Under the pieces are notes generated by a model. The model saw only the letters and a list, made by a program, of their open reading frames with translations, had not been told where the DNA came from and did no database searches. A DNA stretch of 64,000 bases from Arthrobacter koreensis. Its GTDB lineage: Bacteria; Actinomycetota; Actinomycetes; Actinomycetales; Micrococcaceae. Positions within the stretch are counted from its first letter, which is position 1, and each line of letters begins with the position of its first letter. The position numbers and the translations under genes were made by a program. This document shows positions 1 through 64,000 of the stretch, piece after piece. The DNA is taken from the NCBI RefSeq assembly GCF_009193255.1, contig NZ_WACG01000001.1, positions 1 to 64,000 of the forward strand, in the 5' to 3' direction.

Positions 1-60
1 ACCCACGGGGTGGGCGGGACAGCCAATTCAACCAATTAAAATAATCGGTATCAATAAACT

Positions 61-131
61 TGGCACACTATTGAGTTCTCAAACAACAGGCACATCCGGT
101 CTACTCGGAAAACCATTCCCTCAAGGGGAAT
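61..131 (-). promoter_or_regulatory. rRNA operon leader (boxA-like antitermination region)
   Basis: Read on the minus strand, 88-61 gives a TGTTGTTTGAGAACTCAATAG-type sequence followed by TGTGCCAAG, the characteristic leader of actinobacterial 16S rRNA genes that holds the boxA antitermination signal. A small hairpin (ATTCCC/GGGAAT, 115-120 with 126-131) lies just upstream and may be the boxB counterpart. The 60 bases from 60 down to 1 continue as AT-rich leader. The 16S gene itself should start just outside the left edge. The family resemblance is from memory; the mature 16S start is not in the window. Confidence 0.75.
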
Positions 132-166
132 ATTTGTTTTCTTTTCGCACCGCTGTGTGTTTTACC

Positions 167-195
167 AGCATATTCCATCCGGACCGTTTTAGCAA
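167..195 (-). promoter_or_regulatory. Probable rRNA operon promoter (proximal)
   Basis: On the minus strand TTGCTA (195-190) and TATGCT (172-167) are separated by 17 bases, a good sigma-70-type promoter about 80 bases upstream of the boxA-like leader. A second, weaker pair lies upstream: TTGCGC (364-359), 17 bases, TAAAGT (341-336). Tandem promoters are usual for rRNA operons. No protein gene is seen between 1 and 528; open frames there are short and have no ribosome binding site. Confidence 0.5.
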
Positions 196-528
196 TTCGG
201 TGAATTCCGTGGAATTCCATCCAAACCGGCTGTAAAAGCCCTTCCGGACCCATGCCAAACCGCCCGGTTTTACCCGGTTGATTCGTGTGGGTTTTGCTGC
301 CGTCCGGCCTGTTCGGCCCCGCGGCAACTCGTTCTACTTTACACATCCACTGAGCCCTGCGCAACTCGGCAGGGCTGTGACCTCCTGCACGAACTTGCGG
401 GCCAGGTGCTGCGCTTCTCCACGGTTCCAGGGATCCTTCCCCGCGTATCGGCGCATTTCCATTTTAGGGAAGACTCCCCTGCGCCGTGCAAGTCCGAATC
501 GGGTGGGAGTGCTCACACGGTTCAGGCG

Positions 529-1326
529 TTAGCCACGGACCCTGAGGTACTCCAGCTGTGCAGCTACGGACAATTCGGCCGCAGCCCGGACCGCTGCGGG
601 TACGTCGGCATAGACCGCATTGGCAACTTGCTCAACCGTGGCGTCGTCACCCAGCAGGCTGAGCACCCCCCGGATCTGAGCCAGCCGCTCATCGCGGTGG
701 TCCCGATAGGTCAGGACAACGGATTCAAGGTTTTCAAGATCGGGTCCGTGGGCCGGCAGCACGGTGGCCGGTCCCAGCCGGCCAAGCTTCTCCAGGCTGG
801 CCATGAAGTCCTGCAGGGTTCCGTCCGGGTAATCCAGGACGGTGGTCCCCCGGCCCAGGATGGTGTCCCCGGTAAGGACAGACCCGCTGGGTCCGTCCGC
901 AGGGAGGAAGAAACACACCGAATCCGAGGTGTGCCCCGGAGTTGCCAGTACCTGGATTTCCACTCCCCCGGCGGAGATGGTCTCCCCGTCCTGGAGCGGA
1001 GAACCGCTGAAGCAGAACGCGGGGTCCGCGGCCCGGACAGGAGCACCGGTGAGTTCATGGAAGCGCTCCGCGCCTTCGGTATGGTCCGGATGACGGTGCG
1101 TGATCAGCACCAGTTCCACTTTCCCTGCAGCAGCCAGTCCGGCAAGGTGCTCTTCATCGGCCGGCCCGGGGTCGACGATGACGCACGGTCCGCCCGGCTC
1201 GGCCGCAAGGACGTAGCTCTTGGTGCCGTCAAGGCTCATGGGCCCGGGGTTATCGGCCAGCCGGTACCGGGCCAGCGGGGTACTGCTGACTATCCGGCCC
1301 GGTGCCGGCTGCGCCGATGTACTCAT
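529..1326 (-). CDS. MBL-fold metallohydrolase
   Basis: A 265-residue metallo-beta-lactamase-fold hydrolase of the glyoxalase II / RNase Z superfamily. The metal-binding HxHxDH motif appears as THRHPDHTEG, with further ligands in TPGHTSD, LTGDT and LPAHGPD in the expected order, so the binuclear site looks intact. The substrate cannot be told from sequence; glyoxalase-like thioesters and phosphodiesters are both hydrolysed in this family. ATG is preceded by AGGGGAG. The start lies 8 bases after the ilvE stop, so it is probably the last gene of a leuB-ilvE-hydrolase operon. It ends about 165 bases before the putative distal rRNA promoter, with no clear terminator between. Confidence 0.85.
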   Translation of the reverse strand: MSTSAQPAPGRIVSSTPLARYRLADNPGPMSLDGTKSYVLAAEPGGPCVIVDPGPADEEHLAGLAAAGKVELVLITHRHPDHTEGAERFHELTGAPVRAADPAFCFSGSPLQDGETISAGGVEIQVLATPGHTSDSVCFFLPADGPSGSVLTGDTILGRGTTVLDYPDGTLQDFMASLEKLGRLGPATVLPAHGPDLENLESVVLTYRDHRDERLAQIRGVLSLLGDDATVEQVANAVYADVPAAVRAAAELSVAAQLEYLRVRG

Positions 1327-1334
1327 GCTCTCCC

Positions 1335-2441
1335 CTAGGCCAGGCGGGTCAGCCAGCCGCGGGTGTCCTCCACGGCACCGGTCTGGATCCCCAACAGTTC
1401 ACGCCGGATGGACATGGTTACTTCACCTGCAGCTGCTTCTGGAGAGCCGATCGTCTCGGTTTCAGACTTCAGTTCCCCGACGGGGGTGATCACTGCTGCG
1501 GTTCCGCAGGCGAAGACCTCAGTGATATCTCCGGAGGCAACGCCGTCGCGCCATTCGTCCAGGGTGATCTTGCGTTCTTCCACCGTCAGTCCGCGGTCTC
1601 GGCCCAGCTGGAGCACCGAGTCGCGCGTGATTCCGTGCAGGATGGTGCCGGAGAGCGCCGGTGTCACAAGGCGTCCGTCCTTGAAGACGAAGAAGACGTT
1701 CATGCCGCCCAGCTCTTCAACGGCGTTGTCATTGAACTCATCCAGGAACAGGACCTGCTTGCAGCCGTTCGCTTCGCCTTCCATCTGCGCGATGAGCGAG
1801 GCTGCGTAGTTGCCGCCGCACTTGGCTTCGCCGGTGCCGCCGCGGCCCGCGCGGGCGTACTTGGTGGAAAGCCAGATCGAAACCGGCTTCAGTTCTCCGC
1901 CGAAGTAGTTGCCTGCCGGTGAGGCGATCACGCGGTAGGACACCTCACGGGCGGGACGGACGCCCAGGAACGCCTCGGTGGCGATCATGAACGGGCGCAG
2001 GTACAGGGATTCACCGTCACCGGAAGGCACCCAGTCGCGGTCGACGGCGACAAGCCGGCTCAGCGATTCGAGGAACAGTTCCTCGGGCAGCTCGGGCAGG
2101 GCAAGGCGGCGAGCCGAAGCGTTCAGGCGCGCGGCGTTGGCCTCGGGGCGGAAGGTCCAGACGGAACCGTCCCCGTGCCGGTAGGCCTTCAGCCCTTCGA
2201 AGATTTCCTGGCCGTAGTGCAGCACGGATGCAGCGGGATCCATGGCAATTGGCCCGTAGGGTTCAATGCGCGCGTTTTCCCATGCGCCTTCGCCGGACTC
2301 CGCAACACGGTAGTCAATGACGGCGGTGTGGTCCGTGAAGTGGTTTCCAAAACCCGGGTCGGCCAGGATCGCGGCGCGTTCCTGCTCAGACTTGGGCTGG
2401 GTGGATAGCTTCTGGGTGAATTCCAGAGCGCTGACAGACAT
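1335..2441 (-). CDS. ilvE: Branched-chain amino acid aminotransferase
   Basis: A 368-residue class IV PLP aminotransferase that interconverts leucine, isoleucine and valine with their 2-oxo acids, the last step of their synthesis. The PLP lysine lies in GEAKCGGNYAAS, and the EELGGMNVFF and SGTILHGITR blocks are typical of the larger actinobacterial/eukaryotic BCAT type. The frame stays open far upstream, but the start is fixed by GTGGAGGAATA immediately before ATG at 2441; the upstream 176 codons lie antisense-like over leuB and are not real. It starts 64 bases after leuB and is followed closely by the metallohydrolase gene, which fits a leuB-ilvE operon. Confidence 0.95.
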   Translation of the reverse strand: MSVSALEFTQKLSTQPKSEQERAAILADPGFGNHFTDHTAVIDYRVAESGEGAWENARIEPYGPIAMDPAASVLHYGQEIFEGLKAYRHGDGSVWTFRPEANAARLNASARRLALPELPEELFLESLSRLVAVDRDWVPSGDGESLYLRPFMIATEAFLGVRPAREVSYRVIASPAGNYFGGELKPVSIWLSTKYARAGRGGTGEAKCGGNYAASLIAQMEGEANGCKQVLFLDEFNDNAVEELGGMNVFFVFKDGRLVTPALSGTILHGITRDSVLQLGRDRGLTVEERKITLDEWRDGVASGDITEVFACGTAAVITPVGELKSETETIGSPEAAAGEVTMSIRRELLGIQTGAVEDTRGWLTRLA

Positions 2442-2505
2442 TATTCCTCCACGGTGAACGGCGCGGCCGTCGTTCGTCTTCCTGTTGATCGGGTCACTGT
2501 TGAGC

Positions 2506-3570
2506 TTATGACACAGCCGCGGCGATCGCATCGCCGATTTCCGCGGTGGTGCGCGTGTTTCCTGCGCGGGCAGCGACGTCGGCTTCCACTGCCTGTTCCA
2601 CGCGGGCGGCTTCATCCGTGAAACCGAGGTGCGCCAGGAGCAGGGCTGCGGAGAGGATCGCGGCGGTGGGATCCGCCTTCTGCTGGCCTGCGATGTCCGG
2701 AGCGGAACCGTGCACCGGTTCAAACATGGACGGGAACGTGCCCTCCATGTTGATGTTGCCGGAGGCCGCCAGGCCGATACCGCCGGTGACGGCAGCCGCG
2801 AGGTCGGTGAGAATGTCCCCGAACAGGTTGTCCGTGACAATGACGTCAAAGCGGGACGGATCCGTGGTGAGGAAGATCGTGGCGGCGTCGACGTGCAGGT
2901 AATCCACCTCCACCTCGGGGAACTCCGCGGCCACGGCCTCGACGGTCCGCTTCCAGAGGCTGCCCGCATAGACCAGGACGTTGTGCTTGTGGACCAGGGT
3001 CAGCTTGCGGCGCGGCCGGTCGCTGGCGCGGCGGAACGCGTCGCGAACTACGCGCTCGACGCCGTAGGCAGTATTGAGCGAAACCTCGGTGGCGATTTCC
3101 TGCGGCGTTCCGGTGCGCAGCGAACCGCCGTTGCCGACGTACGGGCCCTCGGTTCCTTCCCGCACCACAACGAAATCGATCTCGCCGGGATGGGCCAGCG
3201 GACTGGTGACTCCCGGGTAGAGCTTGGACGGGCGCAGGTTGACGAAGTGGTCCAGGCTGAAGCGCAGCTTCAGGAGCATCTCCCGCTCGATCAGGCCCGA
3301 GGGCATCTTGGCGTCTCCCGGGGCGGCGCCGACGGCACCGAAGAGGATAGCGTCGTGCTTCTTAATTGCCTCGAGGGTCTCATCCGGAAGCGTTTCCCCG
3401 GTGCGCAGCCAGTGCTCGGCACCGAGCTGGTATTCGGTGAGATCGAACTGCGCGGGGCCGGACGCGGTGACGGCTTTGAGGACCTTGACGGCCTCGGCCG
3501 TGACTTCGGGACCGATTCCGTCTCCGGGGATGACTGCCAGTGAGATGACCTTCGACGCTTCTTCGCTCAT
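2506..3570 (-). CDS. leuB: 3-isopropylmalate dehydrogenase
   Basis: A 354-residue NAD-dependent beta-decarboxylating dehydrogenase for the third committed step of leucine synthesis. [10 protein letters not shown] begins the fold, [18 protein letters not shown] carries the substrate-binding arginines, and [24 protein letters not shown] is the family signature near the C-terminus. No Shine-Dalgarno sequence precedes ATG at 3570. A TTGACC (3607-3602)/TAGAAT (3582-3577) promoter would start RNA at or next to the ATG, so the mRNA is probably leaderless. An inverted repeat sits just upstream of the -35. It heads the leuB-ilvE operon and is divergent from the two-component system genes. Confidence 0.95.
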
Positions 3571-3576
3571 GCTGCA

Positions 3577-3627
3577 ATTCTAGGAAGAGCGTCCAGATGG
3601 CGGTCAACATGTCTCGCATAATGAGAC
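3577..3627 (-). promoter_or_regulatory. leuB promoter with upstream inverted repeat
   Basis: Minus-strand -35 TTGACC at 3607-3602, 19-base spacer, -10 TAGAAT at 3582-3577. Immediately upstream is the inverted repeat GTCTCGCATAATGAGAC (3611-3627; 5-bp arms). Its half ATAATGAGAC also occurs at the ilvB promoter (minus strand 19300-19291). The pattern recalls sites of the IclR-family leucine regulator of actinobacteria (LtbR/NdgR); that match is from memory and is an inference. Confidence 0.55.
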
Positions 3628-3745
3628 GCACGACCGCGGCACGACGGAACGTGTCGCCATCCTGGGATGACGCCCCTCCGCCCGAACGGCAAATCAGACC
3701 ATGGCATGAGGTAGGGACCGCAGTGCGGGCCTAAAGTTGTTGTCC

Positions 3746-5011
3746 ATGCTCCTGCACCGCCGTATCTATGCCTGGACCCAGGCGAATCCCTTCATCGTGG
3801 ACCTCTTCGGTGCACTGCTGGCCATCCTGTTTTTCGCAATTCCTTTCCTGCTGGCGGGAGGCAGCACCGGCCTGCGCGAGTTCGTCCTGTCCGTCGCCAT
3901 CTGCCTCCCGCTGGCCTGGCGCCGCACCAGACCGGTCCCGGCAGCAGCGGTGATGGCCGCGGCCTGCCTGATCCAGCTTCCCGCGGTCCCGGAGACCGGC
4001 CTGCCTGCAGACTTCTTCGTCCTCGTCATGGTGCACGCCCTCGCCGCCTACGCCCCGCGCTGGGCCAGCCTCGGCGGGCTTGCCCTCGCGTTGATCGGCG
4101 GCGTGCTGCTGATCCTCCAGTACCTGGTGCGCCCCTACATCTCCTTCAGCACGGAGCCCGGCACGGTCTCCGGCGTCCACGTGGGCATGATCGGATTCTG
4201 GATCATCGCCCTCGTAGCGGTCGAAGCGGTGGTCCTGGTCTCCTGGACCTTCGGCGACCTGACCCGGACCAGGCGACTGGCCATGGAGTCGCTGCGTGAC
4301 CGGGCCCGCCGCCTGGAAGTTGAACGCCAGCAGGAACGGGACCTGGCAGCTGCTGACGAACGTACCCATATCGCCCGCGAAATGCATGACATCGTGGCGC
4401 ACTCGCTGTCGGTCATCATTACGCAGGCCGACGGCGCCAGGTATGCGAGCGCCCAGGACCCGGAGATCGCTGCGGCGACGCTGGGCACCATCGCAGAGAC
4501 CGGCAGGGGGTCGCTGCGCGAGATGCGGCGCCTGCTCGGAGTGCTCCGCGGTGACGACGGCGCGTCTACCCGTCCGCTGCCGTCGCTGGCGGACATTGGG
4601 GACCTCGTGGACGGCGTCAAGCGCGCGGGAGTGGACGTGCAGATCATCACCGCGGGTGCCATGCGCCGGTCCCTGCCAGCCGGCGCCGAACTCACGGCCT
4701 ACCGGGTGGTCCAGGAGGCGCTGACCAATGTGCTGAAGCACGCCGGTCCGCAGGCCCGGGCCAAGGTGGACCTGGACTGGACCGCGCGCGGACTGGGCAT
4801 CACGGTGACCGACGACGGCCGGGGAGCCGGCGCGGATCCGGTCCGGGACGGAGACAGGACCACCGACGGCGCGCCCCGCACCCCCGGCGCAGGGCAGGGC
4901 ATCATCGGCATGAAGGAACGCGTGGCGCTCTACGATGGAACCCTGGAGGCCGCTCCCGCCCCCGGCGGCGGATTCCGCGTCGCCGCATTCATTCCCTATA
5001 CGGAGGCCTAA
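3746..5011 (+). CDS. NarL-type sensor histidine kinase
   Basis: A membrane sensor kinase of the HisKA_3 (DesK/LiaS-like) family, 421 residues from this ATG. Four hydrophobic segments lie in about the first 170 residues with only short extracellular loops, so the signal is probably sensed within the membrane. The phosphoacceptor histidine is in HIAREMHDIVAHS (about His214), followed by an ATPase domain with QEALTNVLKHAG, DDGRGAG and GQGIIGMKERV. A TTG at 3737 is an alternative start. No ribosome site precedes either; TAAAGT at 3732-3737 could act as a -10 for a leaderless mRNA. It is paired with the response regulator 3 bases downstream and probably controls the following ABC transporter. Confidence 0.9.
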   Translation: MLLHRRIYAWTQANPFIVDLFGALLAILFFAIPFLLAGGSTGLREFVLSVAICLPLAWRRTRPVPAAAVMAAACLIQLPAVPETGLPADFFVLVMVHALAAYAPRWASLGGLALALIGGVLLILQYLVRPYISFSTEPGTVSGVHVGMIGFWIIALVAVEAVVLVSWTFGDLTRTRRLAMESLRDRARRLEVERQQERDLAAADERTHIAREMHDIVAHSLSVIITQADGARYASAQDPEIAAATLGTIAETGRGSLREMRRLLGVLRGDDGASTRPLPSLADIGDLVDGVKRAGVDVQIITAGAMRRSLPAGAELTAYRVVQEALTNVLKHAGPQARAKVDLDWTARGLGITVTDDGRGAGADPVRDGDRTTDGAPRTPGAGQGIIGMKERVALYDGTLEAAPAPGGGFRVAAFIPYTEA

Positions 5012-5014
5012 CGC

Positions 5015-5737
5015 ATGACCATCCCCTCCCCCGGTGCTCCCGGGGAGACTGAGCCCGCCGCGCCCATCCGCGTAGCCCTTGTCGATGACCAGCAGCTCGT
5101 CCGCGGCGGCTTCAAGATGCTGATCAACTCCCAGCCGGACCTGATGGTGACCGCCGAGGCCGGCAACGGGGCCGAAGCCGTGCGGGTGCTCTCCCAGGCC
5201 GCTGCCGACGTCGTGCTGATGGACGTGAGGATGCCGGGCATGGACGGCATTGAGGCAACCGCGCGGATCCTTGCGGAGGCCGGCTCGCAGGGAACGGAAA
5301 TCAAGGTGGTGGTGCTGACAACCTTCGACCTCGACGAGTACGCGCTGTCCGCCATCCGGGCCGGTGCCAGCGGTTTCCTGCTCAAGGACGCACCGCCCGA
5401 GGAACTGCTCGAGGCCATCCGCACCGTCTACCGCGGGGACGCGGTGATAGCGCCGTCCACCACCCGCCGGCTGCTGGACCACGTGGCGCCCATGCTGCGC
5501 GAGCCCACCCCGGAAGTGAGCCGGCATGCCGCCAGCGTGGAGACCCTTACTCCCCGCGAGCGCGAGGTGTTTGCCCTCATCGCGGGCGGGCTGTCCAACC
5601 CGGAGATCGCTGCGAAGCTCTTCCTCTCCGAAGCGACCGTGAAGACCCACGTAGGGCACATCCTGGCCAAGCTCGGGGCGCGGGACCGCGTCCAGGCTGT
5701 CGTGATCGCCTATGAGACGGGAATCGTCACGCCGTAA
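5015..5737 (+). CDS. LuxR/NarL-family response regulator
   Basis: A 240-residue two-domain regulator. The receiver domain has the acidic pair VDDQ, the phosphoacceptor Asp70 in VLMDVRMPGMDG and the conserved lysine in GFLLKDAP. The C-terminal helix-turn-helix is of LuxR type (LTPREREV, then LSNPEIAAKLFLSEATVKTHV). The gene follows the kinase gene by 3 bases with GGAGG at its start, so the two are co-translated. By analogy with similar actinobacterial modules it probably regulates the LolD/FtsX-type transporter just downstream in response to cell-envelope stress or a peptide; that role is inferred from position only. Confidence 0.92.
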   Translation: MTIPSPGAPGETEPAAPIRVALVDDQQLVRGGFKMLINSQPDLMVTAEAGNGAEAVRVLSQAAADVVLMDVRMPGMDGIEATARILAEAGSQGTEIKVVVLTTFDLDEYALSAIRAGASGFLLKDAPPEELLEAIRTVYRGDAVIAPSTTRRLLDHVAPMLREPTPEVSRHAASVETLTPREREVFALIAGGLSNPEIAAKLFLSEATVKTHVGHILAKLGARDRVQAVVIAYETGIVTP

Positions 5738-5753
5738 CTCCCCGGAGGTACCC

Positions 5754-5834
5754 ATGGTGTCCGCAGAAGCAGCGGCGCAGGAGCTGCTGCCGGAGTCCTA
5801 CCGGCTGGCGGGGCCGGTTCCACCCACGGGATGA
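5754..5834 (+). CDS. Possible 26-residue small protein
   Basis: A short frame, MVSAEAAAQELLPES..., of 26 codons lies between the response regulator and the ABC transporter. It begins 16 bases after the regulator stop and has a well-placed GGAGG (5744-5748) five bases before the ATG, better than the sites of some neighbouring real genes. It has no transmembrane segment and matches nothing I recognise. It may be a small protein, a translational relay, or the remnant of a longer gene. Conservation in related genomes would decide. Confidence 0.35.
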   Translation: MVSAEAAAQELLPESYRLAGPVPPTG

Positions 5835-5904
5835 GAAGGGGCGTGGAACATACCCGCCCCTGACCCGATGTGCCGGGCATGCCGCCGCCAATAGCGTAGA
5901 GGGC

Positions 5905-6675
5905 ATGACAACCCTTACTGAGCACTCCGCTGCGCCGGGACCCGGCAGCTCCACGGCTGCCGCCGCCGCGCAGGCCCTGAACAAGACCTACGGAAAAGGC
6001 GACACCGCCGTTCACGCCCTGCGCGACGTCGACGTCCGCTTCGAAACCGGCACCTTCACCGCCATCATGGGCCCCTCCGGCTCGGGCAAATCCACATTGA
6101 TGCACTGCCTCGCCGGCCTGGACAGCGCCGACTCAGGCCACATCTGGATTGGCGGAACCGAAATCACTTCCCTCAAGGATGCTGAGATCACTCGGCTGCG
6201 CCGCGACAGCGTCGGCTTCGTGTTCCAGTCCTTCAACCTGGTCCCCACGCTGACCGCCGAACAGAACATCACCCTCCCGGTGTCCCTTGCCAACGGCAAG
6301 GTTGATGCCGCCTGGCTCGCCGAGATCACGCGCACCCTTGGCCTCGAGGGCAGGCTCAAGCACCGTCCCCATGAACTTTCCGGCGGCCAGCAGCAGCGCG
6401 TCGCAGTTGCCCGCGCGCTGCTGACCCGCCCGCACGTCATCTTCGGTGACGAGCCCACCGGCAACCTCGATTCGCGCTCGGGCGCCGAAGTCCTCTCGCT
6501 GCTGCGGCGTTCCTCACGCGAGATGGGCCAGAGCATCATCATGGTCACCCATGATCCAGTAGCTGCTTCCTACGCGGACCGCGTGGTGCTGATGAATGAC
6601 GGCGCGCTCGTGGGCGAGCTGAACAACCCCACGCCGGAAAGCGTACTGGCAGCGCTGACGAAGCTGGGGGCATAA
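5905..6675 (+). CDS. ABC transporter ATP-binding protein (LolD/MacB type)
   Basis: A 256-residue ATPase subunit with Walker A GPSGSGKST, Q-loop FVFQSFNLVPTLT, signature LSGGQQQR and Walker B HVIFGDEPTGNLD. The FQSFNL-type Q-loop and DEPTGNLD are typical of the MacB/LolD/FtsE class, which powers mechanotransmission or export rather than nutrient uptake. It is followed after 2 bases by its FtsX-type permease and preceded by a two-component system, an arrangement often used for antimicrobial-peptide or envelope-stress defence in Gram-positive bacteria. The substrate is unknown. Confidence 0.93.
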   Translation: MTTLTEHSAAPGPGSSTAAAAAQALNKTYGKGDTAVHALRDVDVRFETGTFTAIMGPSGSGKSTLMHCLAGLDSADSGHIWIGGTEITSLKDAEITRLRRDSVGFVFQSFNLVPTLTAEQNITLPVSLANGKVDAAWLAEITRTLGLEGRLKHRPHELSGGQQQRVAVARALLTRPHVIFGDEPTGNLDSRSGAEVLSLLRRSSREMGQSIIMVTHDPVAASYADRVVLMNDGALVGELNNPTPESVLAALTKLGA

Positions 6676-6677
6676 CG

Positions 6678-9191
6678 GTGCTGCAGGTAGCCCTGGCGCA
6701 GGTGCGCCTCAATGCCCGGCGTTTCATCGCCGTCGGCGTGGCCGTGATGATCGCCGTCGGCTTCCTCACCGCCACCCTGATCATCAACGCCTCCTCGAAG
6801 GCTTCCCTGACCCAGAGCGTCGGACAGAGCTTCCGCAACGCAGACCTGGTGCTTTCGGCCGCTTACGACGACGACGCCGGCTCCTGGGCAACCCTCGACG
6901 AGCAGACGGCGGAGGTGGCCGGCAGCGCTGACGGTGTGGAAGACACCTACGCGGTGCTCTCTTCCTCCGTGGCGGTTCGGGACGGCCGCGGAAGCTCCTA
7001 CGCCGTCCTGGCCAATCTTCCGGACGACGTTTCCCTGCTGCCGGTGGACGTCGTGAAGGGCAGCCTCCCGGCAGCTACCGGTGAGGTTGCCATCGATGAG
7101 CAGACCGCCGACCGCCGGGGCATTACCATCGGCTCGGTACTGCCCGTGGTGTCCTCGGACAATCTGGAGGGTGATGAAACTCCGCTCACGGTGACGGCAC
7201 TCGTTGAGGCCTCTTCCGATCCGCGCTCGATGGGCGCCACCCAGCTTTACGCGACCGCAGCAACGGTCGCCCCCTTCGCCAACCTGGAGTTCGGCTTCGA
7301 CTCCATCCAGCTCGCCCTGGCGGACAACGCGTCCGCGACGGCAGTCCAGACGGCGCTGACGCAGGCACTCAGCGACGCCGGCATCAAGGCGGTCACTGTT
7401 CGCACGGTGGAGGAAGAGACCACCGAACTCATGGCCGGCTTCACCGGCGGCCAGGACAGCCTGACTGTCATCCTGCTCGCTTTCGCCGCGGTTGCCCTGC
7501 TGGTCTGCGCCCTCGTAGTTTCCAACACCTTCTCGGTCCTGGTGGCCCAGCGCACCCGCGAGCTCGCCCTGCTGCGCTGCATCGGCGCCGGCCGGTCGCA
7601 GATCCGCCGCTCCGTCCTCGTGGAGGCGCTGCTGGTCGGCATCGTGTCCTCGATTATCGGTGTGCTGGCAGCCGTGGGACTGGTGGGCGGAATCGTGGCC
7701 TACCTGCGGACCCTGCCGGAAAGCGGTTTCGCCACCCTGGATGTTCCCCCGCTGGCAGTCGCGGCAGGGATTGCGGCAGGCGTGATCCTCACTGTCCTCG
7801 CGGCCCTAGTTCCTGCCCGGGCGGCGACTGCCGTGGCACCGCTCGCAGCCCTCCGTCCCGCAGATGACGTCCGGGCCGGTACCCGCAAGGGGCGCGTCCG
7901 GCTGGTGTCGGGCCTCGTGCTGACCGCCGCGGGTGCCGCACTGCTGGGCTACGGTGCTTCCCAGGGAGACCTGCTGGTCGCGCTCCCGGGCGGCATCCTG
8001 AGCTTCGTGGGCATCCTGATGTGCTCCACGCTCTTCATCCCGCCGCTGGTCCGTGCCGTGGGCTTCCTCGCCTCCCCGCTCGGCGTACCTGGCAAACTGG
8101 CAGCGGTCAACGCCGTCCGTAATCCGCAGCGGACGTCCGCCACCTCCTCTGCGCTGCTCATCGGCGTCACCCTGGTGGTCATGATGATGACGGGCGCTGC
8201 CACCGCCCGGAGCGCGTTCAACGACACGCTCGCCGGCGAGTTCCCGGTGGACGTCACCGTCAGCGGAGCCATTCCGGTGGAATCGCCGTTCACCGCGAAG
8301 GACGCAGCCGCAGCAGCGGCCGTTGACCACGTGGACCAAGCAGCTTTCCTTCCGGTCGCCGGCCTGATCGACAGGGATGGTGAAGAAGTTCCGGTCTACT
8401 CCCTGGACCCTGCTGACAGCCAAGTCCTGCAGGACGCTTCCATGGTTCCCGAAGCGGGCACCATCACCATGCCGCAGGGCACCGAAGGAGAGATGCTCAC
8501 CGTGCGCGGTGCCGCAGGAGACGTGGAACTGAAGATTGTGACTTCTGAGAGCCGCAACTTCTCCCCGCTGGTAAGCACTGACACCGCGCGGCTGCTGGGC
8601 GGCGTACCGGAGGAACAGACCCCGGAACAGTTCCGCGCACAGCCGATGCTGTGGATCGCCGTCGCCGACGGCCTGAACACGCCGTCCATCATGGAACTCC
8701 AGACAGCCCTCGCGGAGGCCCTGAACATCCAGGACTACCAGGTCACGGGCGCCGCCATCGAGCGCGCTGCCTTTGAACAGGTCATCGACGTGCTGCTGAT
8801 GGTGGTCACCGGACTGCTGGGCGTCGCCGTCGTCATTGCCCTGGTGGGCGTGGCCAACACCCTGTCCCTCTCCGTCCTGGAGCGGACCCGGGAATCCTCG
8901 CTGCTGCGGGCACTGGGCCTGACCAAGGGCCAGCTGCGCGGCATGCTGGGACTGGAGGCGGTGCTGATCGCCGGAGTGGCGGCCCTGCTTGGGCTCGGAC
9001 TCGGAGCGGTGTACGGGTGGCTTGGCGCGCAGTCCGCCCTGGGCGGCTTCGCCGATGTGACACCGGCACTGCCGTGGGTCCAGCTGGCCGGCGTGCTGGC
9101 CGTGGCCCTGGTGGCGGGGCTGGGCGCATCCCTGCTCCCGGCCCGCCGGGCAGCGCGGCTCTCCCCCGTCGCCGGACTGGCCGCAGACTAG
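6678..9191 (+). CDS. FtsX-like ABC transporter permease
   Basis: An 837-residue permease with two FtsX/MacB-type units. One transmembrane segment near residue 20 precedes an extracellular region (about 40-250), then three segments with the conserved TRELALLRCIGA motif. A central membrane pair follows near 410-480, then a second extracellular region, and the last three segments carry the repeated TRESSLLRALGLT motif. The duplicated domain plan and length fit the DUF214/FtsX permeases that pair with LolD-type ATPases. Translation starts at GTG 6678, 2 bases after the ATPase stop, implying coupling. A strong terminator follows, closing the unit. Confidence 0.92.
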   Translation: MLQVALAQVRLNARRFIAVGVAVMIAVGFLTATLIINASSKASLTQSVGQSFRNADLVLSAAYDDDAGSWATLDEQTAEVAGSADGVEDTYAVLSSSVAVRDGRGSSYAVLANLPDDVSLLPVDVVKGSLPAATGEVAIDEQTADRRGITIGSVLPVVSSDNLEGDETPLTVTALVEASSDPRSMGATQLYATAATVAPFANLEFGFDSIQLALADNASATAVQTALTQALSDAGIKAVTVRTVEEETTELMAGFTGGQDSLTVILLAFAAVALLVCALVVSNTFSVLVAQRTRELALLRCIGAGRSQIRRSVLVEALLVGIVSSIIGVLAAVGLVGGIVAYLRTLPESGFATLDVPPLAVAAGIAAGVILTVLAALVPARAATAVAPLAALRPADDVRAGTRKGRVRLVSGLVLTAAGAALLGYGASQGDLLVALPGGILSFVGILMCSTLFIPPLVRAVGFLASPLGVPGKLAAVNAVRNPQRTSATSSALLIGVTLVVMMMTGAATARSAFNDTLAGEFPVDVTVSGAIPVESPFTAKDAAAAAAVDHVDQAAFLPVAGLIDRDGEEVPVYSLDPADSQVLQDASMVPEAGTITMPQGTEGEMLTVRGAAGDVELKIVTSESRNFSPLVSTDTARLLGGVPEEQTPEQFRAQPMLWIAVADGLNTPSIMELQTALAEALNIQDYQVTGAAIERAAFEQVIDVLLMVVTGLLGVAVVIALVGVANTLSLSVLERTRESSLLRALGLTKGQLRGMLGLEAVLIAGVAALLGLGLGAVYGWLGAQSALGGFADVTPALPWVQLAGVLAVALVAGLGASLLPARRAARLSPVAGLAAD

Positions 9192-9202
9192 CGGCCGCAG
9201 AT

Positions 9203-9243
9203 AAGGCGCGAGGCGGTACCCGATGGGTGCCGCCTCGCGCTTT
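9203..9243 (+). terminator. Terminator after the FtsX-type ABC unit
   Basis: A 19-base stem (9203-9221 with 9225-9243, G-U pairs included) and a 3-base loop, with TTTAT at its end. It lies 12 bases after the permease stop. Confidence 0.75.
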
Positions 9244-9329
9244 ATGCCTCTGATCTGCAAAGATACACAGCATACTGATAACCCGAGCCGGCGCTGTCAG
9301 CCGTGCCAGGAACAGAAAAAGGAGCCGCC

Positions 9330-9839
9330 ATGCCGCAGAAAGAAACCGGCCGCACGCCCCGCCACGAATCACTGGCCGCTTACCTGGATGATCACCTGCT
9401 GGGTGCAGAGACCGGAGTCCGCCTCTTCAAGGCCGCCCGGGAAACCTGGGAGGGAACCGAGCACGAGAGTGTCTTCGCGGACCTGGTTCAGCAGATTTCC
9501 GACGAGCGGGATGAGCTTGAAACCCTGATCCTGGCGCTGGGCTACCAGCGCAGCCGCTTCAAGAAGGCGCTGGCACTGGTTGGCGCGGCCGGCGGCAGGC
9601 TCGGCCCCATCAATCCGCTCAGCACCGGGAAAGGAACCACCGGCCAGCTGGAACTTGAGACACTGCAGTCGATTGTGCGCGCAAAGGAGTGCCTCTACCG
9701 GACCCTGCTGGTACTTTCCGCCCACGACCACCGGTTCCACGCCCCGCGGATCCGCGAACTGCTCGAGCTCGCCCGGAACCAGCAGGACGCCGTCGCGAAG
9801 GTCATGGAGGATACCGTTCCCGCCCGCTTCCTCACCTAG
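9330..9839 (+). CDS. Uncharacterised all-helical, ferritin-like protein
   Basis: A 169-residue soluble protein. The start at ATG 9330 is supported by AAAAAGGAG; a GTG at 9303 is less likely. The composition suggests four long amphipathic helices: ESLAAYLDDHLLGAE to the ARETW region, ESVFADLVQQISDERDELE, LELETLQSIVRAKECLYRT, and IRELLELARNQQDAVAKV, with HDHRFH before the last. The spaced Glu and His residues look like a ferritin/rubrerythrin-type four-helix bundle, but a full set of metal ligands is not certain. No operon partner; it is convergent with metG across a perfect palindrome. Function unknown. Confidence 0.7.
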   Translation: MPQKETGRTPRHESLAAYLDDHLLGAETGVRLFKAARETWEGTEHESVFADLVQQISDERDELETLILALGYQRSRFKKALALVGAAGGRLGPINPLSTGKGTTGQLELETLQSIVRAKECLYRTLLVLSAHDHRFHAPRIRELLELARNQQDAVAKVMEDTVPARFLT

Positions 9840-9848
9840 CCTTCCCCT

Positions 9849-9908
9849 CCACCGAGATGACAGAAACTGCACGTACCAGCGCTGGTACGTGCAGTTTCTG
9901 TCATCTCG
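9849..9908. repeat. Dispersed palindromic element, copy 1 (56-bp perfect palindrome)
   Basis: Bases 9853-9908 are a perfect palindrome: 28-base arms meeting between 9880 and 9881 with no loop. It lies between the convergent ends of the gene at 9330 and metG and could serve as a bidirectional terminator, although a U-tract is weak on both sides. Its outer 19 bases (9849-9867, CCACCGAGATGACAGAAAC) recur exactly at 19370-19388 at the edge of another imperfect palindrome, so this is a repeated element and not only a local terminator. Confidence 0.85.
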
Positions 9909-9915
9909 TTTAGGT

Positions 9916-11475
9916 TTACTCCGCCGGCTCTTCGTACTTGGGGAAGATCGGCGCCGGAGCGGGCAGTTCGGTGCCGGGGACCAGCGGGGTGCCCAGCGCG
10001 GCGAAGGCGCGGGCGTCGCCGTCGGGCTGGCCCAGTACATCCAGCAGCTTGCCGGCACTGACCGGCATGACCGGCTGGATGAGGATGGCGACGATCCGCA
10101 GGACTTCCAGCGTCACGTACAGCACGGTGTTCATGCGCTCGACGTCGGTCTTCCGCAGCACCCACGGGGCCTGCTCGGCGAAGTAGGCATTGGTATCGCC
10201 GAGGACCTTCCAGGTGGCCTCGAGCGCACCGTGGAAGTCCTGCACGTCATACGCCTCGCGGGAAACGTCCAGCAGCTTTCCGGCGGCCTCGAGCAGTGCC
10301 TTGTCCTCGTCCGTAAACTCCCCCGGCTGCGGAACCGCACCGGCGCAGTTCTTGGCCACCATGGACAGGGAACGCTGGGCGAGGTTGCCCAGGTTGTTGG
10401 CGAGGTCGGAGTTCATCCGTCCCACCACGGCCTCATGGTTGTAGGAGCCGTCCGCACCAAAGGGCACTTCGCGCAGCAGAAAGAAGCGGACTGAATCGAG
10501 CCCGTACTGGTCCGCCCAGTCCTTGGGCGCCACCACGTTGCCCAGCGACTTGGACATCTTGACGCCCTTGTTGTGCAGGAAGCCGTGGATCATGATCCGC
10601 TTGGGCAGTTCCAGTTTCGCGGACATCAGGAACGCCGGCCAGAAAATGGCGTGGAAGCGGGAGATGTCCTTGCCAATCACATGGACGTCGGCCGGCCAGT
10701 ACTTCCGGAAGGTTTCGCTCTCCGTGTCCGGGAAGCCGACGCCGGTCAGGTAGTTGGTCAGCGCGTCCACCCACACATACATCACGTGGTCCGGGTTGCC
10801 GGGAACCGGAACGCCCCAGTCAAAGGTGGTGCGGGAAATGGAGAGGTCCTCGAGTCCGCCCTTGACGAAGCTGATGACCTCGTTGAAGCGGGAACGCGGT
10901 GCGGCGAAGTCCGGCTGGGACTCGTACAGCGCCAGCAGCTTGTCCTGGTAGGCCGAGAGGCGGAAAAAGTAGCTCTCCTCTTCCGTCCAGGTCACCTCAG
11001 TGTCGGTTTCCTTGGAGTAGCGCACGCCGTCCTCACGGACTTCGGTTTCGTCTTCGCCGTAATACGCCTCGTCGCGGACGGAGTACCAGCCGGAGTACTT
11101 GGACAGGTAGATGTCGCCGTTCTCCTCCATGCGCCTCCAGATGGCCTGGGCGGCGGCATAGTGGTCCGCGTCCGTGGTGCGGATAAACCGGTCATAGGAA
11201 GTGCCCATGTCCGCTTCCATCTGCTGGAAGGCAGCGGAGTTGCGGTCTGCCAGTTCCTTGGCGGTGATGCCTTCCTTGTCCGCGGACTGCTGCATCTTGA
11301 GCCCGTGCTCGTCCGTACCCGTCATGAAGAAGACGTCGTAGCCGTCCAGCCGCTTGAAGCGGGCCATCGCATCGGTGGCGATGTGCTCGTACGCGTGGCC
11401 GATGTGCGGCTGGCCGTTGGGGTAGGAGATGGCTGTGGTGATGTAGAACGGAGTCTTGGAGTCGGTTGAAGTCAC
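9916..11475 (-). CDS. metG: Methionyl-tRNA synthetase
   Basis: A 519-residue class I aminoacyl-tRNA synthetase that charges tRNA-Met. The HIGH signature is [13 protein letters not shown], the amino-acid pocket includes [12 protein letters not shown], and the KMSKS loop is [10 protein letters not shown]. The length corresponds to the short form without the C-terminal EMAP-like tRNA-binding domain, usual in actinobacteria. The start is GTG at 11475 with no ribosome site; TAATTT at 11487-11482 ends 6 bases before it, suggesting a leaderless transcript. The gene ends at the 56-bp palindrome. Confidence 0.96.
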
Positions 11476-11509
11476 ACTAGAAAATTACCCTGTTTCGGCG
11501 CGGCTTGTC

Positions 11510-11541
11510 GCTTCGGGCCGGGCACGGCCCCGGCCCGAAGC
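11510..11541 (-). terminator. Hairpin after the second FtsX-type ABC unit
   Basis: A perfect 13-bp stem (GCTTCGGGCCGGG at 11510-11522 with 11529-11541) 9 bases beyond the permease stop and upstream of metG. There is no U-tract, so it may be a weak or factor-assisted terminator. Confidence 0.55.
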
Positions 11542-11549
11542 AGCGTGTG

Positions 11550-12911
11550 TCAGTGAGCGTCGGCCTCCAGCACCGAGGTGAGCACCGGAGAGGTGGCCGC
11601 GAGCCCGGCCCGGACCAGCAGGATTCCCACCGCCACGGAGGCCGCAAGGAACCCCATGGCCACCGGATTGAAAATCAGGGCGGCACCGACTACAGGGAAG
11701 AGCAGCGCCCCGGAAACGGCCGCGGACGCCGTACTGACCAGCACCACGGGCTGCATCACCGCGCCGGTGCGCGCCGCGTCGATCACGTCCCGGGGCATTC
11801 CCATCCGGTGCAGGCTGCGGTACAGCTCCGCACGGTCCAGGACTGTCGCTGCCTGGTTGATACCTGCGGAGCAGGCAACCATCAGGAAACCGGCGATCAC
11901 GGTGATCAAGACTCCGGTCATAATGTCCTGGATCAGGAAGTCTTCCGGCCCTCCGGACTGTGCGGTCTGCAGCAGGGCGGCCCCGGCCCCGGCAACGACG
12001 GCGGTGAAACAGACCATTGACAGTGCGCTGACCTGCCGCCAGGCTGCCTTCGGGGCATCCAGTATAATCCGGGCTGCGAGCAGCGCCTGCGGAGTGGCTG
12101 CCCGCCGCAGGCGCAGTCCGGCGGAGCGGGCCACGAGCCACGGGCCCACCAGGTTCAGCACGGCGAGGCCGCCGGCGAAGGCTGCGAAGATGATGGCCAG
12201 TGCAATCGCCGCCGCGCCGACCGGAGTCATCAGCCCGGCTACGCAGAGTCCCACAATGAGCACTGCGATGCCGGCACGTGACCAATGGACTTTCTGGGCA
12301 TCGGCCCGGGTGCGCACACCCAGCGGAGAAATGACCACGCGGCGGAGGCTGATCACGGAGCTGACTGCGGCGAGGACGACGACGGCGGCAACTCCGGCGG
12401 CTGCGGCACCAGGATGCAGCCAGTAGGCACTTCCCAGTGCCGCGCCGCGGAAATGGATCAGCTGGACGAACGGGGCGAGCACGACGTAGCCGAGGACACC
12501 GGCGAGGGCTCCGGCGAAAGCCTGGGCAGCGGCTTCCAGGACCGTGACCTGCCGGACTGTCCGGGCGGAGGCGCCGAGCAGCCGGAGGGTCGAGAGGTGT
12601 TCGTCACGGCGCCGGGCGGACAGGCGTGCAGCTGATCCACCCAGTGTCAGGAGCGGCAGGACCAGCAGGATCAGGGCAAAGGCAGCCAGCAGCAGGTACA
12701 GGTTCCCCTCGTCATCGCCCCACTGGGTGAAGGACAGGGCTCCGGCGAGCACGGTCAGGAGCAGCGTGGTGACGACGGCAAAGGACGCTGCGGGCAGCAG
12801 CGCGGCAGCGGATCCCGCGGTGCCGGGCCGGTTCAGCAGCCATGTCAGCCGCAGCGGTACCGCCCACGGGGATGAATCCACCGCCCGGGCGACGGCGCCG
12901 GACGCACTCAT
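11550..12911 (-). CDS. FtsX-family ABC transporter permease
   Basis: A 453-residue integral membrane protein with about eight to ten hydrophobic segments and little extracellular domain, unlike the large permease at 6678. The SARRRDEHLSTLRLLGASARTVRQVTVLEA block matches the FtsX cytoplasmic coupling motif that follows the first helices, and LYRSLHRMGMPRDVIDAART is the equivalent in the second half. It overlaps the preceding ATPase gene by four bases (ATGA), so the two are translationally coupled. Substrate unknown; peptide-antibiotic export or sensing is typical of the class. Confidence 0.85.
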   Translation of the reverse strand: MSASGAVARAVDSSPWAVPLRLTWLLNRPGTAGSAAALLPAASFAVVTTLLLTVLAGALSFTQWGDDEGNLYLLLAAFALILLVLPLLTLGGSAARLSARRRDEHLSTLRLLGASARTVRQVTVLEAAAQAFAGALAGVLGYVVLAPFVQLIHFRGAALGSAYWLHPGAAAAGVAAVVVLAAVSSVISLRRVVISPLGVRTRADAQKVHWSRAGIAVLIVGLCVAGLMTPVGAAAIALAIIFAAFAGGLAVLNLVGPWLVARSAGLRLRRAATPQALLAARIILDAPKAAWRQVSALSMVCFTAVVAGAGAALLQTAQSGGPEDFLIQDIMTGVLITVIAGFLMVACSAGINQAATVLDRAELYRSLHRMGMPRDVIDAARTGAVMQPVVLVSTASAAVSGALLFPVVGAALIFNPVAMGFLAASVAVGILLVRAGLAATSPVLTSVLEADAH

Positions 12912-13618
12912 CGGGCCACCTCAGCCGTGTCCGCAACAATCCGGCCGTCGGCCAGTGTGACTACCCTGCTGCACCAGCGGGCGACTTCGGGATCATGCGT
13001 GACCACCACGAGGGCGCGTCCGGTTCCCGCCACGGACTGCAGCAGCAGTGCCATCACCTCCGCGGAGGTGCGCGAGTCAAGAGCCCCTGTGGGCTCGTCC
13101 GCGAACAGAACCCGGGCACCGTTGACCTGGGCCCGCGCTATGGCCACCCGTTGGGCCTGCCCGCCGGAGAGCTCTCCTATCCGGCGTCCTTCCATCCCGG
13201 CCAGTCCCAGCGCTGCAAGGGCGGCAACGGCCTGCTGCTCGGCGGCCGGGCGCGGGGTTCCGTTGAGCATCAGTGCCAGCGCCACGTTTTCGCCGGCGGT
13301 CAGCTCGGGAATCAGCAGGCCCTGCTGGAATACGAAGCCAAACTCGGTGCGGCGCAGCGCCGAGCGGGCCCCGTCATTAAGGGAGCTGACTTCCACCGGC
13401 GCAGCGCCGGAATACCTGACGGTGCCGGCGTCCGGCAGCACGATCCCTGCCAGGCAGTGCAGCAGGGTGGTCTTGCCCGATCCGGAGGCGCCCATGACGG
13501 CAGTAGCCTCTCCGGCCCGCACCTGCAGGCTGACACCGGCCAGTGCGGTCGAGTTTCCGTAGTTCTTAGTCAGGTTGGCGGCTGCAAGCAGGGTTGCGCC
13601 GGGCAGGGATTCACTCAT
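12908..13618 (-). CDS. ABC transporter ATP-binding protein (LolD/MacB type)
   Basis: A 236-residue ATPase from ATG 13618, which has AGGA about 8 bases upstream; the frame is open to 13654 but that start has no ribosome site. Walker A is GASGSGKTT, Q-loop FVFQQGLLIPELT, signature LSGGQAQR and Walker B RVLFADEPTGALD. It pairs with the overlapping FtsX permease gene downstream. No two-component genes adjoin this pair, unlike the transporter at 5905-9191. Confidence 0.9.
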   Translation of the reverse strand: MSESLPGATLLAAANLTKNYGNSTALAGVSLQVRAGEATAVMGASGSGKTTLLHCLAGIVLPDAGTVRYSGAAPVEVSSLNDGARSALRRTEFGFVFQQGLLIPELTAGENVALALMLNGTPRPAAEQQAVAALAALGLAGMEGRRIGELSGGQAQRVAIARAQVNGARVLFADEPTGALDSRTSAEVMALLLQSVAGTGRALVVVTHDPEVARWCSRVVTLADGRIVADTAEVAR

Positions 13619-13734
13619 GGATCCATCCTGTCCCGGCGGACCCCGCACGCACATCGGCTCTCAGCGTGAACCCGGCGGCAGCGGCGTCGTACTGCGGGTG
13701 GAGGCCGGGACCGCTGTGCTGCTCCCCCGGACGC

Positions 13735-13770
13735 AGCAGAGGCCGGCTCCAAACGGAACCGGCCTCTGCT
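13735..13770 (-). terminator. Hairpin downstream of serA
   Basis: A perfect 12-bp stem (AGCAGAGGCCGG, 13735-13746, with 13759-13770) begins 15 bases after the serA stop. There is no strong U-tract. It separates serA from the ABC pair on the same strand. Confidence 0.55.
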
Positions 13771-13784
13771 CAACGCAAGGCGAC

Positions 13785-15380
13785 TTAGTCCTGCAGGTCC
13801 ACTTCGCGTGCCACGGTTGCACCGATCGCATCGCGGACGGTTTCCAGGACGTCCTGCGGCACGGAGGAATCCACCGTCAGCAGGGACAGGGCCTGGCCAC
13901 CCTCGGAGTTGCGGGCCACCTGCATGCCGGCGATGTTGATTTCCGCTTCGCCCAGGATGCGGCCCAGTGCGCCGATGACGCCGGGGCGGTCCTGGTAGAT
14001 CAGCACCAGCAGGTGTTCGCTGATCGGGATTTCAAGGTCGTAGCCGTTGACGCCCACCAGCTTCTGGATCTGCTTGGGGCCGGTCAGCGTGCCGGCAACC
14101 TCGAGCTGAGTGCCGTCGGAGAGCGCGCCCCGGATGGTGAGCAGGTTCCGGTAGTCGTCAACGTCGGGCGTGGTGATGAGGCGGACGGCAATGCCGCGCT
14201 GCTCAGCCAGCACCGGAGCGTTCACGTAGGAAACCTGCTCCGAGACGATGTCGGTGAAGATGCCCTTCAGCGCGGCCAGTTCCAGCGCCTTCACGTCCAG
14301 TGACGCGATTTCTCCGGCTACCTCGATGTCGATGGCGGTCATTGAATCGTGCGCCAGTGCGGTGAAGATCCGGCCCAGCTTTTCGATCAGAGGGATGCCT
14401 GGGCGGACGTCCTCGGCGATGACGCCGCCGGCGACGTTCACGGCGTCGGGCACCAGTTCACCGGCCAGGGCCAGGCGGACCGACTTCGCGACGGAAATCC
14501 CCGCCTTCTCCTGCGCTTCGTCGGTGGAGGCTCCCAGGTGCGGGGTCACAATGACGTTGTCCAGGGCGAAGAAGGGCAGGTCGGTGCTGGGCTCCTTCAC
14601 AAAGACGTCGACGCCGGCGCCGGCGATCTTGCCTTCGGTCAGGGCGGTGTAGAGCGCGTCTTCGTCCACGAGGCCGCCGCGGGCCACGTTCACCACGTAG
14701 GCGGTGTCCTTCATCTTCTCGAACGCCTCGGCGCCGAGCATGCCAACCGTCTCCGGCGTCTTGGGCATGTGGATGGTCACGAAGTCAGACTGTTCCAGCA
14801 GCTCGTCCAGCGTGACCAGCTTGACGTTCAGCTGGGCGGCACGCGCAGAGGTGATGTACGGGTCATAGGCCAGGACCTCAGTGCCGAAGCCCTGGACACG
14901 GGCTGCCACCAGGGCACCGATGCGGCCCAGGCCGATGATGCCGACCTTCTTCTCGAACAGCTCGGTGCCGGTGTACTTGGAGCGCTTCCACTCCCCGCCC
15001 TTGAGGGCGGAGGACGCCTGCGGAATGTGGCGGGCGAGGGAGAGGATATGGCCGACGGTCAGTTCGGCAGCGGAGATGATGTTCGACGTCGGGGCGTTGA
15101 CCACCATGACGCCGGCCTGTGTGGCGGAACGGATGTCCACGTTGTCCAGGCCCACGCCGGCGCGGGCGATGACCTTCAGGTTCTTGGCAGCGGCGATGGC
15201 TTCGGCATCCACCTGGGTGGCGGAGCGCACCAGGATCGCGTCGACATCCGCGATGGCGGAGAGCAGCTGGGAACGGTCTGCGCCGTCGGTCTGGCGGATC
15301 TCAAAGTCGGGGCCCAGGGCCTCAACCGTGGCCGGGGAAAGTTCCTCCGCGAGAAGTACTACTGGTTTGGTGGCAGTCAC
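13785..15380 (-). CDS. serA: D-3-phosphoglycerate dehydrogenase
   Basis: A 531-residue long-form enzyme for the first step of serine synthesis, oxidising 3-phosphoglycerate with NAD. The Rossmann motif is VGIIGLGRIGALVA. Catalytic residues sit in NVARGGLVDE (Arg), VFVKEPSTD (Glu) and VTPHLGASTDEAQ (His). After about residue 310 come the intervening substrate-binding domain and a C-terminal ACT domain (VLIYQDRPGVIGALGRIL) for serine feedback. The start is GTG 15380 after AGAGG. It follows ilvC by 159 bases on the same strand and may be partly cotranscribed, though a hairpin lies between them. Confidence 0.96.
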   Translation of the reverse strand: MTATKPVVLLAEELSPATVEALGPDFEIRQTDGADRSQLLSAIADVDAILVRSATQVDAEAIAAAKNLKVIARAGVGLDNVDIRSATQAGVMVVNAPTSNIISAAELTVGHILSLARHIPQASSALKGGEWKRSKYTGTELFEKKVGIIGLGRIGALVAARVQGFGTEVLAYDPYITSARAAQLNVKLVTLDELLEQSDFVTIHMPKTPETVGMLGAEAFEKMKDTAYVVNVARGGLVDEDALYTALTEGKIAGAGVDVFVKEPSTDLPFFALDNVIVTPHLGASTDEAQEKAGISVAKSVRLALAGELVPDAVNVAGGVIAEDVRPGIPLIEKLGRIFTALAHDSMTAIDIEVAGEIASLDVKALELAALKGIFTDIVSEQVSYVNAPVLAEQRGIAVRLITTPDVDDYRNLLTIRGALSDGTQLEVAGTLTGPKQIQKLVGVNGYDLEIPISEHLLVLIYQDRPGVIGALGRILGEAEINIAGMQVARNSEGGQALSLLTVDSSVPQDVLETVRDAIGATVAREVDLQD

Positions 15381-15431
15381 CGATGACCTCTTTAGCTGTG
15401 TGTCGATGTGGTTTTGGGTATTTCACGCCGA

Positions 15432-15459
15432 AGGCCGGACCCCGTGCAGGGCCCGGCCT
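15432..15459 (-). terminator. Hairpin between ilvC and serA
   Basis: An 11-bp stem with one G-U pair (AGGCCGGGCCC on the minus strand, 15459-15449, with 15442-15432). It lies 81 bases after the ilvC stop and 52 bases before the serA start. There is no U-tract, so it could partly terminate the ilv operon or be part of the serA leader. Confidence 0.45.
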
Positions 15460-15539
15460 CCTTACCGAAACGGCTTGCTTTTCAAGCGTAGCGCCGCGGC
15501 AACTGACACGGGGAATCCGTGCCTTTGTTACCGGCGGAA

Positions 15540-16610
<1,071 letters not shown>

Positions 16611-17123
16611 CTAGGCGCTGCGCAGGGCGCGGTCGGACATCGACTTGGCGCCGCGGCCAACGGCCAGCGTTCCGGATTGAACAATTTCGCGGATGCCAAA
16701 GGGCTCCAGCACTGAGAGCAGTGCATTGAGCTTTTCGGCGGTGCCAGTTGCCTCAACGATCAGGGAGTCTGTAGACACATCTACCACTGAAGCACGGAAC
16801 AGCTCGGCTGCCTGGGTTACCTGCAGCCGGGTTGCGGCATCCGCGCGAACCTTGACCAAGATGTGGTCGCGTTGCACGGAAGACTCGGGAACAAGTTCGA
16901 CAATCTTGATGACGTTGACGAGCTTGTTCAGTTGCTTGGTGACCTGCTCCAGCAGGTCACCTTCAGCCTCGACGACGACGGTGATGCGGGACAGGCCCGC
17001 AACTTCCGACGGGCCGACGGCCAAAGAATTGATGTTGAACGCCCGGCGGGCGAACAGGGACGCAACACGGGTCAGGACACCGGGTACGTCTTCTACGAGC
17101 ACGGAAAGGGTGTGGCGTGCCAT
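16611..17123 (-). CDS. ilvN: Acetolactate synthase regulatory subunit
   Basis: A 170-residue regulatory subunit that binds branched-chain amino acids and feedback-regulates IlvB. An N-terminal ACT domain (LSVLVEDVPGVLTRVASLFARRAFNINSL) and a C-terminal ALS_ss_C domain are present at full length. ATG 17123 lies 5 bases after the ilvB stop, with GGAG in the overlap region, so translation is probably coupled to ilvB. Confidence 0.96.
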   Translation of the reverse strand: MARHTLSVLVEDVPGVLTRVASLFARRAFNINSLAVGPSEVAGLSRITVVVEAEGDLLEQVTKQLNKLVNVIKIVELVPESSVQRDHILVKVRADAATRLQVTQAAELFRASVVDVSTDSLIVEATGTAEKLNALLSVLEPFGIREIVQSGTLAVGRGAKSMSDRALRSA

Positions 17124-17128
17124 GTCCC

Positions 17129-19033
17129 CTACTCCTCCTCTTCCCAGGTGGGCGTCATGTTGCGGGCAATCTGGATGAGGTCGTTGCTGACTCCGGAGGG
17201 AACCATCGGCCAGACCATGGCGTCGCGGCTGACCACGAAGTCGATGACGACGGGGCGGTCATTGATAGACAGTGCCTTCTCGATTGTCGCGTCAATGTCC
17301 TCTTCGCGTTCGCAGCGCAGGCCCACGCAGCCGTAGGCATCCGCGAGCTTCACGAAGTCCGGAACCCGCACGGTGTCGTGGCCGGTGTTCAGGTCCGTGT
17401 TGGAGTAGCGGGATTCGTAGAACAGGGTCTGCCACTGGCGGACCATGCCCAGGGAGGAGTTGTTGATGATGGCTACCTTGATCGGGATGTTGTTGATCAG
17501 GCAGGTGGCCAGCTCCTGGTTGGTCATCTGGAAGCAGCCGTCGCCGTCGATCGCCCAGACCACGCGGTCCGGGTTGCCGACCTTGGCGCCCATGGCCGCC
17601 GGCACGGAGTAGCCCATGGTGCCCAGGCCGCCCGAGTTGAGCCAGGCGCGGGGACGCTCGTAGTTGATGAACTGGGCGGACCACATCTGGTGCTGGCCCA
17701 CGCCTGCCACGTAGACGCCTTCCGGCCCCGTGAGCTCACCGATGCGCTTGATGACCTGCTGCGGGGCAACGTGTCCGTCTTCGGGTTCGGTCCAGCCCGT
17801 GGGATAGGTTTCCCGGATCCGGTCCAGGACCGCCCACCAGGCGGTGATGTCCGGTGAGCCGGAGGCTTCGAACTGGCTGCGGACCGCTTCGGTGAGTTCG
17901 GGGATGATTTCCTTGACCGAACCCACGATCGGCACGTCCGCGGTGCGGTTCTTGGAGATTTCCGCCGGATCGATATCTGCATGGATGACCTTGGCACCCG
18001 GTGCGAAGGAGGACAGCACGCCGGTGACGCGGTCATCGAAACGGGCCCCCAGGGTGATCAGCAGGTCCGACTGCTGCAGGGCCGTGACTGCCGAGACGGA
18101 ACCGTGCATGCCCGGCATGCCAACATGCTGCTTGTGGGAGTCGGGGAACACGCCGCGGGCCATCAGCGTGGTCACCACGGGAGCGCCAACCTCTTCGGCG
18201 AGCTCCAGCAGTTCAGCCGATGCGTCTGCCTTCAGCACGCCGCCGCCAACGTAGAAGACCGGCCGCTGGGATGCGGCGATCAGGCGGGCAGCCTCGCGCA
18301 CCTGCTTGGAATGGCCGCGCACCACGGTGCGGTAGCCGGGCAGGTCGATCTTCGGCGGCCAGGAGAACGTTGTGGTTGCCTGCTGCGCGTCCTTGGTGAT
18401 GTCCACCAGGACGGGGCCGGGACGGCCGCTGGTCGCAATGTGGAACGCTTCGGCCAGGACCCGGGGAATCTCGTCTGCGCTGGTCACCAGGAAGGAATGC
18501 TTGGTGATCGGCATGGTGATGCCCACGATGTCCGCTTCCTGGAACGCGTCGGAACCGATCACGGCGCTGTTGACCTGGCCGGTGATGGCAACCATGGGAA
18601 CCGAATCCATGTGTGCGTCCGCGATGGCGGTGACCAGGTTGGTGGCGCCGGGGCCCGACGTCGCAATGCAGACACCGGCGCGGCCGGTGACCATGGCGTA
18701 GCCTTCGGCAGCGTGGCCGGCGCCCTGTTCGTGGCGGACCAGGATGTGACGCAGCTTGGCGGAGTCCATCAGCGGGTCATAGGTCGGCAGGATCGCACCG
18801 CCTGGCAGCCCGAAGACGTCGTCGACTCCGAGCTCTTCCAGCGAACGGACGATGGCCTGCGAACCGGTCATCTCGGTGGGCGGAACTACGTTGTTGGGTC
18901 CCTGGACACGAGTGTCCACGGCTTCAGCAGGATGAACAGAAAAAGCTGCATCTTTGTGCTTGGCCGGCGCGGGGCGTGCCGGGCCGGTCTTTTGTGCCAT
19001 CAGCGACGGGCTGGCTGGCGATCCCTTACTCAT
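17129..19033 (-). CDS. ilvB: Acetolactate synthase catalytic subunit
   Basis: A 634-residue thiamine-diphosphate enzyme for the first common step of valine/leucine/isoleucine synthesis. The N-terminal domain has the catalytic glutamate in [14 protein letters not shown]; the central domain is FAD-binding-like; the C-terminal domain carries the ThDP motif [12 protein letters not shown]...IINN. A 30-residue Ala/Pro-rich N-terminal extension is common in actinobacterial IlvB. ATG 19033 has AAAGGAAG 7 bases upstream; the frame opens further upstream but runs into the attenuator region. Expression is probably set by that attenuator and by a promoter-proximal operator. Confidence 0.96.
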
Positions 19034-19130
19034 CGGAAACTTCCTTTGCGGATACATATCCATTTGTTCTGATGCGGCGTACCGCCCGGAGGGTAGGCCC
19101 GGAGCGGTCTCTGTGCTTTCTGAAGCCAAT

Positions 19131-19166
19131 AAAAAAACCCCTCGTGCCTGTTGGCTCCGTAGGGGT
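19131..19166 (-). terminator. ilvB attenuator terminator
   Basis: On the minus strand ACCCCT (19166-19161) pairs with AGGGGT (19142-19137) around an inner GCC/GGC helix (19155-19153 with 19148-19146). Seven U residues follow (19137-19131). It lies about 30 bases after the leader-peptide stop and 98 bases before ilvB, the layout of a classical transcription attenuator. Confidence 0.8.
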
Positions 19167-19197
19167 CCGCGCGTGACGTCTTTTTCAAGTCGGGCTG

Positions 19198-19239
19198 TTA
19201 CGCCACGCGCTTGCTAAGGACGACGGTTACGATCTGCAT
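19198..19239 (-). CDS. ilvB leader peptide (attenuation)
   Basis: A 13-codon frame, [13 protein letters not shown], with one Ile, four Val and one Leu codon among 13, directly upstream of an intrinsic terminator and ilvB. This is the arrangement used for ribosome-mediated attenuation of ilvB in actinobacteria: stalling at branched-chain codons when charged tRNAs are scarce would favour read-through. AGGAGG at 19260-19255 is unusually far (15 bases). An alternative reading is a leaderless leader mRNA from TTGACA (19276-19271)/AACACT (19252-19247). Confidence 0.7.
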
Positions 19240-19246
19240 AAGGATC

Positions 19247-19301
19247 AGTGTTCCCCTCCTCCGGCAACGGTGTCAACCGGAGGCCCATCCGTCTCATTAT
19301 A
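19247..19301 (-). promoter_or_regulatory. ilvB promoter region and candidate operator
   Basis: Two promoter possibilities are visible on the minus strand. A perfect -10 TATAAT lies at 19301-19296 with a poor -35. A perfect -35 TTGACA lies at 19276-19271 with an 18-base spacer to a weak AACACT at 19252-19247. ATAATGAGAC (19300-19291) overlaps the TATAAT and is identical to half of the inverted repeat upstream of leuB. GTC precedes it on the minus strand at 19306-19304, giving a partial dyad. Between here and ilvD only the palindromic repeat and the ilvD terminator are seen; no other gene is supported. Confidence 0.5.
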
Positions 19302-19369
19302 TGGACATCCCGTCCCACCTTCTGGACCTCCCCCACGAAAGGGCCCCGCCGCCATACCCATCCCCCACC

Positions 19370-19430
19370 CCACCGAGATGACAGAAACGGCTCGTATGAG
19401 GCCTGTAACGAGCAGTTTCTGCTATTTCGG
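19370..19430. repeat. Dispersed palindromic element, copy 2 (imperfect)
   Basis: Bases 19370-19388 (CCACCGAGATGACAGAAAC) are identical to the left edge of the 56-bp palindrome near 9.85 kb. Here the arms (19373-19395 with 19408-19430) pair with two clear mismatches and G-U pairs, and the centre differs (AGGCCT). It looks like a diverged copy of the same element. It lies in the ilvD-ilvB intergenic region, upstream of the ilvB promoter. Confidence 0.7.
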
Positions 19431-19518
19431 CGAGATGGCAGGAGTCAGGCCCGCGCTAGCGGGTCTCCAGCACCCTCCCCCTCAAGGCGGCAGGGCTTAA
19501 TAAGGTTGAAACCAGGGC

Positions 19519-19554
19519 CCCGAGGTGCGGTGCGCTCCAGCGCCGCACCTCGGG
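19519..19554 (-). terminator. ilvD terminator
   Basis: A perfect 12-bp stem (CCCGAGGTGCGG, 19519-19530, with 19543-19554) 6 bases after the ilvD stop. The outer GAAACC/GGTTTC bases also pair and extend into the stop codon. A moderately U-rich stretch (GGTTTCAACCTTATT) follows on the minus strand. Confidence 0.75.
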
Positions 19555-19560
19555 AAGGTT

Positions 19561-21264
19561 TCAACCGCAGTAAGCCCCGGTGGAAGCCGAGTTGACCATC
19601 TTGGCGTACTTGGACAGGACGCCCTTGGTGAACTTGGCCGGCAGCGGCTCCCACCCGACCTTGCGGGCTTCGAGCTCTTCGGGCTCCACGAGCAGGTCGA
19701 AGGTGCGGGCTGCGATGTCCACGCGGATGCGGTCGCCGTCCTTAACAAAGGCGATGGGCCCGCCGTCGACTGCTTCCGGAGCAACGTGGCCGATGCACAG
19801 GCCGGTGGTGCCGCCGGAGAAGCGGCCGTCGGTCAGCAGGAGCACGTCCTTGCCCAGGCCTGCGCCCTTGATGGCGCCGGTGATGGCGAGCATCTCGCGC
19901 ATACCGGGGCCGCCCTTGGGGCCTTCATAGCGGATGACGACGACGTCCCCGGCGTGGATTCCGCCGGCGTCGAGCGCGTCCAGGGCACCCTGCTCGCGCT
20001 CGAAGACGCGTGCGGTGCCTTCGAAGACATCGGCGTCGAAGCCTGCGGACTTTACGACGGCGCCTTCCGGTGCCAGCGAGCCCTTCAGGATGGTGATGCC
20101 GCCGGTCTTGTGGATCGGGTTGTCGATGGCACGGAGCACCTTGCCGTCGGGATCCGGCGGGTTGATGGCTTCGAGGTTCTCGGCAACGGTCTTGCCGGTG
20201 ACGGTGAGGCAGTCGCCGTGCAGCAGGCCGGCGTCGAGCAGCGCGCGCATGATGACGGGCACGCCGCCGATCTTGTCGACGTCGTACATGACGTAGCGGC
20301 CGAACGGTTTGAGGTCACCCAGATGGGGAATCTTGTCGCCAATGCGGTTGAAGTCCTCGAGCGTGAGGTCAACCTCCGCTTCACGGGCGATCGCCAGCAG
20401 GTGGAGGACGGCGTTGGTGGAACCGCCGAAGGCCATGGTGACGGCTATGGCGTTCTCGAAGGCCTTCTTGGTCATGATGTCGCGTGCCGTGATGCCCTTG
20501 CGCAGCAGGTTCACGACGGCTTCGCCGGACTTGCGGGCGAATTCGTCGCGGCGCCGGTCAGCCGAGGGCGGTGCGGCCGAGCCGGGCAGGGACATGCCCA
20601 GTGCCTCGCCGATGCAGGCCATGGTGTTGGCGGTGTACATGCCGCCGCAGGCACCTTCGCCGGGGCAGATGGCCCGTTCGATGGTGTCCAGGTCCTTAAG
20701 GCTCATCTTGCCGGCGGCGCAGGCACCAACGGCTTCAAAGGCGTCAATGAGGGTGACTTCCTTCTCGGTTCCGTCTTCGAGCTTGGCGAAGCCGGGCATG
20801 ATCGAGCCGGCGTAGAGGAACACGCTGGAGAGGTCGAGGCGGGCGGCAGCCATCAGCATGCCGGGCAGGGACTTGTCGCAGCCGGCCAGCAGGACCGAAC
20901 CGTCCAGGCGCTCTGCCATCATCACGGTCTCGACGGAGTCGGCAATGACTTCGCGGGACACCAGGGAGAAGTGCATGCCTTCGTGGCCCATTGAAATACC
21001 GTCAGAGACGGAAATGGTGCCGAACTGCATGGGGAACCCGCCTCCGGCGTGCACCCCTTCCTTGGCACCCTGGGCCAGCCGGTTCAGGGAGAGGTTGCAG
21101 GGAGTAATTTCGTTCCAGGAACTCGCAATACCGATCTGTGGCTTGGCGAAATCGTCATCGCCCATGCCAACCGCACGGAACATGCCGCGCGCAGGCGCCG
21201 CATGGATACCGTCGGTCACGACTCGGCTGCGGGGTTTGATGTCAGGGGTGCTCTCCGTGGTCAT
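19561..21264 (-). CDS. ilvD: Dihydroxy-acid dehydratase
   Basis: A 567-residue iron-sulfur dehydratase that forms the 2-oxo acids of valine and isoleucine synthesis. Cluster cysteines are in [21 protein letters not shown] and the following [14 protein letters not shown] signature region; [20 protein letters not shown] is the C-terminal signature. Full length for the family. It lies upstream of ilvB on the same strand but has its own terminator, so the two are probably separate transcripts. Confidence 0.96.
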
Positions 21265-21424
21265 AGCAAAATCCTATTCCTTCCGCGTCCGGGCCGGCGC
21301 ATCCGGAGGCGGCGCCGGGGGCCGTGTTACGCGCGGGTTACGCGGACTGCACAGCCGAATGAACTTTGCCTGCAGCCCCGGCGCGCTTCCCCCGATGGGG
21401 GTGCGTGTCCATACACTGGGGAGC

Positions 21425-21865
21425 ATGAGTGCGGAAACAGGACCGGAAGAAAGCCATGGCAGCGACGAACTGAAGTCCGCCCTTCGCCGCGTCTTCGACT
21501 CCCAGATGCCGAATTACGGTGACTACAACCTTGTCTGCGCCACTCCCCTGCCGGGTTCAGCGGGCTACTTTGTCCTGGGCTACCGGTGGAGTCCTCCCGA
21601 GCTGGTGTTCGCACCGTTCGAAACCGGTTCGCTGGAGGGCCTTGAACCGCCCACTGCGGTAAATACCACCAACCTTTCCCATGCCGATGAGCTGGCACCG
21701 GGAAGCTATGAGGTAGGAACCAGCACCGGAAGGGTGTTCCGTTTCGGAGTTGAAGCCGAGGCAGCACTCCCGGCCGCAGCCGGGGGCACGAACCGGGTCC
21801 TCCGCCAGCACGGTGACCGGTCCGACTTCAACTCCTTCCTGGACGTCTTCCTGGACCTGGCGTAG
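21425..21865 (+). CDS. Conserved-looking hypothetical protein
   Basis: A 146-residue soluble protein starting at ATG 21425 with GGGGAG just upstream. The longer open frame runs antisense through ilvD and is not used. The sequence has an acidic N-terminus (SAETGPEESHGSDELKSALRRVF), then an Arg/Trp/Pro-containing beta-rich segment (GYFVLGYRWSPPELVFAPFE), and ends FNSFLDVFLDLA. I do not recognise a family. It converges with the hydroxyacid dehydrogenase gene with only 3 bases between stops, and codon use matches its neighbours. Confidence 0.7.
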   Translation: MSAETGPEESHGSDELKSALRRVFDSQMPNYGDYNLVCATPLPGSAGYFVLGYRWSPPELVFAPFETGSLEGLEPPTAVNTTNLSHADELAPGSYEVGTSTGRVFRFGVEAEAALPAAAGGTNRVLRQHGDRSDFNSFLDVFLDLA

Positions 21866-21868
21866 GCG

Positions 21869-22825
21869 TCAGCCGCGCTTCCAGGGTCCGGACTGGACCA
21901 GGTTTAGTGGATCTTCCCCGGCGGCCAGCCGCTGTACCTGCCGGCGCAGGAACTCCTCGATCCGTGGCGTGAACGCGTCCGAGTTCCCGCCGACGTGCGG
22001 GGTGATGATGGCATTGGCGCAGCCCCACAGGGGATGGCCGGCCGGCAGCGGTTCCGGATCCACGACGTCGAGGGCGGCGCGCAGCCTGCCCGATACGACC
22101 TCCCGGGTCAGGGCGTCCGTGTCAACCACGGGTCCGCGTGCCACGTTGACCACCAGCGCGCCGTCCGGCAGGGCGGCGAGGACCTGTTCACCGACGAGGC
22201 CGCGGGTGGATTCGTTAAGCGGCGTGATGACCACGAGGACTTCGGTATCCGCGGCCAGGCGCACCAGTTCATCCGCGCCGTGGACCCGGCCGCCGTCGTC
22301 GTTCCGGGCCGTGCTGCCCACCCGGGTGAGCCGCACTTCGAACGGCGCCAGGCGGGAGGCGATTTCCCGGCCGATTCCGCCCACACCAACGAGCGTGACC
22401 TTCCGATCCGCAAGACCGGGGTACCGGTGGGGATTCCACCGGCTCTCCTGCTGGTCCCGTACGGCCGCATCGATACCCCGCAGCGAGGCAAGCATCAGGC
22501 CGACGGCGAGCTCAGCGGTGGCGGCTGCATGGACGCCCGCGGCGCTGGCAACGGCGGCGCCGCCCGCCACCTCCGGCAGACCGTCATAGCCGGTGGTCTG
22601 GGCCTGGAGGAGAAGGAGGTTCGGCACCCGCCGCAGGCCCTGCTGCCAGCCGTTCCCGCCCGCGTAGGGAGCAACGACGGCGTCGATGTCCGCGTAGTCA
22701 ACTCCCTCTGGATCCGATTCGAAGTCCCATAGCACTGCGCGCATTCCGCCGGGGAGCGGCGCGAGGGAATCAAGGAGCTGGCGGGTCGGTACGGTGATGG
22801 TGCGGACTTTTGGTTCGGCTGACAT
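21869..22825 (-). CDS. D-isomer-specific 2-hydroxyacid dehydrogenase
   Basis: A 318-residue NAD(P)-dependent enzyme of the glyoxylate/hydroxypyruvate reductase branch. The Rossmann motif is VTLVGVGGIGREIAS, and the catalytic set is Arg in NVARGPVVDTDAL, Glu in VVDPEPLPAGHPLW and His in ITPHVGGNSD. ATG 22825 with GGAAG upstream is the likely start; the frame stays open into the tRNA-Leu gene and that extension is rejected. It lacks the ACT domain of SerA. Substrate cannot be assigned; glyoxylate or hydroxypyruvate reduction is typical. Confidence 0.87.
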   Translation of the reverse strand: MSAEPKVRTITVPTRQLLDSLAPLPGGMRAVLWDFESDPEGVDYADIDAVVAPYAGGNGWQQGLRRVPNLLLLQAQTTGYDGLPEVAGGAAVASAAGVHAAATAELAVGLMLASLRGIDAAVRDQQESRWNPHRYPGLADRKVTLVGVGGIGREIASRLAPFEVRLTRVGSTARNDDGGRVHGADELVRLAADTEVLVVITPLNESTRGLVGEQVLAALPDGALVVNVARGPVVDTDALTREVVSGRLRAALDVVDPEPLPAGHPLWGCANAIITPHVGGNSDAFTPRIEEFLRRQVQRLAAGEDPLNLVQSGPWKRG

Positions 22826-22860
22826 GCTTCCATAGCCTAGCGGCGCTGCCCTGACGGCAA

Positions 22861-22895
22861 AGAAAAACACCCCGGCCTGATGGCCGGGGTGTTTT
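22861..22895 (-). terminator. tRNA-Leu terminator
   Basis: A strong 13-bp stem (AAACACCCCGGCC on the minus strand, 22894-22882, with 22877-22865) with a 4-base loop, followed by TTTTTCTTT. It lies 5 bases beyond the tRNA 3' end. Confidence 0.85.
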
Positions 22896-22899
22896 GCCG

Positions 22900-22984
22900 T
22901 GGTGCGCGAGGAGGGACTTGAACCCACACGTCCGAAGACACTGGAACCTAAATCCAGCGCGTCTGCCAATTTCGCCACTCGCGC
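22900..22984 (-). tRNA. tRNA-Leu (anticodon UAG)
   Basis: An 85-base gene including an encoded CCA. The acceptor stem GCGCGAG pairs with CTCGCGC, the long variable arm expected of a class II tRNA is present, the T-arm is GTGGGTTCAAGTCCCTC-like, and the anticodon stem CTGGA/TCCAG encloses TTTAGGT. The anticodon UAG is followed by G37, as in CUN-reading leucine tRNAs. Confidence 0.93.
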
Positions 22985-23037
22985 GCGGCAGCCAGGCCGG
23001 TTTCCCGGCGAAAGCCAGCCTTTAGTGTACCCGAGGT

Positions 23038-23505
23038 TCAGTCGAGACCGAGATCACGGCGCAGTTTGGCAACATGGCCGGTGGCTCGGACGTTGTACTG
23101 GGCGAGGGAAACCTTGCCCTCGGGATCGACAACCACGGTGGAGCGGATGAGCCCTTCGTAGGTTTTGCCGTAGTTCTTCTTCTCGCCCCAGGCGCCCCAG
23201 GCCTCGGCCACCGCGTGGTCCGGGTCGGAGAGCAGCGGGAAGTTCAGGGACTCGTCCGCGGCGAATTTCGCCAGTTTCTCCACCTTGTCCGGGGAGACGC
23301 CGAGGACGGAGTACCCCGATGCGGCAAGCGAGTTCAGGTTGTCCCGGAAATCGCACGCTTCCTTAGTGCAGCCGGGCGTTGCTGCTGCCGGGTAAAAGTA
23401 AACAATGACGCTGCGGCCGCGCAGGTCCGCCAGGGACTGGGCCGAGGAGTCCGAAGCCGTCAGGGTGAAGTCGGGCGCCTGGTCACCGGGGGTGAGTTTC
23501 GACAT
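23038..23505 (-). CDS. bcp: Thioredoxin-dependent thiol peroxidase (Bcp/PrxQ)
   Basis: A 155-residue cytosolic peroxiredoxin that reduces hydrogen peroxide and organic hydroperoxides. The peroxidatic cysteine is in YFYPAAATPGCTKEACDFRD, and the second cysteine five residues later is the PrxQ resolving cysteine. GDQAPDFTL at the N-terminus is typical. It is divergent from a MarR-family gene across 147 bases. A link between the two is plausible because MarR proteins often sense peroxides, but that MarR protein has no cysteine. Confidence 0.93.
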   Translation of the reverse strand: MSKLTPGDQAPDFTLTASDSSAQSLADLRGRSVIVYFYPAAATPGCTKEACDFRDNLNSLAASGYSVLGVSPDKVEKLAKFAADESLNFPLLSDPDHAVAEAWGAWGEKKNYGKTYEGLIRSTVVVDPEGKVSLAQYNVRATGHVAKLRRDLGLD

Positions 23506-23652
23506 AAGAGACTGGGCTCCTTAGGTATCAATTGAGCAAAGGCTGTGTCACAGGACGACAGCAGGCTTGCGGTTGGTTATCCTAGACACTGGATTTGTAG
23601 GCTATCCGATCAGGCCGCGTGAATCCGCACTCGAAAGGAAGAGTTCAGTTTT

Positions 23653-24159
23653 ATGCCGGATATGGAGCATTGGCCAACCGGTCGCCTCTTATCAACAGCT
23701 GCCCGCCTGGTTGAACATGCCTGGAATGAGCGGCTTGTTCGTATAGGAGTGACCCACGCGGGCGTCATCGCCCTTGGAGTCCTGGACAGCCAGGGACCCA
23801 TGACCCAGGCGCACCTCGCGCAGCTGGTCCGCGTACAGGCACAGACGATGGGCAAAACCCTTGCGCGCCTCGAAGCGCACGGGCACGTCACGCGTGTCCG
23901 CAATGACCTGGACAAGCGCAGCCACATGGTGTCCATCACTCCCGCGGGCGTTGAGGCCCTGCATGAGGCACAGGACATCGAACGCACCCTGCTCGACGGC
24001 GGAGAGCTGCTTTCCGAGGACCTCCGCAGCCAGCTGCGCACCGTCATCCGTGAACTGGGCAATCCGCGCTGGCACATGGCAGTGGATGTGCCGGGCCTCC
24101 CGGTACCCCTGGAAGCACCGCTCGAAGTCCCGGTGGACACAACGTCCCGGACCGCGTAG
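23653..24159 (+). CDS. MarR-family transcriptional regulator
   Basis: A 168-residue winged-helix regulator. The recognition region is MTQAHLAQLVRVQAQTMGKTLARLEAHGHVTRVRNDLDKRSHMV, with the conserved Asp-Lys-Arg of the wing. The start is ATG 23653 or 23662; GGAAG lies about a dozen bases upstream of the first. There is no cysteine in the translated sequence, so direct thiol sensing is unlikely. It is divergent from bcp and ends at a strong terminator. Target genes and ligand are unknown. Confidence 0.88.
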   Translation: MPDMEHWPTGRLLSTAARLVEHAWNERLVRIGVTHAGVIALGVLDSQGPMTQAHLAQLVRVQAQTMGKTLARLEAHGHVTRVRNDLDKRSHMVSITPAGVEALHEAQDIERTLLDGGELLSEDLRSQLRTVIRELGNPRWHMAVDVPGLPVPLEAPLEVPVDTTSRTA

Positions 24160-24181
24160 CGGCCGGACAACGAGCTTATTT

Positions 24182-24218
24182 ACGGGAGGGGCACACCATG
24201 ACGGTGTGCCCCTCCCGT
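24182..24218 (+). terminator. Terminator after the MarR gene
   Basis: A perfect 16-bp stem (ACGGGAGGGGCACACC, 24182-24197, with 24203-24218), 5-base loop, followed by GTTTAT. Confidence 0.85.
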
Positions 24219-24293
24219 GTTTATGCCCCCGCACTTCGCCGGCGCTGCGACAACCCCAAACACCTGGGGTAAAGTCCGCGGAAGGAGGTGGCA

Positions 24294-25142
24294 GTGACGG
24301 CAGAACCAGACCGGGAAACCTCCAGCGGGGACGGCAGCGAGACGGCCGAGGTGCTGGAAGAAGCGGCCGACAGCACGGGGCTTGACGTCCTTGCGCGGTC
24401 CGGATTCGCGGTCCTTGCCCTGCTCCACATCCTGATCGGTGCGATCGCCGCCGGCATTGCCTTCGGTGGATACGGGCAGGCGGAGACCAGCGGCGCCATC
24501 GGGCCCCTTGCCCGATCCGAACCCTTCGGCCCCCTGCTGATGTGGGCAGGCTGCATCTCCTGCGCCGCACTGGCACTGTGGCAGCTCGCCGAAGCCACCG
24601 TGCGCGTGCGCCGCGCTCCCCTGAAGAAGAGACTGGCCAAGGGTGTCTCCTCCGGGTCCCTGGTCCTGATCTACGGGAGCGTCGCTGCGACGTTCGCCGC
24701 GTTCGCCGCCGGCCGGGGCCGGGACTCCGGGGACAGTACTGCGGACTTCAGCGCCGCGGTCATCGATTCACCCGCGGGCTCCCCCGCACTGGGTGCCGTG
24801 GGTGCCCTCGTCCTGGGGATTGGCGGGTACTTCGTCTTCAAGGGCTGCGCACGCCGCTTCCGTCCCGAGCTGAGGCACTTTGCCCACACCTGCCGCGGGC
24901 ACCTGCTCAACGCGCTGGGCGTGGCCGGCCATGTGGGCAAGGGAATCGCTCTGGTCTTGGTGGGAATGTTGTTCATCGCCGCCGCCATCAACCACCGGGC
25001 GGAGGAGTCAACCGGGCTGGACGGCGGTCTGCAGGCCCTGCTGGACTATTCCTTTGGTGCGCCGCTGATCCTCGCGATTGCGGCCGGCCTCATCTGCTAC
25101 GGCATCTTCGCGCTGGCGCGGGCGCGCTGGGGCAGGATGTGA
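24294..25142 (+). CDS. DUF1206-type membrane protein
   Basis: A 282-residue integral membrane protein with six hydrophobic segments in three repeated pairs. The repeats are seen in the similar openings LARSGFAVLALLHILIG, LAKGVSSGSLVLIYGSV and LGVAGHVGKGIALVLVG. This is the layout of the DUF1206 family, common in actinobacteria and of unknown function. GTG 24294 is preferred over GTG 24288 because AAGGAGG (24282-24288) is then 5 bases upstream. The N-terminus is acidic and cytoplasmic. No operon partner. Confidence 0.8.
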   Translation: MTAEPDRETSSGDGSETAEVLEEAADSTGLDVLARSGFAVLALLHILIGAIAAGIAFGGYGQAETSGAIGPLARSEPFGPLLMWAGCISCAALALWQLAEATVRVRRAPLKKRLAKGVSSGSLVLIYGSVAATFAAFAAGRGRDSGDSTADFSAAVIDSPAGSPALGAVGALVLGIGGYFVFKGCARRFRPELRHFAHTCRGHLLNALGVAGHVGKGIALVLVGMLFIAAAINHRAEESTGLDGGLQALLDYSFGAPLILAIAAGLICYGIFALARARWGRM

Positions 25143-25152
25143 GCCGGGACAG

Positions 25153-25413
25153 CTAGGTGACCGGAACTTCAACCCATTCGGGTCCGCCCCGCCATCGCAC
25201 ATGCATGCTTCCCGGCGGACGGTACCCGCCGTGGTGATGCAGGTGGAATTCGACACCTTCTTCCGCGGCGAGGTTCATTCCAGCAGGCAGGTCCTGGGAC
25301 GTTGCCCCGGTCCGGGCGAGGTCCACCATCACCTCGTCGAGCTCTCCACCACTCGTATTGCGCAATACGTAGGTGTCCTTCGCGGGGTTCTCGATACGGA
25401 CTTCACCACTCAT
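25153..25413 (-). CDS. Small hypothetical protein
   Basis: An 86-residue soluble protein with no membrane segment. ATG 25413 has GGGAG 7 bases upstream. It includes NPAKDTYVLRNTSGGELDEVMVDLARTG and a His-rich stretch, VEFHLHHHGGYRPPGSMHVRW, which suggests a small beta fold with possible metal contact. I do not recognise a family. It converges with the DUF1206 gene with 10 bases between stops. Confidence 0.6.
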   Translation of the reverse strand: MSGEVRIENPAKDTYVLRNTSGGELDEVMVDLARTGATSQDLPAGMNLAAEEGVEFHLHHHGGYRPPGSMHVRWRGGPEWVEVPVT

Positions 25414-25543
25414 GGCAGGCTCCCGTGACTAGCGGCAGGCTGAGTCGCTTGGACAGCGGCTCCTTACCCCCAGTGATGCTACGGGAAGCGGCCCGGCCGC
25501 CGGAAGACTCCGCGGCCGGCAGTGACGCAGCAGGGGGCAAACG

Positions 25544-25588
25544 AAAAGCCCCGTGCTCCCGGCCAGTGGCCGGTCCGCACGGGGCTTT
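25544..25588 (-). terminator. Terminator of the first tRNA-Lys gene
   Basis: Stem AAAGCCCCGTGC (minus 25588-25577) with 25556-25545 and U residues after it, 9 bases beyond the tRNA 3' end. Confidence 0.75.
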
Positions 25589-25597
25589 CCTCAACTG

Positions 25598-25670
25598 TGC
25601 ACCCCCCGGGACTTGAACCCGGAACCCATTGATTAAGAGTCAATTGCTCTGCCAATTGAGCTAGAGGTGC
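25598..25670 (-). tRNA. tRNA-Lys (anticodon CUU), copy 1
   Basis: A 73-base tRNA with acceptor GCACCTC paired to GGGGTGC (one G-U), D-arm GCTC/GAGC, anticodon stem ATTGA/TCAAT enclosing CTCTTAA and T-arm CCGGG/CCCGG. CCA is not encoded. It is identical to the copy at 25870-25942. Confidence 0.94.
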
Positions 25671-25821
25671 GCGGTGGTGATCCTACGGAATGAAACTCCC
25701 CGGCGATCAGCACCGGGAAAATACTTTACCACCCTTTTTGCGTCCTGCCTAAACAGGTCCGCGGCCACCCTGCGGAGCCGAAAGGCAGCGGGGCGGCAGC
25801 AGCAGATCCGCCCCGGATCAT

Positions 25822-25860
25822 AAAAAAATCCGCCGCTCCATGAGCCGGAGCGGCGGATTT
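25822..25860 (-). terminator. Terminator of the second tRNA-Lys gene
   Basis: Stem AAATCCGCCGCTCC (minus 25860-25847) pairing with 25839-25826, followed by seven U residues; it starts 10 bases after the tRNA. Confidence 0.85.
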
Positions 25861-25869
25861 CCTCAACTG

Positions 25870-25942
25870 TGCACCCCCCGGGACTTGAACCCGGAACCCA
25901 TTGATTAAGAGTCAATTGCTCTGCCAATTGAGCTAGAGGTGC
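25870..25942 (-). tRNA. tRNA-Lys (anticodon CUU), copy 2
   Basis: Identical in all 73 bases to the copy at 25598-25670, and the next bases downstream (AGTTGAGGAAA on the minus strand) are also shared. The two copies are 272 bases apart, each with its own, unrelated terminator, indicating a local duplication. Confidence 0.94.
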
Positions 25943-26062
25943 GTGGCAGATGCTGAACGTGAACGGCGCTGGTAAAACCAGCTCTTCGCGCTCGGCAACG
26001 ACATGAAACTCTACCAGCACTTTTCGCGTGGCAAAAACCAAACCCGCCAAGTGAGAGCTGAT

Positions 26063-26455
26063 TCACAACGGGGTGCCGGGGTTCGTGGCTGCCTGGTTCG
26101 GCGGGACCATGAGCTCCCCGGGCCGGGATTGCCACTGCGGACCGTTGTGGACCACCCAGGTACGGCGCGGACCTCCGGTTCCTGCATCCAGCGAACTGAC
26201 CTCCACGGTTACGGTCCCCGGTGTGCCCGGCATCCCCTGCCGCCAGTCCGGCAGGTACGGATCCTTGCGCGCACTGATGGGCACAGAGCCCGCCGGGCCA
26301 GGATCCGGGATGTCCGCCCGGCTGCCTGGTTGGACGGGGATCCTGCGCAGCCGCTCCAGGAGCGCTGCCGCTGCCGCAGCTGCCAGCCCAATCGCGGCGC
26401 CGGCTGCGAGCGCCGCCAGCCCGGGCCGTCCGCTTCCCGCCGAAGAGGTACCCAC
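26063..26455 (-). CDS. Hypothetical membrane-anchored protein
   Basis: A 130-residue protein with one N-terminal hydrophobic helix (LAALAAGAAIGLAAAAAAALL, about residues 13-33) followed by a basic RLRR and a Pro/Gly-rich soluble region ending WVVHNGPQWQSRPGEL. The positive charges after the helix suggest a signal anchor. The start is GTG 26455; no good ribosome site is close, so the start is uncertain. No family recognised. It is divergent from the peptide-binding protein gene. Confidence 0.5.
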   Translation of the reverse strand: MGTSSAGSGRPGLAALAAGAAIGLAAAAAAALLERLRRIPVQPGSRADIPDPGPAGSVPISARKDPYLPDWRQGMPGTPGTVTVEVSSLDAGTGGPRRTWVVHNGPQWQSRPGELMVPPNQAATNPGTPL

Positions 26456-26671
26456 AATTCGACGCTACGGCCGGTCCTCCGCGCTGTCCACATGATCCGG
26501 GCAAAACCCTGCGCGGTGTGTAACCGAATTGTGACCCCGCTCAACACGCTTAGCGTCCCAAACCATCCCGCAGGTGCCGCTAGGCTCTGGGACTACACAT
26601 GTGTTCCACAACACATCGATGCGTCCGGCCAACCGGCAGGAACGCACCTCACGCCCAGAGGAGATAGAAAA

Positions 26672-28366
26672 ATGACCCTTGCTGGCAGATTCACTCTCAG
26701 CCGGCAGGCCCGGCGACGGGCTGCCGCCCTGACTGCCGGGCTGGCCATGAGCGCCCTGGTGCTCTCCGGCTGCGCCGAAAGCAACCGGGACGCAGCGGAC
26801 GACGGCGCCACAGCCTCCGAGGTTGACGGCACTTTCGTCTTCGCCGCTTCCTCCGATCCCAAGACCCTGGATCCCGCCTTCGCCTCCGACGGCGAGTCCT
26901 TCCGCGTCAGCCGCCAGATCTTCGAAGGCCTCGTGGGCGTAGAGCCCGGCACCGCCGATCCCGCACCGCTGCTGGCCAAGTCCTGGGAGACTTCCGAGGA
27001 TGCACTGACCTACACCTTCGATCTGGAGGAAGGCGTCTCCTTCCACGACGGAACGCCGTTCAACGCAGAGGCCGTCTGCGCCAACTTCGACCGCTGGTAC
27101 AACTTCACCGGTATCCAGCAGGCCGAAAGCCAGGCCTATTACTACAGCAAGCTCTTCAAGGGTTTCGCTGACACCCCGGAGACCGCCACCTACGAGTCCT
27201 GCGAGGCTCCGGCCGAGAACCAGGCAGTCATTACGCTGGCCAAACCCTTCGCGGGGTTCATCGCCGCTCTCTCCCTCCCCGCCTTCTCCATGCAGAGCCC
27301 GGCGGCGATGGAAGAGTACGCAGCAAACGAAGCTTCCGGCACGGCCGAGGCTCCCACACTGACCGCCTACGCCAAGGAACACCCCACCGGCACCGGTCCC
27401 TTCAAGTTCGAAGGCTGGGAAGTCGGCAACCAGATCACGCTGTCCGCCTACGAGGACTACTGGGGCGACCAGGGCCAGGTTACGGACATCATCTTCCGCG
27501 TCATCGATGATCCGAACTCCCGCCGCCAGTCCCTGCAGTCCGGCGACATTGACGGCTATGACCTGGTGGCTCCGGCCGACACGCAGGCCCTGGCCGACGC
27601 CGGGTTCAAGGTCATCCCGCGGGATCCCTTCACCATCCTCTACCTGGGCATGAACCAGAAGGTGGAGCAGCTCGCCGATCCCCTGGTGCGCCAGGCAATC
27701 TCCCACGCAATCGACAAGGAAGCGCTGGTCAACCAGACCCTGCCTGAGGGCACCAAGGTTGCCACGCAGTTCATCCCCGACGTCGTCAACGGCTACAACG
27801 AAGACGTCACCACATACGAGTACGATCCCGAGAAGGCCAAGGAACTGCTGGCGGAAGCCGGCTACCCGGACGGCTTCACGGTGGACTTCAACTACCCCAC
27901 CGGCGTCTCGCGCCCGTACATGCCGACTCCCGAGCAGGTGTTCTCCAACATCTCCGCACAGCTGGAAGAAGTGGGCATCAAGGTCAACCCGCAGCCGAGC
28001 AAGTGGTCCCCGGACTACCTCGACCGCGTCCAGGCCACTGAGGACCACGGCATCCACCTGCTCGGCTGGACCGGTGATTACAACGACACGGACAACTTCG
28101 TAGGCGTGTTCTTCGGCCAGGAGAAGCCCGAGTTCGGCTTCACTAACCAGGAGATCTTCGACCAGCTCGAGGCCGCCCGCCAGGTAAGCAGCCTGGAGGA
28201 GCAGACCCCGATGTACGAGAAGATCAACGACGACATTGCCAAGTTCGCCCCGGCCGTCCCGCTGGCACACCCGGCGCCGTCGCTCGCGTTCTCGGAGCGC
28301 GTGGATTCGTACCCCGCCTCCCCCGTGAACGACGAAGTGTTCAACCAGATCAAGCTCAACAAGTAG
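26672..28366 (+). CDS. Peptide ABC transporter substrate-binding lipoprotein
   Basis: A 564-residue family 5 solute-binding protein (DppA/OppA type) that captures oligopeptides or related ligands outside the cell. The signal peptide ends in lipobox LVLSGCAES, with lipid-modified Cys34. The mature part has the family hallmarks DPKTLDPAFASDGESF, GVSFHDGTPFNAEAVCANFDRWYN and DRVQATEDHGIHLLGWTGDYND. ATG 26672 follows GAGGAGAT. It is separated from the two permease genes by a terminator that read-through must pass, probably giving extra binding protein. Ligand unknown. Confidence 0.93.
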   Translation: MTLAGRFTLSRQARRRAAALTAGLAMSALVLSGCAESNRDAADDGATASEVDGTFVFAASSDPKTLDPAFASDGESFRVSRQIFEGLVGVEPGTADPAPLLAKSWETSEDALTYTFDLEEGVSFHDGTPFNAEAVCANFDRWYNFTGIQQAESQAYYYSKLFKGFADTPETATYESCEAPAENQAVITLAKPFAGFIAALSLPAFSMQSPAAMEEYAANEASGTAEAPTLTAYAKEHPTGTGPFKFEGWEVGNQITLSAYEDYWGDQGQVTDIIFRVIDDPNSRRQSLQSGDIDGYDLVAPADTQALADAGFKVIPRDPFTILYLGMNQKVEQLADPLVRQAISHAIDKEALVNQTLPEGTKVATQFIPDVVNGYNEDVTTYEYDPEKAKELLAEAGYPDGFTVDFNYPTGVSRPYMPTPEQVFSNISAQLEEVGIKVNPQPSKWSPDYLDRVQATEDHGIHLLGWTGDYNDTDNFVGVFFGQEKPEFGFTNQEIFDQLEAARQVSSLEEQTPMYEKINDDIAKFAPAVPLAHPAPSLAFSERVDSYPASPVNDEVFNQIKLNK

Positions 28367-28372
28367 CGGCGA

Positions 28373-28412
28373 AACGGACCGGGATCCAGCTGGCGCTGGG
28401 TCCCGGTCCGTT
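28373..28412 (+). terminator. Intra-operon terminator after the binding-protein gene
   Basis: Stem AACGGACCGGGATCCAGC (28373-28390) with 28395-28412, near-perfect 18 bp with a 4-base loop, followed by CTGTCCTTACC. It begins 6 bases after the stop and 50 bases before the permease start. Confidence 0.75.
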
Positions 28413-28461
28413 CTGTCCTTACCTTTTCCGCAGCCGTACCCCCGGCTGAGAAAGGACGCTC

Positions 28462-29466
28462 GTGCTGCGAGTTATAGGCAAGCGCCTGTTAATGCTGATC
28501 CCGACCCTGATCGGCTTGTCCATCCTCCTGTTCATCTGGGTCCGCAGCCTCCCGGGCGGTCCTGCGACCGCCCTCCTGGGAGACAAGGCCACACCCGAAG
28601 CAATTGCCCGGATCAACGAGGCCTACGGTTTTGACCGTCCGCTCATCGAGCAGTACTTCACTTACGTTGGAAAACTGCTGCAGGGCGACTTCGGCGTCTC
28701 GACCGTCACCGGACGCCCGGTGCTGGAGGAGTTCGCCACCCGCTTTCCGGCCACGCTGGAACTTGCTGCCGTCGCGCTCATCTTCGCGATCGGCATCGGC
28801 ATCCCGCTCGGCTACCTGGCCGCCCGGCACTACGGCCGTTTCTGGGACCATTCCTCCGTAGTGCTGTCCCTGATCGGCATTACCGTGCCCGTCTTCTTCC
28901 TTGCCTTCATCCTCAAATGGCTGTTCGCCATCCAGATCCCGCTCTTCCCTACGGACGGGCGGCAGGATCCGCGGATCAACGCCACCCATGTCACGGACTT
29001 CTACGTCCTGGACGGAATACTCACACGGGAATGGGACGCCTCCTGGGATGCCCTGATGCACCTGGTGCTTCCCGGCATTGCCCTGGGTACCATTCCGCTG
29101 GCCATCATCGTGCGCATCACGCGCGCCTCCGTCCTGGAAGTCCAGGGCGCCGACTACGTCCGTACGGCCCGGGCCAAGGGCCTGATGGAGCGCACCATCC
29201 GGAACCGGTTCGTGCTGCGCAACGCGATGCTTCCGGTTACCACGACGGTCGGCCTGCAGACGGGCCTGCTGATCTCCGGCGCAGTGCTCACGGAGACGGT
29301 GTTCGCGTTCAGCGGCGTCGGCAGGTTCCTGCGTGATGCCATCTTCAACCTGGACTATCCGGTACTGCAGGGCTTCATCATCTTTATTGCCGTGGCATAT
29401 TCGCTGATCAACCTCCTGGTTGACGTTTCCTACGGCTTCATCGACCCGAGGGTGAGGGTGCAATGA
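28462..29466 (+). CDS. Peptide ABC transporter permease (DppB type)
   Basis: A 334-residue permease with six transmembrane segments. The N-terminus RVIGKRLLMLIPTLIGLSILLFIWVRSLPGGPA is characteristic of DppB/OppB, and the EAA coupling loop is near DYVRTARAKGLMERTIRNRFVLRNAMLP. GTG 28462 follows AAAGGA. The last four bases overlap the next permease gene (ATGA). It works with the binding proteins at 26672 and 32326 and the fused ATPase at 30480. Confidence 0.94.
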   Translation: MLRVIGKRLLMLIPTLIGLSILLFIWVRSLPGGPATALLGDKATPEAIARINEAYGFDRPLIEQYFTYVGKLLQGDFGVSTVTGRPVLEEFATRFPATLELAAVALIFAIGIGIPLGYLAARHYGRFWDHSSVVLSLIGITVPVFFLAFILKWLFAIQIPLFPTDGRQDPRINATHVTDFYVLDGILTREWDASWDALMHLVLPGIALGTIPLAIIVRITRASVLEVQGADYVRTARAKGLMERTIRNRFVLRNAMLPVTTTVGLQTGLLISGAVLTETVFAFSGVGRFLRDAIFNLDYPVLQGFIIFIAVAYSLINLLVDVSYGFIDPRVRVQ

Positions 29467-30404
29467 GTACAGTTCTTCCACCGCCGGCCGGCGGAGCCGT
29501 CCGGCCAGACGAGCCAGCCGCTCCCGATACACGGGGAAGCGGCATGTGGCGCGATGCTTTCCGCAGGCTCCGGCGCAACCCGGCGGCAATTGCCGGTGCC
29601 GTCATTGTGGGCCTGTTCCTGCTCGTGGCCATCTTCGCCCCGATCCTTGCACCGTACGGCGGCGAGGACCTGCCCGGCCGCACCGAGATCACTCCGACGT
29701 CGATTCCCGGCCCGGGTGACATCGACGGGTATCCGCTGGGCCTGGACCGATTCGGCGGCGATGTGCTCTCCAAGCTCATCTGGGGCGCACGGGCTTCGCT
29801 GCTGATCGGCGTCATCTCCACCGCACTCGGCCTGGCCGGCGGGATGCTGCTCGGTGTCATTGCCGGCGGCTTCGGCGGCTGGGTGGATAACGTGATCATG
29901 CGGTTCGTGGACATCCTGCTCTCCGTCCCGAACCTGCTGCTGGCCGTGAGCATCGCGGCCGTGCTGGGACAGACACCCACGGCGGTGATGATCGCCATCG
30001 GGGTTTCGCAGGTGCCTATCTTCGCCCGGCTGCTGCGGTCTTCCATGATCAGCCAGCGCGGGGCGGACTATGTCCTCTCCGCGCAGGCCCTCGGCCTGAG
30101 CACCCGGACCATCACCATGAGCCATCTGCTGCCCAACAGCGTGGGCCCGGTGATTGTCCAGGCGACCCTGACCCTCGCCACGGCTGTGATCGACGCCGCT
30201 GCGCTGTCCTTCCTGGGCCTCGGCGGCGGCAGGCCGGAAAGCGCGGAATGGGGCCGCATGCTCACCTATGCGCAGAACGAACTCGCGGTGGCACCGCAGC
30301 TCGCCTTCCTGCCGGGTATTTGCATCGCCGTAACGGCCCTGGGATTCACCCTGCTGGGTGAGTCCCTGCGGGAAGCCCTCGATCCGAAAACCAGGCGCAA
30401 ATAG
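29463..30404 (+). CDS. Peptide ABC transporter permease (DppC type)
   Basis: A 313-residue permease with six transmembrane segments. FRRLRRNPAAIAGAVIVGLFLLVAIFAPILAPYG at the N-terminus and YVLSAQALGLSTRTITMSHLLPNSVGPVIV (EAA loop) identify the DppC/OppC family. The N-terminal 30 residues are Pro-rich and cytoplasmic. It is translationally coupled to the DppB-type gene and ends at a bidirectional terminator shared with the convergent ATPase gene. Confidence 0.94.
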   Translation: MSTVLPPPAGGAVRPDEPAAPDTRGSGMWRDAFRRLRRNPAAIAGAVIVGLFLLVAIFAPILAPYGGEDLPGRTEITPTSIPGPGDIDGYPLGLDRFGGDVLSKLIWGARASLLIGVISTALGLAGGMLLGVIAGGFGGWVDNVIMRFVDILLSVPNLLLAVSIAAVLGQTPTAVMIAIGVSQVPIFARLLRSSMISQRGADYVLSAQALGLSTRTITMSHLLPNSVGPVIVQATLTLATAVIDAAALSFLGLGGGRPESAEWGRMLTYAQNELAVAPQLAFLPGICIAVTALGFTLLGESLREALDPKTRRK

Positions 30405-30432
30405 GCCGGTAGGGCACAGCCCGGAAACGGCA

Positions 30433-30470
30433 AAAGGGCCCGCATCCCCAGTCTGGGATGCGGGCCCTTT
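30433..30470. terminator. Bidirectional terminator between convergent transporter genes
   Basis: A perfect 16-bp stem (AAAGGGCCCGCATCCC, 30433-30448, with 30455-30470) and 6-base loop. A-rich and U-rich flanks allow function on both strands. It lies between the DppC-type permease and the fused ATPase gene. Confidence 0.88.
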
Positions 30471-30479
30471 CGCTGTGGG

Positions 30480-32192
30480 CTAGGATGCCATTTCGTCCTG
30501 GATGTTCAGCTCATTGCCCGGTATGGAGGCGAGCAGCTTGCGCGTGTACGGGTGGCGCGGGTTCTGGAAGACTTCCTCCGACGTCGCCGCCTCCACCAGT
30601 TCACCGTCCTTCATCACGCACACGTAATCCGAGATCAGCCGCACTACGGCCAGGTCATGGCTGATGAAGAGGTAGCTCAGTCCCAGGTCCCGCTGGAGGT
30701 CTCCGAGCAATTTGAGGATCTGGGCCTGCACCAGCACGTCCAGGGCCGAGACGGGCTCGTCACAGATAATCAGTTCCGGATTCAGCGCCAGCGCACGGGC
30801 GATCGCCACGCGCTGCCGCTGTCCGCCGGAGAGCTCAGCCGGATAGCGGCGCAGCATGGATGCCGGGAGGGCAACCTGTTCCATCAGCTCACGGACCCGT
30901 GCGGAGCGCTCCTGCCGGTTGCCGCGCTTGTACGTCTTCAGCGGCTCCTCAAGGATCCGTTCAATCGTGAACATCGGGTCCAGGGAGGAATACGGGTCCT
31001 GGAAAATCGGCTGGACCCGCTGGCGGAAATCACTCAACCTGCCCTTCTCAAGGGTGGCTATGTCCACGCCGTCGAACGTCATTGAACCGCTCGTCGGCTC
31101 GATGAGCTTGAGCAGCATCCGCGCGGTGGTGGTCTTGCCCGAACCGGATTCTCCGACAATTGCCACGGTGCTTCCCCGCGGAATCTCCAGGCTCACGTTC
31201 TTCACCGCATGGAAGTCCCCGGATTTGCCGCGGGTCTTGTAGACCTTGCTGAGGTCACGGATTTCAACGATGTTGTCCGGAGCCGCTTCAGGGGCCGCTG
31301 TCCCGGCGGACCGGGCCGGCGTCTCCTCGACGACGGCGAGGCGCTCCTCGGCAGGCGCCGCGAACGCTCCCGGACGGAGGCGGACGGCGGCGACGCTGGG
31401 AGCCGCGCTGACCAGCGACTTGGTGTACGGGTGCTGGGGATCCTCGAGGAGCTGGCGAGCCGGGCCCGTCTCGACGACTTCGCCGCGGTGCATGACCACC
31501 AGGTCCGAGGCGCGCTCCGCGGCCAGGCCAAGGTCGTGGGTAATAAGCAGCACGGAAGTTCCAAGTTCATCCGTCATCCGGCCAATCTGGTCCAGGATGG
31601 TGCGCTGCACCGTGACGTCCAGGGCACTGGTAGGTTCATCCGCGATCAGCAGGCGCGGGCGGCAGGCCAGGCCGATGGCAATCAGCGCCCGCTGGCGCAT
31701 GCCTCCGGAGAATTCGTGGGGGTACTGCTTGGCACGTTCAGCGGCGTCGGGCAGTCCGGCCGCGGTCAGCACCTCAATGACCTTGCGGTCCACATCCCTG
31801 GACGTCGCCATGCCGTGCACCAGGAGGGTCTCGGCAACCTGCGTGCCGATCTTCGTCACGGGGTTGAGGTTGGACATGGGGTCCTGGGGGACCAGGCCGA
31901 TCGAGCGGCCCCGGATGGCACGCATCTTGGACTCGGGCAGCCCCACCAGCTCCTGCCCGTCAAAACGGATACTGCCGGAGGAGACTTTTCCGTTCCCCGG
32001 CAGCAGTCCGATCACCGCCATCGCCGTCGTCGACTTACCGGAACCGGATTCGCCCACGATGGCCAGGGTTTTCCCGGCGCCGAGGCTGAACCCGGCGTTG
32101 CGTACCGCCTGCACGGGGCCATCCATGGTTTGGAAGCCAACGGCGAGATCGGTCACTTCGAGCAGCGGAGATTCAGGGCTGGTTTCAGTCAT
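30480..32192 (-). CDS. Fused dipeptide ABC transporter ATPase (DppD-DppF)
   Basis: A 570-residue protein containing two complete ABC ATPase domains, the DppD-like half first. The first has GESGSGKST, FSGGMRQRALIAIG and RLLIADEPTSALD; the second has GESGSGKTT, LSGGQRQRVAIARAL and ELIICDEPVSALD. A C-terminal OppD-type region (HPYTKSLVSA, HPYTRKLLAS) follows each half. The start ATG 32192 has AGGA 7 bases upstream; a nearby ATG at 32198 is worse placed. It is on the opposite strand to the permeases and divergent from the second binding protein gene. Confidence 0.93.
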   Translation of the reverse strand: MTETSPESPLLEVTDLAVGFQTMDGPVQAVRNAGFSLGAGKTLAIVGESGSGKSTTAMAVIGLLPGNGKVSSGSIRFDGQELVGLPESKMRAIRGRSIGLVPQDPMSNLNPVTKIGTQVAETLLVHGMATSRDVDRKVIEVLTAAGLPDAAERAKQYPHEFSGGMRQRALIAIGLACRPRLLIADEPTSALDVTVQRTILDQIGRMTDELGTSVLLITHDLGLAAERASDLVVMHRGEVVETGPARQLLEDPQHPYTKSLVSAAPSVAAVRLRPGAFAAPAEERLAVVEETPARSAGTAAPEAAPDNIVEIRDLSKVYKTRGKSGDFHAVKNVSLEIPRGSTVAIVGESGSGKTTTARMLLKLIEPTSGSMTFDGVDIATLEKGRLSDFRQRVQPIFQDPYSSLDPMFTIERILEEPLKTYKRGNRQERSARVRELMEQVALPASMLRRYPAELSGGQRQRVAIARALALNPELIICDEPVSALDVLVQAQILKLLGDLQRDLGLSYLFISHDLAVVRLISDYVCVMKDGELVEAATSEEVFQNPRHPYTRKLLASIPGNELNIQDEMAS

Positions 32193-32325
32193 TTCCATAT
32201 CCTGCCTTACCAAAGCCCTGTTGTGAGGCAACTCTCACCCGGCTTTACCGGTTTTTTATCATTTAGACTAAGAAATCCACCGCCCAGGCCGGGATGGTGC
32301 CTGCCTCGAGGAGAACCCAGCAGCT

Positions 32326-33996
32326 GTGACTAAATCCGCCACGCGGCGCTCCGTGATCAAAGCTTCAGCCATTGCCGCCGCCCTTGCCCTGACCGGGTGC
32401 ACCGCTGCGCGGCCGGAGGAAGAATCCCCGAGCGGATCACCCTCGGCCTCCGCTGCCGGCGTTCCAGCTGCCGCCTTCGCCTTCGCCACTGCTGCGCGGC
32501 CGTCCGGGCTCGATCCGTTCCTGGCAGTGGACACTGAGTCCCATCGGGTGACCCGGCAGATCCTGGAGACCCTTGTGGGCGTCGATCCCCTCACCTCGGC
32601 GCCGGTTCCCGCACTGGCCGAAGAATGGGACGAGTCCGACGACGGACGGACCTACGATTTCACCCTGCGCCGCGGGGTCACCTTCCACGACGGCACTGAG
32701 TTCAATGCGGAGGCGGTGTGCGCGAACTTCGACCGCTGGTACAACCTGCCCTCCGCCGCCCGGGGGCCGGAGGTGCTGATGTTCAGTTCCGTCTTCAAGG
32801 GGTTTGCCGACACGCCGGACCTTTCGGCCTTCAAGTCATGTGTTCCCACCGGTGAATTCACGTTCCGGCTGGAACTGACCACCCGCCTGCCGGGCCTCAT
32901 CCCGGCCCTGGCAGCCCCGGCATTCGCCATCTCCTCCCCGGCGGCCCTTGCCGAGGGAAATGCAGACAAGCTCACTGAGGACCGTAACGGAACGCGGCTT
33001 TCGGCCTACGCCCAGCACCCGGTTGGGACCGGCCCGTTTATGTTCTCCAGCTGGGAAGAGGACGAACTTTCACTCGTTTCCTACCCGGGCTACTGGGGAG
33101 AGCAGGGGCAGATCAGCAACCTGGTGTTCCGTACGATCACCAGCCCTGAGTCTCGGCTCCGTGCGCTGAAGAACGGCGAGGTGGACGGCTATGACCTGGT
33201 GACCGTCTCCGACGTCGGCGAACTGGCCCGTGCGGGCATGCAGATCCTGCAGCGGGATCCCTATTCCATCCTGTACCTGGGCATCAACCAGAACTTCCCC
33301 GGACTGGACGAGCCTAAGATGCGCCAGGCCATTGCCCATGCCATCGACAAGCCTGCACTGCTGGAGGGGCTGTTCCTGAACGGCACCAAGTCGGCCAGCC
33401 AGTTCCTTCCGGAGAAGCTCGGCCTGCGCTCCGAGAACGTAACCAACTACGGCCACAACCCCGAGCGTGCCAAGGAGCTTCTCGAGGAGGCGGGATACGC
33501 CGGCGAGGAACTGCCGTTCTACTACCCCCGCCGCGTCACCCGCGCCTACCTGCCCAACCCGGAGAAGGTCTACGCGGAACTCAGCCGGCAGCTGACGGCG
33601 GCAGGCTTCAATATCCGCCCGGTGCCGATGGAATGGTCCGAGGGATACCTGGAAGCAGTCTCCAAGGACGGCAACCGGGCACTGCACCTGTCCGGCCTCT
33701 CGGGCAGCTACATGGACGCGGATAACTTCATCGGCACGCTCTTCGGTTCCTACACGGAGGAATTCGGGTACGAGGACGCACAGCTCTTCACCAAGGTCGA
33801 CCGCGCCCGCACGCTGGGCGACTCCGACGAACGGGCCGAGGCCTACCGCTCAATTTCGGACCGGATTTCAACGCGGGTGCCCGCAGTTCCGCTGGCGTTT
33901 CCCATCTCTACTCTCACTGTCTCGCCTCGGGTCTCCCAGTACCCAACGTCGCCGCTGCTCAATGAGGTCTTCAACAACATCCGCCTCACGGACTAG
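32326..33996 (+). CDS. Second peptide-binding lipoprotein (paralogue)
   Basis: A 556-residue family 5 solute-binding protein. The lipobox LALTGCTAA puts the lipid-modified Cys at about residue 25. It is a clear paralogue of the protein at 26672: both share EFNAEAVCANFDRWYN-type, VFKGFADTP and LQRDPYSILYLGINQ-type segments, but they diverge elsewhere. The start is GTG 32326 with AGGAGAA upstream. It shares a 133-base divergent control region with the fused ATPase gene, including the inverted repeat GTGAG-N6-CTCAC (32223-32238). It may give the shared permease a second specificity. Confidence 0.92.
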   Translation: MTKSATRRSVIKASAIAAALALTGCTAARPEEESPSGSPSASAAGVPAAAFAFATAARPSGLDPFLAVDTESHRVTRQILETLVGVDPLTSAPVPALAEEWDESDDGRTYDFTLRRGVTFHDGTEFNAEAVCANFDRWYNLPSAARGPEVLMFSSVFKGFADTPDLSAFKSCVPTGEFTFRLELTTRLPGLIPALAAPAFAISSPAALAEGNADKLTEDRNGTRLSAYAQHPVGTGPFMFSSWEEDELSLVSYPGYWGEQGQISNLVFRTITSPESRLRALKNGEVDGYDLVTVSDVGELARAGMQILQRDPYSILYLGINQNFPGLDEPKMRQAIAHAIDKPALLEGLFLNGTKSASQFLPEKLGLRSENVTNYGHNPERAKELLEEAGYAGEELPFYYPRRVTRAYLPNPEKVYAELSRQLTAAGFNIRPVPMEWSEGYLEAVSKDGNRALHLSGLSGSYMDADNFIGTLFGSYTEEFGYEDAQLFTKVDRARTLGDSDERAEAYRSISDRISTRVPAVPLAFPISTLTVSPRVSQYPTSPLLNEVFNNIRLTD

Positions 33997-34004
33997 CGTG
34001 TATG

Positions 34005-34036
34005 TTCCGGCCGGGGAACATCCCGGCCGGAATTTT
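34005..34036 (+). terminator. Terminator after the second binding-protein gene
   Basis: A perfect 11-bp stem (TTCCGGCCGGG, 34005-34015, with 34022-34032), 6-base loop, then TTTT. Confidence 0.88.
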
Positions 34037-34081
34037 AGTAAGCACCACCGGGAGAGATAGTCTTCTAGGGCTAGCGTCCAC

Positions 34082-35590
34082 GTGACTGGAGATATGAAGT
34101 TGAGTGCTGAGAGCCCGGCGGAGAAGTCCGCAAACAGAACTGATGTACTGCTGATCGGCGGCGGCATCATGAGCGCGACCCTCGGGGCGTTCCTGAAGCA
34201 GCTGGCACCGGACTGGGACATTTCCCTCTATGAGCGGATGGACCGCGCCGGAACCGAGAGCTCCGATCCCTGGAACAACGCCGGCACCGGCCACGCGGCA
34301 CTCTGCGAGCTGAACTACAGCCCGGCAGGTCCGGACGGCACCGTTGACCCGGCAAAGGCGATCGGCATCAACGAGCAGTTCCAGGTCTCCCGCCAGTTCT
34401 GGTCCCACCTGGTGGAAAAGGGCGATATCTCCAGCGGTTTCATCAACCCGCTGCCCCACATGAGCTTTGTCTGGGGGAACGCGCACGCGGAATACCTGCG
34501 TAAGCGCTATGAGTCCCTCAGCGCCCAGCCGCTGTTCAAGACCATGGAGTTTTCCGAGGACCACAGCAAGATTGCCGAGTGGGCTCCCCTGCTGATGCAG
34601 GGCCGTGACTCCGGCCAGCGCGTTGCAGCGTCCCGCGTCGCCGGCGGCACCGACGTCGACTTCGGTGCCCTCACCCGCGAACTCGTGAACTTCCTCGGTG
34701 CCAACGGCGCCGACCTCAACTTCGGCCACGAGGTCACCAACCTCACCCGCAACTCGGGCGGCGGCTGGGACGTGACGGTCCGCAACCGCGCCACCAAGGC
34801 TTCCAAGACGGTCTCGGCGCGCTTCGTCTTCATCGGCGGAGGCGGCGGTGCCCTGCACCTGCTGCAGCGCTCCGGCATCCCCGAAGGCAAGGGCTTTGGC
34901 GGCTTCCCCGTCTCCGGCCAGTTCCTGCGCTCCACTGACGAGTCGATCATTTCCGCCCACAACGCCAAGGTCTACGGCCAGGCATCGGTCGGTGCACCGC
35001 CCATGTCCGTCCCGCACCTCGACACCCGGTTCGTGGACGGAAAGAAGTCCCTGCTCTTCGGCCCGTACGGCGGTTTCTCCCCCAAGTTCCTCAAGAACGG
35101 TTCCCTGACCGACCTGCCGTTCTCCGTGCGCCCGCACAACCTGGTGCCGATGCTGGCCGTGGCCAAGGACAACATGTCCCTGGTGAAGTACCTCGTCACC
35201 GAGGTCCTGAAGTCCCGCGAAGGCAAGACCAAGGCGCTGCGCGAGTTCTACCCGGAGGCCGTTACCGAGGGCTGGGACCTCATCACGGCCGGCCAGCGGG
35301 TCCAGGTCATCAAGAAGGATCCGAAGAGCGGAGGCGTGCTGCAGTTCGGCACCGAGCTCATCACTTCCGCGGACGGCACCGTGGGCGCACTGCTCGGTGC
35401 CTCCCCGGGAGCTTCCACTGCCCCGCCCATCATGATCAACCTGATGAAGCGCTGCTTCCCGGCGGAGTTCCCGGGCTGGGAAGCCAAGATCAAGGAAATG
35501 ATCCCCGGCTACGGCGTCAAGCTCAACGAGAATGAGTCCCTGGCAGATGAGATCATCGCCGAAACCAACCGTGTGCTGAAGCTGGCGTAG
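34082..35590 (+). CDS. mqo: Malate:quinone oxidoreductase
   Basis: A 502-residue FAD-dependent membrane-associated enzyme that oxidises malate to oxaloacetate and passes electrons to quinone, serving as the irreversible TCA-cycle malate dehydrogenase in many actinobacteria. The FAD site is [21 protein letters not shown], and [29 protein letters not shown] is the family signature. Length is normal. Starts at GTG 34082 or ATG 34094; neither has a well-spaced ribosome site. It is monocistronic between two terminators. Confidence 0.95.
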
Positions 35591-35608
35591 GAGCCGCAGC
35601 ACTCCCTC

Positions 35609-35642
35609 GGTGTCCCGGACTGCAGCTGCAGTCCGGGACACC
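35609..35642 (+). terminator. mqo terminator (perfect 34-bp palindrome)
   Basis: Seventeen-base arms (GGTGTCCCGGACTGCAG at 35609-35625 and its complement at 35626-35642) meet without a loop, then TGTGTTTA. It lies 18 bases after the mqo stop. Confidence 0.75.
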
Positions 35643-35755
35643 TGTGTTTAAGGCCGGCCCGGGGATTCGCCTGCCCCCTCCAGCACCGGTGCAGGCGGAC
35701 GGGAGGACGTATACGCGCACGTATGATGAATCCGTCTACGAATAAAGGCAGGTTC

Positions 35756-38700
35756 ATGGATCGTCTGGCCAAACTCTCGCTCGCCAACCGGGCGCTGATT
35801 GCCCTCATCACAGTCTTTGTAGCGGTCTTCGGCGTGATCTCGCTGAATTCCCTCAAGCAGGAGCTCATTCCCGCGCTGGAGTTCCCCCAGATCACCGTCA
35901 TTACCGCTCTGCCGGGCGCTTCGCCCGAAGTTGTGGATGCACAGATCAGCGAGCCGCTCGAGGCCGCCCTCACCGCAGTCGAAGGACTGGAGTCATCCTC
36001 CGCGACGTCGCGGTCTTCAATCTCCGCCATCAACCTCACGTTTGCCTACGGTACGGACCTTGACCGTGCCCGCGGCCAGGTTGACCGTGCCATCTCCAAC
36101 GCGCGCCAGTCGCTCCCGGATGACGTCAACCCGCAGTCCCTGGCGGGAAGCATCAGTGACTTCCCCATCGTCTACCTGGCCGTCTCCAGCGACACATCCC
36201 TTAGCGAGCTGAACTCCGAGCTGCAGCGGCTGACGGTTCCCCGGCTGCAGAAGATCGAGGGCGTCCGTACCGCCGAAGTGACCGGCGGATCCCAGCGGCA
36301 CGTCGCGATTACCCCGGACCAGGCGGCCCTCGCGGCGCTGGGGGCATCGCCGTCGTCCATTGCCTCGGCGCTGGAGAACAGCGGCGCGCTGATCCCCGCC
36401 GGCACGGTCCAGGAGGAAAGCCGTTCGCTCTCCATCCAGGTGGGCAGCCCGCTGGATTCGCTCGAGAAGATTTCGGCGCTGCCCATCGAGGCGGAGGGCA
36501 CGTCGCCGGGCGCCGCCCCGCCAACAATCGGCGACGTCGCCACGGTTGAAATCACCGACGACGAGCAGACCTCCATCACGCGCACCAACGGCGAAGCCAC
36601 TCTGGCGATCTCCATCACCAAGACCCCGGCCGGAGATACCGTGGGCATCTCCCACGAGGTCCTGGACCTCATCCCCTCGCTGCAGGATGAGCTGGGCAAC
36701 GGCGCGAAGTTCACCGTGATCTTCGACCAGGCCCCGTTCATTGAAAAGTCGATCTCCGACCTCACCACTGAAGGCCTGCTGGGCCTGGGCTTCGCCGTCC
36801 TGGTGATCCTTGTGTTCCTGCTCTCGGTCCGTTCCACGCTGGTGACGGCCATTTCGATTCCGCTGTCCCTGCTGGTGACCTTCATTGGCCTGCTGGCGTT
36901 CGGCTACTCGCTGAACATCCTGACCCTGGGAGCGCTGACCATCGCGATCGGCCGGGTGGTGGATGACTCGATTGTGGTCATCGAGAACATCAAGCGGCAT
37001 CTTGGCTACGGCGAAGAGAAGCGCACCGCCATCCTCACGGCCATCCGCGAAGTTGCCGGAGCCGTTACCGCCTCCACGCTGACCACGGTCGCCGTTTTCG
37101 CTCCCATTGTGTTTGTGGGCGGACTGGCGGGAGAACTGTTCCGCCCGTTTGCCGTCACCACCTCCCTGGCTCTGCTGGCCTCGCTTCTGGTGTCACTGAC
37201 GATTGTTCCGGTGCTGGCCTACTGGTTCCTGAAGTCCTCCAAGCCGGTCCGCGATCCGGAGGCACACCGGGCCGAAGTCGAAGCACGGGAGCAGAAGACC
37301 TTCCTGCAGCGCGGCTACCTTCCCGTCCTCCGCGGCACGCAGCGCCACCCCGTCTACACCCTCCTCGCCGGCGTCGTGATCCTCATCGGCACGGCCGCAC
37401 TCACCCCGCTCCTGCAGACCAACCTGCTGGGCGACACCGGCCAGAACACGTTCAGCGTGCGCCAGGAACTTCCGGCCGGCAGTTCGCTCCAGACCACGTC
37501 CGCTGCAGCCGAATCGGTGGAGGAAGTGCTCTCCGGCACCGAAGGCATCAAGGACGTCCAGGTCACCATGGGAACCTCGACGTCGGGAATCGCCGCGTTC
37601 ACTGCCGGCGGCGCCTCGGTGGCCAACTTCACGGTCATCACCGAGCAGGACGTGGACCAGGTTGAGCTGCGTGAGACAGTCCGACGGGAGCTGGAAGAGC
37701 TGGGCGAGGAAGCCGGCGAGGTTTCCCTTGGTACCCAGGGCGGCGGCTTCGGCACGTCCAACACCGTGGACATCGAGGTTTCCGCCGGGGACCCCGCTGA
37801 ACTCCAGCCCGCATCGGATGCCCTGGTGGCGGCCATGTCCGCCCTGCCGGGAGTAGCCGAGGCCACGTCCAACCTGTCCAGCGCCGAACCGGTGGTCCAG
37901 GTCACGATCGACCGCGCCAAGGCCGTAGCGGCCGGGTTGGACGAGCAGCAGGTGGCCGGCATCCTGGCCTCCACGCTGAGCCCGCTTCCAGGCGGTACCG
38001 TCCAGCTCGGTACGGAGGACCTCCCGGTGCTTATCGGTGAGGGAACCGAGGTAACCACCCTCGACCAGCTCTCCGGGATTGTGGTGCCGACAGCCGGCGG
38101 GCCCGTACCGCTGAGTGACCTGGCCGTCGTCGAAGAAGTACAGGTACCGACGTCGGTCTCCTCCTCGGGAGGGGAACGCACGGCAATTGTTTCGGTTACT
38201 CCGTCCGGTGAGGACCTTGGCGGGGCAATCGCCGAGGTCCAGGCCGAGCTGGCCAACGTGGATCTGCCCACCTCGGTGACCGCGACGCTCAGCGGCGCTG
38301 CCACCCAGCAGAATGAGTCCTTCACCCAGCTGGGCCTGGCGCTGCTCGCGGCTATCGCGATCGTCTACGTGATCATGGTTGCTACCTTCAAGTCCCTTAT
38401 CCAGCCGCTGATCCTGCTGGTCTCAGTGCCCTTTGCAGCTACCGGCGCGATCATTGCCCTCCTCATTGCGAACGTGCCGCTGGGCCTGCCCTCCCTGGTG
38501 GGCCTGCTCATGCTGGTGGGGATCGTGGTGACCAACGCTATTGTGCTGATGGACCTCATCAACCAGTACCGCAGGCCACAGGGGCGCGAAGCCGGCATGA
38601 ACGTGCGGGAGGCGATCGTCCGCGGGGCCCGGCAGCGCCTGCGTCCCATCCTCATGACGGCGCTGGCCACCATCCTGGCGCTGACGCCGATGGCACTGGG

Positions 38701-38896
38701 CGTCACGGGCGAAGGCGGATTCATTTCCCGGCCGCTGGCGATCGTCGTCATTGGAGGCCTGATCTCCTCCACGACGCTCACCCTGGTCCTGGTGCCCGTC
38801 CTCTACCAGCTGGTTGAAGGACCCCGGGAACGCCGGGCCAGGGCACGGGAAGAGCGGGCCGAACGTGAGCGCCTCGAGGCAGAAGCTGCCGGCTGA
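35756..38896 (+). CDS. RND-family efflux transporter (HAE1/AcrB-like)
   Basis: A 1046-residue inner-membrane pump with the RND repeat: one helix, a large extracellular domain, six helices, then the same again. LSLANRALIALITVFVAVFGVISLNSL is the first helix; IGRVVDDSIVVIENIKRH in the fourth helix carries the proton-relay aspartates; the C-terminal half has RQRLRPILMTALATILALTPMALG. ATG 35756 is favoured (AAAGGCAGG upstream) over ATG 35723. No periplasmic adaptor or outer-membrane partner is encoded nearby, as expected for a Gram-positive. Substrate unknown. Confidence 0.92.
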   Translation: MDRLAKLSLANRALIALITVFVAVFGVISLNSLKQELIPALEFPQITVITALPGASPEVVDAQISEPLEAALTAVEGLESSSATSRSSISAINLTFAYGTDLDRARGQVDRAISNARQSLPDDVNPQSLAGSISDFPIVYLAVSSDTSLSELNSELQRLTVPRLQKIEGVRTAEVTGGSQRHVAITPDQAALAALGASPSSIASALENSGALIPAGTVQEESRSLSIQVGSPLDSLEKISALPIEAEGTSPGAAPPTIGDVATVEITDDEQTSITRTNGEATLAISITKTPAGDTVGISHEVLDLIPSLQDELGNGAKFTVIFDQAPFIEKSISDLTTEGLLGLGFAVLVILVFLLSVRSTLVTAISIPLSLLVTFIGLLAFGYSLNILTLGALTIAIGRVVDDSIVVIENIKRHLGYGEEKRTAILTAIREVAGAVTASTLTTVAVFAPIVFVGGLAGELFRPFAVTTSLALLASLLVSLTIVPVLAYWFLKSSKPVRDPEAHRAEVEAREQKTFLQRGYLPVLRGTQRHPVYTLLAGVVILIGTAALTPLLQTNLLGDTGQNTFSVRQELPAGSSLQTTSAAAESVEEVLSGTEGIKDVQVTMGTSTSGIAAFTAGGASVANFTVITEQDVDQVELRETVRRELEELGEEAGEVSLGTQGGGFGTSNTVDIEVSAGDPAELQPASDALVAAMSALPGVAEATSNLSSAEPVVQVTIDRAKAVAAGLDEQQVAGILASTLSPLPGGTVQLGTEDLPVLIGEGTEVTTLDQLSGIVVPTAGGPVPLSDLAVVEEVQVPTSVSSSGGERTAIVSVTPSGEDLGGAIAEVQAELANVDLPTSVTATLSGAATQQNESFTQLGLALLAAIAIVYVIMVATFKSLIQPLILLVSVPFAATGAIIALLIANVPLGLPSLVGLLMLVGIVVTNAIVLMDLINQYRRPQGREAGMNVREAIVRGARQRLRPILMTALATILALTPMALGVTGEGGFISRPLAIVVIGGLISSTTLTLVLVPVLYQLVEGPRERRARAREERAERERLEAEAAG

Positions 38897-38915
38897 CCCT
38901 TAGCCTTGGAACCGA

Positions 38916-38952
38916 CGGCAGTGCCGGACCCCTGCGGGTACCGGCACTGCCG
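38916..38952 (+). terminator. Terminator after the RND gene
   Basis: A 12-bp stem (CGGCAGTGCCGG, 38916-38927, with 38941-38952), then GGTTTAAC. Confidence 0.75.
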
Positions 38953-39012
38953 GGTTTAACGGACCGGAACCGGGGGGAATGAAATTCGGGGGCTACCTGT
39001 TGTAGACTCACA

Positions 39013-39032
39013 GTAGATGCAAATGCATCTAC
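39013..39032 (+). promoter_or_regulatory. Candidate MarR operator upstream of the flavin oxidoreductase
   Basis: A perfect inverted repeat, GTAGATGCAAATGCATCTAC (9-base arms, 2-base spacer), 51 bases before the oxidoreductase start. A TTGTAG/ATGCAT-like promoter could overlap it. Size and symmetry suit a MarR dimer, and a MarR gene is the second gene of the same operon, so autoregulation is likely by inference. Confidence 0.6.
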
Positions 39033-39083
39033 CTTCCCCGGGCGGCAGCTGCCGCCGGGAAAGCGCTGCAACAGGAGGACACC

Positions 39084-40196
39084 ATGCAGATCGGCGTATT
39101 CAGCGTCAGCGACATCACCCGCGACCCGGTTACCGGCCGGATGCCCACGGAAGGCGAGCGCATCAAGGCCGCGGTTGCCATCGCCCGCAAGGTCGAAGAG
39201 ATCGGCATGGATGTCTACGCCACCGGCGAGCACCACAACCCGCCGTTCTACGCCTCCTCCCCCACTACGCTGCTTGGCTACATCGCCGCCCAGACCGAGA
39301 GGATCATCCTCTCCACCGCCACCACGCTGATCACCACGAATGATCCGGTGAAGATCGCCGAGGACTTCGCGATGCTGCAGCATCTCTCCGACGGCCGCAC
39401 CGACCTGGTTCTGGGCAGGGGCAACACGGCCCCCGTGTACCCCTGGTTCGGCAAGAGCCCGCAGGATTCAGTGGACCTCACGGTGGAGAATTACAACCTG
39501 CTCCGCCAGCTATGGGACAAGGAAACCGTTAACTGGCAGGGCAAGTTCCGCACCCCGCTGCAGAACTTCACCTCCACTCCCCGGCCGCTCGACGGCGTCG
39601 CACCCTTCGTCTGGCACGGTTCAATCCGTACGCCCCAGGTCGCTGAAATTGCCGCCTACTTCGGCGACGGCTTCTTCGCCAACAACATCTTCTGGCCGAA
39701 GGAGCACTACATGCAGCTGATCGGCCTGTACCGCGAGCGCTACGAGCACTATGGCCACGGTTCAGCCGACCAGGCGATCGTGGGGCTTGGCGGACAATTC
39801 TTCATGCGGAAGAACTCCCAGGACGCAGTGAACGAATTCCGCCCGTACTTCGACAACGCCCCCGTATACGGCCACGGCCCCTCGATGGAGGACTTCACGG
39901 CACAGACCCCGCTGACGGTGGGAAGCCCGCAGGAGGTCCTGGAGAAGACGCTCACCTTCCAGGAGTACTTCGGGGACTACCAGCGCCAGCTCTTCCTCAT
40001 TGACCACGCCGGCCTGCCGCTGAAGACCGTGCTGGAACAGCTGGATCTCTTCGGCGAGTACGTGCTGCCCGAGCTTCGCCGGGAACTTGACTCCCGCCGT
40101 CCGGCGCACGTGCCGGACGGACCCACCCACGCCGGACGAGTGGCGGCTCGCGAGGACTCGGTGTCCGCTTCCACCCCGGTAACTTCAGTAGGCTAA
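39084..40196 (+). CDS. LLM-class flavin-dependent oxidoreductase
   Basis: A 370-residue luciferase-like monooxygenase-family protein. Recognisable blocks are GVFSVSDITRDPVTG, DVYATGEHHNPPFYASSP, LSTATTLITTNDPVKIAEDFAMLQHLSDGRTDLVLGRGN and FGDGFFANN, the FMN/F420 barrel pattern. It belongs to the variety with an extended N-terminal loop found in corynebacteria and Arthrobacter (CE1758-like). The substrate is unknown. The stop is 4 bases before the MarR gene ATG, so the pair forms an operon, and a palindromic operator lies upstream. Confidence 0.88.
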   Translation: MQIGVFSVSDITRDPVTGRMPTEGERIKAAVAIARKVEEIGMDVYATGEHHNPPFYASSPTTLLGYIAAQTERIILSTATTLITTNDPVKIAEDFAMLQHLSDGRTDLVLGRGNTAPVYPWFGKSPQDSVDLTVENYNLLRQLWDKETVNWQGKFRTPLQNFTSTPRPLDGVAPFVWHGSIRTPQVAEIAAYFGDGFFANNIFWPKEHYMQLIGLYRERYEHYGHGSADQAIVGLGGQFFMRKNSQDAVNEFRPYFDNAPVYGHGPSMEDFTAQTPLTVGSPQEVLEKTLTFQEYFGDYQRQLFLIDHAGLPLKTVLEQLDLFGEYVLPELRRELDSRRPAHVPDGPTHAGRVAAREDSVSASTPVTSVG

Positions 40197-40200
40197 AGGC

Positions 40201-40701
40201 ATGAGTTCCGAGACCATCCACGCAACCACCGTCAAAGAAACCGCCGAGGCGTGGGAATCGCTGTTCCGGGCACAGGTGGGCGTCATGCGCCGGCTGCAGC
40301 GCGACCCGGAGTTCAAGGAACTCACCATGCGCGAGTATGACGTGCTCTTCAACCTGAGCCGCTGCCCCACCGGCTGGACCCGCCTCAATGAGCTCAACGA
40401 GCATCTGCTGATCAGTCAGCCCAGCCTCTCCCGGATGGTGGAGCGGCTGGAGAACAAGGGACTGGTCCAGCGCCGGCCTGCCCGGAAGGACCAGCGGGGT
40501 GTTGAGCTGTCCCTGACGGAAGAAGGCCGGGCGGTGCAGAAGCGCCTGGGCCGGATCCATGTCCGGGGTATCCACGACCTCCTGGCTCCGGCGCTGACGG
40601 GCCAGGAACTGGCTCAGGTCAAGGAACTCATGGACAAGCTCCTGGCCGGCTTGAACTCCGAGGGGCCGGTCAGCGCCGACGGGCGGCAGGCAGGGGCCTA
40701 G
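40201..40701 (+). CDS. MarR-family regulator of the oxidoreductase operon
   Basis: A 166-residue winged-helix protein. LTMREYDVLFNLSRCPTGWTRLNELNEHLLISQPSLSRMVERLENKGLVQRRPARKDQRGVELSL contains the recognition helix and the wing. A single cysteine lies in NLSRCPTGW, which could sense oxidants as in one-cysteine OhrR/MhqR proteins; this is only suggestive. It follows the oxidoreductase gene by 4 bases and probably represses the operon through the site at 39013-39032. Confidence 0.88.
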   Translation: MSSETIHATTVKETAEAWESLFRAQVGVMRRLQRDPEFKELTMREYDVLFNLSRCPTGWTRLNELNEHLLISQPSLSRMVERLENKGLVQRRPARKDQRGVELSLTEEGRAVQKRLGRIHVRGIHDLLAPALTGQELAQVKELMDKLLAGLNSEGPVSADGRQAGA

Positions 40702-40732
40702 GCCTCCGCCTGTCCAGGGGGCTGTGGCCCGG

Positions 40733-42241
40733 CTACCTGGCTGCCGTGTCCCCGGCCCCGGCGCCGCTGTTCCCGGCCCCGGCGCCGCTGTTCCCGGCAA
40801 TCCCGCTTTCCGGAAGAATCGGCGGATCAGCAAAGGCCAGCCGGGGAACCAGCAGCAGCGCGGCCGCAGCGGCGAACGCCGTCACGGAGCAGACCGCCCA
40901 CACCGTGAGATAACCGGACAAGGGTGCCGCCGTCGCAGCGCCGGCCACTGTGCCTAGTGACTCACCGGCCGCGCTGAGCAGCGCAATCCCAAACACCGCC
41001 GAGGCAAAGGACCCGCCAATCGTCTTGGTGGTGTTGGTGAGCCCCGTTGCCATACCGGTCCGGTTCAGCGGTGCAGCCGCGGCGGCAGCGGAAGGCAGCG
41101 CTGCCACCAGCGCGCCCGAGCCCAGGCCCGCAATCACCATGTTGGTCAGTGTCTGGGCCAGGGAATCGTGGAACGGCAGGAACAGTCCGTACCCAATGCC
41201 AACCACTGCTGCCGCCCCGGACAGGGTTATCCGTGGAGTGCTCAGCTTCGCGGCCAGCGGGAACAGCAGCGCACCCGCCAGCACGGACAGGACGTACGCT
41301 CCAATGATCAGCGACACGGATCCGGCTTCCAGCCCCAGCCCGTAGCCGTGCACGTCCCGGTCTGTCCGGGCGAAAGTCGACATGGGCGCCTGGGCGCCCA
41401 GCACGGAGATGCCGAACAGGCCGGCGGTCAGCTGGACGGGCCACATGGTGGGCGCACACAGCATGCGGATGTCCACCAGCGGCTCGTCGAGGCGGAGCTG
41501 GTAGCGCACGAACGGAATGAACGCCGCAAGGCCGGCAGCCAGCACGGCCCAGACCCACCACGTTCCGGGACCGTTGATGCGCAGGAACGTGAGCCCGGAA
41601 GTGAGCAGCAGCAGCCCAACAGCCAGCAGAGCGAAGCCCCGCACGTCCAGGGCGCCGCTGGCTTTCAGTCCTGACTCGGGTACGCCGAACCAGATAGCGA
41701 GGATGCAGAGGGTGGCCGCTGCGGCAGGAACCATCAGGGTAAGCCGCAGGTCGCCTCCGAAGACGTCCACCAGTGCACCGGCGGCGAGCGCCCCGGCGAT
41801 GACGCCGAACTGCAGCCCGCCCACCAGCACTCCGGCTGCCTTACGGGTTACCGCCGCCCGGTTAGGCGCCGACGCCGCCCGCGCGAAAATGAGCGCGACT
41901 TCCAGCGGCAGCCACACCACGTAGAACCCCTGCAGGGACCACGCCACGAGGAAGGTCCAGAAGTCCGGTGCGAAGGCTACGCCCCAGGAGGCTGCCGCCG
42001 TCAGCACGGTGGAAACCAGCAGGATGCGTTTATGTCCGTACATGTCCCCCAGCCGTGCCAGGACAGGCACGGCCAGGGCACTAAACATCAGCTGCGCCGC
42101 CTCGAACCAGTTGACGTCGCCGTCGGCAATCCCGAGGTTGCGGGCAATGTCGGTGAGGATCGGAGTGTAGTACCCCTGCAGGATTCCGCTGGTGATCTCG
42201 ACAAGCACCAGGAAGAACACAATGGGACCGAGGGCGCGCAT
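40733..42241 (-). CDS. MFS transporter
   Basis: A 502-residue major facilitator with about fourteen hydrophobic segments, DHA2-like. The loop motif LARLGDMYGHKRILLVS (motif A) follows the second helix. The hydrophilic C-terminal tail contains the repeat GNSGAGAGNSGAGAG, encoded by a 21-base tandem repeat. Its start codon shares one base with the stop of the M20 peptidase gene upstream (TGATG), so the two form one operon. Substrate unknown; co-expression with a peptidase hints at peptide or amino-acid export, which is only an inference. Confidence 0.85.
   Translation of the reverse strand: MRALGPIVFFLVLVEITSGILQGYYTPILTDIARNLGIADGDVNWFEAAQLMFSALAVPVLARLGDMYGHKRILLVSTVLTAAASWGVAFAPDFWTFLVAWSLQGFYVVWLPLEVALIFARAASAPNRAAVTRKAAGVLVGGLQFGVIAGALAAGALVDVFGGDLRLTLMVPAAAATLCILAIWFGVPESGLKASGALDVRGFALLAVGLLLLTSGLTFLRINGPGTWWVWAVLAAGLAAFIPFVRYQLRLDEPLVDIRMLCAPTMWPVQLTAGLFGISVLGAQAPMSTFARTDRDVHGYGLGLEAGSVSLIIGAYVLSVLAGALLFPLAAKLSTPRITLSGAAAVVGIGYGLFLPFHDSLAQTLTNMVIAGLGSGALVAALPSAAAAAAPLNRTGMATGLTNTTKTIGGSFASAVFGIALLSAAGESLGTVAGAATAAPLSGYLTVWAVCSVTAFAAAAALLLVPRLAFADPPILPESGIAGNSGAGAGNSGAGAGDTAAR
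40751..40798. repeat. 21-base tandem repeat in the MFS gene
   Basis: Two exact 21-base units (40751-40771 and 40772-40792) plus the first six bases of a third. The length keeps frame and encodes the NSGAGAG repeat in the transporter's C-terminal tail. Confidence 0.85.
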
Positions 42242-43605
42242 CAGGGCACCAGCCCCTGGAGCAGGCGCCGGTAGAACGTAATACCCTCACCGAACGTCTG
42301 GATGGAAAGCTTCTCGTTATCCGCATGGATGGATGCTCTCGCCGCCTTGTCCATGCGGAACGGTGCAAAGCGGTAGACCGCGTCGCTGATCGCAGTGAAA
42401 CGGCGTGCGTCTGTTCCGCCGAGCATGATGTAGGGCGCGGCGATGGCATCCGGGAACACCTCGCGGACCGCCTCCTCCAGCGCGGCGAACTGCGCGTTCG
42501 ACGTCGAGGAGACCGGGGACGGTTCGCTGCCTTCCACCACCCGCAGCGAGACTCTACGGTCCCGCACCGTACGCCGCATCCGTGCCAGCACGGAGTCGAT
42601 GCTCTCTCCCGGTGCGATCCGGACGTTCGCGTTGGCGGTAGCCCGCGTGGGCAGGACGTTGGCGGCCTTTGAACCAGCCAGCTGTGTGAGGGCCACGGTG
42701 GTGCGGGCCAGGGCATTGGGCTCTCCGCCCAGGGCACCGAAAACCCGGGTCAGCGGACGCCGCAGGGCACCGGCACGGGCAAACAGTGCCGCCGGCAGCG
42801 GGGATGCCCCGGCCGCCAGCCGCCCCAGCATTTCGATGGTGACGGGGTGCAGGGAGGCGGGAAAAGGCCTGCGGTCCAGGCGTACGACGGCGCGTGCCAG
42901 CCGGGCAGCGGCCCCGAGACGGTTGGGCGTGGACGCATGGCCTCCCGGGTCATCGACCGAGAGTTCAACATCGAGGATGCCCTTTTCGGAGACGCCGATG
43001 ACGGCGACCGGCGCTTTGACGAACGGGAAGGCCTGGCCGGCGACGGCCCCGCCCTCATCGAGTACCAGCCACGGGCGCACGCCGCGGTCCTGCAGGAGCG
43101 CTGCGGCCCGGGCTGCGGTGTCACCGGCGGTCTCCTCGTTGTCCCCGAAGGACAGCCAAACGGTACGGGCAGGGGTGAACCCTTCCTCAAGCAGGGTCTC
43201 GACGGCTTCCAGGATCGCCGCCAGCGACCCCTTGTCATCGAGTGCCCCGCGGCCGTGGATGCATCCGTCAGCCAGGACACCGGCAAAGGGCGGGTGCTCC
43301 CAGGTCGAATCGTCCTGGACCGGCACCACGTCGTAGTGCGCCATCAGCACCACCGGATCGAGTGTCTCTTCCCTGCCGGGCCAGCGGAACAGGAGTCCGC
43401 CGCCGACTTCCTCGCGGGTCAGATGCTCGTGGACCAGCGGGAAGAGGACGGTGAGTTCGCCGCGGAACCGGGCGAACTCGGCTTCGTCCACTTCCTCCGG
43501 TATGCGGGACGAAACCGTGCGGCAGGCGATGAGCCGGGACAGCTTGGGAGCCGCGGCTTCTCCCCTGTCCGCTGGCCGCAGTCCGGCCGGGGATGTGATG
43601 TGCAT
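42241..43605 (-). CDS. M20/M25/M40-family metallopeptidase
   Basis: A 454-residue two-zinc peptidase/deacylase. Metal ligands are in VVLMAHYDVVPV (His), GRGALDDKGSLAAIL (Asp), FGDNEETAGD (catalytic Glu then Glu ligand) and the C-terminal HADNEK (His). The dimerisation domain is in the middle. It resembles the carboxypeptidase S/aminoacylase branch rather than ArgE or DapE. No ribosome site precedes ATG 43605; TACACT (43617-43612) ends 6 bases upstream, so the transcript may be leaderless. It overlaps the following MFS gene by one base. Confidence 0.87.
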   Translation of the reverse strand: MHITSPAGLRPADRGEAAAPKLSRLIACRTVSSRIPEEVDEAEFARFRGELTVLFPLVHEHLTREEVGGGLLFRWPGREETLDPVVLMAHYDVVPVQDDSTWEHPPFAGVLADGCIHGRGALDDKGSLAAILEAVETLLEEGFTPARTVWLSFGDNEETAGDTAARAAALLQDRGVRPWLVLDEGGAVAGQAFPFVKAPVAVIGVSEKGILDVELSVDDPGGHASTPNRLGAAARLARAVVRLDRRPFPASLHPVTIEMLGRLAAGASPLPAALFARAGALRRPLTRVFGALGGEPNALARTTVALTQLAGSKAANVLPTRATANANVRIAPGESIDSVLARMRRTVRDRRVSLRVVEGSEPSPVSSTSNAQFAALEEAVREVFPDAIAAPYIMLGGTDARRFTAISDAVYRFAPFRMDKAARASIHADNEKLSIQTFGEGITFYRRLLQGLVP

Positions 43606-43709
43606 TACTGCAGTGTAGGACTGCGGTGTTACCGGCAGGTTTTGCGACGCAATGCTACGTGCCGCCGTTTCGGCGGCAGCGAATCAGGGCAGGTGATCGG
43701 GTGCTGCGC

Positions 43710-44870
43710 CTAGCTGCGGGTCCCGGCTGGACCCGCCAGCCTCCGAACCCGTTCCACGGCGCCGCTGAGGGCCCGAGCGGCCAGTGCAACCTCGCTCTCC
43801 CGAACCGACGGCGGGAAACTGAGGCGGACCGCAGTCTGCGCGGTTTCCCTGTCCATCCCCATGGCGGTCAGCACTGCGGAGGGCTCATCCGAACCTGCCG
43901 CGCACGCGGAGCCGGAGGAACAGAGCACCCCTGCCCGCTCAGCTTCCAGCAGGACAGACTCGCCGCTGGTTCCGGGGAAGCAGAAGGAAGCATGCCCGGG
44001 CAGCCTGTCCGTCCGGTGACCGGTCAGCAGGGCTCCGGGCACTGAGTCCAGGACCGTCTCAATGAGGTAGTCGCGCAGTTTTGCGGCACGGGGTGCGGCT
44101 GCCTGGCGTTCCTGGTCTGCGAGCTTCAGGGCCGTAGCCATGGCAACCGCACCGGCAACGTTCTCGGTCCCTGACCGGCGGCCGCGTTCCTGGCCGCCGC
44201 CGTGAAGCAGCGGTTCAAGGGGCAGGACACCGCGGACGTACAGCAGGCCGCAGCCCTTGGGTGCGCCAAGCTTGTGGCCGGAAATGCTCATCGCGTCGAT
44301 TCCCGTACCGGTTACGGAGACCGGCAGCCAGCCGGCGGCCTGCACTGCGTCCGTGTGGAACGGTATGCCGCGGGCCCGGCACGCGGCGGCGATCTCCGCG
44401 ACCGGCTGGAGTGTTCCCACCTCGTTGTTGGCCGTCATGATGGTGCACAGGGTGGTGTCATGTGTCAGCGCCGCTTCCACCGCAGCCGCGTCCACCCGTC
44501 CCGTTCCGTCTACCGGGACCAGGGTGATGCGGAAGCCATGGAAGCGCTGCAGGTAGGCCAGGGACTCCAGCACGGCCGGATGCTCGACGGCGCTGGAGAC
44601 AATGTGCCGTCCCTGCGGCGAGGCCAGTGCCAGGCCCTTGATGGCGAGGTTGTCCGCCTCGGTGCCGCCGGATGTGAAGACAATATCTCCTGGCCGGACG
44701 CCGAGCACGTCCGCAGCGGTGCGCCGGGCATAGTCCAGGGCGCGGGCCGCCGTCTCACCCGCCGAATGTGTGCTGGAGGGGTTGCCGAAATCGCTGGTGT
44801 ACAGGGGCGCCAGCGCCGCCAGCACTTCGGGCCGGACCGGTGTGGTGGCTGCGGCGTCGAAGTAGATCAT
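43710..44870 (-). CDS. nadS: Cysteine desulfurase of the NAD operon (NadS-type)
   Basis: A 386-residue class V PLP enzyme of the IscS/NifS family. The PLP lysine is in SISGHKLGAPKG and the sulfur-carrying cysteine is in VLCSSGSACAAGSDEPS. It overlaps nadC by four bases (ATGA). In Corynebacterium glutamicum a desulfurase at the end of the ndnR-nadA-nadC operon (nadS) is needed for NadA activity, most likely for its 4Fe-4S cluster; position here argues for the same role. It could also serve general sulfur transfer. Confidence 0.88.
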   Translation of the reverse strand: MIYFDAAATTPVRPEVLAALAPLYTSDFGNPSSTHSAGETAARALDYARRTAADVLGVRPGDIVFTSGGTEADNLAIKGLALASPQGRHIVSSAVEHPAVLESLAYLQRFHGFRITLVPVDGTGRVDAAAVEAALTHDTTLCTIMTANNEVGTLQPVAEIAAACRARGIPFHTDAVQAAGWLPVSVTGTGIDAMSISGHKLGAPKGCGLLYVRGVLPLEPLLHGGGQERGRRSGTENVAGAVAMATALKLADQERQAAAPRAAKLRDYLIETVLDSVPGALLTGHRTDRLPGHASFCFPGTSGESVLLEAERAGVLCSSGSACAAGSDEPSAVLTAMGMDRETAQTAVRLSFPPSVRESEVALAARALSGAVERVRRLAGPAGTRS

Positions 44871-45790
44871 GCGCGGATGTCCAGGCCCAGGTCCAGCGCA
44901 CGGACACTGTGGGTCAGGGCGCCGGCGGAGATGATGTCCACGCCCGTGGCCGCAATCGCGGCCACGGTGTCCAGCCGGACGTTGCCGCTGGCCTCGGCCA
45001 GCGCCCGTCCGTCGATGGCCTCCACCCCGCGGCGCAGGTCTTCGATGCTGAAGTTATCCAGCAGTACCGTGTCCGCTCCGCCGGCCAGCACAGCTTCGAT
45101 CTGTTCCAGGGAATCCACTTCCACCTCGAAATGCACGGTGTGGGAGAGCCCGTCCTTGGCCTGGCGGAGTGCGGATGCCAGGTCTCCACCGGATGCGGCC
45201 AGGACGGCCAGGTGGTTGTCCTTTGCCATGACTGCGTCGGACAGCGAATAGCGGTGGTTAAACCCGCCTCCGCAGCGCACTGCGTAGCGTTCGAGCGCCC
45301 GCAGCCCCGGGGTTGTCTTGCGGGTGTCGGCGATGCGCGCGCCGGTGCCTTCGGTTTCGGCAACGAAGCGGGCCGTCAGGGTGGCGATCCCGGAGAGCCG
45401 CTGGGCAAGGTTCAGGGCCACCCGTTCGGCGGCGAGGATGGTCCTGGCCGGCCCGCTGATTTCGGCGAGGATTCCTCCGGCATCGAACCGCTCGCCGTCA
45501 CGGACCAGGCTGATCACTGCCGCGCCGGGGCCGGCGAGCCGAAACGCGGCCTCGATGACCTGCGTGCCGCAGAAGATGCCCTCTTCCCTGGCGGTCAGGA
45601 AGGCGGTGGCGTCGGCGTCCTCGGGGATCAGGGCAAGCGACGTGAGGTCTCCCCACGGTGCATCCTCTGCGAGCGCAGCCGCGACCACGTGGTCAACCGC
45701 GGGGCCGGGAACGGGCAGCGGTGACGCCCCGGCGTTTGGCGGCAGCGGTTTGGGCGAGGGGGTTTCAGTCGGCGGCAGGGTATTCGTCAT
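44867..45790 (-). CDS. nadC: Nicotinate-nucleotide pyrophosphorylase (carboxylating)
   Basis: A 307-residue quinolinate phosphoribosyltransferase forming nicotinate mononucleotide. NLAQRLSGIATLTARFV, DTRKTTPGLRALERYAVRCGGGFNHRYSLSDAVMAKDNHL and VEVDSLEQ are all in place. The first 28 residues are a Pro-rich extension. The stop overlaps the nadS ATG; the start is 21 bases after nadB. Confidence 0.95.
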   Translation of the reverse strand: MTNTLPPTETPSPKPLPPNAGASPLPVPGPAVDHVVAAALAEDAPWGDLTSLALIPEDADATAFLTAREEGIFCGTQVIEAAFRLAGPGAAVISLVRDGERFDAGGILAEISGPARTILAAERVALNLAQRLSGIATLTARFVAETEGTGARIADTRKTTPGLRALERYAVRCGGGFNHRYSLSDAVMAKDNHLAVLAASGGDLASALRQAKDGLSHTVHFEVEVDSLEQIEAVLAGGADTVLLDNFSIEDLRRGVEAIDGRALAEASGNVRLDTVAAIAATGVDIISAGALTHSVRALDLGLDIRA

Positions 45791-45811
45791 CTGGGTATTT
45801 CCGTTCTTGGG

Positions 45812-47467
45812 TCAGGCAAATTCCGGGAGCGGGACGGTGCCCGGGCGATGGATGGCAGGTGCAGCCGGTGTTCCGGGCACCCCCTGCGGAGCGTCGGTGC
45901 GGAAATGCGCGCCGATCGATACACTCCTGCGCAGCGCGGCTCCAACGACCAGCCGGGCGCAGGTGAGCAGGTTGGCATCTTCGAGGGCCCTGATGTGTCC
46001 TTCCCTGCCGGAAAGAACCGGCAGGGCGCCGTCGAGCACGCCTGCTGCCTCGCGCAGTCCGGCCGCACTGCGCAGCACCCCGGCTTTCTCCCACATCAGG
46101 GACTGCAGGGCGGTGCGCCCGAACGGCTGCGCTCCGGACGGGGCTTCCAGCGCGTGCTGGGAGGACGGGGAGGACGCCGTCCCGGAACAGGGAGTGCCGG
46201 CGGCCTCCGGGACTCGCCGGATTCCCGCCCACAGCCCCGCGGGTGTCCCGGCGTCCCACGCCCGTCCGGCATCCGGCGCAGTGCAGGCCGCAGCAGCTCT
46301 GGCTCCAAAGACCAGGCCTTCCAGCAGGGAGTTCGAGGCAAGCCGGTTGGCTCCGTGGACTCCGGTACAGGCAGCCTCTCCCGCCGCGTAGAGCCCTGGA
46401 ACGGAGGTCCGGCCGGACAGGTCCGTGGCAACGCCGCCCATCCAGTAGTGTGCTGCCGGCACTACCGGCAGCAGTTCGCGTTCCCAGTCGAATCCGTGTG
46501 CGGCGGTGACCTCGGCCAGGCCCGGGAATCGGCTGGCCAGGAATCCGGGCCCCCGGCGCCGGGCAACCCCGGTGGCATCCAGCCAGACGGTGTCCTCCCC
46601 CGTGTCCTCCCCCGCGCCCGCCAGGTGACGGACGATCGAACGGGAGACAACGTCGCGTGGCGCCAGCTCGGCGTCGCGGTGGTAGCCGGTCATGAACCTG
46701 CCGCCCCGGCTGTCGCGGAGCACCGCGCCCTCACCGCGGACCGCTTCGGAAATCAGCGGGGTGCCGGGTACGGCGAGCGCGGTGGGATGGAACTGGAAGA
46801 ACTCCTCGTCCCTCGTTTCCGCCCCCGCCCGCCGGGCCAGGGCAATGCCGTCTCCTGTGGAGCCGGCAGGGTTGGTGGTGTGCCGGTAGAGTTCGCCTGC
46901 TCCGCCCGTTGCCAGGACAACGGCGTCCACGGCGAGCCGCTGCCCGCGCCCCTCTGTCAGGACCTCCAGCCCGGAGACACTGCCGCCGGTGAGAACCACG
47001 CGAACGGCGAACGCGTTCTCCAGGACCGTAATCCGGGGATGCGGGCGCACAGCCGCCATGAGTGCCGCGGCGATGCCCGCACCGGTGGCGTCCCCGCCAA
47101 TGTGCAGGATCCGCCGGGCCGTATGGGCGGCTTCCCGGGCAAGCGCCGGTGACCCGTCGGGATTGGCATCGAAGGTAGTGCCGAGCTTTTGCAGGCGCCG
47201 GATGTGGGCTCCGGCTTCCCGGCAGAGCACTGTGGCAGCGGCACGATTTCCTGTCCAGGCGCCCGCCGACAGGGTGTCCTCGCAGTGGGAGGCCGGCGTG
47301 TCCCCGCTGGAGGACTCCATGACAGCGGCGATTCCTCCCTGTGCGTGCCAGGTGCTGCTGTGCTGCAGCGCGGACTTGGACACCAGCAGCACCGGGGTGT
47401 GCTGCTCCGCTGCGCAGAGCGCCGCGTACAGGCCGGCGATCCCGCTGCCAACGACGGCGATGCTCAA
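45812..47467 (-). CDS. nadB: L-aspartate oxidase
   Basis: A 551-residue FAD enzyme that makes iminoaspartate, the NadA substrate. The FAD motif is VVGSGIAGLYAALCAAE; HAQGGIAAVME, VVLATGGAGELYRHTTNP, FFQFHPTAL and GLYAAGEAACTGVHGANRLASNSLLEGLVFG are family signatures. Part of the C-terminal helical domain is shorter or more Ala/Gly-rich than in Escherichia coli. It overlaps nadA by four bases (ATGA). C. glutamicum is reported to lack nadB in its ndnR operon, so this operon is the more complete version. Confidence 0.95.
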   Translation of the reverse strand: MSIAVVGSGIAGLYAALCAAEQHTPVLLVSKSALQHSSTWHAQGGIAAVMESSSGDTPASHCEDTLSAGAWTGNRAAATVLCREAGAHIRRLQKLGTTFDANPDGSPALAREAAHTARRILHIGGDATGAGIAAALMAAVRPHPRITVLENAFAVRVVLTGGSVSGLEVLTEGRGQRLAVDAVVLATGGAGELYRHTTNPAGSTGDGIALARRAGAETRDEEFFQFHPTALAVPGTPLISEAVRGEGAVLRDSRGGRFMTGYHRDAELAPRDVVSRSIVRHLAGAGEDTGEDTVWLDATGVARRRGPGFLASRFPGLAEVTAAHGFDWERELLPVVPAAHYWMGGVATDLSGRTSVPGLYAAGEAACTGVHGANRLASNSLLEGLVFGARAAAACTAPDAGRAWDAGTPAGLWAGIRRVPEAAGTPCSGTASSPSSQHALEAPSGAQPFGRTALQSLMWEKAGVLRSAAGLREAAGVLDGALPVLSGREGHIRALEDANLLTCARLVVGAALRRSVSIGAHFRTDAPQGVPGTPAAPAIHRPGTVPLPEFA

Positions 47468-48768
47468 GGCCGGACCGCCAGCATCCGTTCCAGGGCCGTG
47501 CGGGCGGCGGCCGCTGCCGCGTCCGGCACGGCGATCCGGTTGCGGACCTCTCCGGTCATGAGTCCCTCAAGCACCCAGGCGAGGTAGCCGGGATGGATGC
47601 GGTACATGGTGGAGCATGGGCAGATGACCGGGTCGAGGCAGAAGATGGTGTGTTCCGGATGCTGTGCAGCCAGCCGGTTCACCATGTTGATTTCGGTACC
47701 TATAGCGAAGGTGCTTCCGGCGGGCGCCGCGGCTATGGCTTTCTGGATGTAGTCCGTGGAGCCGGATTCGTCAGCGGCATCCACGACGGGCATGGGGCAT
47801 TCGGGATGCACAATCACCCGGACACCGGGGTGGTCGGCCCTGGCCTGGTCTATCTGGCCCACTGTGAAGCGCTTGTGCACGGAGCAGAACCCGTTCCAGA
47901 GCAGGACCTTCGCCTGCAGCAGGCGTTCCGGAGTGTTTCCGCCCAGCGGGAGGCGCGGATTCCACAGGGGCATGGCTTCCAGCGGAATACCCATGGCCTT
48001 GGCGGTATTGCGGCCCAGGTGCTGGTCCGGGAAGAAGAGGACCCGCTGGCCCCGTTCGAATGCCCATTCCAGCACGGACGCGGCGTTGGAGGATGTGCAG
48101 ACAATGCCGCCGTTTTCTCCGCAGAAGGCTTTCAGTGCGGCTGAGGAGTTCATGTAGGTCACCGGGATGACCGGCTGCTTCCCGCCGCTTTCCGGTGCCC
48201 TCCCGTACAGCATGGTGAGCTGCTCCCAGCATTCGGCGACCGAATCGGCGTCGGCCATATCTGCCATGGAACAACCTGCGGCAAGGTTCGGCAGCACCAC
48301 CGCCTGGTCCGGACCGGAGAGCAGGTCCGCTGTTTCCGCCATGAAGTGGACGCCGCAGAACACGATAGCTTCGGCCTCCGGACGGCCCCTGGCTGCGCGG
48401 GCCAGCTGGAAGGAGTCCCCCACAAAGTCTGCATGCCGCACCACCTCGTCCCGCTGGTAGAAGTGCCCGAGTATCACCACACGGCTGCCCAGTGCGGCCT
48501 TGGCACGAAGGATCCGCTCGTCTAGCTCTGCCGCGCCCGCCTCGCGGTACTCGGCCGGAAGTTCCCCTTGGCGCGGTGTTCCGGCGGGGACCGGATCCGC
48601 GAGGGACGCGCCGGGCCCGTATCCAGGGACCGTGTCGAAGGACCAGGGGTCGGCGGCAAGGCCGGGGGTGCAGGTGGCGGCGGCACGTGCCTGGGCCTGG
48701 GCGGGTCCGGAAAGCAGGGCGATCCTCGTGGCTACGCTGCCGCCGGGGACCGGAATCGTTTCAGTCAT
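47464..48768 (-). CDS. nadA: Quinolinate synthase
   Basis: A 434-residue 4Fe-4S enzyme that condenses iminoaspartate with dihydroxyacetone phosphate. Cluster cysteines are in IVFCGVHFMAETADLL, IVHPECPMPVV and LDPVICPCSTMYRIHPGYL. The N-terminus is about 80 residues longer than minimal NadA, as in other actinobacteria. ATG 48768 follows the nrtR stop by one base (TGACATG); the longer open frame overlapping nrtR is a shadow. Cytoplasmic. Confidence 0.95.
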   Translation of the reverse strand: MTETIPVPGGSVATRIALLSGPAQAQARAAATCTPGLAADPWSFDTVPGYGPGASLADPVPAGTPRQGELPAEYREAGAAELDERILRAKAALGSRVVILGHFYQRDEVVRHADFVGDSFQLARAARGRPEAEAIVFCGVHFMAETADLLSGPDQAVVLPNLAAGCSMADMADADSVAECWEQLTMLYGRAPESGGKQPVIPVTYMNSSAALKAFCGENGGIVCTSSNAASVLEWAFERGQRVLFFPDQHLGRNTAKAMGIPLEAMPLWNPRLPLGGNTPERLLQAKVLLWNGFCSVHKRFTVGQIDQARADHPGVRVIVHPECPMPVVDAADESGSTDYIQKAIAAAPAGSTFAIGTEINMVNRLAAQHPEHTIFCLDPVICPCSTMYRIHPGYLAWVLEGLMTGEVRNRIAVPDAAAAAARTALERMLAVRP

Positions 48769-48769
48769 G

Positions 48770-49498
48770 TCAGTGCTCCATTGCTTCTGGTCTTTGGCTG
48801 GGAAAGGACTCGTCCCGGGGATCCGGGCCGGTGTAGCGGTACAGCCGCGGCGGCCGGTGCCGTCCGCCCTGGAGGTAGTGCTCAGTGGGTTCAATGTGCA
48901 CCGATGCCTGCAGCTGGCGGCGGAAGTTCGCTGGGTCCAGTTCGCGTCCCAGCACGGCTTCATAGACCTCACGGACCTGTGCAAGGGTGAAGGTGGAGCC
49001 GAGGAACGCATAGGCCACGGTGCCGTACTCGAGTTTGTTGCGCAGGCGCCAGAGTGCGTACTCCACAATCTGGTTGTGGTCGAAGGCCAGCGTCCCCACC
49101 TTGTCGGCCCGGAACCAGGCAACGTTTTCGTCCTGCCTGGCCAATGCGGCCTCGTCCGGCTGGACCAGCGCCCAGTAGACGATTGAAACCACCCGGGGGG
49201 ACGGTGACCGGTCCGGCCCGCCGAAGGCGTAGAGCTGTTCAAGGTACCGCGGCGTCAGTGCCGTAGTTTCCCGCAGGTTCCGGGCCGCTGCGTCCTGAAG
49301 GGATTCGCTGGGCCGCAGCGGGCCGCCGGGCAGCGCCCACAGATCCAGGTAGGGCTGCCTGATGCGGCGGACCAATGGCAGCCACACCGTCAGGGTCCCG
49401 GTATCCGGGTCCGGGCGCAGCGCGAAAATAACCGTTGAAATGGCCAGCGACGGTGGTTCCTGTTCCCGTTCCGAAACATTGGCGTATCTGGGGCTCAT
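48770..49498 (-). CDS. ndnR: Nudix-type repressor of NAD synthesis (NrtR/NdnR)
   Basis: A 242-residue NrtR-family regulator: a Nudix-like ligand domain (about 15-150) followed by a winged helix (FDHNQIVEYALWRLRNKLEYG, FTLAQVREVYEAVLGRELDPANFRRQL). The Nudix box is degenerate: PLRPSESLQDAAARNLRETTAL lacks the REUXEE glutamates needed for hydrolysis, consistent with a sensor rather than an enzyme. It is the first gene of ndnR-nadA-nadB-nadC-nadS, and an inverted repeat covers its own promoter. By family precedent, NAD or a derivative controls DNA binding. Confidence 0.9.
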   Translation of the reverse strand: MSPRYANVSEREQEPPSLAISTVIFALRPDPDTGTLTVWLPLVRRIRQPYLDLWALPGGPLRPSESLQDAAARNLRETTALTPRYLEQLYAFGGPDRSPSPRVVSIVYWALVQPDEAALARQDENVAWFRADKVGTLAFDHNQIVEYALWRLRNKLEYGTVAYAFLGSTFTLAQVREVYEAVLGRELDPANFRRQLQASVHIEPTEHYLQGGRHRPPRLYRYTGPDPRDESFPSQRPEAMEH

Positions 49499-49542
49499 TC
49501 CTGTCTGCCTTCCTGGCTGAGGACCGGAGGCCGCAGCGTGAA

Positions 49543-49571
49543 ATAGTAAGAGTCATGCTGACTCTAACTCA
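49543..49571 (-). promoter_or_regulatory. ndnR promoter and inverted-repeat operator
   Basis: AGTNAGAGTCA-TGC-TGACTCTNACT (49545-49569) is an inverted repeat with 10 of 11 positions paired. It fills the spacer between a -10 TACTAT (49548-49543, minus) and a weak -35 TGAGTT (49571-49566), where a bound repressor would block polymerase. Position upstream of the first gene of the NAD operon makes it the likely NdnR site. Confidence 0.65.
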
Positions 49572-49606
49572 GGGGACAGTAAAACGGGGTCTTTGCGAGG
49601 GGTAGA

Positions 49607-50104
49607 TTACGCGCTCTTCCCGGGCTCGGCGGTGTCCGATCCCGCCGCTGCATGGAGCAGCGGCAGCATCCGGCCTTCGAAGTGGGTATTGAGGACAATC
49701 ACGGAGGATGACCTCAGAACGGCGCCGGTAGCAACCATTGAGTCAATGACACGCTGCAGGTCGGAGTTGGACCGGGCAGCCACCCGGGCGATGAGGTCAC
49801 TCTCCCCGGAGACTGTGTGGGCTTCCTGGATTTCAGGGATCTCTGCGAGCGCCGCGACGACGGCGTCATGCCCCATATCCTGCCGGATGGTCAGCGAGCA
49901 GTATGCCGTGACAACGTAGCCGAGGGCCGCGGGGTCGAGCCGGGGCCCCCACCCCGCTATGACGCCGCTGCGCTGCATCCGATCCAGTCTTGCCTGCACC
50001 GTAGCGCGGGCAACCTTGAGGGTCCGTGAGGCTTCCAGGACCGACATCCGCGGATCGTCGGTAAAGAGGGACACAATGCGGGCGTCGAGCTGATCTGTTG
50101 CCAT
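49607..50104 (-). CDS. Lrp/AsnC-family transcriptional regulator
   Basis: A 165-residue regulator with an N-terminal helix-turn-helix (LDARIVSLFTDDPRMSVLEASRTLKVARATVQARLDRMQRSGVI) and a C-terminal RAM effector domain (AHTVSGESDLIARVAARSNSDLQRVIDSM). ATG 50104 has AAAGG upstream; the frame extends to 50227 without a start signal. It points away from the 2-oxoacid dehydrogenase operon. Lrp-type genes commonly sit beside branched-chain 2-oxoacid dehydrogenase genes and activate them (BkdR), so that operon is a plausible target, inferred from location. Confidence 0.9.
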   Translation of the reverse strand: MATDQLDARIVSLFTDDPRMSVLEASRTLKVARATVQARLDRMQRSGVIAGWGPRLDPAALGYVVTAYCSLTIRQDMGHDAVVAALAEIPEIQEAHTVSGESDLIARVAARSNSDLQRVIDSMVATGAVLRSSSVIVLNTHFEGRMLPLLHAAAGSDTAEPGKSA

Positions 50105-50506
50105 GGCGGCCTTTCCCTGCAGGAGATCCGGGCTAATCCGGACATCCGCCCGGGACAGGGCGCACTGTGCCACCCCTGAGGGAACTTTAGCGGCACGGGA
50201 GGAAGTATCGCACCGCGCCACGCACACATAAGTGCAGACCAGGGACGGGGACAGACATTTGAGTCTAGAAATGGATTAGAACCACGAACCCAAAAAAGTA
50301 TCCGCAAAAAAGGTACAAATTATTTACACAGACACGTTATCCATGCGGCATGGGTTTTAATGCGGGCAACCGGGAATCTTGGTAAGAACAGAAACCCGGC
50401 CCAATTCCGAACCTGAGACATTCGGAAACCATAAGACCGGCCCCGACGGAGTAGCCGCCCTGCCCGGCGCCGGGCCTATGGCAGGGCGGCTGCAAACCCC
50501 TGGAAC
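50105..50506. other. Intergenic region with an AT-rich block
   Basis: No gene is supported here. About 50262-50400 is visibly richer in A and T than the rest of the window (runs such as CCCAAAAAAGTATCC and ACAAATTATTTACAC) and presumably holds promoter or operator sequences for the Lrp gene. A small CCATG/CATGG hairpin followed by TTTT lies at 50341-50358 on the plus strand. A hairpin with a perfect 11-bp stem (GCCGCCCTGCC, 50454-50464, with 50480-50490) sits just beyond the small basic protein gene. Confidence 0.6.
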
Positions 50507-50617
50507 CTACTGTCCCTTGCGCTTCCGCGGTGCCGGCTCCGCGCCGGCAGACTTGGCCCGCTTCTCTGCGCGCTTCTCCTTGATGGACTTACCTGGCTTT
50601 TTGGCGTTTCCGGACAA
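50507..50617 (-). CDS. 36-residue basic protein
   Basis: A short gene with an ideal AAGGAGG (50629-50623) five bases before a TTG start at 50617. The product begins MSGNAKKPGKSIKEKRAEK and continues RAKSAGAEPAPRKRKGQ; nearly half the residues are Lys, Arg or Glu. Similar short Lys/Arg-rich proteins (GKSIKEKRAxKRAK core) are, as far as I recall, widespread in Micrococcaceae and other actinobacteria without known function; nucleic acid binding is possible from charge alone. The perfect ribosome site and hairpin after the stop support a real gene. Confidence 0.75.
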   Translation of the reverse strand: MSGNAKKPGKSIKEKRAEKRAKSAGAEPAPRKRKGQ

Positions 50618-50965
50618 TGTGCCCTCCTTGACGTCTGGCCAGCGACTTCCCGCGGTAGTCGGGAGCCGCATGGTTTTTTATCCACTGCGGTTTTCTGCAT
50701 TTGCTGGAGAACCGTTATTCCAGACCATACCCGGAAATAAAATAAATGCCAGTCCTGGCCGAATTCTCCAGGCGCGGGCCCCTGGGCCGGCCAGCGGGTA
50801 TTGGCGCACCCCCGGCGGCCGGGAAGCGGGACACCTGTTCACACACCCTCTCTGGGGTAGTCATTTTGTATAGGTGGTTGCGGCTATCGGTAGACTATCT
50901 GCACAGTCTGCATATGAGATATCTATCTGTTTGCACGGTGACGTGATGCCGGTTACGTTCTCCTT
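50618..50965 (+). promoter_or_regulatory. Control region of the 2-oxoacid dehydrogenase operon
   Basis: No gene is seen. TTGCAC (50931-50936), a 17-base spacer and TACGTT (50954-50959) form a promoter whose start would fall on the A of the E1 alpha ATG at 50966, and there is no ribosome site: the operon is probably read from a leaderless mRNA. Upstream, AGACT-N8-AGTCT (50892-50909) and CATATGAGATATC-like sequence are possible binding sites for the nearby Lrp regulator. Confidence 0.5.
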
Positions 50966-52009
50966 ATGGACCTAGACACATCGAGCATCCCTGAGCTCAC
51001 AGCCGAGGAACTGCGCCAGCTGTACAAACTGCTCATCGCCACCCGCGACCTGGACGTGGCAGCGGTGGCCTGGCAGCGCCAGGGCATCCTTCCGGGCTAC
51101 GCTCCGGAGCTTGGACAGGAGGCCGCCCAGGTAGGGAGCGCCTTTGCCCTCGACACTTCACGCGACTTCGCGTTCCCCACTTACCGCGAGATGGGCGTCG
51201 CCCTGTCCCTGGGCGTGGACATGGTGGAATACATGTCCACGCACAAGGCCAGCTGGCACGGGGGGCTCTACAACCCTGTCAGCACGAGGCTAGCGCCAAT
51301 CCAGGCCGTGGTCGGCGGCTCTGTGCTGCACGCCGTCGGCTGGGCCCACGGCCAGCGGCTCGCCGCCGGTGCCGGCAGCGCCGAAGCCGGGCTGCCCGCC
51401 GCCATCACCTACTTCGGAGACGGCGCCAGCTCGCAGGGCGACGTGCATGAAGCCATGAACTTCGCCGGTGTGCTCAAAGCCCCGGTGGTGTTCTTCGTCC
51501 AAAACAACGGCTGGGCCATCTCCCTGCCCACTGAGGAACAGGTAGCCGGCGGCACTGTGGCAGCTCGAGCGGCGGGGTATGGAATGGCCTCGGTGACCGT
51601 GGACGGCAACGATGCCCCCGCCGTCGTGCGTGCCACCCGGGCCGCCCTTGAGCACGCCCGGGCAGGAAACGGACCGGTGCTCATCGAAGCAATGACCTAC
51701 CGCCGCGGACCACACTCAACCAGTGATGATCCGGGCCGCTACCGCACCCTCGACGAAGAGCGCCGCGACGGCGGCGAGGATCCCGTAGCCCGGCTGGCAG
51801 CCCTGCTGCTCGAAACCGGCGCAGCAGACCAGTCCTTCATCGACGACGCCGCCGCCGAAGCAAAGGCACACACCGACACCGTCCGCGAAGGCATCCAGGC
51901 ACTCCAGCCGCGTCCGGGACAGGAAATGTTCGACTTCGTCTTTGCCGAACCCACGAATGCACTCAAGGCCCAGGCCCGCGCCTGGCGGGAGGAATCCGAG
52001 CATGTCTAG
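50966..52009 (+). CDS. 2-oxoacid dehydrogenase E1 component, alpha subunit
   Basis: A 347-residue thiamine-diphosphate E1 alpha. The ThDP motif is TYFGDGASSQGDVHEAMNFAGVLKAPVVFFVQNNGWAIS, and RRGPHSTSDDPGRYR corresponds to the regulatory phosphorylation loop. ILPGYAPELGQEAAQVG and FPTYREMGVALSLGVDMVEYM are typical of branched-chain/pyruvate dehydrogenase alpha chains of actinobacteria rather than AcoA. The most likely substrates are branched-chain 2-oxo acids, possibly pyruvate; an acetoin role cannot be ruled out given the unusual downstream genes. First gene of a four-gene operon, probably leaderless. Confidence 0.9.
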   Translation: MDLDTSSIPELTAEELRQLYKLLIATRDLDVAAVAWQRQGILPGYAPELGQEAAQVGSAFALDTSRDFAFPTYREMGVALSLGVDMVEYMSTHKASWHGGLYNPVSTRLAPIQAVVGGSVLHAVGWAHGQRLAAGAGSAEAGLPAAITYFGDGASSQGDVHEAMNFAGVLKAPVVFFVQNNGWAISLPTEEQVAGGTVAARAAGYGMASVTVDGNDAPAVVRATRAALEHARAGNGPVLIEAMTYRRGPHSTSDDPGRYRTLDEERRDGGEDPVARLAALLLETGAADQSFIDDAAAEAKAHTDTVREGIQALQPRPGQEMFDFVFAEPTNALKAQARAWREESEHV

Positions 52010-53042
52010 CCAGCTGACCGAAGGAGTACGCCCCATGGAGGCCGGCTCCGCTTCGGACACCACCGAAACCCTGTCCATGCAGGCGGCCCTGAACCGGGCC
52101 CTTTCGGAAATCCTCGCCGATGATCCCAAGGCCGTAGTGCTCGGGGAAGACGTGGGCCGGCTCGGCGGCGTGTTCCGCATAACCGACGGACTGCAGAAGC
52201 GCTTCGGTGCTGACCGGGTCTTCGACACGCCGCTGGCCGAATCCGGCATCCTGGGGATGTCCGTGGGCCTGGCGATGGCCGGATTCCGTCCTATTCCCGA
52301 GGTCCAGTTCGACGGATTCGCCTATCCCGCGGTCAATCAGATCATCACCCAGCTCGCCCGCATGAACTACCGCAGCCGGGGCACCATGCCAATGCCGGTT
52401 ACCCTGCGCGTGCCCAGCTTTGGCGGAATCCGCGCGCCTGAGCACCACGGCGAGTCCCTCGAGGCACTGTTCGCGCACGTTCCGGGCCTGAAGGTCGTTT
52501 CGCCGTCGAGCCCCCACCAGGCCTACCACCTGCTCAAGCACGCGGCAGCGCAGCCGGATCCCGTCATCTTCATGGAACCGAAGTCCCGCTACTGGCAGAA
52601 GGACTCCGTGGACCTGGGCACCCCGGGGAACCTGCAGGGCTCACACGTGGTCCGCGAGGGCAGGCACCTGACCCTGGTTGCCTGGGGAGCGATGGTTGCA
52701 CGGTGCCTGCAGGTTGCCGAGCTCGCCGCCGAGGACGGAATCGACATCGAGGTCCTGGACCTGCGCTGGCTGAAGCCGATCGACGCCGAAGGGCTGGCTG
52801 CCTCGGTCTCCAAGACCCGGCGCGCCGTCGTCGTGCATGAAGCCCCGCTGACCGCCGGGCTGGGAGCGGAAGTTGCGGCGCTCATCACGCAGCACTGTTT
52901 CGACACACTCAAGGCTCCGGTGGAGCGGGTCACCGGATTCGACGTACCGTATCCCTCGGGTGACCTGGAAGACGAATACATCCCGAACATTGACCGGATC
53001 CTCTTTGGGATCCAGCGAGTATTGGAGTACCGGCGTGGCTGA
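52002..53042 (+). CDS. 2-oxoacid dehydrogenase E1 component, beta subunit
   Basis: A 346-residue transketolase-like E1 beta. VVLGEDVGRLGGVFRITDGLQKRFG, DTPLAESGILGMSVGLAMAG, EVQFDGFAYPAVNQIITQLARM and RAPEHHGESLEALF are strongly conserved in branched-chain E1 beta proteins. ATG 52002 overlaps the end of E1 alpha by 8 bases; ATG 52035, with AAGGAG 8 bases upstream, is an equally plausible start. It overlaps the following lipoyl gene by 8 bases. It forms an alpha2beta2 E1 with the upstream product. Confidence 0.93.
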   Translation: MSSQLTEGVRPMEAGSASDTTETLSMQAALNRALSEILADDPKAVVLGEDVGRLGGVFRITDGLQKRFGADRVFDTPLAESGILGMSVGLAMAGFRPIPEVQFDGFAYPAVNQIITQLARMNYRSRGTMPMPVTLRVPSFGGIRAPEHHGESLEALFAHVPGLKVVSPSSPHQAYHLLKHAAAQPDPVIFMEPKSRYWQKDSVDLGTPGNLQGSHVVREGRHLTLVAWGAMVARCLQVAELAAEDGIDIEVLDLRWLKPIDAEGLAASVSKTRRAVVVHEAPLTAGLGAEVAALITQHCFDTLKAPVERVTGFDVPYPSGDLEDEYIPNIDRILFGIQRVLEYRRG

Positions 53043-53364
53043 AATTTCATTCCCCCTGCCAGACCTCGGCGAAGGCCTGATCGAAGCAACTGTCCTGGAG
53101 TGGCTCGTGGCTCCCGGCGACCAGGTGGAGCGCAACCAGCCGCTGGTGGAGGTTGAAACGTCCAAGTCCGCCGTTGAACTGCCGTCTCCCCAGGCCGGCG
53201 TCGTTGCCCGCATCTACGGCGAAGCGGGTGAGAAGATCAACGTGGGCGAGCCCCTGGTGGTCTTTGAGGTTCCCGATGACACTGCGGGAATTGTCGGCAC
53301 CGTCCCGCAGGAAGCGCCGGCACGCCGCCGGGTCCGGCTCTCCGCCGTCCTGGACGAGGACTAG
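53035..53364 (+). CDS. Stand-alone lipoyl-domain protein (E2-like, no acyltransferase)
   Basis: A 109-residue protein that is essentially one lipoyl domain: FPLPDLGEGLIEATVLEWLVAPGDQV, the lipoylation site VEVETSKSAVELPSP (Lys44) and KINVGEPLVVFEVPDD. It ends with a short Pro/Arg linker (VPQEAPARRRVRLSAVLDED) where a normal E2 would continue into the E1/E3-binding and acyltransferase domains, both absent. GTG 53035 overlaps E1 beta by 8 bases. The stop is 2 bases before the hydrolase GTG. It probably acts as the swinging arm of this complex; the acyl-transfer partner is unclear. Confidence 0.9.
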   Translation: MAEISFPLPDLGEGLIEATVLEWLVAPGDQVERNQPLVEVETSKSAVELPSPQAGVVARIYGEAGEKINVGEPLVVFEVPDDTAGIVGTVPQEAPARRRVRLSAVLDED

Positions 53365-53366
53365 GC

Positions 53367-54164
53367 GTGGGCACAGGCATCGGCACCTCCCCTGCCCTGT
53401 ACACCCAAGTCCACGAGCCCGACGGCGGCACTTCCCTGCGTCCGGTGCTCGTGCTGCACGGATTTGCCTCGTCAACAGAGCTGAACTGGGAATCCACGGG
53501 CTGGATCACCGCGCTGACCGGCGCCGGACGGCGCGTCCTGACGGTGGACCTGCCTGGACACGGCCGCAGCGAGGCGCCCCGGGAACGGGAGCACTACTCC
53601 CCCAGCCGGATCCGGGCCCGGCTGCTGGACCTGCTCGCAGAGGCAGGCGTGCGCCCGCTCACCGAAGACGACCCTTCCTCCGGAGTGGACGTAGTCGGTT
53701 ACTCGCTGGGTTCGCGGCTCGCATGGGAACTGGGTGCAGCCGCTCCGGACCTGGTGCACCGCATGGTGCTGGGCGGACCGGGAGCGGGAGACCCGCTGGC
53801 TGACTTCGACCTGGACGGTGCCCGGCAGTTCCTGGCGGACGGGACGCCGCTGGCAGATCCCGTGAGCGCAGACCTGCTGCGCATGGCCCAGCTTGTGCCC
53901 AGCAATAACCTCGAGGCCCTGCTGACACTGATCGAGGCGATCAAGGACGAACCCTTCCGTCCGGAATCAGCCGTCCCGCCCATGCGGCTGCTGCTGGTTG
54001 CCGGGGAACAGGATGAGCTGGCCGTCACGGCACCGGATCTGGCAGCGCTCAACGGGCAGGCCGACCTCCTCCTGCTGCCCGGCCGCCGGCATGCCAACGC
54101 CGTGACGTCCCGGGCCTTCAAAAACGCTGCCGTCGAGTTCCTGGACATCCAGCCCCTCTCTTAA
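53367..54164 (+). CDS. Alpha/beta hydrolase of the 2-oxoacid dehydrogenase operon
   Basis: A 265-residue alpha/beta-hydrolase. VLVLHGFASS gives the oxyanion loop, VVGYSLGSRLAWE the nucleophile elbow (Ser113), GEQDE the acid (about Asp216) and RRHANAV the histidine (His242), so a full catalytic triad is present. It starts at GTG 53367, 2 bases after the lipoyl gene and in a different frame. In the AcoC-type E2 of acetoin dehydrogenase a lipoyl domain is fused to just such a hydrolase; here the two parts are separate genes. Role as an acyltransferase or thioesterase is inferred. Confidence 0.85.
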   Translation: MGTGIGTSPALYTQVHEPDGGTSLRPVLVLHGFASSTELNWESTGWITALTGAGRRVLTVDLPGHGRSEAPREREHYSPSRIRARLLDLLAEAGVRPLTEDDPSSGVDVVGYSLGSRLAWELGAAAPDLVHRMVLGGPGAGDPLADFDLDGARQFLADGTPLADPVSADLLRMAQLVPSNNLEALLTLIEAIKDEPFRPESAVPPMRLLLVAGEQDELAVTAPDLAALNGQADLLLLPGRRHANAVTSRAFKNAAVEFLDIQPLS

Positions 54165-54345
54165 GGTCAAGAGTTGGTTACGGCGGGTCAAATCGGAGCT
54201 GGAGGGGTGTCTGCGCAGGATAGGATCGAATAGTCAGTACACTGAAACTGAATTACTAAGTGTGCTTTCGATTTACCTTCGACCATTTGGTGCAGCATCC
54301 ATCCATGTTCCATCCCCGCAGTTTCAACCTTAAGTGAGGACGCCC

Positions 54346-55290
54346 GTGGACTTATTCCTGGGGCAGCGTTACCGCACCACCGACCTGATCGGCACCGGTG
54401 GCGCTGCTTCCGTGCACCGGGCGATGGATGAGAACCTGGGCCGCGAAGTTGCCGTCAAGGTCTTCCGCCCCACCGTGCAGGAGGATGACGACTACCGCCG
54501 CCAGCACACCGAAACCCTGCTCCTGGCAACCCTGAACCATCCCGGACTGGTCACGCTGCTGGACGCCGGCCTGCACCGCGAGGAAGACGGCCAGGTGCTG
54601 AACTACCTCGTCATGGAACTGGTGGATGGTCCGGACCTGCGCCGCACCCTCAAATCCGGTCCGTTGCCGGCCGTATCAGTGGCCTCCCTGGGAGCAGACC
54701 TGGCTGACGCACTGGCCTACGTGCACTCCAAAGGCGTGATCCACCGGGACGTGAAGCCGGCGAACATCCTGCTCTTCCCCCAGGAACACGATTCACGCCT
54801 CTATCCCAAGCTCACCGACTTCGGCATCGCGCGGCTCGTCGAGGCTACGGTCGCCACCGCGCACGGCGCCACCATCGGCACCGCCAACTACCTCAGCCCG
54901 GAACAGGCGCAGGGCGGGACGGTAGCTCCGTCCACTGACATCTACTCCCTGGGACTCGTGCTGCTTGAGTCGCTGACCGGCGAAAAGGCCTTCCCGGGCC
55001 CGATTGTCGAAGCCGCTGTTGCTCGGCTGCTCCGCGATCCCGAAATCCCCGACTCCCTCGGTCCGGATTGGGTGGACCTGCTCCGTGCCATGACCAACCG
55101 GCTCCCGGATGCCCGGCCGGCCGCGCACGAGGCAGCTTCGGCGCTTCGCGCCCTCGCTGTAGAGCCGGAGACGGCCATCCCGCATGCTGACGACGAAGAG
55201 CCGGACGCCGAAGAAGTCTGCACGGGCGGAGTGACAACGGGTAACATCTACATCCCGCTGCCACCCACGCACGCCCCGAGCCTGGGCTAG
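54346..55290 (+). CDS. Soluble serine/threonine protein kinase
   Basis: A 314-residue Hanks-type kinase. The glycine loop is LIGTGGAASVHRA, the ATP lysine is in REVAVKVFRP, the catalytic loop is GVIHRDVKPANILLF and the magnesium motif is KLTDFGIARL; GTANYLSPEQAQGG is the P+1 region. There is no transmembrane segment or PASTA/sensor domain; the C-terminus is acidic (DDEEPDAEE) then Pro-rich. GTG 54346 with GAGGA 7 bases upstream is preferred over GTG 54334. It stands alone behind a 170-base, fairly AT-rich intergenic region. Targets unknown. Confidence 0.9.
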   Translation: MDLFLGQRYRTTDLIGTGGAASVHRAMDENLGREVAVKVFRPTVQEDDDYRRQHTETLLLATLNHPGLVTLLDAGLHREEDGQVLNYLVMELVDGPDLRRTLKSGPLPAVSVASLGADLADALAYVHSKGVIHRDVKPANILLFPQEHDSRLYPKLTDFGIARLVEATVATAHGATIGTANYLSPEQAQGGTVAPSTDIYSLGLVLLESLTGEKAFPGPIVEAAVARLLRDPEIPDSLGPDWVDLLRAMTNRLPDARPAAHEAASALRALAVEPETAIPHADDEEPDAEEVCTGGVTTGNIYIPLPPTHAPSLG

Positions 55291-55314
55291 GCCTTCCGGC
55301 CCGGCCCCGGCGGG

Positions 55315-55473
55315 TCAGGAATCGGCGTCGGCATCCTCTTCAGGTTCGAAGTTGGATGCTTCCTCCGTGCTGGACGCGGCTACCCCGTCACCTGAATCGG
55401 GGATGGTGCCTTCCGGGCCCGCTCCGCCGTTCTTGTCCTGCTCTTCGGGTGTTCCCTTGCCTGCATCAGCCAT
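55315..55473 (-). CDS. 52-residue acidic protein
   Basis: A short gene with GGAGAGGAA just before ATG 55473. The product is strongly acidic and low-complexity (MADAGKGTPEEQDKNGG..., ending FEPEEDADADS), likely disordered, with no cysteine or hydrophobic segment. Not recognised. It converges with the kinase gene (24 bases between stops). Confidence 0.55.
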   Translation of the reverse strand: MADAGKGTPEEQDKNGGAGPEGTIPDSGDGVAASSTEEASNFEPEEDADADS

Positions 55474-55556
55474 GGTGTTCCTCTCCTGAAGTGACCTGCG
55501 AGCCAAACCGGCAGGCAGGTGCCTGGCTTTTGATACTAGGCCACCCGCCGCACACA

Positions 55557-55608
55557 GCACAGGGCCGGTGGTTTCCTCCCCCCAAGGAAGAAACCACCGG
55601 CCCTGTGC
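55557..55608 (-). terminator. Hairpin after the nitrate/sulfonate-type ABC operon
   Basis: A perfect 19-bp stem (55557-55575 with 55590-55608; core AGGGCCGGTGGTTTC) with a 14-base loop, 21 bases beyond the ATPase stop. It has no U-tract on the minus strand. It may also isolate the small gene at 55315-55473. Confidence 0.6.
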
Positions 55609-55629
55609 CGCAGCCGTCCTGGCTGCGGG

Positions 55630-56544
55630 CTACGAACCGTCCCCGGAGCCGCCGCCGTCAGCCAGCACCCCGTGGGTAGCCGCCGAGACGTGCGGGACTG
55701 TAGTCCGTGGCGCGGCCGACGCCGCGGGAGCAGCCTGGCCCTTGTTCTGCTTGGCAATCTGGATCTGCTCGTACACGTGGTTGCGGAGCTCAACGAAGCG
55801 CGGAAGCGACCGGGTGGTGAGCTGGTCGCGCTTCTCCGGAAGGTCGATCACGATGTCTTCCTGCACCACCGTGGGCGAGCTGGACAGAACCACGACCCGC
55901 TCCCCGAGATAGACGGACTCGTCAATGTCGTGCGTGACGAACAGGATCGTGACGCCGAGCTTCTCCCAGACACTGCGCACCAAGTCCTCAAGATCGGCAC
56001 GCGTCTGGGCGTCGACGGCGGCAAACGGCTCGTCCATCAGCAGTACCTTGGGCTGGTACGCCACGGCGCGGGCGATAGCCACACGCTGCTGCATGCCGCC
56101 GGAGAGCTGCCACGGGTAGCTGGTGGGCACGTGCGCCAGGCCAACGGCCTCCAGGGCATCGTCCACAAGCTGGTTGCGCTCGGCCTTGGCGATCCCCGCG
56201 TTCTTGAGGGGGAGCTCCACGTTGCCGCGGACCGTCATCCAGGGGAAGAGGCTCCGCCCGTATTCCTGGAACACCACTGCCATGTCCTTGGGCGGTTCGG
56301 TGACTTTCTTTCCCGCCAGGACCACCTCACCGGAGGTAGGTGCCATCAGGCCGGCGATGATCTTCAACAGGGTGGTCTTGCCGCTGCCCGAAGGGCCAAC
56401 CAGGCAGACGAGCTCACCCGGGCGAAGGTCGAAGGTCAGGTTGCGGACAGCTTCGATCTCCCCCGCGTCGACCTTGTAGATCTTCTGGACGCCCCGGACC
56501 GACAGCAGCGGCTGGACGGAGCCTTCCGTGGGATTACTCTGCAT
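55630..56544 (-). CDS. ABC transporter ATPase (NitT/TauT family)
   Basis: A 304-residue ATPase of the SsuB/TauB class: Walker A VGPSGSGKTTLLK, Q-loop VVFQEYGRSLFPWMTV, signature LSGGMQQRVAIARAVA, Walker B VLLMDEPFAAVDAQTRADLE. The C-terminus is extended by about 40 Ala/Gly-rich residues. It overlaps the adjacent permease gene by 11 bases and is the last gene of a four-gene uptake operon. Confidence 0.92.
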   Translation of the reverse strand: MQSNPTEGSVQPLLSVRGVQKIYKVDAGEIEAVRNLTFDLRPGELVCLVGPSGSGKTTLLKIIAGLMAPTSGEVVLAGKKVTEPPKDMAVVFQEYGRSLFPWMTVRGNVELPLKNAGIAKAERNQLVDDALEAVGLAHVPTSYPWQLSGGMQQRVAIARAVAYQPKVLLMDEPFAAVDAQTRADLEDLVRSVWEKLGVTILFVTHDIDESVYLGERVVVLSSSPTVVQEDIVIDLPEKRDQLTTRSLPRFVELRNHVYEQIQIAKQNKGQAAPAASAAPRTTVPHVSAATHGVLADGGGSGDGS

Positions 56545-57307
56545 GTTCTACCTCTCTCAAACCGTGGTACCAGCCGAGGATGCGGCGTTCGGACCACTGG
56601 AACAAAAATGACATGGCCACGCCGATCAGGCCAAGGACCACAATGCCGCTCCACATTTCGGGGATAGCGAAGGACCGCTGGAACTGGACGATGGTGAAGC
56701 CCAGGCCCTCGGAGGACGCAAACATCTCCGAGATGACCATGAGGATCAGGCCGATTGACAGGCACTGGCGGACGCCGGCCATGATCTGCGGGCTGGCACT
56801 GGGAAGCACCAGGTAACGCAGCCGGGCAAACCCGCTGATGCGGAAGGTGCGGGCGGAATCGCTGAGCACGCCGTCGACGGCGCGGACGCCCTCAATGGTG
56901 TTCAGAAGGACCGGCCAGATGCAGCCGGAGACAATGACCGCGATCTTCATCTGGTCATTGATGCCGATCAGCAGCATCAGCACCGGGATGAGCACTGGCG
57001 GAGGGATTGCCCGGAAGAATTCGAGCACCGGTTCCAGCAGGCTGCGCAGCCAGCGGTTGGTGCCCACGAGGATGCCCAGGGCGGTGCCGAGCACAATGGC
57101 CAGCGCAATGCCCGCTACCAGGCGAATGAGGCTCGGCAGCACGTCCGCCATGAAGCGGTCCCAGGTCCACACCGTCACGAACTTCTCAACCAGGGTGCCC
57201 GGTTTCGGGACGAAGAAGTTTGTGCTGCCCTGGGTGCTGAACCACCAGATGAAGATCAGCAGCGCCGGCAGGCCTACAAGGTAGCCCGCTTTCTTGAGCG
57301 TGTTCAT
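56534..57307 (-). CDS. ABC transporter permease (NitT/TauT family), first
   Basis: A 257-residue inner-membrane permease with six hydrophobic segments, SsuC-like. The EAA-type loop is TFRISGFARLRYLVLPSASPQIMAGVRQCLSIG. It overlaps both neighbours. Having two different permease genes in one operon implies a heterodimeric channel. Confidence 0.9.
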   Translation of the reverse strand: MNTLKKAGYLVGLPALLIFIWWFSTQGSTNFFVPKPGTLVEKFVTVWTWDRFMADVLPSLIRLVAGIALAIVLGTALGILVGTNRWLRSLLEPVLEFFRAIPPPVLIPVLMLLIGINDQMKIAVIVSGCIWPVLLNTIEGVRAVDGVLSDSARTFRISGFARLRYLVLPSASPQIMAGVRQCLSIGLILMVISEMFASSEGLGFTIVQFQRSFAIPEMWSGIVVLGLIGVAMSFLFQWSERRILGWYHGLREVEHAE

Positions 57308-58092
57308 ACCACTACCTCCCCGCGGACCGAGCTGTGCCAGGACAACGTGCGGCGTTCAACCACGCGCATGCCCATGTTGATCAGGATGCCCAGCACACCG
57401 GTGGTCAGCACCAGAGCGTACATCTGGGCAATTGCGCCGCCGGACTGTGCGTTGGCAATCTCCTTGCCCAGTCCGGGCGAACCGATGATCAGGCTCGCCG
57501 TGATAGCCAGGATCAGGGCAACGGCAGCGGCAAGCCGGACGCCGGTCATCAGGTACGGAAGGGTGGTGGGCCACACGACGTAGCGGATCCTTGCCATGCG
57601 GCCCAGGCCGAAACTCTTGGCCGTGTTGTTGGCCACCGGGTCCACATCCGCTACCCCGTACAGGACCTGGATCAGGACCTGCCAGAAGGATGCGTACACC
57701 ACCAGCAGCAGCGTCGATTCGATGCGGAAGCCGAACAGCAGGACGGCCAGCGGAATCAGGGCCACCGACGGGATGGGGCGGAGGAATTCGATGGTGGAGT
57801 TGGTTGCCTTGCGGAGGAAGTTGCTGGAACCGATCACCAGGCCCAGGACCACCGCAGCAACGGTGGCAATCAACAGCCCAAGGAACCAGCCCGTCATGGT
57901 GTCAACCACGGCGGCCCAGAACGCACCAAGGCCGAGGTTGTTGATGAAGACTCCCAGCACCTCACTGGCCGGAGGCAGGAATCGGGGGTTGACCACTCCA
58001 AGCCGGGGAATCAGTTCCCAGGTCAGCAGGAACCCGAGGATTCCGGCCAGCCCCAGCAACGGCCCCGTGGGGAGACGTTTTGCGGATTTCAT
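57304..58092 (-). CDS. ABC transporter permease (NitT/TauT family), second
   Basis: A 262-residue permease paralogous to its neighbour; EAA-type loop KSFGLGRMARIRYVVWPTTLPYLMTGVRLAAAVA. Four-base ATGA overlap with the next permease gene. It follows the binding-protein gene by 41 bases. Confidence 0.9.
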   Translation of the reverse strand: MKSAKRLPTGPLLGLAGILGFLLTWELIPRLGVVNPRFLPPASEVLGVFINNLGLGAFWAAVVDTMTGWFLGLLIATVAAVVLGLVIGSSNFLRKATNSTIEFLRPIPSVALIPLAVLLFGFRIESTLLLVVYASFWQVLIQVLYGVADVDPVANNTAKSFGLGRMARIRYVVWPTTLPYLMTGVRLAAAVALILAITASLIIGSPGLGKEIANAQSGGAIAQMYALVLTTGVLGILINMGMRVVERRTLSWHSSVRGEVVV

Positions 58093-58133
58093 ATGCTCTC
58101 GTTCTTCTCGAACCGGGCGGAGGGGGCTCGCTG

Positions 58134-59120
58134 CTAGTCCTGTGCCGGCAGCATGGCGTCCAGGTCCGGTGCCTTGGACAGCGTGCCGTAGCTGGCTGCT
58201 GCTTCTCCGAGAATCGTCAGGCCTTCTCGGTCGAAGTCTGCGTGGAAGGCAGGCAGGACCATCTTGGCGCGCATTTCTTCGTCGATCTTGGTGTAGGTCC
58301 CTACGATTTCCCGGACCGCGTCAGGGTTTTCCTGTGCGTACTCCAGCGACTTCTTCATGGCGCGGGTGAACTTTTCGACAGTCTCCGGATTCTCCTGGAT
58401 GTACGCGGAGGTGGTGAAGTAGCCGCTGATGTCCAGGCTCGGGTGCGTTTCCGCGAAGTTGTAGGCAATGACCCGGGCGCCATTCTCGACGGTCTGGGTC
58501 AGGAAGGGATCCAGGATCCAGGCGGCGTCAACCTGGCCGGACTCAATGGCGGCGGGCGCGTCGGGGAAAGCCACCTCGACGAACTTGATGCTTTCCTGGT
58601 CCCCGCCCGCGTTCTCCACGAGCTTCCGGATGGTGGTATCACCGATGTTTGAAAGGTTATTGACGGAAACCGTCTTGCCGGCCAGGTCTGCCGCAGTTTG
58701 GATATCCGATCCGGCGGGGACGACGACGGCCCCGAAGTCCGAAGAAGTGTCCCCGGTGGTTGAATTACCGTTCGAGACCAGCTCGATGTCCAGACCCTTG
58801 TCATTGGCGACCATGACGGAAACGACGTTGCCAAAGGCAAAGTCGAAGTCTCCGCTCACCACGCCCGGCACGGCAGCCGCCCCGCCGGTGGTGGTCTGGA
58901 TATCCAGGTCCAGGCCTTCGGCCTCAAAGAATCCCTGCTCCTTGCCCAGCCAAATAGGGGCGGTATCCACGATTGGCATAATTCCCACCGAGAGGGTGGT
59001 GAGACCGGAGGCGCCTCCTGCATCGGACGTGCTTTCGTCTCCGGAAAGGGATCCGCCTCCACAGGCACTGAGGGTCAAAGCGGCCGCTGCGGCCAGGAGG
59101 ACGGGGGCATTGCGTTTCAC
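58134..59120 (-). CDS. NMT1/SsuA-like substrate-binding lipoprotein
   Basis: A 328-residue binding protein. Signal peptide with lipobox LTLSACGGG (Cys20). The mature domain begins SVGIMPIVDTAPIWLGKEQGFFEAEGLDLDIQ, the hallmark of nitrate/sulfonate/pyrimidine-precursor binding proteins, and AIESGQVDAAWILDPF is also conserved. The ligand cannot be assigned; sulfonates, taurine, thiamine precursors and aromatic acids are possible. It heads the operon; an inverted repeat lies about 100 bases upstream. Confidence 0.9.
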   Translation of the reverse strand: MKRNAPVLLAAAAALTLSACGGGSLSGDESTSDAGGASGLTTLSVGIMPIVDTAPIWLGKEQGFFEAEGLDLDIQTTTGGAAAVPGVVSGDFDFAFGNVVSVMVANDKGLDIELVSNGNSTTGDTSSDFGAVVVPAGSDIQTAADLAGKTVSVNNLSNIGDTTIRKLVENAGGDQESIKFVEVAFPDAPAAIESGQVDAAWILDPFLTQTVENGARVIAYNFAETHPSLDISGYFTTSAYIQENPETVEKFTRAMKKSLEYAQENPDAVREIVGTYTKIDEEMRAKMVLPAFHADFDREGLTILGEAAASYGTLSKAPDLDAMLPAQD

Positions 59121-59216
59121 TTAAAGCGCTCCTTGTACGGTGGAACCCCGCGAAGACGGCCGCAGGGCGAAAACCCCGGTTCAACTGCCATCCCTCAAAC
59201 CCGTGGTTTTACTGAG

Positions 59217-59235
59217 TTGTTCGCATGTTGAACAA
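59217..59235 (-). promoter_or_regulatory. Candidate operator of the ABC uptake operon
   Basis: Inverted repeat TTGTTCGCATGTTGAACAA: 6-base arms, 7-base spacer, in the AT-rich 250-base gap between the binding-protein gene and the MFS gene. Size and symmetry fit a dimeric regulator. No regulator gene is adjacent. Confidence 0.5.
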
Positions 59236-59370
59236 AAGTTCTACAGGTAAACGCTATGAAATGCGTCACCCTCCGTCAAGGAATTTATGTGATTGGAAAC
59301 ACAATCGAGACCGGCCGCGTAATGTTACCCGGGCGGTGCCTGCAGAGCCGTTCTTCCTGCCCGCACCGGG

Positions 59371-60681
59371 CTATGCTGTTTGGTTCCTTGCCCGCCTGAC
59401 GGCCAGGGCAGAAGCCAGACCCAGGATGAGCAGCGATGCCGCTGCACCTGCAGTGACCAGAAACGCTGCCGGATGGCCGAAAGCTTCTGCCAGCGGTCCG
59501 GCCAGCCCCGAACCCACTGCGGTGCCGGCAACCGTGCCGCTGGCCAGCAGCGTCATGAAGGTGCCCATCAAATGACGTGGTGCCAGCTCCGCTCCGATGC
59601 CGAAGATGCTGACCATGGTGGGGCCCACGGGGATGCCCAGAATGAACAGGACGGCAAGCATTCCGGGGATGCCCGAGGGCACCAGCAGGAGCAGCGCCGC
59701 AGCGGTCATGGCTGCGGCCGCTACCACCCAGCGGGCGGACTGGCTGAACCGCTGGGGCCAGAACGCCACGGACAGTGCGGCTGCGGCAGAGCTGATCCCC
59801 ATGATCGAGTAGAGCAGGCCTGCGGCGTCCGCGGCGCCAAACGTTCCGCCAAAGGCAGCCAGTGAAGCCTGGGCTGACCCGAAGAAGGTGCCCATGGCCA
59901 CCATGCCCAGGATCGGCAGCATCAGCAGGCCCCAGGAGGTGCTGCCGCGGGCGGCCCGCCCCCTCGGTACCGGCGTCTTCTCCCTGATGCGCCGGGGGGC
60001 GGGGACAACGACGGCTGCCGAGCGGTGGAAGGCGAACGCACTTACCATCGAGGCGGAAAGCACAGCCGCCAGCGCGAGGGGAAGCCAGGGGGCAACTGCG
60101 GCGGCCAGCAGGCCCACGAGTGCAGGGCCAAGCACGAAGCTGAGTTCATCAGCCATGCTTTCGTAGGACAGGGCAGTGCCCATTTCCCGTCCGGTCCGGT
60201 CCCGGGAGGTGAGCGCCATCCAGCGGACCCTTGCCAGCGGTCCCACCTGCGGACCGGTGGCTCCCATGCCGAACGCCGCGGCAAGGACGGCAGCAAACGG
60301 GCCGCCGTCGGGAAGCTGCAGGGCAGCCAGTATCACGGCAGTGATGAGCAGCGGATTGGCGACGGCGGCAGCCAGCAGCACCTTGCGCTGGCCAATGCGG
60401 TCCGCGAGGTAGCCAAGGGCCGGACCGCCGAGGGCGGATCCAACTCCAACGGCCCCTGCGGTGAAACCGCCCTGGGCATAGGATCCGGAAATGCTGGTGA
60501 CCAAAGTCAGGCCGCCGATGGTGATCATCGCCAGCGGAAGGCGGGCCAGGAAGGCAATGGAGAAGAACGCGGGCCCGGCCAGTTCCAGAATGCGGGCGTA
60601 ACGCCCCTTGGCCGGCACATCAGCGGCCGCGGATGGCGGGGTGTCGGCGCCGGAGTGCTGATCAGACGTAAAGGGTTTCAT
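59371..60681 (-). CDS. MFS transporter
   Basis: A 436-residue major facilitator with about twelve hydrophobic segments. LGYLADRIGQRKVLLAAAVANPLL is motif A between helices 2 and 3; the central loop is basic and Pro-rich (RRIREKTPVPRGRAARG). It resembles drug or sugar exporters of the 12-helix class, but the substrate is unknown. It precedes the ABC operon on the same strand but is separated from it by 250 bases, so they are not one unit. Confidence 0.85.
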   Translation of the reverse strand: MKPFTSDQHSGADTPPSAAADVPAKGRYARILELAGPAFFSIAFLARLPLAMITIGGLTLVTSISGSYAQGGFTAGAVGVGSALGGPALGYLADRIGQRKVLLAAAVANPLLITAVILAALQLPDGGPFAAVLAAAFGMGATGPQVGPLARVRWMALTSRDRTGREMGTALSYESMADELSFVLGPALVGLLAAAVAPWLPLALAAVLSASMVSAFAFHRSAAVVVPAPRRIREKTPVPRGRAARGSTSWGLLMLPILGMVAMGTFFGSAQASLAAFGGTFGAADAAGLLYSIMGISSAAAALSVAFWPQRFSQSARWVVAAAAMTAAALLLLVPSGIPGMLAVLFILGIPVGPTMVSIFGIGAELAPRHLMGTFMTLLASGTVAGTAVGSGLAGPLAEAFGHPAAFLVTAGAAASLLILGLASALAVRRARNQTA

Positions 60682-60866
60682 GCGGTACTCAGTTCAGGCA
60701 AAAAGCGCGCATCGTCCCTCCTCCCGATGCGCCCGACCCGGATACATGCCGATCCTACCCCGCCGGGCATGCGTGTGTGGTGCCTGCTCGCTCCTGGCGT
60801 ACAGCCCGGGGCGTGCACCACGCTGGACATATCCGTACGTCTCGTCGGCGGCGTGAGCCCCGGGCG

Positions 60867-63800
60867 TTAGACGGGCAGTGCATCCACCGTCCGGTAGCTC
60901 ACGGTTGATCCGTTGCGGCCGCGGGTGATCTGCAGCTGTGCGCTGATCCGCTGCTTCATTTCGCTGACGTGGCTCACCAGACCAACCATGCGTCCGCCGT
61001 CGCGCAGCCCTTCGAGTGCGTCCATCACCTGTTCCAGTGCCTCCTCGTCGAGGCTGCCGAATCCCTCGTCAACGAAGAGGGTTTCCATGCTCGTCCCGCC
61101 CGATTCCTGCTGGACGACGTCCGCCAGGCCCAGCGCAAGGGCCAGGGAGGCCATAAAGGACTCGCCGCCGGATAGGGTCGACGTGTCCCTGCGCACGCCC
61201 GTCCAGTCGTCGATGACATGCAGGCCGAGTCCTGCCTTCCGGTTTCCGGATTTCGAGTCGTCATGCACCAGCGAATACCGTCCCCCGGTCATCGCCGCGA
61301 GCCGCTCTGTGGCGGCGGCGGCCACCTGCTCCAGACGGGCCGCGAGGACGTAGGTGCTCAACGCCATCCGGTAGTTGTTTTCCCCGTTGCCGCGCGCGGT
61401 ATCGCTCAGGGAAGCGAGGAGGCTGCAGCGCCGCTGAAGCGGCTCCATTTCTGCCTCGGCCTCGGCCAGCCGGGCGGCGAGGTCATCGAGGGTCCCTGCC
61501 GAACCTTCGAGCAGCCCGATCTGCACTGCTCCGTCCGACACTGCCTGGCGGGCCGCGTCAGCAGCTTCGGCTGCCTCGGCGACGTCTTCTTCGTCGGGCA
61601 TGGGTTCGGGAACGCCGTCACTGTCCAGCTGTGCCAGCGCATCCTCATCTTCGCGGCGCATGGCCAGGCGTGCAGCCTGTGCGTCGAGGGTATCGAATTC
61701 GGCGCGCAGTTCTTCGGCCTCGGCCACCGGCAGCAGCGCGGCACGGACTGCGCCCGCATCCGGGAAACCGGTTCCGGCAAGCGCATTCTGCAGCGTGCGG
61801 ACGGCTTCGGCCTGGAAGACGCCGGCCTGCCCGGCGGCCTGGAGGGCAGTCCTGGCTGCGGCGGTGAGACGGCGCACGTTCTCCAGCTGCCTGAGCCGGG
61901 CAGAGAGTGCTTCCTGGTCTGAGAGGTCCCCCGAGCCCCGCCGGCCCAATTCGGCAGTTTCTTCCTCGGCGGCGTCGGCGCGTGCTTGTGCCTGGGCTGC
62001 TTCCTGGAGCAGGCCGGACAGGGTCTTCTCCAGCCGGCTGAGTTCGGTTTCGATTCCCTGAAGCCGTTTTTCGGCCTCGCTGAGCCCGGCCGCCGCATCC
62101 TCCGCCGCGCGGAGCTCTTCCTCTGCCCGCTCACGTGCCGTCCGCGCTTCGTCCGGATCGGATTCCCCGCCCTGGGCACGCAGGGCTGCTACGGCCGATG
62201 CATCTGCCTCGGCCGCGGCACGTGCCTCCTCCCAATCCTTCTCTGCGGCGCTGCTGGCCACCCGGGCTGCTGCCTCTTCCTCGCGGGAGACGAACTGCCC
62301 GCCCTCCGGCAGCGGCGCCGGCGCAGGGTGGGTGGCACTTCCGCATACGGGACAATCCCGTCCGGGTTCGAGGGACGCTGCCAGCTCCGCGGCTGCCTGG
62401 TCCAGCCGCAGCTGGAGCAGGTCCTGCCATCTCCCCCGCGCATCCTGGTACTCCTGGCGGGCCTCGGCCGCGCGCTCCGCTGATTGTAGGGCAGCGGTGT
62501 TGGCGGCCTTGAAGTTCCGGATCACCTCCAGCGTGCCGTCCGCATCCTGGATCCGTCGCCGGGCTGCCTCGGCCTGCGCGGCACCGGAGCGCAGTCCGGG
62601 CAACGCCGACCGCAGGGACGTTTGTTCTTCCCGCAGCGCCGCAGCGGTGTCTTCCGCTTCTGCGGCTTCTGCACGGAGCTGGGTTTCCCGTGCTGCTTCC
62701 CGGGTTTTCAGCGCGGCGAGTTCCGCAGTCCGCTGAGCATCGGCCAGTGCGTTCTCCGCAGCGGAGAGTTCCTTGGCGGTGCGCTCCTCCAGTTCGGTTA
62801 AGGCCTCTGCGTCCGGCAGCTGCGGTCCCGGTGCCGGCAGGGCGGCAGCGGATTCCGGGATGAGGTCCCCCAGGCCCGCCGGAGCAGCGGCGGCCGCCAG
62901 GGCAGTGATGGCACTCTGGGCTGCGGCTTCCGCGCGCCGGAGTCCCTGGTCCGCGGAGCCGAGGGCGTCCAGGTAGCCTTTGAGGCCTTCCGCTAGCAGA
63001 TGGGACTCTAGCTGGGCCCGTCTGGGGACGCTGGCGGCCTGACGCGCCGCATGTTCGCGTTCTTCGGCCTCGAGCTGGAGCCTGGCCAGTCCCCGCGCAC
63101 GGCGCGCTTCAAGCCTGTGCAGGAGGTCCTCGGCCGCTTTGGAGCCGAAGATCTTTCCGGCCTGGTCAACCCGGAGGGAGCAAAGCCGGCCAGTCACTGC
63201 CGCGCGTACGGCACTGATCCATCCTGAGCCCGCTTGTGCAGGGTCCTGATCCGCGGTGCCAGGTTCTGCCGCGACGGCGGAGCCATCTTCCAGGCTCCCC
63301 AGCAGACGGGTGCAGCGTTCAGCCTCGCTCTGTGCCTGGGCGCGCAGGAGATCGGCGTCGGCCTGCGACTTGGACAGCTCTGCCTTCGCGGCGTCAGCCT
63401 CGGACTTGAGCTGCTGTTCGATCTCCTCATAGCGCCAGGTCCCGAATAGCCTCTGCAGCAGCTCCGCACGGGAGGTCGCGTCGGCGCGCAGGAACGCTGC
63501 GAAGTCCCCCTGCGGAAGCATGACCACACGGGTGAACTGCTCGCGGCTCATGCCCAGCAGGTCCTGAATCTCAGTGGCGGCCTCATCATTGCGGGCGGTT
63601 TTCTGCACCCATTCCCCGTGGACCAGTTCGCTGAGCAGGGTGCGGGCTTGTTCGGTGACTGTTCCGGTAGCGCTGCCGGCCCGCTTAGCCGGACGCTCCC
63701 ACTGGGGGCTGCGGATCACTTTGAACCTACGGTCCCCGGCACTGAAATCCAGGAGGACTTCAGGTGCGACGCCGGGGGCGGCGTGGTCGCTGCGGAGTTT

Positions 63801-63992
63801 CCGTGCCTCCTGGCGCGCGCCCGGAACCGCTCCGTAGAGGGCGAAGCAGACGGCGTCCAGCACACTCGTTTTGCCTGCGCCGGTAGGCCCGTTCAGCAGG
63901 AAGAGTCCCTGCGTGCCGAGTTCGTCGAAGTCGATTACCTGGCGGCTGGCGAATGGGCCGAAAGCCTGCATTTCAAGCCGGTGGATCCTCAT
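60867..63992 (-). CDS. sbcC: Exonuclease SbcCD subunit C (SMC-like ATPase)
   Basis: A complete 1041-residue DNA-repair ATPase. RIHRLEMQAFGPFASRQVIDFDEL and Walker A LNGPTGAGKTSVLDAVCFALYG open the N-terminal lobe. Long Ala/Glu-rich coiled coils flank the zinc hook RDCPVCGSATHP (CPVC codons at 62354-62343). The C-terminal lobe has DTSTLSGGESFMASLALALGLADVVQ and Walker B METLFVDEGFGSLDEE. With SbcD it opens hairpins and cuts blocked DNA ends. sbcD is expected just beyond the right edge, upstream on the same strand. Confidence 0.95.
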   Translation of the reverse strand: MRIHRLEMQAFGPFASRQVIDFDELGTQGLFLLNGPTGAGKTSVLDAVCFALYGAVPGARQEARKLRSDHAAPGVAPEVLLDFSAGDRRFKVIRSPQWERPAKRAGSATGTVTEQARTLLSELVHGEWVQKTARNDEAATEIQDLLGMSREQFTRVVMLPQGDFAAFLRADATSRAELLQRLFGTWRYEEIEQQLKSEADAAKAELSKSQADADLLRAQAQSEAERCTRLLGSLEDGSAVAAEPGTADQDPAQAGSGWISAVRAAVTGRLCSLRVDQAGKIFGSKAAEDLLHRLEARRARGLARLQLEAEEREHAARQAASVPRRAQLESHLLAEGLKGYLDALGSADQGLRRAEAAAQSAITALAAAAAPAGLGDLIPESAAALPAPGPQLPDAEALTELEERTAKELSAAENALADAQRTAELAALKTREAARETQLRAEAAEAEDTAAALREEQTSLRSALPGLRSGAAQAEAARRRIQDADGTLEVIRNFKAANTAALQSAERAAEARQEYQDARGRWQDLLQLRLDQAAAELAASLEPGRDCPVCGSATHPAPAPLPEGGQFVSREEEAAARVASSAAEKDWEEARAAAEADASAVAALRAQGGESDPDEARTARERAEEELRAAEDAAAGLSEAEKRLQGIETELSRLEKTLSGLLQEAAQAQARADAAEEETAELGRRGSGDLSDQEALSARLRQLENVRRLTAAARTALQAAGQAGVFQAEAVRTLQNALAGTGFPDAGAVRAALLPVAEAEELRAEFDTLDAQAARLAMRREDEDALAQLDSDGVPEPMPDEEDVAEAAEAADAARQAVSDGAVQIGLLEGSAGTLDDLAARLAEAEAEMEPLQRRCSLLASLSDTARGNGENNYRMALSTYVLAARLEQVAAAATERLAAMTGGRYSLVHDDSKSGNRKAGLGLHVIDDWTGVRRDTSTLSGGESFMASLALALGLADVVQQESGGTSMETLFVDEGFGSLDEEALEQVMDALEGLRDGGRMVGLVSHVSEMKQRISAQLQITRGRNGSTVSYRTVDALPV

Positions 63993-64000
63993 TTGGATGC

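Follow-up and report, generated by a model that had tools for sequence, protein, structure and literature searches.

We analyzed a 64,000-nucleotide window from Arthrobacter koreensis (contig NZ_WACG01000001.1), in which four closely packed genes encode the E1alpha and E1beta subunits of a 2-oxoacid dehydrogenase, a free-standing lipoyl carrier (LIP) and an alpha/beta hydrolase (ABH), next to an Lrp/AsnC-family regulator (Table 1). E1alpha and E1beta overlap by 8 bp, as do E1beta and LIP, and LIP and ABH are separated by a gap of 2 bp. These coordinates agree with the original prediction of an E1alpha, an E1beta, a 109-residue lipoyl protein and a hydrolase with a Ser-Asp-His triad, all overlapping or 2 bp apart. 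The accompanying claim that the E1/E3-binding and acyltransferase domains are missing was confirmed by a Pfam domain search, which found neither PSBD nor 2-oxoacid_dh domains in the operon; PF00198 occurs at five sites in the genome, all of them outside it.

Table 1. Genes of the operon and the neighboring regulator (window coordinates).
Feature	Position	Strand	Start codon	Length (aa)	Domains and remarks
Lrp/AsnC-family regulator	49607..50227	-	uncertain		PF01037/PF13404; divergent from operon
E1 alpha, 2-oxoacid dehydrogenase	50966..52009	+		347	PF00676, 240 bits
E1 beta	52002..53042	+	ATG	346	PF02779+PF02780
LIP, free-standing lipoyl carrier	53035..53364	+	GTG	109	PF00364, 73.6 bits
ABH, alpha/beta hydrolase, proposed acyl-lipoyl thioesterase	53367..54164	+	GTG	265	PF00561/PF12697

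Assignment of the E1 subunits to the branched-chain/pyruvate type, as had been proposed, is borne out by their family domains (PF00676 in E1alpha, PF02779/PF02780 in E1beta) and by an intact TPP motif (GDG...NN) in E1alpha, whose nearest solved structures are the Geobacillus PDH and human BCKDH E1; against the NCBIfam PDH equivalog (TIGR03181), E1alpha scored 378 bits, which is under the cut-off of 411. The textbook end product of 2-oxoacid dehydrogenase complexes is acyl-CoA. With branched-chain and pyruvate dehydrogenase complexes (E1alpha2beta2) the operon shares the E1alpha, E1beta and lipoyl-domain families, the Lrp regulator and the E1alpha-E1beta-lipoyl gene order. However, its E2 ends after the lipoyl domain, without a PSBD or acyltransferase core, a serine hydrolase comes next and the operon E1beta sequences form a clade of their own (47–51% identity to the three E1beta paralogues in the same genome). 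A search for separate full-length E2s in the A. koreensis genome recovered three complete E1alpha-E1beta-E2 operons and SucB, with a gene for E3 (dihydrolipoamide dehydrogenase) beside the latter.

LIP comprises a lipoyl domain and a short tail and is the sole E2-type lipoyl domain in a short frame in its genome. With PF00364 as its only domain, it falls outside the E2 family as defined by a lipoyl domain, PSBD and 2-oxoacid_dh core. Lys44 (in the motif ETSKS), the predicted lipoyl site, is invariant in all 12 aligned LIPs, which come from several families, and the tail conserves the pattern GIVGxVP...RRVRL. We rejected RRVRL as a system-specific docking motif because two complete E2s encoded by the same genome carry a similar stretch, G-Y-G...RRxR, behind their lipoyl domains, which suggests that the tail may be inherited. 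By sequence, LIP looks like a truncated N terminus of a branched-chain-type E2, and it is 46–53% identical to the E2 lipoyl domains of its own genome. Stand-alone lipoyl carriers without an acyltransferase core include LbpA of sulfur oxidation (PMC6067878) and GcvH, but their partners differ from those of LIP, which is most like an E2 N terminus.

ABH belongs to the alpha/beta hydrolase superfamily by its triad, nucleophile elbow and fold, and Ser113, Asp216 and His242 are invariant in all 68 aligned sequences. Its predicted structure, modeled with high confidence (pLDDT 94.9), has a generic esterase/perhydrolase fold, and a fold search returned many esterases and perhydrolases as well as MenH and PcaD, with none singled out. 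No ABH residue could be tied specifically to acyl-lipoyl hydrolysis. In NCBIfam, membership among meta-cleavage-product hydrolases (HsaD/BphD type) was not supported, as ABH scored 28.7 bits against HsaD (cut-off 400) and BphD was not among the ABH matches listed.

AcoC is a known E2 that carries a lipoyl domain and an alpha/beta hydrolase, so the original prediction that the chemistry of such a pair is undescribed needs amending. In acetoin dehydrogenase (AcoABC) these domains follow an E1alpha/E1beta pair, as here, but AcoC fuses them whereas the operon has two genes. The operon had accordingly been read as encoding a split, AcoC-like E2, and in one form of this reading ABH would act as a Ser-dependent acyltransferase, passing the acyl group carried by LIP on to CoA and so yielding acyl-CoA. 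The parts are the same, the E1 type belongs to acyl-CoA-forming complexes and both LIP and ABH weakly match the AcoC model (NF011457), but at 56 bits and 43–46 bits, respectively, against a curated cut-off of 307. ABH is outscored on this model by several of the genome's other hydrolases, the best of which reaches 70 bits; its resemblance to AcoC is therefore generic, and the AcoC label is ruled out as membership. The tail of LIP is similar to the linker found in full E2s. Fused LIP and ABH were not noticed at any locus read, and in Nocardiopsidaceae relatives the two lie in different frames at loci with compared coordinates. The homoprotocatechuate (hpa) pathway, to which the operon is linked (below), works on free acids. 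On these counts, we consider transfer to CoA improbable. What stands of the split-E2 proposal is a conserved unit without an E2 core and a deep, recurrent pairing of LIP with a hydrolase.

The gene order E1alpha-E1beta-LIP-ABH, which we sought in other actinobacteria, recurs in Microbacteriaceae and Nocardiopsidaceae besides the window's own family, Micrococcaceae. In that family, a stand-alone LIP was found in 52 of 151 genomes, with ABH directly downstream in 52 of 52. ABH likewise comes after LIP at each LIP locus read outside that set, among them all 20 Nocardiopsidaceae-type loci and one genome of another family (L095), where the pair sits at an unrelated genomic place. Among named LIP loci, an adjacent ABH was counted directly in 78 of 80, a count in which L160 has E1-LIP-ABH but falls outside the position cut and L212 has lost E1. 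The four-gene pairing is thus more than chance and not a local oddity. An Lrp gene lies beside the four genes in nearly all relatives, and many carry an amino-acid (APC) permease in the operon. While the operon E1beta sequences group together, the ABHs next to them are spread over several clades with stand-alone hydrolases in between, and monophyly of LIP-paired ABHs was rejected (AU p=3.7e-13). Hydrolases of this broad family therefore joined the unit more than once, the pairing having arisen or been renewed repeatedly.

Linkage to hpa genes bears on the substrate. In 39 of 99 genomes, hpaD and ABH are at most 12.5 kb apart; these include 26 of the 52 LIP-positive genomes, the 26 spanning eight genera. 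Two loci (L254 and L169) have the contiguous arrangement Lrp/E1alpha-E1beta-LIP-ABH-hpaG-gntR-hpaE-hpaD, and in L254 the hpaE and hpaG-like genes score above their cut-offs. This linkage favors arylpyruvates over branched-chain acids. HpaD is nearly universal in the window's family (137 of 151 genomes), so its presence is not associated with LIP and only its position is informative. In A. koreensis itself, hpaG-gntR-hpaE-hpaD lies ~1 Mb from the operon, an HpaB-type 4-hydroxyphenylacetate hydroxylase is absent and no HPPD was found above the cut-off. HpaD was not found in loci L133-L152, and hpa genes were not seen near the operon in the one Nocardiopsidaceae locus listed.

Not every ABH accompanies a LIP: 47 genomes of the window's family keep ABH without it, so the role of ABH is wider than serving LIP and we ruled it out as an operon-exclusive part. 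ABH might then be a bystander, an esterase either of the hpa pathway or of general function (one that hydrolyzes a ring-cleavage product or an ester, for instance), with a complete E2 serving acyl-LIP in trans. The three full operons could supply that E2, in L259 and L040 ABH adjoins hpaG or hpaD although LIP is absent, and by parsimony the presence of LIP changes nine times across the ABH tree. We nevertheless find a bystander role unlikely, given that LIP always has an adjacent ABH, even at unrelated places and with different ABH clades, that LIP has no PSBD for joining a complex and that the hpaE/hpaG route requires no hydrolase step.

Another possible role for ABH is suggested by human ABHD11, a demonstrated acyl-lipoyl (glutaryl-lipoyl) thioesterase (PMC12643935), which also tempers the claim of undescribed chemistry. 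Both are serine alpha/beta hydrolases, and the action on acyl-dihydrolipoyl thioesters shown for ABHD11 is the one proposed for ABH; however, mitochondrial ABHD11 strips glutaryl adducts off complete E2s, whereas the ABH gene shares an operon with that of a free lipoyl carrier, and the two are compared by activity type. If ABH were likewise a repair enzyme, clearing dead-end adducts from LIP and other E2s while a productive E2 acts in trans, both the genomes with ABH but no LIP and LIP's strict dependence on ABH would be accounted for. Its presence in hpa clusters would be left unexplained, and the ABH model has only a generic fold, with E. coli YbfF (3bf8) at rank 48 of the fold search (TM-score ~0.6); we regard repair as quite improbable.

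Our best explanation, held tentatively, is CoA-free oxidative decarboxylation of an arylpyruvate in which ABH frees the acid from LIP. As a CoA-independent 2-oxoacid dehydrogenase, the operon would use TPP-bearing E1alpha/beta to decarboxylate a 2-oxo acid and reductively acylate the lipoyl lysine of LIP, the ABH triad would release the acyl group from the dihydrolipoyl arm as a free carboxylic acid, and the house E3 would re-oxidize the arm. The likeliest substrate would be an arylpyruvate, for instance tyrosine-derived 4-hydroxyphenylpyruvate, with 4-hydroxyphenylacetate as the product, which the hpa ring-cleavage pathway requires as the free acid and not the CoA ester. The gene content, intact motifs, conserved linkage, repeated pairing with hydrolases and proximity to hpaG-hpaE-hpaD are observed; lipoylation, the reaction of ABH with LIP, hydrolysis over CoA transfer and the substrate are inferred. 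In favor of the explanation are the constant adjacency and repeated pairing of LIP with ABH, the invariant triad, the hpa linkage, the HPPD result, the permease in relatives' operons, the ABHD11 precedent and the literature on tyrosine use. Weighing against this explanation are ABH without LIP, near-universal HpaD, the distant hpa cluster and missing HpaB in A. koreensis, the Nocardiopsidaceae locus without hpa genes, the failure to find a residue specific to acyl-lipoyl hydrolysis and a cited A. globiformis clone.

That literature places the proposed step in the same bacterial group. A. arilaitensis uses tyrosine, but the gene for its 4-hydroxyphenylpyruvate oxidase was 'not located' (PMC2991359); tyrosine and 4-hydroxyphenylacetate both support growth of Arthrobacter sp. 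Rue61a (PMC3534580). The oxidase activity (EC 1.2.3.13) was described in Arthrobacter by Blakley in 1977 (cited in PMC9338888 and PMC2991359) and would be the same net step, likened to the operon through genomic linkage to hpaG/hpaE/hpaD only; the published enzyme is termed an oxidase, whereas NAD+ would be used by an E1-LIP-E3 system. A 4-hydroxyphenylpyruvate oxidase from A. globiformis, the subject of patents, is cited as cloned (PMC9338888) and may be a different gene. It is possible, though doubtful, that a CoA-free dehydrogenase with a hydrolase replacing E2 serves actinobacterial tyrosine breakdown and explains the 1977 activity; about two thirds of the surveyed family genomes must obtain 4-hydroxyphenylacetate by another route or by uptake.

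If true, a conserved branch with a hydrolase for an E2 core would give the lipoyl arm a new way to unload and illustrate how the energy-conserving thioester can be sacrificed when the next pathway requires a free acid. An old question becomes testable, namely which genes turn 4-hydroxyphenylpyruvate into 4-hydroxyphenylacetate in Arthrobacter and its relatives, with the operon as a candidate for an enzyme step so far without a gene.

In Nocardiopsidaceae the operon is followed by an ABC transporter, which was considered as a substrate clue but is of the BMP/PnrA type and uninformative. Plasmid-borne ABH matches are mostly stand-alone hydrolases, and the one in Embleya adjoins hpaD.

The four open reading frames called in the original prediction were confirmed in the window, together with their order, two 8-bp overlaps (E1alpha/E1beta and E1beta/LIP) and the 2-bp gap between the genes for LIP, a free-standing 109-residue lipoyl carrier protein, and ABH, a 265-residue alpha/beta hydrolase. 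LIP consists of a lipoyl domain only, followed by a tail of 25–30 residues, and the catalytic triad of ABH (Ser113-Asp216-His242) is intact in alignment. The operon E1b proteins group in one clade of the tree that excludes this genome's three E1b paralogues. Compared with the three E1 paralogues, the operon clade has its own invariant residues, 12 in E1alpha and 15 in E1beta, which hint at a different substrate.

Operon genes and their positions in the window
Gene	Position
E1alpha	50966-52009
E1beta	52002-53042
LIP	53035-53364
ABH	53367-54164

Stand-alone LIP was identified in 52 of 151 Micrococcaceae genomes (71–100% identity over nearly the full length), and ABH lay directly downstream on the same strand in all 52, adjacency being taken from coordinates or from fetched loci. 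Paenarthrobacter aurescens TC1 carries the operon. When sought in other actinobacteria, as originally proposed, the order E1a-E1b-LIP-ABH was found in Micrococcaceae, Microbacteriaceae (all loci from Leifsonia, Diaminobutyricibacter and Agrococcus) and Nocardiopsis-type genomes; order- and class-level searches recovered it in 20 genomes of Nocardiopsis, Streptomonospora, Marinactinospora and relatives, and in a single genome from a further family, where it occupies an unrelated genomic location. Both E1 and ABH were counted in 78 of 80 named loci, a figure that omits one locus (L160) where both are present yet outside the position filter. In Arthrobacter sp. AQ5-06 (locus L212, 3282–6159) E1a is missing and E1b largely so, but permease-LIP-ABH remains; this is a decay intermediate with LIP still beside ABH.

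Every LIP comes with ABH, but the converse fails: genomes without LIP keep the hydrolase, and in the ABH tree built for the Micrococcaceae clade the LIP state changes at least nine times. In three LIP-lacking loci the Lrp-E1a-E1b-LIP stretch is absent between the NUDIX gene and ABH, and in four others an amino-acid permease gene precedes ABH. LIP-adjoining hydrolases of Micrococcaceae, genus g14, Leifsonia/Diaminobutyricibacter, Agrococcus and Nocardiopsidaceae fall in separate places among stand-alone ones. A single group of operon hydrolases was rejected (AU p = 3.7e-13; an earlier test with two groups gave p = 0.023). Because the background sequences were picked for their resemblance to the window ABH, and the groups were defined once a first tree had been viewed, the result shows exchange or escape inside one broad family of hydrolases rather than recruitment from arbitrary sources. 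Two g14 loci look like cases of partner exchange, with a diverged hydrolase behind LIP and another ABH close by.

Separate full-length E2s, whose presence the original prediction had left to be checked, do exist. A profile search of the 3.55-Mb genome found PF00198 acyltransferase cores at five places outside the operon; one is a SucB-type E2, and three further E2s each adjoin their own E1alpha and E1beta, so the operon is additional to, not a substitute for, ordinary complexes. The fifth, a 1,294-residue frame carrying both PF00198 and PF00676, is probably a fused E1/E2 of the OdhA/Kgd type. LIP is the only E2-type lipoyl domain in a short frame of this genome. In two of its complete E2s, the lipoyl domain is followed by a G-Y-G...RRxR stretch that resembles the LIP tail GIVGxVP...RRVRL.

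In some relatives the operon is linked to hpa genes of the homoprotocatechuate (4-hydroxyphenylacetate) pathway. Lrp|E1a-E1b-LIP-ABH-hpaG-gntR-hpaE-hpaD is contiguous in two loci, both from Micrococcaceae, and interrupted by a kinase gene in two further loci. Here 'hpaG' denotes a fumarylacetoacetate-hydrolase-family protein above the NF009399 cut-off and below that of HpaG proper, and gntR is what we take the gene between hpaG and hpaE to be from its sequence. In Diaminobutyricibacter an HpaD gene adjoins the operon (TIGR02295, 415 bits versus a cut-off of 321), and in two loci, one from Embleya, ABH adjoins hpaG or hpaD without LIP. Among genomes with LIP, 26 of 52 (8 genera) have HpaD no more than 12.5 kb from ABH, as do 13 of the 47 without LIP (4 genera). 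Genome size gives a chance expectation of ~0.6% per genome, but the genomes are far from independent through shared ancestry. In A. koreensis itself, hpaG-gntR-hpaE-hpaD is intact ~1 Mb from the operon; a profile search of this genome found no HpaB-type hydroxylase and only an HPPD match below the cut-off. An HPPD-like protein (G000:C6:319071–319967; 110 bits versus 277) is possibly a divergent dioxygenase. HpaD occurs in 137 of 151 family genomes and LIP in about a third, and therefore the operon cannot be the sole 4-hydroxyphenylacetate route.

We propose that E1 would form acyl-LIP and that ABH would discharge the carrier by hydrolysis. From gene content, this is the simplest reading, because a serine hydrolase is encoded next in the operon and the linked pathway begins with a free aryl-acetic acid. 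ABHD11, also an alpha/beta hydrolase, cleaved a glutaryl-lipoyl peptide to give free glutarate and lacked specificity for glutaryl-CoA (PMC12643935). Acyl-lipoyl hydrolysis is thus demonstrated for ABHD11, whereas for the window ABH the same reaction is only proposed. A 4-hydroxyphenylpyruvate oxidase step was reportedly described in Arthrobacter by Blakley in 1977. In A. arilaitensis, which uses tyrosine, probably via homoprotocatechuate, no gene for 4-hydroxyphenylpyruvate oxidase was located (PMC2991359). Both tyrosine and 4-hydroxyphenylacetate support growth of Arthrobacter sp. Rue61a (PMC3534580).

Upstream of the operon, nadC-nadB-nadA and a NUDIX protein gene (44867–49498; the latter presumably NrtR-like) form a block strongly conserved beside ABH in the family. 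Directly downstream of ABH lies a Ser/Thr protein kinase gene (54334–55290), which stays beside ABH in many relatives, including those without LIP. It is followed on the minus strand by a complete ABC transporter (55630–59120; ATPase, two permeases and substrate-binding protein), which we take to be nitrate/taurine-like.
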